The position numbers and the translations under genes are program-made. The notes beneath the pieces are model-generated. The model ran no database searches and had not been told where the DNA came from. It saw nothing but the letters and a program-made list of their open reading frames with translations. A stretch of 34,793 nucleotides of DNA, taken from assembly GCA_013820875.1 (NCBI GenBank), contig JACDHS010000047.1:1-34793 (forward strand), in the 5' to 3' direction. The DNA is from Verrucomicrobiota bacterium. GTDB lineage: Bacteria > Verrucomicrobiota > Verrucomicrobiia > Limisphaerales > JACDHS01. This document shows positions 1 through 34,793 of this stretch, in pieces. Within the stretch, counting starts at the first letter, position 1. The number at the start of each line of letters is the position of its first letter.

Positions 1-163
1 CGGAGCGCGGCTGTGCTCGAAGAGTCAGCCGCAGCGGGTACGGCAATATTGCGGCGTTCAGATTTTGCAGGCCAGCTTGATAATCTCGCGTGCTGCGGCT
101 GATGCTGCGCACAAATCAGAACTATAGAAACAACGAACCGCTCTGCGGTTACGCCGCGCTCCG
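1..163 (+). repeat. Dispersed ~160-bp palindromic-ended element, copy 1
   Basis: First of three copies in the window (others at 16503-16659 and, inverted, 32901-33064). The ends are inverted repeats (CGGAGCGCGGC at the left, GCCGCGCTCCG at the right). The left ~36 bp and right ~75 bp are shared among copies. The middle ~45-50 bp differs in every copy. It lies upstream of pta and has no convincing coding capacity. The copy may begin just before the window. It resembles a small non-autonomous mobile or REP-like element; no partner transposase is visible. Confidence 0.75.
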
Positions 164-258
164 ATTCTACAATCTCACCCGGAAAAAATCACACCCGGCG
201 CTTATGCTGGCAGCACTAGTGAGTTGCAGTTTCAACGGGTGTCCGTTACTAACGAGAC

Positions 259-1296
259 ATGCGTTTTATCGGGAATGTGATAGAAAAACTGCAACGGCAT
301 CCCAAACGGGTGGTCTTTCCGGAAGGAACGGAACCGCGCGTCTTACAGGCGGCTCGACAGTTTTATTCCTTGCGGCTCGGCGCACCGGTTTTGCTCGGTG
401 ATCGCACGAAGATCAAAGAAGCCGCCGAGCGCCTGAACGTTTCCCTTCAAGGCATCCGTATCATCAATCCTGCCGAAAGCGAGGATCTGGAGGCGTTTGC
501 GAAACGTTACGCGATGCTGCGCCGATCGAAGGGTTTGCGGGAAAACGAGGCGATTGAAGCCATGTTGAAGCCGAATTACTACGGCGCAATGATGGTGGCG
601 ATGCACCAGGTGGATGGCATGATCTCCGGCTCAAATGAAGTGACCGGCAGCGTGCTGCGTCCGTTATTCCAAATCATCAAGGTAGCTCCGAAAGCAACGA
701 CAGCTTCCAGTTGCATGATTATGGAAGTGGAAGACACCCGGTTCGGCAATGAAGGTGTGATGTTCATGGCGGATTGCGGTGTGATCCCGGAACCGAACGT
801 TGAACAATTGTCTGACATCGCGGTTTCCACGGCTCGCCTGGCGCGGTTGCTCCTGGGCATACGTCCGCGGGTTGCACTGCTTTCCTATTCCACCAAGGGC
901 AGCGCTACGCACCCGTCCATCGGGCGGATGCAAGCTGCGACCGCTCTCGCTGAACAAAAGGCGCGCGCAGAAAGGCTTGATGCAGATTTCGATGGGGAAC
1001 TGCAGGTTGACGCCGCGTTGATTCCGGAGATCGCATTGCGAAAACTGCCGGACAGTCCGGTGGCAGGTCGGGCGAACGTCTTGATTTTTCCAGACCTGAA
1101 TTCCGGCAACATCGCGAGCAAATTGATCCAACACGTCGCCAAGGCGAACGCTTACGGGCAGATATTGCTCGGGCTGGACAGGCCGGCAGCCGACCTTTCC
1201 CGTGGTTCTTCTGCGCATGATATTCTTGGTGTCGCTGCCATCGTCGGAATGCAATCCATCGCCTATAAAGAATTGCACCCGGATTCCAAGCACTGA
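259..1296 (+). CDS. pta: Phosphate acetyltransferase (catalytic domain only)
   Basis: Interconverts acetyl-CoA plus phosphate with acetyl phosphate plus CoA in the cytoplasm. The 345-residue protein is one PTA_PTB domain, the usual length of the short Pta form. Family landmarks are the VDGMISGSNEVTGS segment followed by RPLFQII (residues 118-140), the LLSYSTKGSA motif near 208-217, and a C-terminal NVLIFPDLNSGNI segment. The SGSNEVTG stretch replaces the more usual AGAxHTTAD, so a phosphobutyryltransferase-like substrate range cannot be excluded. The ATG at 259 opens the domain at the expected place. The stop overlaps the next start (TGATG), so the two genes are translationally coupled. No acetate kinase gene is in the window. 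Confidence 0.9.
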   Translation: MRFIGNVIEKLQRHPKRVVFPEGTEPRVLQAARQFYSLRLGAPVLLGDRTKIKEAAERLNVSLQGIRIINPAESEDLEAFAKRYAMLRRSKGLRENEAIEAMLKPNYYGAMMVAMHQVDGMISGSNEVTGSVLRPLFQIIKVAPKATTASSCMIMEVEDTRFGNEGVMFMADCGVIPEPNVEQLSDIAVSTARLARLLLGIRPRVALLSYSTKGSATHPSIGRMQAATALAEQKARAERLDADFDGELQVDAALIPEIALRKLPDSPVAGRANVLIFPDLNSGNIASKLIQHVAKANAYGQILLGLDRPAADLSRGSSAHDILGVAAIVGMQSIAYKELHPDSKH

Positions 1297-2390
1297 TGAA
1301 CATTACTACTCCCCGCGTCTTCATCGCCGCCACGCGTCAAAACGACGGCAAGACCACGACGTCCCTCGGCCTGATGGCGGCGTTGCAAAAGTTTTATCCA
1401 CGGATTGGCTACATCAAACCGGTGGGCCAACGTTTCGTCGAAGTGGCGGAGCACAAGATTGACGAAGATACTGTGTTGATGGACAGCGTTTATAAACTGG
1501 ATTGTCCATTGGTGGATATGAGCCCGATCGCGGTTGAACCGGACTTTACCCGCAAATACCTTGAGAACGCCAATTACGAGATACTGGTAAAGAAAATCCA
1601 AAACGCTTTCGACCGTGTGGCATGGGAGAAACAGTTTGTCTTGTGCGAGGGATCTGGGCATGCGGGTGTTGGTTCGGTGTTCGATTTGTCGAATGCGCAG
1701 GTCGCCAAAATTCTTGGCGCCAAGGTGGTGATCGTTACCCGCGGCGGGATTGGAAAACCCATTGATGAGGTGGCCTTGAATCAGGCGCTCTTCGAAAAGG
1801 CGGGGGTGGAAATCATCGGCGTGATCATCAATAAGGTGATGCCGGATAAGTTGGATTACATCTCGGACTTCGCGCGGCGCGGTCTCAAACGGATCGGTTT
1901 GGATTTGTTGGGGGTCATTCCTCATCAACGCATCCTTTCGCGTCCAACTTTGCGTTCCATCAAGGAAGATCTGGATGCGGAGGAGTTAAACCATTCCCGT
2001 AAACTGACGAACATGGTGGAAGATGTCGTCGTCGGTGCGATGGGAGCCAACAATGCCGTTCAATTTTTCTCGCCTGGTGTCCTCGTGATAACACCGGGCG
2101 ATCGCGAAGACATCATCGCGGCGGCCGCTGCGACATTGTCTGGAAAAGGTTTATCCACCATCGCTGGCATTGTTTTGACCGGCGACCTTCGCCCGAGCGA
2201 AGGCGTCCTTAAACTAATTCGTGAAATGAATTTCCCGGTGCTCCTCGCAAAAGATGACAGCTACGAAGTCGCTTCGAAGGTGCATGACTTGATCATCAAG
2301 ACGCGTCCTGACGACGTCGAAAAGATCGCCCTGATCCGCGATGTGATCGGCCAGCACGTTGACGTATCTCGCATTTTGAAAGCAATTTAG
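1296..2390 (+). CDS. BioD-like P-loop / DRTGG protein (detached regulatory half of long Pta)
   Basis: A 364-residue protein with an N-terminal dethiobiotin-synthetase-like ATPase fold (AAA_26). Its P-loop is ATRQNDGKTT, with the lysine at about residue 19. A DRTGG domain follows (about 210-330), marked by GVLVITPGDREDI. In Escherichia coli these two domains form the N-terminal regulatory part of the long Pta. Here they are a separate gene directly behind the catalytic domain, sharing one base of its stop codon. I infer that the product partners with the upstream Pta, sensing nucleotides or metabolites rather than catalysing acetyl transfer. No frameshift joins the two reading frames, so this is a genuine two-gene arrangement. 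Confidence 0.8.
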   Translation: MNITTPRVFIAATRQNDGKTTTSLGLMAALQKFYPRIGYIKPVGQRFVEVAEHKIDEDTVLMDSVYKLDCPLVDMSPIAVEPDFTRKYLENANYEILVKKIQNAFDRVAWEKQFVLCEGSGHAGVGSVFDLSNAQVAKILGAKVVIVTRGGIGKPIDEVALNQALFEKAGVEIIGVIINKVMPDKLDYISDFARRGLKRIGLDLLGVIPHQRILSRPTLRSIKEDLDAEELNHSRKLTNMVEDVVVGAMGANNAVQFFSPGVLVITPGDREDIIAAAAATLSGKGLSTIAGIVLTGDLRPSEGVLKLIREMNFPVLLAKDDSYEVASKVHDLIIKTRPDDVEKIALIRDVIGQHVDVSRILKAI

Positions 2391-2404
2391 CCCGGACCAT
2401 CCAG

Positions 2405-2440
2405 ACTGAATACTGCCTACTGAAAACTGAATACTGAACT
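2405..2440. repeat. Short ACTGAATACTGA-type repeat, intergenic copy
   Basis: The spacer between the DRTGG gene and hisC is built largely of the units ACTGAATACTG and CTGAA in tandem. The same words, in both orientations, form the insertion inside uvrA at 26826-26899. Its position just upstream of the hisC start means it may also contribute to the 5' leader of that gene. Confidence 0.6.
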
Positions 2441-2442
2441 GC

Positions 2443-3534
2443 ATGTCACTTCACCTGAACCCAACCCTGGCCACGCTGCCGGTCTATCACCCCGGCCGCC
2501 CTATCGAAGAAGTCGCCCGCGAGCTGAATCTCAAGCCGGAAAACATCATCAAGCTGGCGTCAAACGAGAACCCACTCGGACCATCGCCGAAAGCCAGGGC
2601 AGCGATGGAAAACGTGCTGAGAAACCTTCATTTATACCCGGATGGAAATGCTTTTTATCTGAAGCGAAAGCTGGCGGACAAACTTGGTGTTGAACCATCC
2701 AACCTCGTCCTTGGCAATGGCTCGAACGAAATCATCGAATTCATTGGGCACGCGTTTATGCAGCCCGGTGTTGATGTCGTTGTTTCGCAGTATTGCTTCG
2801 CGATCTACCCGATCGTTACGAAGTTATTTGGCGCAAATCTGATTACAGTGCCTGCGAGCAACTACGGACATGACATCCCGGCGATGCTGAAGGCGATTAC
2901 TCCGCAAACGCGGGTTATGTTTGTGGCGAACCCGAACAACCCGACAGGCACTCTTGCTCCGCGCGAACACATCGTGGAGTTGATAAACAAAGTTCCGGAC
3001 CATGTGTTGCTTGTGATGGACGAGGCGTACATTGAGTTCCTTAACGATTCCGTGGATCTCTTGCCTTTCATTCGCTCCGGTGCAAAACCGAATCTCATAT
3101 TGATGCGGACCTTTTCGAAGATCTTCGGCCTTGCAGGGTTGCGCCTGGGATATGCCGTCGCCGTTCCCGAACTGGTGAGTGCGTTGGAAAAGGTGCGTCA
3201 ACCGTTTAACATCAATGCCATTGCCCAGGCCGGAGCGATTGCTGCCCTGGACGACGATGAACATCTGGAGAAAACGCGTGCTAATAACTTTTCGGGTTTG
3301 CGGGTGTACGAGACTGAGTTGCGCAAAATGAAACTGGAGTATGTGGCTTCATCCGCCAATTTCATCCTGATCAAAGTGGGCGACGGCCAGCGAATCTTCA
3401 ATGAGTTGCAAAAGCTCGGCGTGATCACCCGCCCGATGGGCGGTTATCAACTGCCGGAATGGATCCGAATCTCCGTCGGCACGTTTGCGGAAAATCAGCG
3501 TTGTGTCGAAGCTTTGAAGCAGGTGATGGGGTAA
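2443..3534 (+). CDS. hisC: Histidinol-phosphate aminotransferase
   Basis: PLP-dependent class I/II aminotransferase that converts imidazole-acetol phosphate and glutamate to histidinol phosphate in histidine synthesis. The 363 residues match the family length. Visible motifs are ASNENPLGPSP (39-49) at the N-terminus, YPDGN (65-69), the ANPNNPTGT loop (162-170), MDEAYIEF (192-199), and the PLP-lysine motif TFSKIFGLAGLRLGYA with Lys226. The C-terminus carries the substrate-binding arginine region (WIRISVGT). The start codon is preceded by the ACTGAATACTGA repeat rather than a clear Shine-Dalgarno sequence. No other his gene is adjacent, so it is a stand-alone hisC. Confidence 0.92.
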   Translation: MSLHLNPTLATLPVYHPGRPIEEVARELNLKPENIIKLASNENPLGPSPKARAAMENVLRNLHLYPDGNAFYLKRKLADKLGVEPSNLVLGNGSNEIIEFIGHAFMQPGVDVVVSQYCFAIYPIVTKLFGANLITVPASNYGHDIPAMLKAITPQTRVMFVANPNNPTGTLAPREHIVELINKVPDHVLLVMDEAYIEFLNDSVDLLPFIRSGAKPNLILMRTFSKIFGLAGLRLGYAVAVPELVSALEKVRQPFNINAIAQAGAIAALDDDEHLEKTRANNFSGLRVYETELRKMKLEYVASSANFILIKVGDGQRIFNELQKLGVITRPMGGYQLPEWIRISVGTFAENQRCVEALKQVMG

Positions 3535-3615
3535 TAAACCTTTATAAATTGATTGAAATGCATTGAAGCCTGACTACTTAATCCCACTGCAACAAATAAC
3601 TAAGCGACACGCCAA

Positions 3616-4896
3616 GTGAAACCAACCGATCTTCGGGGAATTCTTCGTTACATTCCCAGCTTCCGCGAGAAGACATTTATCATCGCCATTGATGGCGCGA
3701 TTGTGACGGATGAAAACTTCGCGAATATCCTGCTCGATATTGCTGTTCTGCGTTCGCTGAACATTCGGGTCGTCCTGGTTCACGGCGCATCTGCCCAGAT
3801 CAAAGCCCTTGGTGAAGAAAGCAAAATGCCTCCATCCGACTTGGTGGGCAGCGGCGTCACTGACGCCCAAACGTTGCGACTTGCACTCACTGCTGCGAAT
3901 CGTCTCACGCACGAAATCCTGGAAGGCTTTTCCGCAAACGACCTGCGCGCTGTTTCTACCAATGCTGTGATTACGCATCCGCTCGGAATCATCCAGGGCG
4001 TGGACCATCAGTTCACCGGGAAGGTTGAACGCATTGATGTTGAGTTTTTAGAAACATTGCTTTCTCAAGGGATTATTCCCGTTGTGCCGCCGCTCGGGTT
4101 TGATGGCGAAGGCAAAACCTACCGCGTGAATTCGGATGCAGTTGCTTTCGCGCTGGCTTCGGCCCTTAACGCGATTAAACTTATTTTCATCACCGCGCAC
4201 GAAGGGTTATTCCTGCAGGGTAAACTGTTTCGCCAGATGCCGGTGGCGCAGCTCGATCAGCTTCTCGCCAGGCATAAGAATGACTTTGCGGCGGATATGC
4301 TTTCCAAAGCGCAGTTTGCCTCGGCGGCTTGTCACGCGAATGTGCAGCGGGTTCACATTATAAATGGCAGCGTGGATGAAGGTTTGCTTGCGGAAGTGTT
4401 TTCCAATGAAGGCGTCGGAACGCTGATTTACGCCGATCAATATCAGCAGATTCGCAAGGCGATGAAGAAGGATATTCGCGCGATCATGAAGATCACCAAA
4501 CCTTCTGTGGCGAATGAAGAACTGGTGAAGCGCACCCGGGCAACGTTGGAGAAGCAACTTGGCGACTACTACATCTTCGAGATCGATAAGAATCCAGTCG
4601 CCTGCATTGCTTTGCACATTTATCCGGAGCAGAACCAGGGAGAGTTGGCCTGTCTCTACGTCAATTCGTCACATGAAAACCAGGGCATTGGTCGCAAGTT
4701 GATCCAGTTCGTCGAAGCGAAAGCTCGTGAACTGGGATTGGCCGAACTGATGACGCTTTCGACCCAGGCATTTACCTACTTTCAAACCAAGGGTGGTTTC
4801 ACGGAAGGAACCCCAAACGATCTGCCACCGGGACGCCGCGAAAAATACGACCAGAGCGGTCGTAATTCGAAGGTGCTCGTGAAGAAGTTGAAGTAG
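3616..4896 (+). CDS. argA: Amino-acid N-acetyltransferase (N-acetylglutamate synthase, ArgA type)
   Basis: First step of arginine synthesis, acetyl-CoA plus glutamate to N-acetylglutamate. The 426-residue protein has the two-domain ArgA layout: an amino-acid-kinase-like domain (about 15-285, with VVLVHGASAQIK and the PVVPPLGFDGEGKTYRVNSD segment) and a C-terminal GNAT domain (about 290-426). The acetyl-CoA loop of the GNAT domain is NQGIGRKL. The kinase fold here normally serves arginine feedback sensing, not phosphorylation. The proposed start is GTG at 3616; it places the N-terminus correctly for the family, but no strong ribosome-binding site precedes it. It follows hisC by about 80 bp and is convergent with the next gene. 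Confidence 0.85.
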   Translation: MKPTDLRGILRYIPSFREKTFIIAIDGAIVTDENFANILLDIAVLRSLNIRVVLVHGASAQIKALGEESKMPPSDLVGSGVTDAQTLRLALTAANRLTHEILEGFSANDLRAVSTNAVITHPLGIIQGVDHQFTGKVERIDVEFLETLLSQGIIPVVPPLGFDGEGKTYRVNSDAVAFALASALNAIKLIFITAHEGLFLQGKLFRQMPVAQLDQLLARHKNDFAADMLSKAQFASAACHANVQRVHIINGSVDEGLLAEVFSNEGVGTLIYADQYQQIRKAMKKDIRAIMKITKPSVANEELVKRTRATLEKQLGDYYIFEIDKNPVACIALHIYPEQNQGELACLYVNSSHENQGIGRKLIQFVEAKARELGLAELMTLSTQAFTYFQTKGGFTEGTPNDLPPGRREKYDQSGRNSKVLVKKLK

Positions 4897-4926
4897 TCGT
4901 TTGGATTAAAACTCGCGAGTCTTGCT

Positions 4927-7791
4927 CTATTCCCTCGCGGCTATCTCCGGTGCTTCGGGTTTGCCGATGAGTCTAAACAGATAATTCAACTGGTCGGAGG
5001 TTGGATGTGTGTCGAGAGCCTTTTGCAAGAGGGCCTGGGCGCGTTCCAGTTGTTTGTTTGCCAGGCATTTGCGAACCGCATTAGCGGTGGCATGCTCAAA
5101 TCCGCTGTTAGGTTCAAGGCGGCTGGATTGCAAGGCGGCTTCCACTTTTTCAAGTCCAGCGCTTATTTGGTTGTTAAGAAGCAGGGCATTGCCTTCCAAC
5201 AACGTTTGCATGCCAATGCTTTCGTTGTTTCCTGGGACGAGTTGCGGCGCTGGAACATTGGCGGGACGAAAAATGACTGGAAAACTCGCCTCTTTCCAGG
5301 CGTTTGTCTCCCATCGCCCAGTTTGGGAATACCATTTCAGAAACCGGACGAGTTCGGCATTGGCCGAAGCGTGCCCTGCGAAGATTTGGTCGAGTTGATC
5401 GATGTCCAGGCTCTTCAATGCTTTGGTTTTTCCGGCTGAGGCGATATCCGTCTGCCAGGTCCGTTCATCAAAGGTGAACAGCCTGGTGGAACTTTTACCG
5501 AGGTAAAACGCTTTGGGCGCTTCGTATTCCAGTATCGGAAACAGGTCGGTCTGCACCGGGCCATTTCCCGGGATGGCAAAGGCAGTCTCTTGAGAGGCCA
5601 TTTGCCGCGCCCAAAGCGATTCGGGATTGTGAATCCCTATGGCCGCGAGTTGTGTGCGAGGCGCTTCGCGTTCAAAGATTTTGCCGTAAACCGATGCGTC
5701 CGATTTGAAAGGTTTCAGGGCTCCGAGCATCAGGATGTCTCCCTGGCCGGTTTCCCAAATTTCATAGAAAGGAAACACACTTCCGAACGTTCTCAGCACC
5801 AGGAAAACGATTCCATCGTGCATTTCATAGACATGAAACCATTGGCAGATCACGCCGTCGTCCTTCAAGCGGCTTGCGGCGATGTTATAAAATTCTTTTG
5901 TGAAAATACTGCCGACGCCAGCAGTCCACGGATTTGAGGGCTCGCAGATGATTGCGTCGTATTTTTGAGGGGAGAGCTTAAGGATCGTGCGCGCGTCTTC
6001 CTGTCGAATCTTTGCCCGGGAGTTAGTCAAAATGCCGTTGTTCCAGCGCTCAAAGAACTTTCCGGCGCGCAAAACCGGCGCGCAGTTTTCAGCAACAACG
6101 ATGTTTTCGACAGGATGGCTGAGCAACGCTCCAGCAGTCATACCGCTGCCGAAGCCGAGCACAAAGACATCCTTGCTGTCTGGTTTTACCGCCATCGGAA
6201 TGTGAGCCAGCAGGTATTGGGTCGAAAGATCTCCCTCGGAAGAAGCGTCAGGCTTGCCGTTGATTCGCAAATTCAGATTGTTTGTATTTGCGACCATTGC
6301 CTCTACCGAAACTGTTGCGTCCGGGGCATCTTCATAGAATAAAAGCCTCGTGTATTTCATTCGTTCCCGAATAGGCGTTCCAACCTCCATTTCACGGATG
6401 CGGAACACGCCAGAGCTCATGATGTATTGCCAGTGATCGCCTCCAGTAGAACCTGCAATTGCCGAGAAAATGAGAACCGCGCCAGCCGCGAGCACTTTGG
6501 CGAACGAGAACTTTTGGAACGCCATTGCGAACGCAACGACGCCAAGGAGAATGGCGAGGCACGCATATGCCGCCCGTAAACCGACCAAAGGCATCAACAC
6601 GAAACCTGTCACCAGGACTCCAACAACCGCCCCGCATGTGTTCCACGTCAGGAGCCGTCCGACGTGGTTGCCCAGCGTGAACGTGTTCTGGGCTACGTTC
6701 CGAATCCATAGTGGCAGAACCGAACCGAGCAATGCCGCTGGAATGCCAAGGACCACGATGGACACCAATGCCGTCAAAACCTGTTGATAGCGGTAGCCCA
6801 TATTGCTTGGAGCCAAACCGCTTTTTAAATGCCGGTAAAACTCGAATAACGGTTCGATGTTAAAAATAAAGAGACCGATCCAGAATGCCGCGAGCAGGAG
6901 AGCGGCAAAGACCAGGTTTTCTGTTTTAAGCGATTTGAATCGAGTGGAGGAAACGACGGCGCTTCCTATTCCGATTCCCAAAATGAAGGCGATCAAAACC
7001 ACTGCAAACGCCTGGAGCGACGCTCCGAACAACAGCGACAAACTACGCGCCGAGAGGATTTCCAACCCCATGGAAACGGCTCCTGTAACCGCGACCAGGC
7101 AACTGCCGCGCAGGAGTAATTGTTTTTGTTCAGGTGTGATGGCCGGTTGATGAGATGTTTCGGCGACTCCAACCATCGCGGGAAAATCGCTTTTATTGCG
7201 AGCGATGACGATGGCACAGGCCCCGATGAGCACATTGATCAGGGCTGTCATTTCGAGGGTGGATTGCAGCCCCATCCATTGTACGAGGATAAATCCTGCC
7301 ATGAACGCGCCAAAAACCGCACCCAGACTGTTCACGGCATAGAACCGAGCTGATTTCCGTCCTGCATCGCCAGGAGATTTTTGCAGCCATGCCGCAATCA
7401 GCGGCAAGGTGCCGCCCATGAGGACGGTCGGTCCCAGCAGCAGCAGGATGCTGAAGAATCCTTTCAACAGCAGAAGAACGTAACGATCATGAACGAAGGG
7501 AGAACCGAGTGTGACAAACAGTGCATCGGCTGCTCCATAGATCCATGTAAACAAAAACGCATACAAGCCGATTGCTATTTCGATGTAACCATAAGTGGCC
7601 AGCGGCTTTTTCAATAAATCAGAGCGACCACCGAAGATACGATTTCCCAATGCCAACCCGCCCATGAAGACCGCCAGCACCGTTGTTTGCGCGTAAACGG
7701 TGCTGCCAAACATCAAGGAAAGATACTTAGACCAAATTACTTCATAGACCAGAGCAGTAGCTCCTGAGCAGAAGAATAAGAACACGACCAT
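4927..7791 (-). CDS. Fused multi-pass membrane / spermidine-synthase-like protein
   Basis: A 954-residue protein in three parts. Residues 1-460 hold many hydrophobic helices (probably 12-14) beginning at the very N-terminus, with the GATALVYEVIWSKYL motif typical of fused MFS/spermidine-synthase proteins. Residues about 480-720 form a Rossmann methyltransferase/aminopropyltransferase-like domain with the nucleotide-binding motif VLGFGSGMTAG, then EDARTILK and a CEPSNPWTAG segment. The remaining ~200 residues are soluble and end in a TPR-like helical stretch (LLEGNALLLNNQISAGLEK). Whether it makes polyamines is unknown; many fused members lack shown activity. It lies tail-to-tail with argA, only 30 bp apart, and its upstream neighbours run in the same direction. 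Confidence 0.8.
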   Translation of the reverse strand: MVVFLFFCSGATALVYEVIWSKYLSLMFGSTVYAQTTVLAVFMGGLALGNRIFGGRSDLLKKPLATYGYIEIAIGLYAFLFTWIYGAADALFVTLGSPFVHDRYVLLLLKGFFSILLLLGPTVLMGGTLPLIAAWLQKSPGDAGRKSARFYAVNSLGAVFGAFMAGFILVQWMGLQSTLEMTALINVLIGACAIVIARNKSDFPAMVGVAETSHQPAITPEQKQLLLRGSCLVAVTGAVSMGLEILSARSLSLLFGASLQAFAVVLIAFILGIGIGSAVVSSTRFKSLKTENLVFAALLLAAFWIGLFIFNIEPLFEFYRHLKSGLAPSNMGYRYQQVLTALVSIVVLGIPAALLGSVLPLWIRNVAQNTFTLGNHVGRLLTWNTCGAVVGVLVTGFVLMPLVGLRAAYACLAILLGVVAFAMAFQKFSFAKVLAAGAVLIFSAIAGSTGGDHWQYIMSSGVFRIREMEVGTPIRERMKYTRLLFYEDAPDATVSVEAMVANTNNLNLRINGKPDASSEGDLSTQYLLAHIPMAVKPDSKDVFVLGFGSGMTAGALLSHPVENIVVAENCAPVLRAGKFFERWNNGILTNSRAKIRQEDARTILKLSPQKYDAIICEPSNPWTAGVGSIFTKEFYNIAASRLKDDGVICQWFHVYEMHDGIVFLVLRTFGSVFPFYEIWETGQGDILMLGALKPFKSDASVYGKIFEREAPRTQLAAIGIHNPESLWARQMASQETAFAIPGNGPVQTDLFPILEYEAPKAFYLGKSSTRLFTFDERTWQTDIASAGKTKALKSLDIDQLDQIFAGHASANAELVRFLKWYSQTGRWETNAWKEASFPVIFRPANVPAPQLVPGNNESIGMQTLLEGNALLLNNQISAGLEKVEAALQSSRLEPNSGFEHATANAVRKCLANKQLERAQALLQKALDTHPTSDQLNYLFRLIGKPEAPEIAARE

Positions 7792-7956
7792 AGTTCAGGC
7801 GGAATGATGATTACTTGCAAAATAATGTCGAGTTTGATCGCAAGCCAAGAAGTGGAAGTGAGGTGCATCTGTGCGCATCTCGACAGTTGATCTGGACGTG
7901 TTCGGAGGCGTTTTGGCCGAAAGTGTGAAGCTCACAATGAAGTGAATCGTGCCAAT

Positions 7957-8652
7957 TCAGTTCAAATCGAACAAAAGAACCTGCGAGGGTTTGGTTGCGT
8001 TCAGTTCCAGAGAGATCTCTTCGCTAATTGCTGCGGCGTCGCCCCCGCTTAGTTTTTGCCCATTCAGCAACACTTCACCTTCCGCGACGTGAACCCATGC
8101 ATGGCGCCCGGGGGCGAGCGTGGTCCTGATGCCATTGCCCGCGTCGAAATTGGCCAGCCAGAGATCGGCATCCTGATGAATGGCGATGGAACCATCGCGT
8201 CCGGTTTTGCTCGTGACGAGGTGGAGATTTCCCGTGGGTGCGTCCGCAAATGATTTCTCTGCGTAACGCGGTGTCACGCCTTTGCTGTCCGGCTGAATCC
8301 AAACCTGGAGCAGATGCACTGCTTCATCCTTGGAAGGATTGAATTCACTGTGTTTCACCCCGGCGCCCGCAGCCATGTATTGCACCTCACCGGCGCGGAT
8401 CACGCGGCCGTTGCCCATGGAATCTTTGTGCTCCAACGCCCCGCTCAAAATGTAAGTGATGATTTCCATGTCGCGATGTGGATGCGTTCCGAAGCCCATC
8501 CCCGGCGCGACTTGATCGTCATTGATCACGCGCAGACTGCGGAAGCCCATCCATTGCGGGTCGTAATAGTCTGCGAAGCTGAAAGTGTGATAGGTATTGA
8601 GCCATCCGTGGTCGGCGTGGCCGCGTTCGTTTGCTTTGCGAATCTTTATCAT
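7957..8652 (-). CDS. Pirin family protein (YhhW-like, quercetin dioxygenase-type cupin)
   Basis: A bicupin of 231 residues, the normal length for YhhW-like pirins. The four metal ligands are all present at the expected positions: His57 and His59 in THPHRDMEIITYILSG, and His101 and Glu103 in AGAGVKHSEF. Family members bind Fe or another metal and some cleave quercetin in vitro; the natural substrate here is unknown. The protein is cytoplasmic, with no signal peptide. It sits 15 bp downstream of a DUF488 gene on the same strand and probably shares its transcript. No strong ribosome-binding site precedes the ATG at 8652. Confidence 0.88.
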   Translation of the reverse strand: MIKIRKANERGHADHGWLNTYHTFSFADYYDPQWMGFRSLRVINDDQVAPGMGFGTHPHRDMEIITYILSGALEHKDSMGNGRVIRAGEVQYMAAGAGVKHSEFNPSKDEAVHLLQVWIQPDSKGVTPRYAEKSFADAPTGNLHLVTSKTGRDGSIAIHQDADLWLANFDAGNGIRTTLAPGRHAWVHVAEGEVLLNGQKLSGGDAAAISEEISLELNATKPSQVLLFDLN

Positions 8653-8667
8653 GGCAAACGGTGGATG

Positions 8668-9054
8668 CTAAACGGCGGCCATTTCGGGACGTGTGCTTCT
8701 CCTGATCTTTAGATGTCTTATCAGGTAGATCCTCAGCGCGACTGCGTTGTTGTGATCTGTATCGCTTGCGGCGAACACGAGCGTGATGTCTCCTTCGCGC
8801 GCCGCGTCCATCAATGGCTGCCATGCCTCTGGTTTTTGGTCCAATTCAGCAAAGTAACGCTGCTGAAACTCTTCCCACCTGGCCGGATCGTGTCCAAACC
8901 ATTTCCGCAACGCACTGCTTGGCGCAACGGATTTAGCCCAGCGTTCCACTTGCAAAGTTTCTTTAGACACTCCGCTAGGCCACAAATAATCGACGAGAAA
9001 TCGGGATCCATCGTTTTTCCTGGCGGGTTCATAAACGCGTTTGACGAAAATCAT
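8668..9054 (-). CDS. DUF488 family protein (YeaO-like)
   Basis: A 128-residue protein opening with IFVKRVYEPARKNDGSRFLVDYLWPSGVSKE, the signature of the DUF488/YeaO family, and containing the conserved W-FGHDPARWEEFQQRY segment. The function of the family is not established. The reading frame stays open further upstream, but I choose the ATG at 9054 because GGAGG lies seven bases before it and the family homology begins exactly there. It is divergent from the cytochrome gene. The palindrome at 9206-9219 between them could act on either promoter. Confidence 0.85.
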   Translation of the reverse strand: MIFVKRVYEPARKNDGSRFLVDYLWPSGVSKETLQVERWAKSVAPSSALRKWFGHDPARWEEFQQRYFAELDQKPEAWQPLMDAAREGDITLVFAASDTDHNNAVALRIYLIRHLKIRRSTRPEMAAV

Positions 9055-9205
9055 ATTTTTCCTCCGACCGAGAATGGCGTAAATCAACTTAAGTCGGAGA
9101 CCCGATCCCGTCAAAGGTTCTGCACATTGGCAGGGGATCAGCAAGCCACCTTGCTTGCCCACTTAATCGAAACGCTTTTGCCCAATTTAACCGTGCTTGC
9201 GAAGT

Positions 9206-9219
9206 TTGACTTGGGTCAA
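9206..9219. promoter_or_regulatory. Putative FNR/CRP-family site upstream of cytochrome gene
   Basis: TTGACTTGGGTCAA is a perfect inverted repeat of the form TTGAC-N4-GTCAA. It is close to the FNR/NNR consensus TTGAT-N4-ATCAA. It lies about 147 bp upstream of the octahaem cytochrome start and 152 bp from the divergent DUF488 start. Redox control of a multihaem cytochrome by such a regulator would be typical, but the regulator itself is not in this window. Confidence 0.45.
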
Positions 9220-9365
9220 AGTGGTTCTGCGCCGTTTCTGTTGCAATTACCCATGTTGATGTGTCTGTGCTTGCCCTTGGCGCCGGTTGGGGGCGAGGGG
9301 ACGTTGGGCGTTGTTTTTCAAAAAGTTTTGCCGCTGGATAAATCCTGCTCCAGGGAGATCCGGCA

Positions 9366-11624
9366 ATGAAGGGGCGCAGCTTGCGATCCCGTAAGTTGCT
9401 GGCTGTGGTGCTCCTGGGCTTAATCGGTTTGATCGGTGTCGGCTACTTTGTTTACCAGACCAGGACGCTGCAGGTTTCCGATTTGCCGAATGCAACGCAG
9501 ACCACTTCAACCACCTTCGACAGTTTCGCCGGTTCCAGCAGTTGCCTTGAATGTCATGCGGACCAGTTTAAGGATTGGAAAACCTCTCACCACGCACTCG
9601 CCGAGCGCAATGTCTCCGCCGAACTGGACGACGCGGCATTCGATCCTGAGCGGGAGGTTGTGCATGGTAAACAAACTTCCAGGGTGCAGAAGCGGGATGG
9701 TCAATTCCAATTAGTAACTGAAACCAAACCCGGTCAGACCAATTCCGTTTCACTCGCGCGCGTGATTGGCGTAAATCCGCTCCGCCAATACCTGGTGCCT
9801 GCCGCTGGTGGACGTTTTCAAACCACCGAGCTTGCCTATGATCCGCACCTGGAGGAGTGGTTCAACATGTTTGGCGATGAAGACCGGCGTCCGGGCGAAT
9901 GGGGGCACTGGACAGGGAGGGGGATGACCTGGAATTCCATGTGCGCCAGTTGTCACAACACCGGTCTAGAGAAGAACTACGACGCCATCTCCGACAGCTA
10001 CAAAACCACCATGGTAGAAATGGGCGTCAGTTGCGAATCGTGTCACGGCGGAATGAAACCGCACGTGCAATGGCAGCAGCTCAACCGTGGTAAATCGAAA
10101 AAGGAAAAAGATCCCACCCTCAAACAGTTGACCCGCGATCAAACCCTCGACACCTGCGGTTCATGCCATGCGCGACGCGGCGACCTGACAGGCAAATTTC
10201 TACCGGGCGATTCTTTTCATGATCATTTCAGTCTCACCATTCCGGATGAAACCGATATTTTTTATCCGGACGGACAGGTGCGCGATGAAGATTTCGAATT
10301 CACCGCGTTCCTCGGCAGCAAGATGCACGCGGCGGGTGTTCGATGTGTGGATTGCCACAGTCCGCACACAGGCAAGACGAAGTTGCCGGGCGATGCCCTT
10401 TGTATGCAGTGCCACAACGGTAACATCTTGAATTCGCCGAAGGTTGATCCGCTTACCCATACATTTCACAAGCCCAATACTCCCGGCAGTTCCTGTGTCG
10501 ATTGTCACATGCCCCTCACCACCTACATGGAGAGGCACCCCCGGCGCGATCACGGCTTCACCATTCCCGATCCCCTCTTGACCCTGGAACATGGGATTCC
10601 CAATGCCTGCAATCGTTGTCACTCAGAGCAATCGGCTGATTGGGCGTTGCAACAGGTGGAGCAATGGTATGGCGAAAAAATGGATCGCCGGACCCGTCAC
10701 CGCGCCGACCTGCTGGCCCAGGCGCGTGCCGGAGAAACCAACGCTGTTGCGCCGCTCCTCGAAATGTTGCGCGACGAAACCATTCCACTGTGGCGCGCCT
10801 CCATCGTCACCCTGCTGCGGTCATCGTTGGCCGATCAAAAGGTGATGCAGGAATTACTCGGTCGCACCTCTGATCCAGATCCATTGGTTCGGTCCACCGC
10901 AGCGAGGGCCATCGCCCCTTTGGTTGAGCAACGATTTGCCCCGGCGGAAACCGCTTTGAAGGCGCTCCTGGAGGATGAGTCGCGCCTCGTGCGGATTGAT
11001 GCCGCATGGGCATTGCGACGAAATATCGACACCAACACACCGCCCGGCCAGGACCTCATGGGGTACCTTGCGCTGAACAGCGATCAACCGGTTGGCGCGT
11101 TGCAACTCGGCCATTTCTTTCTCTCGCGCGATGATCTTGGGAATGCCGTGTCTTGTTTTCAACGTGCTGTGAAGTGGGACCCGAACTCCGCTCCGTTGCG
11201 TCACGATTACGCAATCGCCCTGAACCTCTCCGGCAACAATCGGGAGGCAATCGCCCAACTGGAGGAAGCCTGTCGAAGTGCTCCCGGGGAAGCGGAGTAT
11301 CAATACAAACTCGCCCTTGCCTTGAATGAAGCGGGCAATGTCCGTGCCGCGACCGCTGCCCTGGAGCAAACCGTGAAACTCGACCCGCTATATGGGCGCG
11401 CCTGGTACAATCTCGGACTCGCCTACGCCACGAACCAGCGGTTGGATGACGCCGTGAAAGCCCTCGAACGCGCCGAACAGATGGACACTCGTTCCGCAGA
11501 AATTCCCTATGCCCGCGCCACCGTCCTCGCCCGGATGGGACTCGCGGAGGAAGCCCGTGCCGCCGCGAGAATGGCTTTGGAGCGCAACCCGGGATTCACT
11601 GCGGCATCGCAATTCCTGAAATAG
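9366..11624 (+). CDS. Octahaem cytochrome c with HEAT and TPR repeats
   Basis: A 752-residue exported protein. Residues 11-29 form an N-terminal signal anchor. Eight CXXCH haem-binding motifs follow, starting at about residues 60, 193, 223, 264, 327, 346, 377 and 415. Residues about 450-560 read as HEAT-like helical pairs (LLEMLRDETIPLWRASI, DPDPLVRSTAARAIAPL). Residues about 570-752 are TPRs (NAVSCFQRAVKWDPNSAPL and AWYNLGLAYATNQRLDDAV, among others). This fits periplasmic multihaem cytochromes related to the cytochrome c554/nitrite-reductase superfamily, with a protein-binding tail. The redox partner and substrate are unknown. A GGGAG-like ribosome-binding site precedes the ATG. A possible FNR-type site lies upstream. 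Confidence 0.85.
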   Translation: MKGRSLRSRKLLAVVLLGLIGLIGVGYFVYQTRTLQVSDLPNATQTTSTTFDSFAGSSSCLECHADQFKDWKTSHHALAERNVSAELDDAAFDPEREVVHGKQTSRVQKRDGQFQLVTETKPGQTNSVSLARVIGVNPLRQYLVPAAGGRFQTTELAYDPHLEEWFNMFGDEDRRPGEWGHWTGRGMTWNSMCASCHNTGLEKNYDAISDSYKTTMVEMGVSCESCHGGMKPHVQWQQLNRGKSKKEKDPTLKQLTRDQTLDTCGSCHARRGDLTGKFLPGDSFHDHFSLTIPDETDIFYPDGQVRDEDFEFTAFLGSKMHAAGVRCVDCHSPHTGKTKLPGDALCMQCHNGNILNSPKVDPLTHTFHKPNTPGSSCVDCHMPLTTYMERHPRRDHGFTIPDPLLTLEHGIPNACNRCHSEQSADWALQQVEQWYGEKMDRRTRHRADLLAQARAGETNAVAPLLEMLRDETIPLWRASIVTLLRSSLADQKVMQELLGRTSDPDPLVRSTAARAIAPLVEQRFAPAETALKALLEDESRLVRIDAAWALRRNIDTNTPPGQDLMGYLALNSDQPVGALQLGHFFLSRDDLGNAVSCFQRAVKWDPNSAPLRHDYAIALNLSGNNREAIAQLEEACRSAPGEAEYQYKLALALNEAGNVRAATAALEQTVKLDPLYGRAWYNLGLAYATNQRLDDAVKALERAEQMDTRSAEIPYARATVLARMGLAEEARAAARMALERNPGFTAASQFLK

Positions 11625-12121
11625 CGAACCTGTTTCGTAGCAGACGAGGTAACGAGGCTCTGACTTGACTTCGAGCGAGTCGCGCGCCGGATCACTTACG
11701 TGCTTTGAGGCAGTCGTAATGGGTGTCGGCCGTCCCGGCTGCGAGTTCAGGCACCGTCCCGGTGCCTGTTCATAATTCGCCATCGGAACACCGGCGAGAC
11801 GCCCGGTGAACTCGCAGTCGGGACGGCTACGCTACATTCCCGACGCAGGCTAAATCGGCCTTTATGCAGCTCCAACTTTTTCTCGATGGAGAGAAAAATC
11901 GCAGCCCCGATTCCGCAATTTCTTGAGAATGACTTTTATCATCTCCAGGGCTGTTTTACTTTTGGGTCGCTCATTGCAGGCGTTTTTGTTGAAGAGTAGG
12001 AATTTCTTTTTGCGCCGTCGGCTTGTGATGATGTTGATCATGGGTTCACACATCAGATAGCAAGTCCATTGCCTCTTTTTTTGTTGGCGGCTTTCACAGT
12101 TCGCCTTGTTATAGTTGCGCG
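11625..12121. other. Gene-poor spacer between cytochrome and glycosidase genes
   Basis: It holds the palindromic element at 11729-11827 and a small perfect inverted repeat at 11877-11898 (TTTTTCTC and GAGAAAAA around a 6-base loop). A minus-strand frame at 11862-12053 would give a very basic 63-residue peptide, but it has no ribosome-binding site and no recognisable family, so I do not call it a gene. Nothing else is supported here. Confidence 0.5.
11729..11827. repeat. Nested palindromic (REP-like) element
   Basis: The left arm GCCGTCCCGGCTGCGAGTTCA (11729-11749) is the reverse complement, with one mismatch, of the right arm at 11807-11827. Between them lie two smaller hairpins: GGCACC-GTCCC-GGTGCC directly after the left arm, and CACCGGCG...GCCCGGTG. 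The whole can fold as a branched stem. It sits about 100 bp downstream of the cytochrome gene, where REP/BIME-type elements often protect or end transcripts. Only one copy is visible here. Confidence 0.65.
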
Positions 12122-14545
12122 ATGGAAATGACCGTCGAGCAGGTTTGTGATGAGACGCTGGAGCTGCCGAGCGTACCCCGGGCATTTCTTGTGGATCGCC
12201 ATGGTCCTGGTTTGAAACTTTTCCTGGCCCTTCTCCTGTTTCCGCTTTTTGCCACAACCGGAGTGGCCCAGACGATGCTCAAGCTTTCCGCTGTCAAGCC
12301 CGGCACGGAGCGTGTGCAGTTGATTAACAACGGCGACTTCCAGTTTCAGGGACCACTCGTGGGCGGTAGTTACCCTTCTCCGACTGGCTGGAGCAGTTTC
12401 GGTACTTCGGTCGATTTGTCCGCCGGTGTCGGATCCAACATGGTTACCGTGAACAGCGGCGTCGTGGCCCGCGGACAGGTAAACAATGGCGTGCCGGCTA
12501 TCGGGTACATCCAGACCGTCACCCTTGAGCCGGCGACTGCCTATGTGCTCAGCGCCTATCTTTGGAACATGGGGGCGGGGACGAACCGTGTGAACACGGT
12601 CGTTGACTTCAGCGATGCGCCTTCCGAACCGCAACTTCTGCTGACGGCGGGCAATTCCGACGCGGCTGAAGGTTATTTTGTTTACCGCAGCTTTAACACC
12701 AGCAACACCGGGACCAATGTCACCGTGCGCGTCTTCTATGACGGATTGACCGGCATTGGCTCTGCGCCCGCGTATCATCCCCTGGCAGCGCAATGGGATA
12801 ATATCGCGATCACCAAAAGCACCAGTTTTGTCGCACCCCGATCCAGTGGTTCGACTGCCACTCTGCGGCCGCTGGTGAGGATCACGAGTCCGGTCACTGG
12901 TATTTACGCGTATGCCTCGGAAAACGCGCTGCCTCTCCATGCTGATGCCGAAGATCTGGATGGCACGATCGTTAAGGTTCAATACTTCGCCGGGACAATC
13001 AAGGTCGCCGAAGTATTGACCAACCCCTGGACCGCCTACTGGAACGACCCGGTGCCCGGGTTTTGTGTCCTGACGGCAGTGGCTACTGACGACAGGGGAG
13101 CGACGACCGTCTCTGCTCCGGTTTGGGTGAACGTGATCAATCCGCCGTCGTCGCCCGTGGCGCAGATTGCAAAAGGAATTGAGGAAGTCATTCTCTCCTG
13201 GCCGTTGAGCGGTAGTGGTGACGGCATGATCGCGGAGAGCACTTCGAACCTTCTTTCTCCTACATGGACGAGACTCACCAATACCGTGCAGGTGATCGGT
13301 TCCTCGAACAGGCTCACCGTGCCGGTCGGCGCCGGGCCGCAGTATTTCCGACTGACCGCAGAAGTGGACGCGAGCACGCTGACGGGCAAACACATGATGG
13401 GCTATCAAGGATGGTTCGCCACTCCCGGCGACGGTTCATCCGGCGACCGTTGGAATCATTGGTTTCGCGGTCAGAACCCGATTGCCTCCGAAGCAACGGT
13501 TGATGCCTGGCCCGATCTTTCCGAGCTGGATCCGGACGAGCTTTTCCCCACGGGAATGACCTATCCCAACGGCGCTCCTGCCATGCTTTACTCGGCTTAT
13601 AACGAAAAGACCGTGCGCCGACATTTTAAATGGATGAGAGAACACCACCTCGATGGTGTATTCCTGCAACGATTCACCGGCGAGATTTACAGTTCTCAAA
13701 ACTTCGACCGGCTGAACAAGGTGGCCGATAATGTTCGCAGGGGAGCGGAGGCTCACCGCCGGGTCTTCGCGCTGATGTACGACATCTCGGGCCAGCCCAC
13801 CAACACTCTGGTGAGCGCTTTGACCAACGACTGGCTTTACCTGGCGAACACGCTCCGGATCACCAACAGCCCCAATTACCTGCGCCACAACGGCAAGCCG
13901 GTCGTGGCGCTGTGGGGTTTTGGGTTCGCCGGCCGGTCTGATACACCGCAGCAGGCACAGGAGGTGATCAATTTCTTCAAGAACGCGGGTCTGACCGTCA
14001 TGGGCGGAGTGCCGACCTACTGGCGCACACTCAAAACCGACACGCAATCGAACCCAGCCTGGGCACCGGTATTTCGCTCCTTCGATATCATCAGTCCCTG
14101 GGCCGTGGGCAGGTATGGTAACCTCGCGGGTGCCGACAGCTTCAGGCAGAATTTAATCGTGCCTGACATGACGGAAGCCCTTGCCATTGGACGCGACTAC
14201 ATGCCCGTGATCTTTCCCGGGTTCTCCTGGCACAACCTGCATGGCGGCGCATTGAACCAGATCCCGCGCCAGGGCGGGACGTTTTATTGGCGCCAGGCCT
14301 ACAATGCAAAACTCTCCGGATGCACCATGCTTTACACTGCGATGTTCGACGAGGTCGATGAAGCCACTGCCATGTATAAAATGGCGGCCACCGCGAATGA
14401 TGTGCCGGCGCAAGGATCGTGGGTTCCGCTGAACATTGATGGCACCTCAGTTCCCAGCGATTGGTATCTGCGCCTCGCAAACGAAGCATCCAAAATGTTG
14501 CGTGGCGATATTCCCCTGCAAAGCACCATTCCCATCACCCCCTGA
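12122..14545 (+). CDS. Secreted GH99/GH71-like glycoside hydrolase with Ig-like modules
   Basis: An 807-residue exported protein. A long n-region leads to a hydrophobic signal segment (residues 32-49, LKLFLALLLFPLFATTGVAQ). Residues about 60-245 form a jelly-roll-like N-terminal module. Residues about 250-345 are an Ig-like domain (VRITSPVTGIY to VWVNV), followed by a short linker module. The catalytic region is about 425-800. It opens with MMGYQGWFATPGDGS-RWNHWFRG and carries HHLDGVFLQRF, VFALMYDISG and MFDEVDEATAMYK, typical of GH99-like xylosidase/arabinosidase annotations. The acidic DEVDE cluster is the probable catalytic region. The substrate is likely a plant or microbial glycan but is not determinable from sequence. 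A start two codons later is also possible. Confidence 0.75.
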   Translation: MEMTVEQVCDETLELPSVPRAFLVDRHGPGLKLFLALLLFPLFATTGVAQTMLKLSAVKPGTERVQLINNGDFQFQGPLVGGSYPSPTGWSSFGTSVDLSAGVGSNMVTVNSGVVARGQVNNGVPAIGYIQTVTLEPATAYVLSAYLWNMGAGTNRVNTVVDFSDAPSEPQLLLTAGNSDAAEGYFVYRSFNTSNTGTNVTVRVFYDGLTGIGSAPAYHPLAAQWDNIAITKSTSFVAPRSSGSTATLRPLVRITSPVTGIYAYASENALPLHADAEDLDGTIVKVQYFAGTIKVAEVLTNPWTAYWNDPVPGFCVLTAVATDDRGATTVSAPVWVNVINPPSSPVAQIAKGIEEVILSWPLSGSGDGMIAESTSNLLSPTWTRLTNTVQVIGSSNRLTVPVGAGPQYFRLTAEVDASTLTGKHMMGYQGWFATPGDGSSGDRWNHWFRGQNPIASEATVDAWPDLSELDPDELFPTGMTYPNGAPAMLYSAYNEKTVRRHFKWMREHHLDGVFLQRFTGEIYSSQNFDRLNKVADNVRRGAEAHRRVFALMYDISGQPTNTLVSALTNDWLYLANTLRITNSPNYLRHNGKPVVALWGFGFAGRSDTPQQAQEVINFFKNAGLTVMGGVPTYWRTLKTDTQSNPAWAPVFRSFDIISPWAVGRYGNLAGADSFRQNLIVPDMTEALAIGRDYMPVIFPGFSWHNLHGGALNQIPRQGGTFYWRQAYNAKLSGCTMLYTAMFDEVDEATAMYKMAATANDVPAQGSWVPLNIDGTSVPSDWYLRLANEASKMLRGDIPLQSTIPITP

Positions 14546-14594
14546 AATGTAGCTACCAGAACGGGTGGGTGAGAAAGGGTCTTCGCTGTTTTCG

Positions 14595-14663
14595 GTGGAA
14601 TAGAAGTTCAAATGTCCCTCCGGAACAAAGCAAGGCCACTTGAGAAGCAGTTTTCTATTCCAC
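14595..14663. repeat. Long-loop perfect inverted repeat
   Basis: GTGGAATAGAA (14595-14605) and TTCTATTCCAC (14653-14663) are perfect 11-bp complements enclosing 47 bp. The loop contains CAAGGCCACTTGA, a 13-mer that recurs in the 42-bp tandem repeats at 19510-19701. It lies just downstream of the glycosidase and may be a terminator remnant or a small repeat element; there is no T-tract. Confidence 0.5.
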
Positions 14664-14723
14664 TGTAAACACCGAGCAACCGGTGACCCCAGTGCAACCC
14701 ATTGCAAAACAACTACTTGGAAC

Positions 14724-15111
14724 GGTATGCGTGCGGTTCCTACCGAGTGACCTTTTAACAGTAAAAGGTATGTGTGCGTTCCCGTCGAGTGACCTTTTAA
14801 CGGTAAAAGGTATGCGTGCGGCTCCCGCCGAGTGGCCTTTTAACGGTAAAAGGTATGTGTGCGGCTCCCACCGAGTGACCTTTTAACAGTAAAAGGTATG
14901 TGTGCGGCTCCCACCGAGTGACCTTTTAACGGTAAAAGGTATGCGTGCGGTTCCCGCCGAGTGACCTTTTACCGGTAAAAGGTGTGTGTGCGGATCCCGC
15001 CGAGTGACCTTTTACCGGTAAAAGGTATGTGTGCGGCTCCCACCGAGTGGCCTTTTAACAGTAAAAGGTATGCCTGCGGTTCCCACCAAGTGACCTTTTA
15101 CCGGTAAAAGA
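14724..15111. repeat. Tandem array of nine palindromes at 43-bp spacing
   Basis: Nine copies of a 20-bp palindrome, best form ACCTTTTACCGGTAAAAGGT, begin at 14750, 14792, 14835, 14878, 14921, 14964, 15007, 15050 and 15093. The period is 43 bp, with one 42-bp step. The 23-bp intervals are themselves conserved (ATGTGTGCGGCTCCCACCGAGTG with C/T and A/G changes), so this is a tandem repeat and not a CRISPR. Most differences at the palindrome centre (AACAG, AACGG, ACCGG) keep the arms paired. The period is not a multiple of three and no start or ribosome-binding site fits, so coding is unlikely. Confidence 0.9.
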
Positions 15112-15310
15112 TTCACCATATCTATCAAGGCTCTTCCATCTGGGAATATCTCTGATGCTGGTTGGGCTTCCGGTTTGATCATCGCAGTGCTCGTTTTGGG
15201 GCGATGCCGTTCCCATTGGCATCGCTTCGGCGATTCTTGCAGAGTTCCTGATTTCTTTTCCATCCGTTAACCCTCCAAGGCAATTTCGGTGTATGAGATT
15301 ACCGATTTGA
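15112..15310. other. Spacer with one hairpin
   Basis: No gene is recognised. GCGATGCC (15201-15208) and GGCATCGC (15218-15225) form a perfect 8-bp stem with a 9-base loop and no T-tract. It lies beyond the 3' end of the gene remnant on the minus strand and might have been its transcript end. Confidence 0.4.
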
Positions 15311-15616
15311 TCACTGTATCGACTGCATCTTTCGAAGCTTTGCGAGCAAATCAGAAGATGCCTTTTCGGTGAATCGTGCGCCGTTTCCATCGGGTGCCAA
15401 CGCACCACTGGCCGATCGATCACTCCACCAGTCATAGAGAAAATCGGGTGCGTAACCGCCAAGGCCAAAACCCTCTGCATCTTCCCGATAGCAGCCAACT
15501 ACCATCGTGGCCAATTCGGTTCGTTTGATGGGGCGTGTTGGGGCGACCGTGTTTTGATAAAGCCAGGAGTGGGTTTGTTCCGGAACTGGATATTGCGTCC
15601 TGAATGGGCGCGATGA
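15311..15616 (-). pseudogene. Remnant of an unidentified gene (3' end only)
   Basis: Reading the minus strand from an in-frame TGA near 15619 to the stop at 15311 gives about 95 residues without an early start. They include QYPVPEQTHSWLYQNTV, RTELATMVVGCYREDAEG and GGYAPDFLYDWWSD. The residue mix looks protein-like (aromatics and charges well spread, unlike the antisense frames around it), but I recognise no family. The only in-frame ATG is deep inside. Either the 5' part has been lost or the fragment is chance. The flanking sequence up to msrB has no other coding signal; the stretch 15617-15785 holds only a hairpin at 15761-15777. Confidence 0.3.
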
Positions 15617-15760
15617 TCAATCACTAATGCAAGGTCGGGGGGAGTTCGAGGGCCAACACAGCACTGGTGGGGGGGGTGCGTGAAACCCCACTGGTGTAGG
15701 AAATATCCGTTTGCGGACAGGCTCTACTTTTATTTACGGCTTCGCCTGCGCTGGGACTTC

Positions 15761-15777
15761 GGGCCTTTGCTAGGCCC
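15761..15777 (-). terminator. Hairpin downstream of msrB
   Basis: GGGCCT-TTGCT-AGGCCC forms a 6-bp GC-rich stem with a 5-base loop, nine bases past the msrB stop on the minus strand. A T-tract is lacking, so it is only a possible terminator or transcript-stabilising hairpin. Confidence 0.35.
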
Positions 15778-15785
15778 CCTTCTCT

Positions 15786-16400
15786 TCATTTCGATGGCGC
15801 TTTGATTTGCTCTGCTTTAACGAACGGTTCCAGGTATTCGCCGTAACCTTCCTCGTCCATTTTTTCGACAGGGATAAAACGGAGAGAGGCGGAGTTAATG
15901 CAATAGCGCTGGCGGGTTGGAGCGGGGCCGTCGTTGAACAGGTGGCCAAGGTGCGAGTCGGCATCCCTGGATCGGACTTCGACCCGGACCATTCCGTGGG
16001 ATTTGTCGTCTTTTTCCACGACATTCGTTTTTGCGATCGACCGGGTGAAGCTGGGCCAGCCGGTGCCGGAATCAAATTTATCCTGGGAACTGAAAAGCGG
16101 TTCGCCGGAGACGATATCGACGTAGATACCGGGCTTTTTGTTATCCCAGTAGGCATTGCGAAAAGGTGGTTCGGTTCCGCACTGTTGTGTGACGTGCAGT
16201 TGCATGGGGTCCAGTTTTCGGAGTGCTTCCTCTTTGGAACTGGTCTCTTTCGGCTTGCTGTTGGAATTTGTCATGACTTGAGTGGTGGTGTTGGTAGTTC
16301 CCGGTTTGAGGACGGCAGGAGTGTTGGTTTGTGAAACCGCCAAGGCGGCCAACATTGCGCCGACACCAATCAATCCGGTAACTCGCACAAGCAACTTCAT
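15786..16400 (-). CDS. msrB: Peptide-methionine (R)-S-oxide reductase, exported
   Basis: Reduces methionine-R-sulfoxide in oxidised proteins. The 204-residue precursor has a signal peptide ([24 protein letters not shown]) and a low-complexity Thr/Ser/Lys linker to about residue 55. The MsrB domain follows. Its motifs are [54 protein letters not shown] and the catalytic-cysteine motif [11 protein letters not shown]. The frame is open 12 codons further upstream, but the ATG at 16400 follows AGGA and starts a good signal peptide. The CXXC zinc pairs of many MsrBs are absent. The enzyme probably acts in the periplasm as an oxidative repair enzyme. It is divergent from the regulator gene, with a repeat element between them. 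Confidence 0.88.
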
Positions 16401-16502
16401 CTTCCTATAAACTCGCGAACAGGACATTGTTTGCAAGCGAAAGATTTTGAAGCGAGAAGGGGTGAGGGATTAAAGTGGGTGAGATTGCGGCGCGCATGAA
16501 AA

Positions 16503-16659
16503 CGGAGCGCGGCTGTGTGCGAAGCACAGCCGCAGCACGTGAGACTGGAATTAAAGTGTTTGGAGTCCCAATATCGCTCTCAAAAATCACGTGCTGCGGC
16601 TGATCCTACGGACAAGCCAGAACTATAAATGAGACGAACCACTCTGCGGTTGCGCTCCG
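16503..16659 (+). repeat. Dispersed ~160-bp palindromic-ended element, copy 2
   Basis: Same family as 1-163. It holds a perfect 15-bp internal inverted repeat, CAGCCGCAGCACGTG (16527-16541) with CACGTGCTGCGGCTG (16588-16602), enclosing a 46-bp core not shared with the other copies. The right end is shortened (GCGGTTGCGCTCCG). The copy separates msrB from the divergent regulator gene. Confidence 0.75.
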
Positions 16660-16704
16660 CTGGGGGGCGAAAACCACGTTGACTCTGGTTCTTTTCTGCG
16701 GCAA

Positions 16705-16722
16705 TTTCTGTATAGACAGAAA
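16705..16722. promoter_or_regulatory. Operator-like palindrome upstream of regulator gene
   Basis: TTTCTGTATAGACAGAAA is a perfect inverted repeat (TTTCTGT-N4-ACAGAAA) ending six bases before the ATG of the GbsR/MarR-type gene. A matching copy lies before the next genes at 17269-17284. The position suits autorepression. Confidence 0.6.
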
Positions 16723-16728
16723 CAACAG

Positions 16729-17250
16729 ATGAATCCTCTTACACCAGTTCAACAAAAGTTCATCCTTCACTGGGGCACAATGGGAACGCAGTGGGGTATC
16801 AACCGGACTGTGGCGCAAGTCCATGCGCTTCTCTTCATTTCTCCCAAACCGCTCAATGCCGAAGAGATTGCGCAGACCTTATCGGTCGCGCGCTCCAACG
16901 TCAGCACGAGCATCGGGGAGTTGCAGAGTTGGGGAATTGTAAGAAACGTGCCGGTGATGGGTGATCGACGTGACCATTTCGAATCCATCCAGGATGTGTG
17001 GGAGATGTTTCGCATCGTCCTGGAGGAACGGAAACGCCGGGAAATAGATCCGACCCTTGCGATCCTGCGGGAATGCCTGGCGGAAGCCGAAAAATCGAAG
17101 AGCGACGAGCATACCCGGAAGAAACTGACTGAACTGACCCGGTTCTTCGAGACGATGACCAGTTGGTACGAACAAATTCGACGTCTGCCGACCGCCGCAG
17201 TGATGAAGTTCATTAAGCTCGGCGAAAAAATGATTAAAACGCTGACATAA
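16729..17250 (+). CDS. GbsR/MarR-type transcriptional regulator
   Basis: A 173-residue winged-helix DNA-binding protein. The HTH is at about residues 48-75 (LNAEEIAQTLSVARSNVSTSIGELQSWGIV), followed by the wing (VMGDRRDHFE). The long C-terminal helical region probably serves dimerisation. This matches GbsR-type members of the MarR superfamily, which usually act as repressors; the effector here is unknown. A perfect 18-bp palindrome overlaps its presumed promoter, and a near-identical one lies downstream, before the membrane-protein/DUF2071 genes. I infer autoregulation and control of those genes. The ATG at 16729 fits the family's N-terminus. Confidence 0.82.
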   Translation: MNPLTPVQQKFILHWGTMGTQWGINRTVAQVHALLFISPKPLNAEEIAQTLSVARSNVSTSIGELQSWGIVRNVPVMGDRRDHFESIQDVWEMFRIVLEERKRREIDPTLAILRECLAEAEKSKSDEHTRKKLTELTRFFETMTSWYEQIRRLPTAAVMKFIKLGEKMIKTLT

Positions 17251-17268
17251 AAAATTTTCGACTGAGAA

Positions 17269-17284
17269 TTCTGTGACTACAGAA
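17269..17284. promoter_or_regulatory. Second operator-like palindrome
   Basis: TTCTGTGACTACAGAA (TTCTGT-N4-ACAGAA) matches the arms and the 4-base spacing of the 16705-16722 palindrome. It lies in the 88-bp gap between the regulator and the downstream membrane-protein genes, where it could control a separate promoter. Confidence 0.6.
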
Positions 17285-17338
17285 ATAGCTGAAACATGTG
17301 CCGAGCAGCCGAAATAGATTTTTGTTTCCCAGTTCCGG

Positions 17339-17508
17339 ATGAAGACAGAAAGGACAAAGAACAGGAACGATCAAGGTTGGGTCTTTTACGACGAAACATA
17401 CCTGCAAATCGCCGGCCTGCTGCACTTTGGGATACTGATCGGCAGCGCGCTTGTGCCCGGGGCGCTTATTTTGTTTTTATCTACGGCTGGGCCGCTTTTC
17501 AAAAATGA
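17339..17508 (+). pseudogene. Decayed small membrane-protein gene (internal deletion and frameshift)
   Basis: The ATG at 17339 opens a 65-residue frame (stop at 17536) with one hydrophobic segment, LQIAGLLHFGILIGSALVPGALILFL. A second frame ending at 17508 reads GAYFVFIYGWAAFQK and stops in an ATGA overlap with the next gene's start. That is the same coupling seen at the next junction (17939). I interpret this as the N- and C-terminal ends of a roughly 130-140-residue membrane protein, with the middle deleted and the frame lost near 17460. The intact downstream gene may be a relative. A genuine short protein reading to 17536 is the alternative. Confidence 0.5.
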
Positions 17509-17942
17509 ATCCGGAAACACTCCAACTGCTGCTTAAGACCTGTGCGATCGCGCAATTCGCAATTGCGCTCTTGAATCTCATTTTAGTGCGGATGATGGGG
17601 TGGCGCTCGGATGTGGAGCGGATGCCGTTATTGATCCGCGAAGTGTTTCATGTCCATAGCTGGTTCGTCTCCGCGACTCTTATTATTTTCGCCGTGGTGA
17701 CCTGGCGATTCAGCAGTGATTTTGCAAATGCGAATCATGAAGTCTTCCAATGGCTCGCCGTGAGCATCGGTTTGTTCTGGGCGTTCCGAACGGTGTTGCA
17801 GGTTGTTTACTACAGCGCGAGTCATTGGCGCGGCCAGCCTGGGCGGATTGTCATTCACATATTGCTGCTGATCATCTATGGCGGATTTGCTGCCACTTAT
17901 TTAATCGCCGCATTGCAAACGCGAACTGGAGGGGGCTTATGA
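17505..17942 (+). CDS. Multi-pass membrane protein of unknown function
   Basis: A 145-residue protein with four predicted membrane helices (about 8-28, 52-72, 84-102 and 117-138). It has a conserved-looking LLIREVFHVHSWFVS motif and FRTVLQVVYYSASHWRG. I know of no assigned function. The ATG at 17505 shares ATGA with the stop of the decayed upstream frame, and its own stop overlaps the DUF2071 start (ATGA), so the genes are translationally coupled. A longer frame reaches 17451, but the overlap makes 17505 the better start. It is probably under the GbsR-type regulator. Confidence 0.7.
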   Translation: MNPETLQLLLKTCAIAQFAIALLNLILVRMMGWRSDVERMPLLIREVFHVHSWFVSATLIIFAVVTWRFSSDFANANHEVFQWLAVSIGLFWAFRTVLQVVYYSASHWRGQPGRIVIHILLLIIYGGFAATYLIAALQTRTGGGL

Positions 17943-18712
17943 AAATGGAGAATGCGAGGGTTGAAAAAGCTCCGCTGAACGAAATATCGCGCCGAAAGAT
18001 GCTCGCTCATGGCGAGCATTTTCTCTTGAGCAACTGGCGGCAGGTTGCCTTCTTTCATTACGCAGTGAAACCCGAATTCCTTCAGTCGCAAGTCCCGTTC
18101 GAGCTCGATCTCTACGAGGGCAAAGCCTACGTGAGTGGAGTGGCATTTTACCTGGAGAAACTGCGTCCGAAGTTTGGTGGAGCTTTGGGTGCTGCATTCA
18201 TGAAACCGATTGCGAACCATGAATTGCTGAACATTCGCACCTATGTCCGGCACAACGGCGAGACTGGTATTTATTTCCTGGCGGAATTCCTGCCGAACCT
18301 GCTCAGCGCGCAGTTGGGACCGCGCTTTTGCGGATTGCCTTATCGTTATGCGAAACTGGCGTACCACCATGAACCCAGCCATGGAAAAATAGCAGGGCAG
18401 GGGCGGGCGGGTGGAAACTGCATCGCTTACACGGGGAAAGTAAATTCCGAGGCTCCTTTTCGTCATTGTGAGGAGGGATCCCTTGAAGAATTTGTTTTGG
18501 AACGGTACACAGCTTTCACATGGCGGAAACGCATTATCCGCAGTTTTCGGGTGTGGCATCCAGCCTGGTGCCATACTGAGATGGGAATAGAAATTCAGGA
18601 GGACGCCCTGTTAAAGACGACTGGAGACTGGGTTCGCCGAGCCGACCTCATCGGAGCGCATTATTCGCCTGGATTCGATGATGTCTGGATGGGCTGGCCT
18701 CGGAGATTTTGA
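17939..18712 (+). CDS. DUF2071 (YqjF-like) family protein
   Basis: A 257-residue soluble protein. It carries the DUF2071 signatures NWRQVAFFHYAVKPEFLQSQVPFELDLYEGKAYVSGVAF, ELNIRTYVRHNGETGIYFLAEF and a C-terminal ERYTAFTW-R segment. The function of the family is unsettled; members often sit with membrane proteins and regulators, as here. The frame is open upstream to 17750, but the ATG at 17939 overlaps the preceding stop (ATGA) and gives the usual family length. It is the last gene of the presumed GbsR-controlled operon. Confidence 0.82.
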   Translation: MKMENARVEKAPLNEISRRKMLAHGEHFLLSNWRQVAFFHYAVKPEFLQSQVPFELDLYEGKAYVSGVAFYLEKLRPKFGGALGAAFMKPIANHELLNIRTYVRHNGETGIYFLAEFLPNLLSAQLGPRFCGLPYRYAKLAYHHEPSHGKIAGQGRAGGNCIAYTGKVNSEAPFRHCEEGSLEEFVLERYTAFTWRKRIIRSFRVWHPAWCHTEMGIEIQEDALLKTTGDWVRRADLIGAHYSPGFDDVWMGWPRRF

Positions 18713-18806
18713 CATGATCTCAACGGACCGTAATAGCCCGACGACAAAAAATTGCTGGGACTTTCCGTTGTGATTATGAACGATCCTCAGCCTTTACGGA
18801 AATTGC

Positions 18807-18835
18807 TTGCCACAAGGAGTCCCCAAACCTAGCTT
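18807..18835 (+). promoter_or_regulatory. Possible sigma-70-type promoter of tRNA-Thr
   Basis: TTGCCA (18807-18812) and TAGCTT (18830-18835) are separated by 17 bp and end 18 bp before the tRNA. The -35 box matches the consensus at 5 of 6 positions; the -10 box is weak. Confidence 0.35.
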
Positions 18836-18853
18836 GTCTCGCACTGTTTTGAA

Positions 18854-18926
<73 letters not shown>

Positions 18927-19509
18927 CCCCTTGAAAACACTACTCCAATCAATGTTTTTAGTGGTTTTCTTCACTTTCCCACTCCAAGCCCCAAATGTAA
19001 CCAGATGCAACGGAAGGAAACAAAATACCACTAAATGAAGGCTTAATGGTTACTGTTGTGGTTACTGGTTATTTCCACCGTTTACTTCGGAAGTGCTCTG
19101 CCTGCCGCTTTCGTATTGCTGGCGGGAGTGCTGTTTTTAATTTGGGGAATTCTTTGGATCTTGTTTCCAGTGTTCGGTTTAACGAGTGGCTGTGGTAGGG
19201 GATCCAAGTGGTGGTGATGTAGTTCGTTTTTGGTGTTCGGAAGATTTTGGTTCTGTTTTGGCCAGGCGAGTACACACCGCTTCCACGGAGTTTTGTTTTT
19301 GGTATCTTTGCCGCTGCTCAGGCGGCCAGCGCCAGTGCGTCTCTTTGTTCCAGCCGCTCCAGTCCCCACAAGTTGTGTGTCACGAAACATTTTGGGGATT
19401 CTCCGATTCGGTTTCAATTTTGTGTGTTTTTGCGGGCAGGTGCGGAAGCTTCATCCGGGCAAATTGTCGAAAAATAAGGGTTTTTTCACTTTGGGGCGCC
19501 AGAAACGTG
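18927..19509. other. Gene-poor stretch downstream of tRNA-Thr
   Basis: No recognisable gene. Short frames on both strands have unlikely composition, and one is just the antisense of the tRNA. The motif GTAACC near 18997 and GGTTAC twice near 19048-19067 form scattered inverted copies. The base composition is more T-rich and irregular than in the flanking genes, consistent with imported or decayed DNA. Confidence 0.4.
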
Positions 19510-19701
19510 GCCTGGATGGTCTCAAGGCCACTTGAATATCATTTCAAAACCGCCTGGACGGTCTCAAGGCCACTTAGATTTCATATCAAAACCGCCTGGA
19601 TGGTCTCAAGGCCACTTGAATATCATATCAAAACCGCCTGGATGGTCTCAAGGCCACTTGAATATCATTTCGAAATCGTCTGGATGGTCTCAAGGTCACT
19701 T
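19510..19701 (+). repeat. 42-bp tandem repeat, four full copies and one partial
   Basis: Units begin at 19510, 19552, 19594, 19636 and, truncated, 19678. The first 20 bases of the consensus unit are GCCTGGATGGTCTCAAGGCC, and it continues with ACTTGAATATCATWTCAAAACC. Each unit contains the small inverted repeat CAAG-GCCA-CTTG. Because 42 is a multiple of three, the array is open in one frame (a 14-residue repeat, WMVSRPLEYHIKTA), but the surrounding frame has no family match or ribosome-binding site. A minisatellite is the safer reading. Confidence 0.85.
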
Positions 19702-19873
19702 CCGATGCTTAACTAAAGAAGAGCGTCCATGCCGGGCGAGTAAGGACTGAGACCTTTACGCAGGCAATGAAAAAACCAGAAACGCTTACAAATTGCCGTA
19801 GACACAGCAGCTTACAAAAACTAAGGTAACTTCGATGAAACGTATACCCCCAAGCTCATAAGTATACCCAACT

Positions 19874-19880
19874 GTTCGGC
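19874..19880 (+). other. Possible left boundary of cassette array (GTTCGGC)
   Basis: GTTCGGC resembles the R' core box seen at the end of the attC-like site ending at 20488 (GTTCGAC). Like it, it lies about ten bases before an ATG. It could be the left junction of the first cassette, but no stem-forming partner is visible to its left. Confidence 0.25.
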
Positions 19881-19888
19881 TCGTATTC

Positions 19889-20172
19889 ATGCCAACACTT
19901 GCTACAAGTTTTGCCGAACTCACTGAAGGGATGACCGGCTTGGCCGTGCTGTTAACGTTCATCGCGTTGCTAAGCCTTGTTCCGGCATCTCGTGGCTCAT
20001 GGTGGACTTGGCTGTTCTAGTTATATCGTTGTTCACGGGAATCCTACTGGTCAGAGATCTCTTTTTGTATTCGAAGCAGTTGCCTTTGTTTTTGACTTTG
20101 CTATATCCGTTACCACTGATTTTCACGGTCGTCTCGATTGTTTTATGGACGATTCGCCGCAAACCCAGATGA
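19889..20172 (+). CDS. Small membrane protein(s), two overlapping frames, possibly one frameshifted gene
   Basis: A frame from the ATG at 19889 to the stop at 20018-20020 gives 43 residues with one hydrophobic helix (MTGLAVLLTFIALLSLVPASRG). An overlapping second frame, ATG at 19999 and stop at 20170-20172, gives 57 residues with two helices (LAVLVISLFTGILLV and LPLFLTLLYPLPLIFTVVSIVLW) and a basic end, RRKPR. Joined by one indel near 20000-20020 they would make a three-helix protein of about 95 residues. Both frames are under 60 codons and are easily missed. The product is unknown. The unit lies in the first presumed gene cassette (19875-20482). The 187 bp that follow, before the attC-like site, contain no convincing gene. 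Confidence 0.45.
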
Positions 20173-20359
20173 CAAAAAAAACGAACCAAACACTGGAGAC
20201 TCCGACCTGACTTTGTTTCAGCCATTCTGTATGCTACCCGGGTTCGTTGCGGCGCCAGAGAACGACATGTTTGACTTGATTCTCGATCCGCGTTCGGAAG
20301 CGGAGCGCAGAATCGGGCGAGATGAGAGATTATTGATTCGGACGCTCAGTCAACCGTCT

Positions 20360-20488
20360 GCGTAACAAGGCGGTGGAGGACAACGGCTGCTCCGCGTTTG
20401 CAGATTGTATGTTTTCGGATTTTCTAACAGTCTTTGTTGCAGGCGAGGCGGCGCTTACAGCAGCCGTGCCTCACCTGATTCGTTCGAC
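20360..20488 (+). repeat. attC-like element A
   Basis: A 129-bp imperfect palindrome. The left arm (20372-20391) pairs with the right arm (20459-20475): GGTG with CACC, AGG with CCT, CA with TG, and CGGCTGCT with AGCAGCCG. Three unpaired bases (G76, A80 and A83 of 20300) lie only on the left arm. The outer boxes are GCGTAAC and GTTCGAC. Asymmetric extrahelical bases and terminal AAC/GTT boxes are the hallmarks of integron attC sites. Its last 60 bp resemble element C (TTTGTTGCAGGC and GGCGCT-ACAG shared). Confidence 0.55.
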
Positions 20489-20500
20489 CACATTACGCAC

Positions 20501-20950
20501 ATGGCAAGGTCGGTGCATGACAACTTCATCGTTAGCTACGAGGTTCATTGCGAGCGTCGGGAGATTCGCTTGCACACCGAATATCGCGACCGTGGTGAGC
20601 CATTCGAGCGCACGGTCGTAGTATTCACTGGTGTCGAGGCTTACTCTTTTCAGCATGATTGTCTTGGCAACATCATCTTTGACATTGAAGAGGTTCCCGC
20701 AGAGAGCATTCTCACCCAGCATCGGGCCCAGTTTGAGGAGGGGTGTCGCGTCGCAGGTTGGCCGCGCTTCTGGCAGAAGTCTCTGGATCCGGCTCGCAGA
20801 TATTTACATGAGCAGGCCACGCGCGGTTTTGAACTTTCTTCGTCATACGGCATGTCTGGGTGGATTCTTGCGCGTGACATGCAGATGTTTGATGGAGATG
20901 GCCATGTGGTCAACAAGCCGGTCGAGCCAACAGCGCCTCCGCGGAGCTGA
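20501..20950 (+). CDS. Hypothetical protein, presumed cassette gene
   Basis: A 149-residue soluble protein that I do not recognise. It starts MARSVHDNFIVSYEVHCERREIRLHTEY, with a mixed alpha/beta composition and an FDIEEVPAESIL segment. The frame is open upstream to 20405, but that part overlaps attC-like element A. The ATG at 20501 lies 12 bases past the element, as in integron cassettes. The C-terminus (NKPVEPTAPPRS) is encoded by the left arm of attC-like element B, so the repeat contributes the protein's end. The region is unlike its housekeeping neighbours and looks acquired. Confidence 0.6.
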   Translation: MARSVHDNFIVSYEVHCERREIRLHTEYRDRGEPFERTVVVFTGVEAYSFQHDCLGNIIFDIEEVPAESILTQHRAQFEEGCRVAGWPRFWQKSLDPARRYLHEQATRGFELSSSYGMSGWILARDMQMFDGDGHVVNKPVEPTAPPRS

Positions 20951-21034
20951 TTTATGTCGTTGGGTTACAGAAAAGTTTGGTTCCAGCCACGGGTGCCTTT
21001 TCGGGCGCTGTGGCTGACCTCGAACCTGTCAAAA
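20908..21034 (+). repeat. attC-like element B
   Basis: A 127-bp element. Left-arm GGTC, AGCC and ACAGCGCC (20920-20937) pair with right-arm GGCGCTGT, GGCT and GACC (21004-21019). They leave exactly two unpaired bases, G20924 and A20929, on the left arm. The outer boxes are degenerate (GGTCAAC and GTCAAAA). It overlaps the 3' end of the preceding gene and ends seven bases before the next ATG. Confidence 0.55.
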
Positions 21035-21041
21035 GAGCAAT

Positions 21042-21494
21042 ATGAAATCTATTCGCCTATTCTTCCCCGCCATTGCATTCCTGCTCATTTCGACCGGCAT
21101 TGTTGCCGGACGCATCGTTCGCCCTTGGTCGTATCAAGAACTGCTCGATAAGGCTGACCTGATGGTCATTGCCACGCCTACAGCCACCAACGACACCAAG
21201 GAGCATGGCGACCACCCAGACCGCATTGGCCAGCCAGTCATCGGTATCGAGACCGGATTCGCGGTTTCAGCCGTCCTCAAAGGTGATAAGATGCTAAAGG
21301 ATTTTGTTCTTCAGCACTACCGATCCGACAAGGTGGAAGTTCCCAACGCCCCCACTTTTGTCTCCTTCGACCCCGCCGAGAAAAGGACATATATTCTTTT
21401 CCTCGTTCGGGAAGCTGATGGCCGCTATGCACCCGTAGTCGGTCAGACGGACCCCGGATTAGGAGTCAAAGAGCTTGTAGGTGTCGCCAGGTGA
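21042..21494 (+). CDS. Exported hypothetical protein, presumed cassette gene
   Basis: A 150-residue protein with a clear signal peptide (MKSIRLFFPAIAFLLISTGIVAG). A compact mature domain beginning YQELLDKADLMVIATPTAT follows, with YILFLVREADGRYAPVVG near the end. I recognise no family with confidence. The ADLMVIA opening and the exported location suggest a periplasmic or surface role. It lies between attC-like elements B and C, starting seven bases after B and ending seven bases before C, so it fills its presumed cassette exactly. Confidence 0.65.
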   Translation: MKSIRLFFPAIAFLLISTGIVAGRIVRPWSYQELLDKADLMVIATPTATNDTKEHGDHPDRIGQPVIGIETGFAVSAVLKGDKMLKDFVLQHYRSDKVEVPNAPTFVSFDPAEKRTYILFLVREADGRYAPVVGQTDPGLGVKELVGVAR

Positions 21495-21501
21495 GCAACG
21501 T

Positions 21502-21628
21502 GCCGAAAAAATCGGTGCAGACAACAGAGCCCCCCCGCTCGCAGTTTTGCGCCGTTGGGTATTTCATCTACTTTGTTGCAGGCAGCGTGGCGCTCACAGG
21601 CTCTGTGGCTGACCGTCGCACGTTCAGT
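21502..21628 (+). repeat. attC-like element C
   Basis: A 127-bp element. Left-arm CGGT, CAG and ACAGAGCC (21513-21531) pair with right-arm GGCTCTGT, CTG and ACCG (21599-21615). G21517 and A21523 are unpaired at the same relative places as in element B. The outer boxes are GCCGAAA and GTTCAGT. It ends against the 3' end of the convergent DksA-like gene and so closes the presumed array. Confidence 0.55.
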
Positions 21629-22141
21629 TCAGTCAGCTTCATCGCCTGACTCATCATCCTGATCGGCAGCGCCGCTGGAAAGGTTTCCGATCTTGCCATA
21701 CTTGAAGCGCGCCTGGTTGCCATCCTTTTCCATCTCTTTTTGAGCATCGAAACGAAATCGGGTCCAGGGGATGGCTTCCAATCGTTCTGGTTCAATCGGC
21801 TTTCCGGTCAGCTCACAGATGCCGTAGGTGCCATCATGGATTCTTCCCAAAGCCTGGTCGATTTCATAAATGGCCTGTTGATCGGCTGAGACCATGCTGA
21901 ATGCAAAATCCTGGTCATATTGATCTGTGCCGGCGTCTCCCATGTGTTCGCTGTAGGCAGGTTGCTCCTCTTTCGCATCGGCGCTCATGTGCGCTTTACG
22001 GGTAATCATTTGTTCCCGGAGTTCCAGCAAGCGCGAATGAAGGCGCTTCCATTCCGGGGCAACGACTATCGCTTTGCGAACGCCGGAAAGAATATCTTTA
22101 GTGCTCGCGGCGCCGTGGGTCCCATTGGCGGATATTTTCAT
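21629..22141 (-). CDS. DksA/TraR family protein lacking most zinc-finger cysteines
   Basis: A 170-residue protein. A coiled-coil-type N-terminal helix (EWKRLHSRLLELREQMI) leads to a DAGTDQYDQDFAF acidic loop and the segment EIDQALGRIHDGTYGICELTGKPIEPERLEAIPWTRF, the DksA/TraR zinc-finger module. Only one of the four usual cysteines remains (CELT instead of CxxC, and RFDAQ where CxxC is usual), so it should not bind zinc in the normal way. DksA relatives bind the RNA polymerase secondary channel and adjust rRNA and stress transcription. The frame is open to 22276, but the ATG at 22141 gives a typical length. The acidic tail (DQDDESGDEAD) is unusual. No good ribosome-binding site is visible. 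Confidence 0.72.
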   Translation of the reverse strand: MKISANGTHGAASTKDILSGVRKAIVVAPEWKRLHSRLLELREQMITRKAHMSADAKEEQPAYSEHMGDAGTDQYDQDFAFSMVSADQQAIYEIDQALGRIHDGTYGICELTGKPIEPERLEAIPWTRFRFDAQKEMEKDGNQARFKYGKIGNLSSGAADQDDESGDEAD

Positions 22142-22403
22142 GCGCCGACATAGTGCTGAATGAATCTGCAGGCCAACACCTGCGGAAACCCTATTGGGAT
22201 AAAATGGAGCTTCCGTAATCGAGGGTAGGGGGATTCCCATTGATGGCTTCAGGTTGGACACCGGGGGAAATTGCATTTGATTGAATCTGGAGAAAAACGA
22301 ACAGGAACCTGCAAAGTTTCAGGGTTCCGCCGGTGTTAAAACCTAAGGATAAGTTGTAAGTTCCTGGACGCGTTTATTTCAAGGAAGACGTTTTCTCAGG
22401 ACC

Positions 22404-24605
22404 ATGACTAACTCAGGAGCGCAATCTGAATCGACCAAACGATTTTGGCTTCCATTCTATGTGCTTGGAGCAGGCATGCTTCTCACCCTTGCGGTCACTT
22501 ACTTTGTTTCCCAGAATCTGTTGCTCAAAGCACAACAGGATTTCCGTGTGGAGGTTTTGGAGACAGAGGCGCAGATTCATACGCGTATCGAAGCTTATAT
22601 TGCGCTTTTGCGCGGGGGAGGCGCGCTCTTTGCGGTGGAAGAATGGGTCACATCGGCGGAGTTCCGAGCGTTTGTGACACGGTTGCGAATGTCAGACTTT
22701 TATGGTGGCGCACAGGGCCTGGGGTTTGCGGTGAGGATCAATGAGGAAAATCGCGAGGAGTTCCTGCCAAAAATTCAGGCGGATTTTCCTGGGTTTAAGA
22801 TCTGGCCCGACGAAGGTCAGTCGGAGGCTTTCCCCATCAGTCTCCTGGAACCGATAGATGAACGGAATGAGGCAGCCATCGGTTACGACATGTTTACAAA
22901 CCCGGTGCGGCGCCATGCGATGATGCGCGCGCGTGACAGCGCGTTGCCGTCGGCCAGTGGCAAAGTCAGGCTGGTGCAGGAAATAAAAGGACCTGAACAG
23001 CCGGGCTTCCTGATTTATTTGCCAGTTTATTCCGGTGGAGGATTACCGGAGACTGTGGAGGAGCGCCGAAGGAAGATTCAAGGTTTTATCTATTCCCCTT
23101 TTCGTGCTCACGATTTTTTGCGCGTCATTGCTGAGTTGGAGAAAAGTTCCAGGATAACGTTTGAGGTGTATGACGGCACTGAAGTTTCTCCGGAAAATCT
23201 GCTGTTCGACTCGACCACTGTAAGTGGTCCGTCTGCCGAGAGCAGGAGGACGTTGGAAACGGTTTCCACGATGGAAATCGCAGGGCATCCCTGGACCATT
23301 CGCTACATATCTGCGCCTGATACGTTAAGAGCTGTCTGGATCATTCCGCTGCTCCTGGTGGTCGGCCTGTTGCTGACATTCGTCTTCTCCTATTTGACGT
23401 ATGCAGAGGCGCGGGCGCGGCGGAGGACGGAACAGGTGAATCTTGATTTGCAACGTTCGCAAGCTGCTTACAAAGCCAGCGAAGAGCGTTTTCGCATCAT
23501 GGTGGAGCAGGCCCGGGGTTACGCGATTTTCATGCTCGATCCAGAGGGGCGGATTTCTTCATGGAACTCCGGCGCTGAGAGAATTCTTGGTTACACGGAC
23601 GAAGAAATCATCGGGCGGAGTGGGAGTATCCTTTTTACTCCTGAAGATCAGCGGAATAAGGCTGGTGAAATCGAACTGCAAACCGCAAAGGAAAAAGGCA
23701 GTGCGCTCGATGAACGCTTGCATATGCGCAAGGATGGCTCCCGTTTCTTCTGCAGCGGTTATATGTTTGCCTTGCGTGATGAGAACGGAGCTTTGCGCGG
23801 GTTCAGCAAAATTATGCGCGACATCACTGAGAAAAAGCGTCAGGAAGAAGACATTCAACGCCTCAACCAGGAACTCGAATTGCGTGTGGAACAACGCACC
23901 GCCGCATTGCGCGAAAGTTACGAGCAGATGGAAACTTTCACCTACACCGTCGCTCACGATCTCCGCGGTCCGCTACGTTCCATGCTCGGTTTTTCCCAGG
24001 CTATCCTGGAGGAGAATGAAGATCACCTGGATGAAAGCTCACGCGATTATCTGGATCGGATCATGCGAGCTTCGGCACGGATGGACGCTTTGATTCAGGA
24101 TTTGCTCGCCTATAGTCATCTCGCCCGGATTGATTTGAAATTTGAACCGGTCAATTTGCAAGATGTTATCAATGATGTCTTGAATATCCTTGCGGCAGAG
24201 GTGCGTGAAAAACATGTGACGATCATTGCGCACGGTCCTTTTCCAAATGTCTATGCGCATCAAGCGACCTTGCATGCCGTCCTTTGCAATCTGGTGAGCA
24301 ACGCGATCAAGTTCTCGTCTTCGATTGCGTCACCTCGCGTGGAACTGCGGGCTGAAACCAAATTCCATGAGGACCAGCGCATCGTGCGTTGCTGGGTAAT
24401 AGACAATGGTATCGGCATTCCCGATGAGCATTACGATCGTATCTTTCGTGTTTTTGAACGGTTGCACGGCCCGGAAAAGTACTCCGGAACTGGCATTGGT
24501 CTTGCAATTGTCAAAAAGGGAATCGAACGGATGAATGGCCGGGTCGGTGTGGAATCAAAGAGAAATGAGGGTAGCCGATTTTGGATCGAGCTGCCTGCAG
24601 CCTGA
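22404..24605 (+). CDS. CHASE-PAS sensor histidine kinase
   Basis: A 733-residue membrane kinase. TM1 is at residues 15-38. A periplasmic CHASE ligand-sensing domain follows (about 40-305, with GAQGLGFAVRI and YDMFTNPVRRHAMMRARDS). TM2 is at 309-333, then a coiled coil and a PAS domain (362-472, FMLDPEGRISSWNSGAERILGY). The HisKA phospho-acceptor is His518 in TVAHDLRGPLRSMLGF, and the HATPase domain (about 610-733) carries DNGIGIP and GTGIGLAIVKKG. CHASE domains detect small extracellular molecules; the ligand is unknown. No response-regulator gene is adjacent. A second kinase follows after nine bases, so the two are likely co-transcribed. Confidence 0.9.
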   Translation: MTNSGAQSESTKRFWLPFYVLGAGMLLTLAVTYFVSQNLLLKAQQDFRVEVLETEAQIHTRIEAYIALLRGGGALFAVEEWVTSAEFRAFVTRLRMSDFYGGAQGLGFAVRINEENREEFLPKIQADFPGFKIWPDEGQSEAFPISLLEPIDERNEAAIGYDMFTNPVRRHAMMRARDSALPSASGKVRLVQEIKGPEQPGFLIYLPVYSGGGLPETVEERRRKIQGFIYSPFRAHDFLRVIAELEKSSRITFEVYDGTEVSPENLLFDSTTVSGPSAESRRTLETVSTMEIAGHPWTIRYISAPDTLRAVWIIPLLLVVGLLLTFVFSYLTYAEARARRRTEQVNLDLQRSQAAYKASEERFRIMVEQARGYAIFMLDPEGRISSWNSGAERILGYTDEEIIGRSGSILFTPEDQRNKAGEIELQTAKEKGSALDERLHMRKDGSRFFCSGYMFALRDENGALRGFSKIMRDITEKKRQEEDIQRLNQELELRVEQRTAALRESYEQMETFTYTVAHDLRGPLRSMLGFSQAILEENEDHLDESSRDYLDRIMRASARMDALIQDLLAYSHLARIDLKFEPVNLQDVINDVLNILAAEVREKHVTIIAHGPFPNVYAHQATLHAVLCNLVSNAIKFSSSIASPRVELRAETKFHEDQRIVRCWVIDNGIGIPDEHYDRIFRVFERLHGPEKYSGTGIGLAIVKKGIERMNGRVGVESKRNEGSRFWIELPAA

Positions 24606-24614
24606 TAAGTATTT

Positions 24615-25367
24615 ATGCACCCTGAAAAACTACAGAAAAAGGCGGATGCTGCCGAAGGGCAGCAGGAGTTGCTGCGAAAGCAAGTTGCTGAATTGCGCCA
24701 GGAGATCGAAGACCTTAGCTACGCGATTTCCCACGATTTGCGGGCGCCATTGCGAGCGGTGCATGGGTTCGCCGGGGCGTTGCGGGAGGATTGTGAAGAG
24801 CAACTAGACGCGCAAGGACAACGCTACCTCTCGATTATCACTACGAGCACACATCAGATGTCACGAATGATCGAAGGGATTTTGACGCTGTCCCGACTGG
24901 GGAGTCAGCCGATGCGGCCTTCCGAGGTGCCGATGCAGCAACTCGTTGAACAGCTTGTTTCTGATTTTAAAAAAACATTTCCAGATCGGCAGATCAACTT
25001 TCAGATTGGTCAACTGCCCAATGCCTGCGGCGACCTGGTGTTGCTGCAGCAGGTTTGGTCGCATTTATTAATCAATGCGGTGAAGTTCACGCGCCCGAAA
25101 GAGAACGCAGATATTGAGATTGGCAGTTCCAGCGAAGCGGGCGAGGTGGTGTACTACGTCCGGGATAATGGCGTGGGATTCGATATGAAATATGAGTCGA
25201 AACTGTTCGGCCTGTTCCAACGGTTCCACACGGAAAAAGAATTTGAGGGAACGGGTGTCGGCCTGGCAGTGGTAAGACGGCTCGTGCGACGTCACGATGG
25301 CCGCGTCTGGGCACAGGCCGAGGTGGATAGCGGTGCGACGTTTTACTTTGCGCTGCCAAAGGGATAA
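24615..25367 (+). CDS. Soluble histidine kinase without sensor domain
   Basis: A 250-residue kinase core. A short coiled coil (1-34) precedes HisKA with His40 in AISHDLRAPLRAVHGFAGAL. The HATPase domain has an N-box (SHLLINAVKFTR), DNGVGFD and GTGVGLAVV. The core resembles phytochrome-type kinases and the kinase of the preceding gene, but there is no membrane segment or input domain. Nine bases separate it from the CHASE kinase, so it may be a partner in a heteromeric kinase or a phosphorelay branch. No receiver domain is fused or nearby. Confidence 0.87.
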   Translation: MHPEKLQKKADAAEGQQELLRKQVAELRQEIEDLSYAISHDLRAPLRAVHGFAGALREDCEEQLDAQGQRYLSIITTSTHQMSRMIEGILTLSRLGSQPMRPSEVPMQQLVEQLVSDFKKTFPDRQINFQIGQLPNACGDLVLLQQVWSHLLINAVKFTRPKENADIEIGSSSEAGEVVYYVRDNGVGFDMKYESKLFGLFQRFHTEKEFEGTGVGLAVVRRLVRRHDGRVWAQAEVDSGATFYFALPKG

Positions 25368-25500
25368 GAGGTATTTCAGTGACCGGTGGGCGCCAGGGAG
25401 CGAATCAGTTGAGGCAGGTTTAATCACCTCTGAACCGCAGGGTTGCGAACGGCTACCGTTGCACTAGGTTTTCCGGATTGTCTGATGACGAAATTTGGCG

Positions 25501-28470
25501 ATGTCGAAGGATTTCATCAAAATTGCCGGCGCACGGCAGCATAATCTTAAAAACCTGACGCTCAGCATACCACGTGACAAGCTCGTGGTGATCACTGGAC
25601 TTAGCGGATCGGGAAAGTCGTCGCTTGCCTTCGATACGATCTACGCGGAGGGACAGCGCAAGTACGTCGAGTCCATCTCCGCTTATGCCCGCCAGTTTCT
25701 CGACCAGATGCAGAAGCCGGACATGGATCACATCGAAGGGCTGTCGCCGACCATCGCCATCGAGCAGCGGATCTCCGGGACAAACCCTCGTTCCATTATT
25801 GCGACCACCACCGAGATTTACGACTACCTCCGGTTGTTGTTCGCCAATGTTGGCCAGGCGCATTGTCCCGAGTCAGGCGAACCGATCACGCAACAAACCA
25901 CGAGTGACATCGTGGATAAGATTCTTCTTCTGCCGACCAAAACCCGCGTGATGTTGCTTTCGCCGGTTGTTTCCGATCAGAAAGGCGAATTCCGCGATGT
26001 CATTGAACGCCTCGCCAGGGAAGGATTTGTGCGCGCCCGGATTGATGGTGAGCTCGTAGAGCTTGGCACGAACCTGCGAGTGAAACTGGATCCAAAAAAA
26101 CGGCACACGATTGAGGCGGTGATTGATCGCCTGATTATTGACGAGAAGATTCGTGTTCGTTTGAGTGACTCGACTGAAACGGCGTTGCGTTGGGGCGAAG
26201 GGAGATTGTTGGTGTTGGATCAGCCGCCGGGCAGTGAATCCGCCAGCACATGGAGGGAAACCCTTTATTCAAATCGTAATTACAGCGCGGCGACCGGCCT
26301 GAGTTTCGATACTTTGACGCCGAAACATTTCTCCTTCAATTCACCGTCGGGAGCGTGTCCCGTTTGTCATGGCCTTGGACAGAAAATGGTTTTTGATCCG
26401 GCCATCATTGTGCCGGATCCGGACAAATCGCTGGAAGGCGGAGCGGTGCAACCGTGGCGGCGTGGTGGCAAGCGGATGATCACTTATTACAAGGCGTTGT
26501 TGCGCGGGGTGACGGCTCACTTTGGGCAAAGCATGGAGACTCCCTACAAAGATTTGCCCGAAGAGGTCCAAACCGCGTTGATGCACGGAACGGGAGAGGC
26601 TGAGGTGGAATTTGCATTCTGGCGTGCCGGGAAAATGAGCAAAACGTCCAAGCCATTTGAAGGAGTGATTCCAAACATGGAACGGCTCTATGCGGAGAGC
26701 GAAAGTGAGTTCACAAGGAATCGGCTGAAGGCATTTATGAATCCGCAACCGTGCGATGGGTGCGGAGGGAAGCGGTTGAAGCCGGCGATCCTGGCGGTGA
26801 CCCTTGGGGGGAAGAGTATTCGGTCTTCAGTGTTCAGTGTTCAGAAAGAGAGGGAAGGTAAACGCAAACTGAATACTGACGCGCTGAATACTGAACACTC
26901 CCCCATCCCCGGCCTCTCCATCATGGATGTCTGTTCGCTTTCGGTATCGGACGCGGATGACTTCTTCGCGCAATTGAAGCTTTCGGAGTTTCAACAAAAG
27001 ATCGCAGGCGAAGTGATTAAAGAGATTCGTGCCCGCCTCGGTTTTCTTCGCAATGTGGGCCTTGGTTACCTGACGTTGAATCGCGAAAGCGGGACTTTGA
27101 GCGGCGGTGAAGCGCAACGGATTCGGCTCGCGACCCAGATCGGGGCGGGACTGGTGGGGGTGCTCTATATTTTAGATGAGCCGAGTATTGGTCTGCATCA
27201 GCGCGATAACGAACGGTTGCTTGGAACGCTGGAAAATTTGCGGAACCTCGGTAACTCCGTCCTCGTGGTGGAGCACGACGAGGACACCATCAGCCGCGCT
27301 GACTACATTTTGGATCTCGGGCCCGGAGCCGGGGTGCGCGGTGGTGAACTGGTGGCTGCCGGAACAATCGACGAGATCAAAGCCAATCCGCGTTCGCTCA
27401 CCGGACGCTATCTCACCGGCGAACTGAGCATTGCTGTGCCGAAGAAGCGCAACCAACCTTCGGAGCGCGGATGGTTGGAAGTGATTGGCGCCTGCGAGAA
27501 TAATTTAAAGAACGTGGATGCGCGCATTCCGCTGGGGACAGTGACCTGTGTCACCGGTGTGAGCGGTTCGGGCAAAAGCACGCTGGTGGATGATATTTTG
27601 CGTCGCGCGCTCTTCCGCAAAATGCATGGCTCCAGGGAGCAGCCCGGAGCGCACAAGGCGATTCGCGGATATGAAGGGTTGGAGAAGGTGGTCGTCATTG
27701 ACCAAACACCGATCGGTCGAACCCCGCGGAGTAATCCCGCCACTTACACCGGTATCTTCAACCAGATTAGGGATCTTTTTGCGAAATTGCCGTCGGCCAA
27801 AATCCGTGGCTACGACACGGGGCGATTCAGTTTCAACGTAAAGGGCGGTCGCTGTGAAAAATGCACCGGCGATGGATTGATTAAAATTGAGATGCATTTT
27901 TTGCCGCCGGTTTACGTGACGTGCGAAGGGTGCAATGGGCGGCGTTACAACCGGGAGACACTGGAGATCACTTATAAAGGGATGAACATCGCCGACGTCC
28001 TCGACATGACGGTGGATGAAGCGGCCACTTTCTTTCGCGCTGTCCCGAAGATTTATGAACCGCTGCTCACGTTGGCGGAGGTCGGGTTGGGATACATTCG
28101 TCTGGGCCAATCGGGCACCACGCTTTCGGGTGGTGAAGCGCAACGCATGAAAATTGCCGGCGAGTTAAGCCGCAGAAGCAGCGGGCGCACCCTATATATT
28201 CTCGACGAACCAACGACCGGTCTTCACTTTCATGATGTCGCGAAATTGCTGGAAGTGTTGTTCAGGTTGCGTGCTTCTGGAAATACGTTGCTTATCATTG
28301 AACACAACCTGGATGTGATTAAAACGGCTGACTGGGTGATTGACCTCGGTCCGGAGGGCGGATCGGGCGGGGGCGAAATCGTGGCCGAAGGGACGCCGGA
28401 AGAGGTCGCGGCCTGTGCCCGGAGTTACACAGGGCAATTTTTGAATCGAATCCTCGCCAAATCCGTCTGA
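25501..28470 (+). CDS. uvrA: Excinuclease ABC subunit A
   Basis: The DNA damage-recognition ATPase of nucleotide excision repair. At 989 residues it is slightly longer than usual. Both ABC modules are complete: Walker [10 protein letters not shown], signature [12 protein letters not shown] and Walker [17 protein letters not shown]; then Walker [10 protein letters not shown], zinc module CEKC...CEGC, signature [15 protein letters not shown] and [15 protein letters not shown]. The first zinc module CPVCHGLGQ...CDGCGGKR is present. An extra ~28-residue stretch ([12 protein letters not shown] to NTEHSPIPG) encoded by 26823-26905 interrupts the region before the first signature motif and consists of the ACTGAATACTGA repeat. 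A TTG six bases upstream is a poorer start than the ATG at 25501. Confidence 0.95.
26826..26899. repeat. Inverted ACTGAATACTGA-type repeat inserted in frame in uvrA
   Basis: The left arm TTCAGTGTTCAGTGTTCAG (26826-26844) is complementary, with a few changes, to the right arm at 26869-26899, which is made of CTGAATACTGA and CTGAACACT units. The insertion keeps the uvrA frame open. The same words occur between the DRTGG gene and hisC (2405-2440), so this is a mobile or amplified short repeat and not a normal UvrA segment. Confidence 0.7.
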
Positions 28471-28492
28471 TACTTCGTCGAACTGATAATTG

Positions 28493-31090
28493 ATGAGTCG
28501 TCTTCTCTTTATTTTTTTACTGACCTGCTACGGTGCAGTTGCCGCGCCCATTGGAGAGACGCGGGCTTTCCGGATCGGTATAGAAATATTTCGGGACAGA
28601 AAATACGACGTGGCTGAGCAGACCTTTTCGGAGTTCCTGGCAAGGTATCCGGATTCTGAATTTCGAGCCGAAGCCGTGCTTTACCACGCAAAGGCACGGG
28701 TACACCTGAAAGACCCTGGTTTCGCAATTGAACTCCTCGAAAAGGAACTGCCCCAGGCCGGATCTTATGCGGATCAATACCGTTATTGGATTGCGGAAGC
28801 GTTCTTCCAGACAGGCAAATTCGAAGTCGCGTCAGAGAAATTTGCTGATGTGGTCCGGAACCACATGGATTCACCGCTTGTCCTTGAATCCGCTTACAAT
28901 AAGGCGCTTTGCTTTGCGAAATTAAACAAATGGCAGACGGTCATTGAGTTGCTCGGACCGGACCGGAGTTTCAGTAAATTGACCGAATCCAAGCCGAATG
29001 ACCGATTCACGATTCAAGGACTTCTTCTGCTGGCGGAGGCGCTGTTTGTAGAGAAGAGATTTGTTGAAACTGAGAAGCAATTGGCATCACTCGCGGGTCG
29101 GACAATGGATGCCAACGCACAGTGGAGGCAGCAGTTTTTGCTGACCCGCGCGCAGTTTGCCCAAAGAAATTTCGATGCGGCACTGGGCAGCAGCAGCAAC
29201 GCCGTTTCCCTTGCGAAATCAATGGGGCAGCAACGGCAGATCGCCGATTCCACGCAGGTGCAGGCCGAGATTCTGGAAAGTGCCGGGCGCCTGGCGGAAG
29301 CGGTGGAAATTTACGAACAGAACCTGGCTCCTGCCTTGCCGAATGGCATGCGGCGGCAGGCGCTCTTCAAGGCCATTCAGTTGACAATCGCCCAGGACAA
29401 AACTCCCGAAGCAATCGTTAAGCTTGAACAATTTGTTGCGCAAAACACCAACGACACCACGCTCGACCTGGCGCTCTTCACGTTGGGCGAATTGCGTCTG
29501 AAACAGATTTTTGCCTTGGGCGACACTGTGAAGAGCAATGGTGTTCCGGTGATTTCCAGCAACCTGCTCCAATCTGCCTTGACCAACTTCAGCGTGGTGA
29601 TCTCGAATTTTCCGCAGAGTGATTTGCTCGGGAAAACCTACTTGAATCGGGGTTGGTGTCGCTGGATCGAAGAAAAATATCCGGAAGCGCAAACCAACTT
29701 TCTAGAAGCTGTCACGCGTCTGCCGATTTCGGAAGAGCAGGGGATCGCGCGGTTTAAATTGGCTGACACACTGTTTCTAACGGGGGACTACTCGGGGGCT
29801 GTTTCGAATTACAATGTTCTCATCCGCGACTTTGCCGAGTACCCCGCCGTGAAGGGCACGCTCTTTGATCAAGCGTTGTACCAGATTGTTCGCGCCAGTT
29901 TGCAGAACGATGATGCGGCGGTTGCCAGGGAGGCGATGTTTAGAATCCTGGAGTGGTATCCCAATAGCGGTTTTGCTGATCGTTCTGTGTTGCTGGTCGG
30001 CCTGGGTTTGAACCGGAAGGGGAGTCCTGCCCAGGCTCGAGCGTTGTTCGCTGGATTTCTTGAAAAATGGCCTGACTCGATGCTGGCGCCGGAAGTGCAA
30101 TTGGCCCTCACCCAGACTCACGTGCGGGAAGGTGAGTGGGCAGAGGCATTGACCAGCTTTGAGAACTGGACGACCACCTTCACCAACAGTCCACTTCTGG
30201 CACAGGCTGAATTCGGCCGCGCTCTTGCCACCTATCACACGGGAATGGAAACCAACGCGCTCAAACTCTTCACCGAGTTAATCATTCGACATTCAACCAA
30301 CCAGTTGGCGGCAGTGGCGCAAAACTGGATTGGAGATTTTTATTTCAACCGAGAAGACTACGCCCTCGCGGAAGAAAATTATCAACTTGTCAGCAAACTG
30401 AATCCTACCCTGGAAGTGGCGTGCCAGGCGAAGATCGGCGGAGCGCGCGCGGCTTTTAAGCGGGAGGATTTCCCGAAGGCTCGCATTCATTTCTTGAGCG
30501 TTATCAATGAAACCAACACCCCCCCGCGATTCGTCGCGGAAGCCTACTTCGGATTAGGTGATACAGACTTTTCTCAGTTTTTGATCGATGCACAGAACAC
30601 GCCCGAAGATTTTCGAGGTGCAGTTCAGGCCTTCAGCAGAGTGACCAAAGAGACGAACGCGCTCGGCGCCCTGGCGTGGGGACGACTTGGGGAATGTCAT
30701 TTGCAATGGGCTAACATCTTCAAGGAGAACTCTTCTTATGAATCTGCGACCAGTGCGTTTCAGCAGGTCTTGGATTCGCCGGTCGCGGATTTGCCGACAC
30801 GCAGCCTCGCCCGGCTTGGAATGGGCAAGGTATTCGAAGCCGCAGGACAGCCAAAGGTTGCCTGGGGCCACTATGCGAAGTTGCTTTATGTGGATGATAA
30901 TGAGGATTTCGACATCAAATGTGTGAAAGAAGCCGGCCTTGCTGCTGCCAAGCTCTGCGAGAATGAAGGGCAATGGGAGCAGGCGATGAATGTTTACCGT
31001 CGCTTGCTGGCCCTGGTGCCGTCTTTGAAACCTGCGGTGGAAAAAAAGATGGCCTCCGCCCGCGCAAACCTCGATGCAGTGAGAAATTAG
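28493..31090 (+). CDS. Exported TPR-repeat protein
   Basis: An 865-residue protein with a signal peptide (MSRLLFIFLLTCYGAVA) and then TPR-like helical pairs along its whole length. Examples are KYDVAEQTFSEFLARYPDSEFRAEAVLYHAKA, YALAEENYQLVSKLNPTLEVA and QWEQAMNVYRRLLALVPSLKPAV. This is the architecture of BamD/YbgF-like and outer-membrane-assembly scaffolds in this type of organism. No catalytic domain is visible. It probably scaffolds a periplasmic or outer-membrane complex; the partner is unknown. It starts 22 bp after uvrA. The ATG at 28493 is preferred over the TTG one codon earlier. Confidence 0.8.
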   Translation: MSRLLFIFLLTCYGAVAAPIGETRAFRIGIEIFRDRKYDVAEQTFSEFLARYPDSEFRAEAVLYHAKARVHLKDPGFAIELLEKELPQAGSYADQYRYWIAEAFFQTGKFEVASEKFADVVRNHMDSPLVLESAYNKALCFAKLNKWQTVIELLGPDRSFSKLTESKPNDRFTIQGLLLLAEALFVEKRFVETEKQLASLAGRTMDANAQWRQQFLLTRAQFAQRNFDAALGSSSNAVSLAKSMGQQRQIADSTQVQAEILESAGRLAEAVEIYEQNLAPALPNGMRRQALFKAIQLTIAQDKTPEAIVKLEQFVAQNTNDTTLDLALFTLGELRLKQIFALGDTVKSNGVPVISSNLLQSALTNFSVVISNFPQSDLLGKTYLNRGWCRWIEEKYPEAQTNFLEAVTRLPISEEQGIARFKLADTLFLTGDYSGAVSNYNVLIRDFAEYPAVKGTLFDQALYQIVRASLQNDDAAVAREAMFRILEWYPNSGFADRSVLLVGLGLNRKGSPAQARALFAGFLEKWPDSMLAPEVQLALTQTHVREGEWAEALTSFENWTTTFTNSPLLAQAEFGRALATYHTGMETNALKLFTELIIRHSTNQLAAVAQNWIGDFYFNREDYALAEENYQLVSKLNPTLEVACQAKIGGARAAFKREDFPKARIHFLSVINETNTPPRFVAEAYFGLGDTDFSQFLIDAQNTPEDFRGAVQAFSRVTKETNALGALAWGRLGECHLQWANIFKENSSYESATSAFQQVLDSPVADLPTRSLARLGMGKVFEAAGQPKVAWGHYAKLLYVDDNEDFDIKCVKEAGLAAAKLCENEGQWEQAMNVYRRLLALVPSLKPAVEKKMASARANLDAVRN

Positions 31091-31179
31091 AGGGGGAGGA
31101 TTTCATCACAGACGCTTCATAGGTCCCATTCACCCGGTTTGACACCGATTTTTCCATCCATTACGCTTGCTATAAGTTT

Positions 31180-31527
31180 ATGAGCGAAACGATCCAGAGT
31201 GATGCTGTTGTAAAATTGACTGACAGCGCCGCCAGCCAAATCAAGACAATGACCCAGACCGAAGAGAACAAGGGCAAAGGTTTGCGTGTATATGTTGAAG
31301 CCGGTGGGTGCTCTGGAATGCAATACGGAATGCTATTCGACGAGAAGCGCGACGATGACCTGGTCGCAGAGTTTAATGGAGTTTCTGTCCTGGTGGATGC
31401 GTTCAGCGCCAACTACCTGCGCGGGGCAGTGGTTGATTTTAGCGACGCGTTGACCGGTGGCGGTTTCAAGATTTCCAATCCCAACGCCAGCCAAAGCTGC
31501 GGCTGCGGCAAATCGTTCGAAGCTTAA
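31180..31527 (+). CDS. erpA: A-type iron-sulfur carrier (ErpA/IscA/HesB family)
   Basis: A 115-residue protein with the three family cysteines: Cys44 in VEAGGCSGMQYGM, and Cys107 and Cys109 in SQSCGCGKSF. Such proteins hold a transient Fe-S cluster and pass it to target enzymes. ErpA is the closest named type, but IscA or SufA cannot be ruled out from sequence alone. No isc or suf genes are adjacent. It is convergent with the DUF4112 gene, with a hairpin between them. Confidence 0.85.
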   Translation: MSETIQSDAVVKLTDSAASQIKTMTQTEENKGKGLRVYVEAGGCSGMQYGMLFDEKRDDDLVAEFNGVSVLVDAFSANYLRGAVVDFSDALTGGGFKISNPNASQSCGCGKSFEA

Positions 31528-31548
31528 GCAAACTTCCTCTCGGCTATG

Positions 31549-31568
31549 GGCTATCTGTGGAGATAGCC
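31549..31568. terminator. Possible bidirectional terminator hairpin
   Basis: GGCTATCT-GTGG-AGATAGCC is a perfect 8-bp stem with a 4-base loop between the convergent erpA and DUF4112 genes. The T-run after it is short (GATTTCC), so it is only moderately convincing as an intrinsic terminator. Confidence 0.5.
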
Positions 31569-31579
31569 GATTTCCACCT

Positions 31580-32098
31580 TCACCCAGTGATCCGCGCAAG
31601 CAGTTGCAGAATCATATAAATATACAGCGCCATTAAACCCAGCCCCAGGAAGGCGATTCCGAAAAAGATAAAAAGAACAAAGCCGATGACCTTGCGCTTT
31701 GAACGTTCCGGTTCGGCGGGATTATAATGTTTTTCAATTAGCTTCGCATTGCGGACATTCGCTTTCCACGTCGCGTCAAAGATGTCCCCGAGGAGTGGAA
31801 TAGTGCCGACAAGTGTTTCAATCAAAACATTGCCGCTCATTTTGAGCAGGACACGCTTGGCAATTCCCATTCGCGCCCCTTCGTACACGATGTAAGCGGC
31901 GAAACCCGCGGCAACGACATCCCCGATACCTGGAACCAAGCCGATGATGGGATCCAGTCCGATGCGATAACCGCCGGGCAAAACGATGGATTGATCCAGC
32001 AGGTTGCTGAGGAAACGGACACGGCGCAATCGCGGTGACAGGGGATATTCAATCCGCGTCGGTCGAATCGGATCAGGCTGGTTCGCAGGCAGCTCCAT
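31580..32098 (-). CDS. DUF4112 membrane protein
   Basis: A 172-residue protein. The motif LSNLLDQSIVLPGGYRIGLDPIIGLVPGIGDVVAA, with its repeated GxxPxxGD form (again in VGTIPLLGDIFDATWKAN), is diagnostic of DUF4112. Hydrophobic segments lie at about 50-72 and 140-165. The function of the family is unknown. The frame is open to 32158, overlapping the upstream gene, but the ATG at 32098 leaves a normal 36-bp gap. It is the last gene of the minus-strand cluster that begins with moaE or further upstream. Confidence 0.8.
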   Translation of the reverse strand: MELPANQPDPIRPTRIEYPLSPRLRRVRFLSNLLDQSIVLPGGYRIGLDPIIGLVPGIGDVVAAGFAAYIVYEGARMGIAKRVLLKMSGNVLIETLVGTIPLLGDIFDATWKANVRNAKLIEKHYNPAEPERSKRKVIGFVLFIFFGIAFLGLGLMALYIYMILQLLARITG

Positions 32099-32133
32099 TG
32101 AATGACACTGCCACATGTCTTTATGACGACCAA

Positions 32134-32487
32134 TCAAAGCTTCAGCAATTTCTTCCACTCGGCTTCGTCGAAACCAACGATGCCGCTATCTGTGGTGAGA
32201 ACAAACGGCCGCTTCACCAGGTTCCCATTTTTAGAAAGCAGATCCAGTGCGTCATCCGTGGACAAGGTTGGCAGTTTGTCTTTCATCCCGAGCGCCTTGT
32301 AATCCTGTCCCGAGGTGTTGAATAGCTTGCGCAAATTGCCACCCTGGATTTCGAGCATCCTGCGCAGTTCAGGCTTGGTCGGCGGTTGTTCGCGGATGGG
32401 AATCTCTTCGAACGAGACATTATTGCTCGCGAGCCATTGCACTGCCTTGCGGCAGGTTCCGCAGTTCTTGTAAGTGTAAATTTTCAT
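32134..32487 (-). CDS. ArsC/Spx/MgsR family thioredoxin-fold protein
   Basis: A 117-residue protein starting MKIYTYKNCGTCRKAVQWL, with a CxxC redox motif in the thioredoxin-like ArsC/Spx fold, then LFNTSGQDYKALGMKDKL and a C-terminal GFDEAEWKKLL. The GNLVKRPFVLT segment is typical of the Spx/YffB/ArsC-like group. It could be a glutaredoxin-type reductase or a regulator. True arsenate reductase activity is not indicated by neighbours. Its ATG overlaps the moaE stop (ATGA), so it is coupled to moaE. Confidence 0.82.
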   Translation of the reverse strand: MKIYTYKNCGTCRKAVQWLASNNVSFEEIPIREQPPTKPELRRMLEIQGGNLRKLFNTSGQDYKALGMKDKLPTLSTDDALDLLSKNGNLVKRPFVLTTDSGIVGFDEAEWKKLLKL

Positions 32488-32879
32488 TGAATCAGGACCG
32501 GTTTTTTCCAGATTGGCACGACGCGCTTCATTTCATCAATCAGCCATTGGCACGCCGCAAATGCTTCCGCGCGATGTGGCGCAATGATTTCCACCCAGAG
32601 CGACGGTTCACCGACTCGCACCACACCAAGTCGATGGACCAAACGCACCGATTCAATCGGCCAACGTTTCCTCATTTCATCAAACAGCAAATGGAACTGG
32701 TGCTCCGCCATTTTGTGAAATGCTTCGTAATCAATGGCAGAGATCTGCGCCGCACCCTCCTTGCCGCGAACAATACCCGAAAAATAAATCACCGCACCCA
32801 TGCCGGAGGACTGGGATCTTGCGGAGACGAGTGCTCCCTCATCAATTACATCGGTGGAAATGATCAGTTCTCGTTTCAC
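32484..32879 (-). CDS. moaE: Molybdopterin synthase catalytic subunit
   Basis: MoaE joins with MoaD to convert precursor Z (cPMP) to molybdopterin by sulfur transfer. The 131-residue protein shows IYFSGIVRGKEG, YEAFHKMAEHQF, VRLVHRLGVVRVGEPSLWVEI, HRAEAFAACQWLIDEMKRVVPIWKK, matching the family's C-terminal lysine region. The frame runs on upstream into a repeat element (32901-33064), so I place the start at GTG 32879, where the MoaE homology begins. No clear ribosome-binding site precedes it. The repeat lies between it and moaD. Confidence 0.87.
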   Translation of the reverse strand: MKRELIISTDVIDEGALVSARSQSSGMGAVIYFSGIVRGKEGAAQISAIDYEAFHKMAEHQFHLLFDEMRKRWPIESVRLVHRLGVVRVGEPSLWVEIIAPHRAEAFAACQWLIDEMKRVVPIWKKPVLIQ

Positions 32880-32900
32880 ATGTGAGATTGGCTTAGGAGG

Positions 32901-33064
32901 CGGAGCGCGGCATAACCGCAAAGCGGTTCGTCGCTTCTATAGTTCTGGTTTGTGCGAAGCATCAGCCGCAGCACTTGCGGCTGCGATTATAGCTTTCGGA
33001 CTTCCAACGTTGCTCGCATCGCCGTACGCGCTGCGGCTGATCCTTCGGACACAGCCGCGCTCCG
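32901..33064 (-). repeat. Dispersed ~160-bp palindromic-ended element, copy 3
   Basis: Inverted relative to copies 1 and 2. Terminal repeats are complete (CGGAGCGCGGC and GCCGCGCTCCG). Internal hairpins include AACCGC-AAA-GCGGTT and the GCTGCGGCTGATC arm. It sits in the moaD-moaE gap, which is normally short or absent. Its sequence extends the open frame upstream of moaE without being part of it. Confidence 0.8.
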
Positions 33065-33119
33065 TTTCGCCACCCTGGGCTTTGTTACGTTGTTTGGATG
33101 TGTTGGTTTGCAGCATTGA

Positions 33120-33365
33120 TCACCCTCCCTGCACCGGTGGAAAAAAGGAAACCTCATCGCCATCGCGCAGGATGTAATCCTCCGTTTGATACTCCACACC
33201 GACGGCTATCAGCATCGCGCGATTCATCTCAGCCAGTTTCGGGAATCGCGTGAACAGTTTCTGACGGAGATCCGCAATCGAACTCGCATCCGGCAGATCT
33301 TCAGTGACCGTCGCGCAGTCGGTGAGTTCCTTGAAATAGGAGAAAAATTGAATGTGAACGGTCAT
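33120..33365 (-). CDS. moaD: Molybdopterin synthase sulfur carrier subunit
   Basis: An 81-residue ubiquitin-like protein ending in PVQGG, the Gly-Gly tail that is adenylated and carries the sulfur as thiocarboxylate. The body FFSYFKELTDCATV and YILRDGDEVSFFPP matches MoaD. It pairs with MoaE 240 bp downstream, interrupted by a repeat element. The activating MoeB and the early genes moaA and moaC are not in the window. The ATG at 33365 follows the hpt stop by about 20 bp, so it is likely co-transcribed with hpt. Confidence 0.88.
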   Translation of the reverse strand: MTVHIQFFSYFKELTDCATVTEDLPDASSIADLRQKLFTRFPKLAEMNRAMLIAVGVEYQTEDYILRDGDEVSFFPPVQGG

Positions 33366-33383
33366 TTTACACCCAATTCAGCA

Positions 33384-34019
33384 TCATTCCGGCGGGCCAT
33401 CTTTATACATGTCCGGATGCAACACTCCCACAAACGGCAGGTTGCGATACCGCTCCGCGTAATCCAGTCCGTAACCCACTACGAAAAGATTGGGAATCGT
33501 GAACCCGATATAATCCGCCGAAACCTTCTCCACGCGCCTTTCTGGTTTGTCGAGCAATACGCAGATTTTGATCCGACGTGGTTTGAGTTTCCGCAAAATG
33601 TCGGTCACGCGATGCAACGTTTTGCCGGTATCGAGAATGTCATCCACCAGCAGCACATCGCGGCCTTTCACATCCAAGCGCAGTTCTTTGGTGAAAACCA
33701 GTTCGCGCGATTCAGTCCCGGTTCCATAACTGGAGACTCCCATGAAATCGAGTCGCAACGGCAGCGAGATATTGCGAATCAAATCAGCGAGAAACATCAC
33801 GGTGCCATTGAGCAGCGAAACGATCACCATCTCGCGACCGGTGAAATCTTTCTCAATTTGCTTCGCCATCATGCGAATGCGTTTTGCGATTTGCTCATCG
33901 GTGATGAGAACTTGTTCGACTTCCTTGCGCCAGCGTGCCGGTGGTCGGATGGGCTTCTTTTCAGTATGCTGTCTGAGCTTCTTCATTTCTTCTCGGTAAC
34001 TATAACGCGGAATATCCAT
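33384..34019 (-). CDS. hpt: Hypoxanthine phosphoribosyltransferase
   Basis: Purine salvage enzyme converting hypoxanthine or guanine plus PRPP to IMP or GMP. The 211-residue protein has the PRPP-binding motif VLLVDDILDTGKTL and the SLLNGTVMFLADLIR segment with a following LDFMGVSSYG. The C-terminal LLDKPERRVEKVSADYIGFTIPNLFVVGYGLDYAERYRNLPFVG is the standard base-binding region. The N-terminus carries a basic ~30-residue extension before EVEQVLITDEQI. The ATG at 34019 is preceded by GGAGG at very short spacing (3 bases); the internal Met at about residue 12 is an alternative start. Confidence 0.9.
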   Translation of the reverse strand: MDIPRYSYREEMKKLRQHTEKKPIRPPARWRKEVEQVLITDEQIAKRIRMMAKQIEKDFTGREMVIVSLLNGTVMFLADLIRNISLPLRLDFMGVSSYGTGTESRELVFTKELRLDVKGRDVLLVDDILDTGKTLHRVTDILRKLKPRRIKICVLLDKPERRVEKVSADYIGFTIPNLFVVGYGLDYAERYRNLPFVGVLHPDMYKDGPPE

Positions 34020-34058
34020 CAACCTCCGCCTTCGACAACGGTTGATTTCAGGAATGAA

Positions 34059-34439
34059 TCAGATGTGCTTGGAATCGTCGTGATCTTTTTCGACGTAGCC
34101 GGATTCCTGGCGCTTGAAATTCACTTCGTTCTTTTTGCAGTAAGAGTTAAAAACGTCATCGGCGCTCATGCCCAGGACCTGCGCGAGGCTGATCAGGAAA
34201 TGAAACAGGTCCACCACTTCGACGCGGGCGTTTTGTTCGTCGAATTTCTGGTATTTCGCCCACCATTTCCAGGGAACGCTGTCGGTGAGTTCCGCCATTT
34301 CCTGCGACATGGCACGGCAATAGTTCAGCACCCACTTGGTTTTCTCTTCCTCCGTCATGGCATCGGTTTGCACGCCGATACGCTCATTGAGGGCTTTTTG
34401 CATCCGGAAAAGTTCGCGAAATTGATCAGGTTGTTCCAT
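34059..34439 (-). CDS. dUTPase-like all-alpha NTP pyrophosphatase
   Basis: A 126-residue helical protein with the ExxE and ExxD metal motifs of the all-alpha NTP-PPase superfamily: QEMAELTDSVPWKWW (E..E) and VEVVDLFHFLIS (E..D). WKWWAKYQKFDEQNAR and the Lys-rich KKNEVNFKRQ are like dimeric dUTPases (dUTPase_2). It probably hydrolyses dUTP or related nucleotides to limit uracil in DNA. It lies 39 bp upstream of hpt on the same strand. Confidence 0.78.
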   Translation of the reverse strand: MEQPDQFRELFRMQKALNERIGVQTDAMTEEEKTKWVLNYCRAMSQEMAELTDSVPWKWWAKYQKFDEQNARVEVVDLFHFLISLAQVLGMSADDVFNSYCKKNEVNFKRQESGYVEKDHDDSKHI

Positions 34440-34674
34440 GGGGTGCGAGATTACAGTAGCAAGAACGGGTGAGTCAGTTAAAAAACGGGCAGGAAACTAC
34501 GGATTGAGAATTCTCCCAGTGGGACCAGAACGATAGGGTCGATGACCAGTGGCGCGGTGCCGGGATGAGAGAGAAGGAGTTTGAGCCTTCTGACGTCGGC
34601 TGCTACCAGGTGAGGTGCTGGCGCATTTCCCTCGCTTTAACCGGACGAAACGTCAGGACTGAAAGTCCGCCATG
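34440..34674. other. Spacer before the intron, with hairpins
   Basis: No gene is seen. TCCCAGTGGGA near 34514 and GGACT-GAA-AGTCC near 34656 are small hairpins. The second lies just before the presumed intron start and could be part of its 5' exon target or a further structured part of the RNA. Confidence 0.35.
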
Positions 34675-34793
34675 GTGCGCCTGAAAGGGTGCGTGTTGAG
34701 AGCGGTGAAAGTCCGCTTTTCGAGGTCTGAGAGATGACCGAAGGGTACGGAACCTTAACTGCGATATGGAGACATATGGTGGAGAGCAAAGGG
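34675..34793 (+). mobile_element. 5' end of a group II intron (truncated by the window edge)
   Basis: GTGCGCCTGAAAGGGTGCG matches the usual bacterial group II intron 5' start (GUGCG, then a short hairpin and GGGUGCG). It is followed by domain-I-like sequence: GCGGTGAAAGTCCGC hairpin, CGAGGTCTGAGAGATGACCGAAGG and ACGGAACC. The reverse transcriptase/maturase would lie beyond 34793. The intron is oriented on the plus strand, in intergenic DNA next to the dUTPase-like gene. Confidence 0.6.

Follow-up and report, generated by a model that had tools for sequence, protein, structure and literature searches.

The locus described here raises the question of whether nine regularly spaced palindromes in a Verrucomicrobiota genome form one special site or belong to a wider class of repeats, and of what maintains their spacing. 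The window (the whole stretch of DNA analysed, 34,793 nucleotides) is contig C55 of an assembly of 5.70 Mb in 239 contigs. A phosphotransacetylase query matched best, at up to 86%, in records of Pedosphaera/Limisphaerales-type Verrucomicrobiota. According to TRF, a tandem array occupies positions 14724–15110, with a period of 43, 9.0 copies, 89% match and 0 indels. Each unit combines a single 20-bp palindrome with a spacer of 23 bp, or of 22 bp in the short unit. The array is intergenic, located between a Big_7-domain protein gene upstream (12122–14545, + strand) and an msrB-like gene on the other side (15786–16436, − strand). The repeat features of the window are as follows.

14694–14723, + strand: left end (leader) of the family-A element, running into the array without a gap
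14724–15112, + strand: array of nine 42/43-bp units; this strand reads CCGAGTGACC
14750–14769, no strand assigned: palindrome 1, from the site coordinates
15112–15132, + strand: possible tail TTCACCAT..ATCAAGGCT, seen by eye, also beside the C132 array, and unreported in the conserved-flank search at E 1e-3
about 19400–19509, + strand: leader of the second array, with the core TCGAAAAATAAGGG...CGTGG from about 19467
19510–19701, + strand: second array, of another family, with 42-bp units in 4.6 copies (TRF)

Elsewhere in the window, positions 9366–11624 encode a 752-aa protein with multihaem cytochrome matches and with HEAT and TPR repeats.

The nine palindromes are real. They span 14750–15112, with starts at 14750, 14792, 14835, 14878, 14921, 14964, 15007, 15050 and 15093, and a motif scan of the window gave 18 matches, corresponding to both strands of the nine sites (mean 0.00 in 100 shuffles). 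The preliminary description had the sites phased at 43 bp and all on one face of the DNA. The spacing is indeed 43 bp in seven of the eight steps, but the first step is 42 bp. At 10.5 bp per turn the sites share no face, site 9 being rotated by 240 degrees from site 1, and sites 2 to 9 are in line only near 10.75 bp per turn; thus, strict helical phasing is rejected for this 43-bp array. It was also claimed that most changes in the palindrome centre stay symmetric. This is not borne out: the symmetric centre (ACCGGT) is present in only three of the nine sites, the other six have AACGGT or AACAGT, and symmetry over all ten pairs is perfect in only two. The array folds strongly as a single strand (z −10 against shuffles), which shows palindromy, not function.

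In order to survey the genome, an unbiased sample of 40 stretches (559 kb) was picked regardless of family A, to which the window array belongs, and its sister family B; one of these stretches (C20:30001–50000) by chance holds a weak family-B match. Arrays were accepted at a TRF score of at least 110 and a period of at least 12, and sub-period rows and overlapping multiples were merged. All 28 arrays in this sample have periods of 41 (11 arrays), 42 (9) or 43 (8). Together with the window and the biased stretches (922 kb in total), 50 of 50 arrays fall at 41–43 (13, 14 and 23, respectively). The first 41 arrays form 15 sequence clusters, and 17 non-redundant units are not joined by BLAST. About 17 families, mutually unrelated in sequence, therefore have one common period. 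Family A also forms long arrays on C68, C132, C222 and C76. Family B is found on C6, C229, C123, C120, C38, C12 and C95, and a further variant on C114; families A and B have the same layout, a 20-bp palindrome with a spacer of 23 bp. An array is located within 300 bp of a stretch end, mostly a contig end, in 18 of the 50 cases, indicating that the arrays break this assembly. A rough extrapolation from 28 arrays in 559 kb gives about 200–300 arrays in this genome, a figure inflated by the many sampled stretches that begin at a contig end, since assemblies break at arrays. These results show that the window array belongs to a class of dispersed non-coding satellites found throughout the genome, in which the length is held at 41–43 bp and the sequence is free.

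The period extends beyond this genome. In G001, a genome from a second genus of the same family, 163 kb contained ten arrays, seven at 41–42 and the others at 166 (about four units), 63 and 144; additional G001 loci again gave 41–42-bp arrays. Among order-level relatives, 40 stretches (620 kb) held four arrays, one of period 42, and 80 named loci of the order (1.17 Mb) held nine arrays with a score of at least 90, four of them at 41–42; the nearest relative, L184, carries two of these four. The G001 sequences are other than those of the window genome. Looked for outside the window, as the preliminary description had proposed, the palindrome family recurs on four other contigs of its own genome, but the window array has no match in G001 or in 56 order-level genomes (57 relatives), and the second array with its leader has none in G001. 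A second genus of the family therefore has this period but different sequences. A blastn search against plasmids and phages gave no match to the window array. Pattern scans of genome contigs and viral contigs, sets from which the window's own genome may be absent, returned nothing. Three G001 loci (L338, L340 and L343) carry 41-bp arrays with TTCTCACGTGAGAA-type palindromes, whose core CACGTG resembles the ParB site parS; families other than theirs do not resemble parS.

Palindromy is a common property of these units. For the 17 families of the own genome, the best palindromy score is 5.8 against 3.9 in shuffles, and none of 200 shuffle sets was as high; for 11 arrays of the relatives, the score is 6.3 against 3.8 (0 of 300 sets). 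In the 42 of 50 arrays used for the divergence test (eight were excluded for too few units), stem columns diverge by 5.9% and the remaining columns by 10.3%, and the stem value is lower in 32 arrays. Between families A and B, the arms have changed in pairs (TTTT/AAAA versus TTCC/GGAA); this count excludes 7 of the 89 units, which had too few pairs. Within arrays, in contrast, covariation is weak relative to shuffles (pairs changed on both sides, 36 versus 36.0; cells, 49 versus 40.5; paired cells, 510 versus 487.6), and strong within-array compensation is therefore rejected. Two palindromes about half a unit apart are present in many families, to an extent that depends on the scorer: two dyads at least 19 bp apart were found by one scorer in 8 of 17 own families and 5 of 11 arrays of relatives (shuffles, 17 and 15%), and by the other in 9 of 17 and 3 of 11 (shuffles, 28%). 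In the 42 arrays, the transition bias of the stem columns runs opposite to that of the spacer columns, array by array (r −0.52), which could arise from weaker second palindromes in the spacer.

In most multi-copy families, one or both of the flanks directly adjoining the array are conserved; the flank comparison found no conserved flank in the family of L108, L110 and L118. The leader of the second array has 36 matches in its own genome, itself included, at E of at most 0.01. Thirty copies were fetched. A TRF-detected 42-bp array follows directly in 22 of these, only one or two units follow in four (L306, L317, L320 and L327), three are cut by a contig end (L309, L326 and L331), and one (L322) has a broken leader, its array lying 219 bp further on. 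This one leader precedes several unit types that are not joined by BLAST, and by eye the tails are common to L316, which has one unit type, and to L312 and L323, which have another. Behind one leader, the number of units ranges from 1 to about 11. No polarity was detected in 20 arrays with at least four units (interior differences, 2.2 near the leader and 2.1 far from it). The last units of the 20 leader-linked arrays are the most divergent, partly from running into the tail. A separate leader, found four times, belongs to family A: a 97% identical 30-bp stretch at C55 and a longer leader at C68, C132 and C181. Several families are thus shown to be discrete elements, in which a conserved leader and a tail frame the row of palindromic units. 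The preliminary description regarded freely varying copy number and sequence with no preference for symmetry as the mark of a neutral minisatellite; the copy number does vary, but a lack of symmetry preference is not seen.

Three further observations concern the flanks. At L120 (13950–14500), a family-A type leader with a single degenerate unit lies roughly 170 bp away from a 41-bp array of unrelated sequence, indicating that different families can adjoin. The family-B loci L101, L103 and L104 have a common flank with a long perfect inverted repeat around TGTACTGGCAAAATTTG, possibly the end of another repeat element. A AACCGCTAATCTGCGCTAAT-like dispersed sequence adjoins arrays at L039, L042, L043 and L322, as judged by eye.

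According to a home-made gene finder, none of the 50 arrays overlaps a predicted gene. For the 29 arrays with genes on both sides, the gaps are divergent in 12 cases, tandem in 10 and convergent in 7, compared with 47.0, 77.9 and 23.5 kb of background gap sequence, respectively. No clear gene-placement rule is seen. Among 114 predicted proteins near arrays, no neighbour recurs convincingly; in the best cluster, four of seven members are near arrays.

Subirana and Messeguer reportedly named repeat lengths of 22/44 and 52 nt in J Bacteriol in 2020. In two of their other papers, bacterial satellites of constant size and variable sequence have lengths of 20–21 or 52 nt, a few lengths of 40–41 are noted as kin of the 20–21 class, and a nucleoid-protein or RNA function is suggested, not proven (PMC8161180, PMC8625621). 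As far as that text describes them, those satellites are like the present arrays in being non-coding, with about 4–10 units, one length per genome, unrelated families and species-specific sequences. All of this is found here: one length in 50 of 50 arrays, several families, no overlap with genes, and sequences restricted to the species. Palindromy is also present in 20 published Bacillus 52-nt units (best 6.3 versus 4.1 shuffled). Unlike the 20–21 and 52 nt described in the available text, 41–43 nt is the sole class here, and the host belongs to Verrucomicrobiota; a conserved leader, and a tail common to different unit families, are not described there. The Leptospira interrogans satellites are also non-coding families dispersed in one genome, but several repeat lengths (37, 46 and 69 are listed) occur there, according to the part of the paper available, as opposed to one here (PMC6749651). 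REP/BIME repeats, reported in the Verrucomicrobium Opitutus terrae, are likewise extragenic, clustered and dispersed palindromes in the available description (PMC3733652); the present arrays differ in being head-to-tail with a fixed period and in lacking a RAYT link in seven Y1 loci. As in CRISPR arrays, a leader is followed by repeats, but the entire 43-bp unit is repeated, unique spacers are absent and divergence shows no CRISPR-like polarity. Literature searches turned up no description of such arrays in this lineage.

The explanation we favour is a lattice of dyads in double-stranded DNA, read by a dimeric architectural protein. Neighbouring dyads would be about four helical turns apart, or perhaps two plus two turns in some families, and the reader or readers would be nucleoid-type proteins for which spacing and two-fold symmetry matter more than any particular sequence. 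Copies would spread as leader–array–tail elements, and the unit number would shift through unequal recombination or slippage. In favour of the lattice are the one period across many families, the lack of overlap with genes, the palindromy of the units and their better-conserved stems, the paired arm changes between families A and B, the missing strand preference and the conserved flanks. The preliminary description had suggested cooperative binding of a dimeric protein; palindromy above chance across the families keeps this idea in play, but the strict phasing and the symmetric centre changes attached to it are lost. Against the lattice, 41 and 43 bp are not both in phase at one fixed helical repeat, covariation within arrays is weak, the two-dyad spacing varies with the scorer, and no neighbour protein recurs convincingly. 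We know of no binding protein for these arrays, and none was found. This mechanism by itself is a tentative proposal, held at somewhat less than even confidence; the genome-wide 41–43-bp satellite identity and the lattice, taken jointly, come close to an even balance. Ranked in the order we favour, the lattice is followed by selfish expansion as a close second and hairpin RNA as third. Selfish or neutral palindromic elements, small and mobile and with conserved ends, in which slippage or unequal crossing-over multiplies an inner hairpin unit and the step comes from the amplification (e.g. hairpin-guided slippage) and not from a function, are a real though doubtful possibility. Such elements agree with the discrete ends and the dispersal, with the varying unit number behind one leader, divergent end units and missing inner polarity, and with the indifference to gene context and the restriction of sequences to one genome. 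Simple slippage, however, leaves one period in about 17 families and a second genus unexplained, and no transposase is tied to the arrays: the genome has seven Y1_Tnp matches, and an array lies within 1.5 kb of only one of these loci, on one side. The same result makes REP/BIME-type repeats mobilised by a RAYT (Y1) transposase very improbable, even though the arrays are clustered extragenic palindromes and Y1 genes are present; none of the seven loci has a Y1 gene with matching units on both sides.

Transcribed arrays would give strings of hairpin RNA acting as an RNA sponge or as small RNAs, as suggested for Bacillus satellites, and transcription of such satellites is documented in B. coagulans (PMC8625621). 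On one strand of family B, 61 cells hold G-T type pairs and 7 hold A-C type pairs, and the window array folds well as a single strand. This bias is not significant against the family's own spacer (p 0.23), and wobble-type changes have no strand preference genome-wide (63 versus 60 columns, lopsidedness p 0.44). A strand-specific pairing constraint of a structured RNA is thus absent, the apparently strong RNA-strand constraint of family B is rejected, and action as double-stranded DNA is inferred from the missing strand preference. The orientation to genes is inconsistent, and an Rfam search of the window matched only a tRNA. We consider the RNA explanation improbable. A single special site (a partition site, phage operator or repressor array), also raised in the preliminary description, would account for nine consecutive dyads, but it is hardly credible for an array whose period recurs in many others with unrelated palindromes, with family A in long arrays on four other contigs, no plasmid, phage or viral-contig match, and ordinary genes as neighbours.

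To our knowledge, no function is established for bacterial satellites of fixed length and free sequence. They have been described as enigmatic (PMC8161180). The kind is already known as constant-size, variable-sequence satellites. What is new is that 41–43 bp is the only period found in a Verrucomicrobiota genome, that it is present in a second genus with other sequences, and that different unit families have conserved ends in common. On a speculative and rather unlikely reading, the leader–array–tail elements may form a dedicated satellite system, the conserved ends being the handle of a process that makes and renews palindromic arrays at a fixed four-turn period while their sequence can be replaced freely; this would be a habit inherited at family level in Pedosphaerales, and satellites of 21, 42 and 52 nt in unrelated bacteria may share one length rule. 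Many arrays in one genome, a relative sharing only the period, and shared ends provide a clean setting for asking how the length is read and how the arrays are made, and a little-studied kind of satellite is now testable in a new phylum.

Follow-up and report, generated by a model that had tools for sequence, protein, structure and literature searches.

Integrons and Integrase-Free Cassette Clusters

Integron cassettes are excised and integrated as single-stranded attC hairpins of the bottom strand, on which the integron integrase acts at G^TT. The VCR of Vibrio cholerae and the attC of class 1 integrons share an R''-L''-L'-R' layout, a bottom-strand hairpin, extrahelical bases, and 7-bp end boxes (PMC8946536). 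The same source counts an unpaired central spacer and a variable terminal structure among the features of attC. Integrons have been recorded from Verrucomicrobiota, Planctomycetota, and other phyla (PMC8618304). Pseudogenes make up about a third of intI genes, and some of them stem from duplication within a genome (PMC2426708). Sedentary chromosomal integrons with intI pseudogenes, as in Xanthomonas (PMC8618304) or the pseudo-integrons of PMC2426708, combine a large cassette collection and an attI platform with an inactivated integrase.

The closest described systems are the CALINs. In the passages of PMC9024848 and PMC8618304 that relay the definition of Cury et al., a CALIN is a cluster of attC sites lacking an integron-integrase. 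PMC9024848 counted 2961 of them, and PMC8618304 lists both off-target insertion and rearrangement as possible origins. They comprise at least two tandem attC on the same strand, with a small gene ahead of every attC and no integrase nearby, and have been proposed to be degraded or detached integrons.

The region described herein shares these traits. It lies in the window, that is, the whole 34,793-nucleotide stretch of DNA analyzed, which is contig C55 of a 5.7-Mb assembly in 239 contigs that is 99% complete. With a probability that we put at about 95%, the region is a CALIN: three tandem integron gene cassettes, each made of a small gene and an attC site, located in the chromosome away from attI and integrase. 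It differs from a working array in being more decayed, as two of its three attC have each lost a crossover triplet. Its sites have the layout, hairpin, extrahelical bases, and end boxes of VCR and class 1 attC, while the sequence families appear to differ.

Three attC Sites in the Window

Reading of the window sequence placed the three elements, A (20360–20488, 129 bp), B (about 20905–21034), and C (21502–21628), where an earlier sequence-only reading had located them; all features of the array are on the forward strand. Each element consists of two long, imperfectly complementary arms separated by a variable middle of about 60 bases, and a repeat finder had joined the right halves into one family (D3). 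The asymmetry that had first suggested attC sites is real: the extra bases, set in brackets below, are all on the left arm. In A they are G, A, and A (GGTG[G]AGG[A]CA[A]CGGCTGCT against GGTGAGGCACGGCTGCT, the reverse complement of the right arm). In B and C they are G and A, with left arms GGTC[G]AGCCA[A]CAGCGCC and GGT[G]CAGACA[A]CAGAGCC, respectively; the L'' and L' arms span 20920–20937 and 21004–21019 in B, and 21514–21531 and 21599–21614 in C. This anatomy agrees with what PMC8946536 describes for attC.

The outer boxes had been called degenerate. That description holds for B, which keeps R'' (GGTCAAC, 20908–20914) and has lost the GTT of R', and for C, in which the R'' core reads GCCGAAA (21502–21508, AAC having become AAA) and R' is G^TTCAGT (21622–21628). 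In A, both GCGTAAC (R'', 20360–20366) and G^TTCGAC (R', 20482–20488) are kept. The imperfect palindrome R''-L''-L'-R' with both AAC and GTT was found in full in A and in 26 of 28 attC sampled elsewhere in the genome. B and C are decayed attC, since their L arms and their homology to intact sites remain despite the loss of GTT in B and of AAC in C.

The identification as attC is supported by covariance-model matches and by the bottom-strand hairpin, the joint absence of which would, according to the earlier reading, have refuted it. A covariance model (R1) and a profile HMM were built from the same eight homologous elements on other contigs of the genome, with the window copies excluded. Over the window, R1 matched A at 134.8 bits (E = 3e-35), C at 78.0 bits (E = 1.4e-19), and B at 51.6 bits (E = 2.7e-12), every remaining match being at or below 12.8 bits; the corresponding HMM scores were 121, 67, and 37 bits. 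These matches are far beyond chance. A second covariance model (R2) was derived from short attC taken both from this genome and from a relative in the same order (G004). As tested on the window, it represented the genome's commoner short attC with the window's own attC families left out, and it gave A, B, and C only 7–11 bits, which is not significant and counts against the CALIN reading. Intact members of the second of the window's families are nevertheless detected by R2 (45, 39, and 31 bits); the weak scores of the window elements are attributed to their long-loop families and worn state. An Rfam scan of the window at gathering thresholds returned tRNA only and none of the attC families; a tRNA-Thr (CGT) is found at 18853–18929, some 0.8 kb ahead of the array.

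When bottom-strand DNA is folded, the minimum-energy structure of two intact family members, C133:1685–1816 and C18:1898–2028, is the attC hairpin, one arm of which carries extrahelical bases. The attC fold lies 0.7 kcal/mol above the minimum in A and 3.5 in C, and the unconstrained fold of B contains the L''/L' stem. The arms also covary, with scores of 0.368 against 0.108 after shuffling for the short attC and of 0.219 against 0.134 for the family of the window type.

The top R2 match in the window is a strong imperfect palindrome at 32952–33050. It scores 21.7 bits on one strand and 15.1 bits on the other and has no AAC or GTT boxes, and it was rejected as a chance hairpin.

Cassette Boundaries and Genes

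The cassettes are in tandem on the same strand, every attC being preceded by one small gene, as had been proposed. The extent of the first cassette had to be revised. It had been presumed to start at 19874 and to measure about 608 bp; the start is probably at 19756, which gives about 727 bp (19756–20482), as the R'' box of A has its complement in TTACGCAG at this position. The left edge is thereby inferred, and the base before it is T where G is usual. Cassettes that had each once been circular, with the circle joined at G^TT, would be expected to show such complementarity between their start and the R'' of their own attC. Of 32 cassettes in five intact arrays, four of which belong to this genome and one to the relative G001, 21 show it, compared with a mean of 4.7 and a maximum of 12 upon shuffling. 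In the window, it is seen in cassette 1, at the probable start, and in cassette 2, and not in cassette 3; this last result and the unusual base at the left edge count against the CALIN reading. Cassette 2 (20483–21027, right end approximate) starts with TTCGACCACAT, to which the R'' of attC B (reverse complement TTGACCACAT) is complementary with one base lost. A 42-bp tandem repeat of 4.6 copies (19510–19701) is situated just upstream of the probable start of the first cassette, and another tandem repeat, of 43 bp, nine copies, and a different sequence, occupies 14724–15110.

The gene of cassette 1 (19889–20172) probably encodes a small membrane protein whose frame is broken (MPTLATSFAELTEGMTGLAVLLTFIALLSLVPASRGSWWTWLF / LVISLFTGILLVRDLFLYSKQLPLFLTLLYPLPLIFTVVSIVLWTIRRKPR), a frameshift judged from composition alone in a three-frame translation. 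Searches of the cassette proteins against Pfam, NCBIfam, and PADLOC gave no match for any of them.

The gene of cassette 2 (20501–20950) encodes 149 amino acids. Five distant relatives with 26–35% identity were found, in records of Verrucomicrobiaceae, Opitutales, Oscillospiraceae, Eubacteriales, and Spirochaetes. The reading frame enters the arm of attC B (20920–20950), which adds a C-terminal tail, VNKPVEPTAPPRS, that is missing in the relatives. The AlphaFold model (pLDDT 75) aligns with the PIM7 immunity protein 8owu_E with a VIA Z score of 8.9 over 90 residues (rmsd 2.5) and with the Neisseria protein 5v77_A with a Z score of 7.9, the next structures reaching at most 3.6; a Foldseek search with the same model found none at E ≤ 0.001. 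The predicted fold thus resembles that of the polymorphic-toxin immunity protein PIM7, and an immunity-like role may be taken as a lead, not a finding. On an Opitutales contig, an attC-like sequence (AGCGAAC...GTTAGCT, L151:803–874) overlaps the end of a relative of this gene, with a weak covariance-model score of 10.4 bits.

The gene of cassette 3 (21042–21494) encodes a hypothetical protein of 150 amino acids, whose hydrophobic N-terminus suggests a secretion signal. It has matches in three of 146 genomes of the order, the window's own included, and the other two are 65% and 39% identical. In G001, the case for its being a cassette gene is weak: the relative lies about 4 kb past the array of that genome, and no attC was detected after it.

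attC Sites in the Rest of the Genome

Further copies of the elements were sought elsewhere in the genome and found. Scattered single copies without gene association, which would have spoken against integron cassettes, are not the pattern: the elements stand mostly in tandem, with a small gene before every one. Used as a DNA query, element A retrieved five near full-length copies with 87–91% identity (three at about 90% and two at 87%) together with partial ones. Pattern search located another family, which is close to C and B, on contigs C18, C20, and C237; attC C shares 82–84% identity with intact attC on C18 and C20 across about 120 bp. Homology among family members stops sharply at the end boxes R'' and R', beyond which the flanks are unrelated. 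The boxes of the intact relatives are textbook examples (e.g., GGCTAAC...GTTAGCC on C133), and the L''/L' arms are present.

R2 recovers 81 sites at E ≤ 0.1 in the genome and R1 alone adds 15, which brings the census to at least about 95 attC on 34 contigs; this is a lower bound, as the best 150 candidates were scored. Direct reading of other contigs revealed tandem arrays of a dozen or so cassettes with several attC types. A weak match at C237:1589–1675 was dropped for lying inside an unrelated-looking long frame, and the pattern matches at C237:2224, C218, and C31 do not look like attC.

Integrase Remnants and attI-Like Platforms

The window contig has three attC and no intI match, in agreement with the earlier description of a CALIN-type array, and the window holds no complete integron (functional intI plus attI at the array). 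As to whether the rest of the genome has intI, the answer is divided: N-terminal pseudogene copies exist on other contigs, and an intact gene was not found, as a TIGR02249 search of the 99%-complete assembly gave none over the cut-off. As the search turned up no intact intI, the array is rightly labelled a CALIN. The TIGR02249 matches at C127 and C198 probably represent XerC/XerD-type recombinases and were discounted, similar C-terminal matches occurring in most relatives.

The intI copies of the genome, at C69, C220, and C56, are all truncated. These three near-identical N-terminal fragments of about 95 residues read KLLDQVR...TQNQAMNALV and are followed by unrelated sequence and 41-bp tandem repeats. 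The platform copies span C69:1525–2523, C220:38345–39300, and C56:33873–34736, and an extra fragment is present at C217:138–308, all of them outside the window. The platforms on C69 and C220 head cassette arrays with different first cassettes, with an attI-like junction beside the intI pseudogene: the two are alike up to the GATAATCAATG^GTT crossover and different past it, and the intI fragment is on the correct side, the arrays beginning immediately before it. The genome thereby resembles the sedentary integrons with inactivated integrases in its cassette collection and attI platform, and differs from them in that a single truncated N-terminal intI recurs in three copies on as many contigs, an array having been seen with two of these, and that no intact copy was found.

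An intI over the cut-off is present in 12 of the 39 genomes searched, a set made up of the window's own genome, one from its family, and 37 from its order. In G004, an intI gene (386 bits) adjoins an array, one attC of which is nearly identical to the T2 type of the window's genome. In G015, from another family of the order, attC of the window type have the N-terminal remains of an intI next to them. One intI copy in this genome (L159:5560–5900) stops matching after the conserved motif NQAxNAL, as do the copies in the window's genome, and L158:130–730 holds intI remains with an internal deletion.

Origin and State of the Array

The array is flanked by core genes encoding phosphate acetyltransferase (Pta), UvrA, and a DksA-like protein, and therefore sits in the chromosome. 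As an outlier of the genome's main cassette collection, it may be either detached or off-target, and it has begun to decay, A alone having both AAC and GTT while B and C are each one short. As each has lost one crossover triplet, B and C should no longer recombine. An array that is still mobile, its cassettes excised and shuffled in trans by an intact integrase that either escaped assembly or comes from another element, is improbable. The complete triplets of A and of most attC sampled elsewhere would suit such activity, recent movement is suggested by near-identical attC that belong to different cassettes, and arrays often lie at contig ends, where an intact intI could be lost in assembly; against this stand the near-complete assembly with no intI over the cut-off, the truncation of intI in the platforms seen, and the worn boxes of B and C. 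That the elements are not attC at all, and are instead REP- or MITE-like structured repeats placed after small genes by chance, is scarcely credible and largely refuted. Two families of high sequence identity on many contigs do recall a dispersed repeat, but homology ends at R''/R' between unrelated flanks, and the tandem same-strand arrays follow genes, some of them from an attI-like junction beside intI remains. Neither the complementarity of cassette starts to R'' nor the sharing of the attC type with a relative, beside a full intI, is expected of REP or MITE.

Within the CALIN reading, the cassettes may have come by off-target insertion by an IntI encoded elsewhere and not by breakage or rearrangement of a main array, an origin that we put at somewhat below even odds. 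Platform sequence is absent beside the array in the window, core genes stand on both sides, and the attC families are shared with the main arrays, all of which would fit insertion; three ordered cassettes would, however, require repeated insertions at one spot, and the base at the left junction is T, not G. A broader scenario, which we hold to be rather unlikely, is that of a dispersed integron system without an intact integrase, made of the cassettes on 34 contigs and three attI platforms that share the intI remnant and the 41-bp repeats. The platforms would have been duplicated after integrase loss, the arrays kept or recombined without integrase, and the window array would be one of several relocated pieces.

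Significance

As a CALIN, the window array is an ordinary, well-known kind of element, and what is mildly notable is found outside the window, in a cassette-rich genome with three copies of a truncated-integrase platform. It is these duplicated platforms on other contigs that may interest specialists. The case also illustrates that attC sites can be recognized by tool-free reading of their asymmetric bulges alone. It adds another cassette-rich genome to the carriers of integrons, and the array itself would offer a snapshot of cassette decay after detachment from the integrase, with crossover triplets lost and the stem still recognizable.
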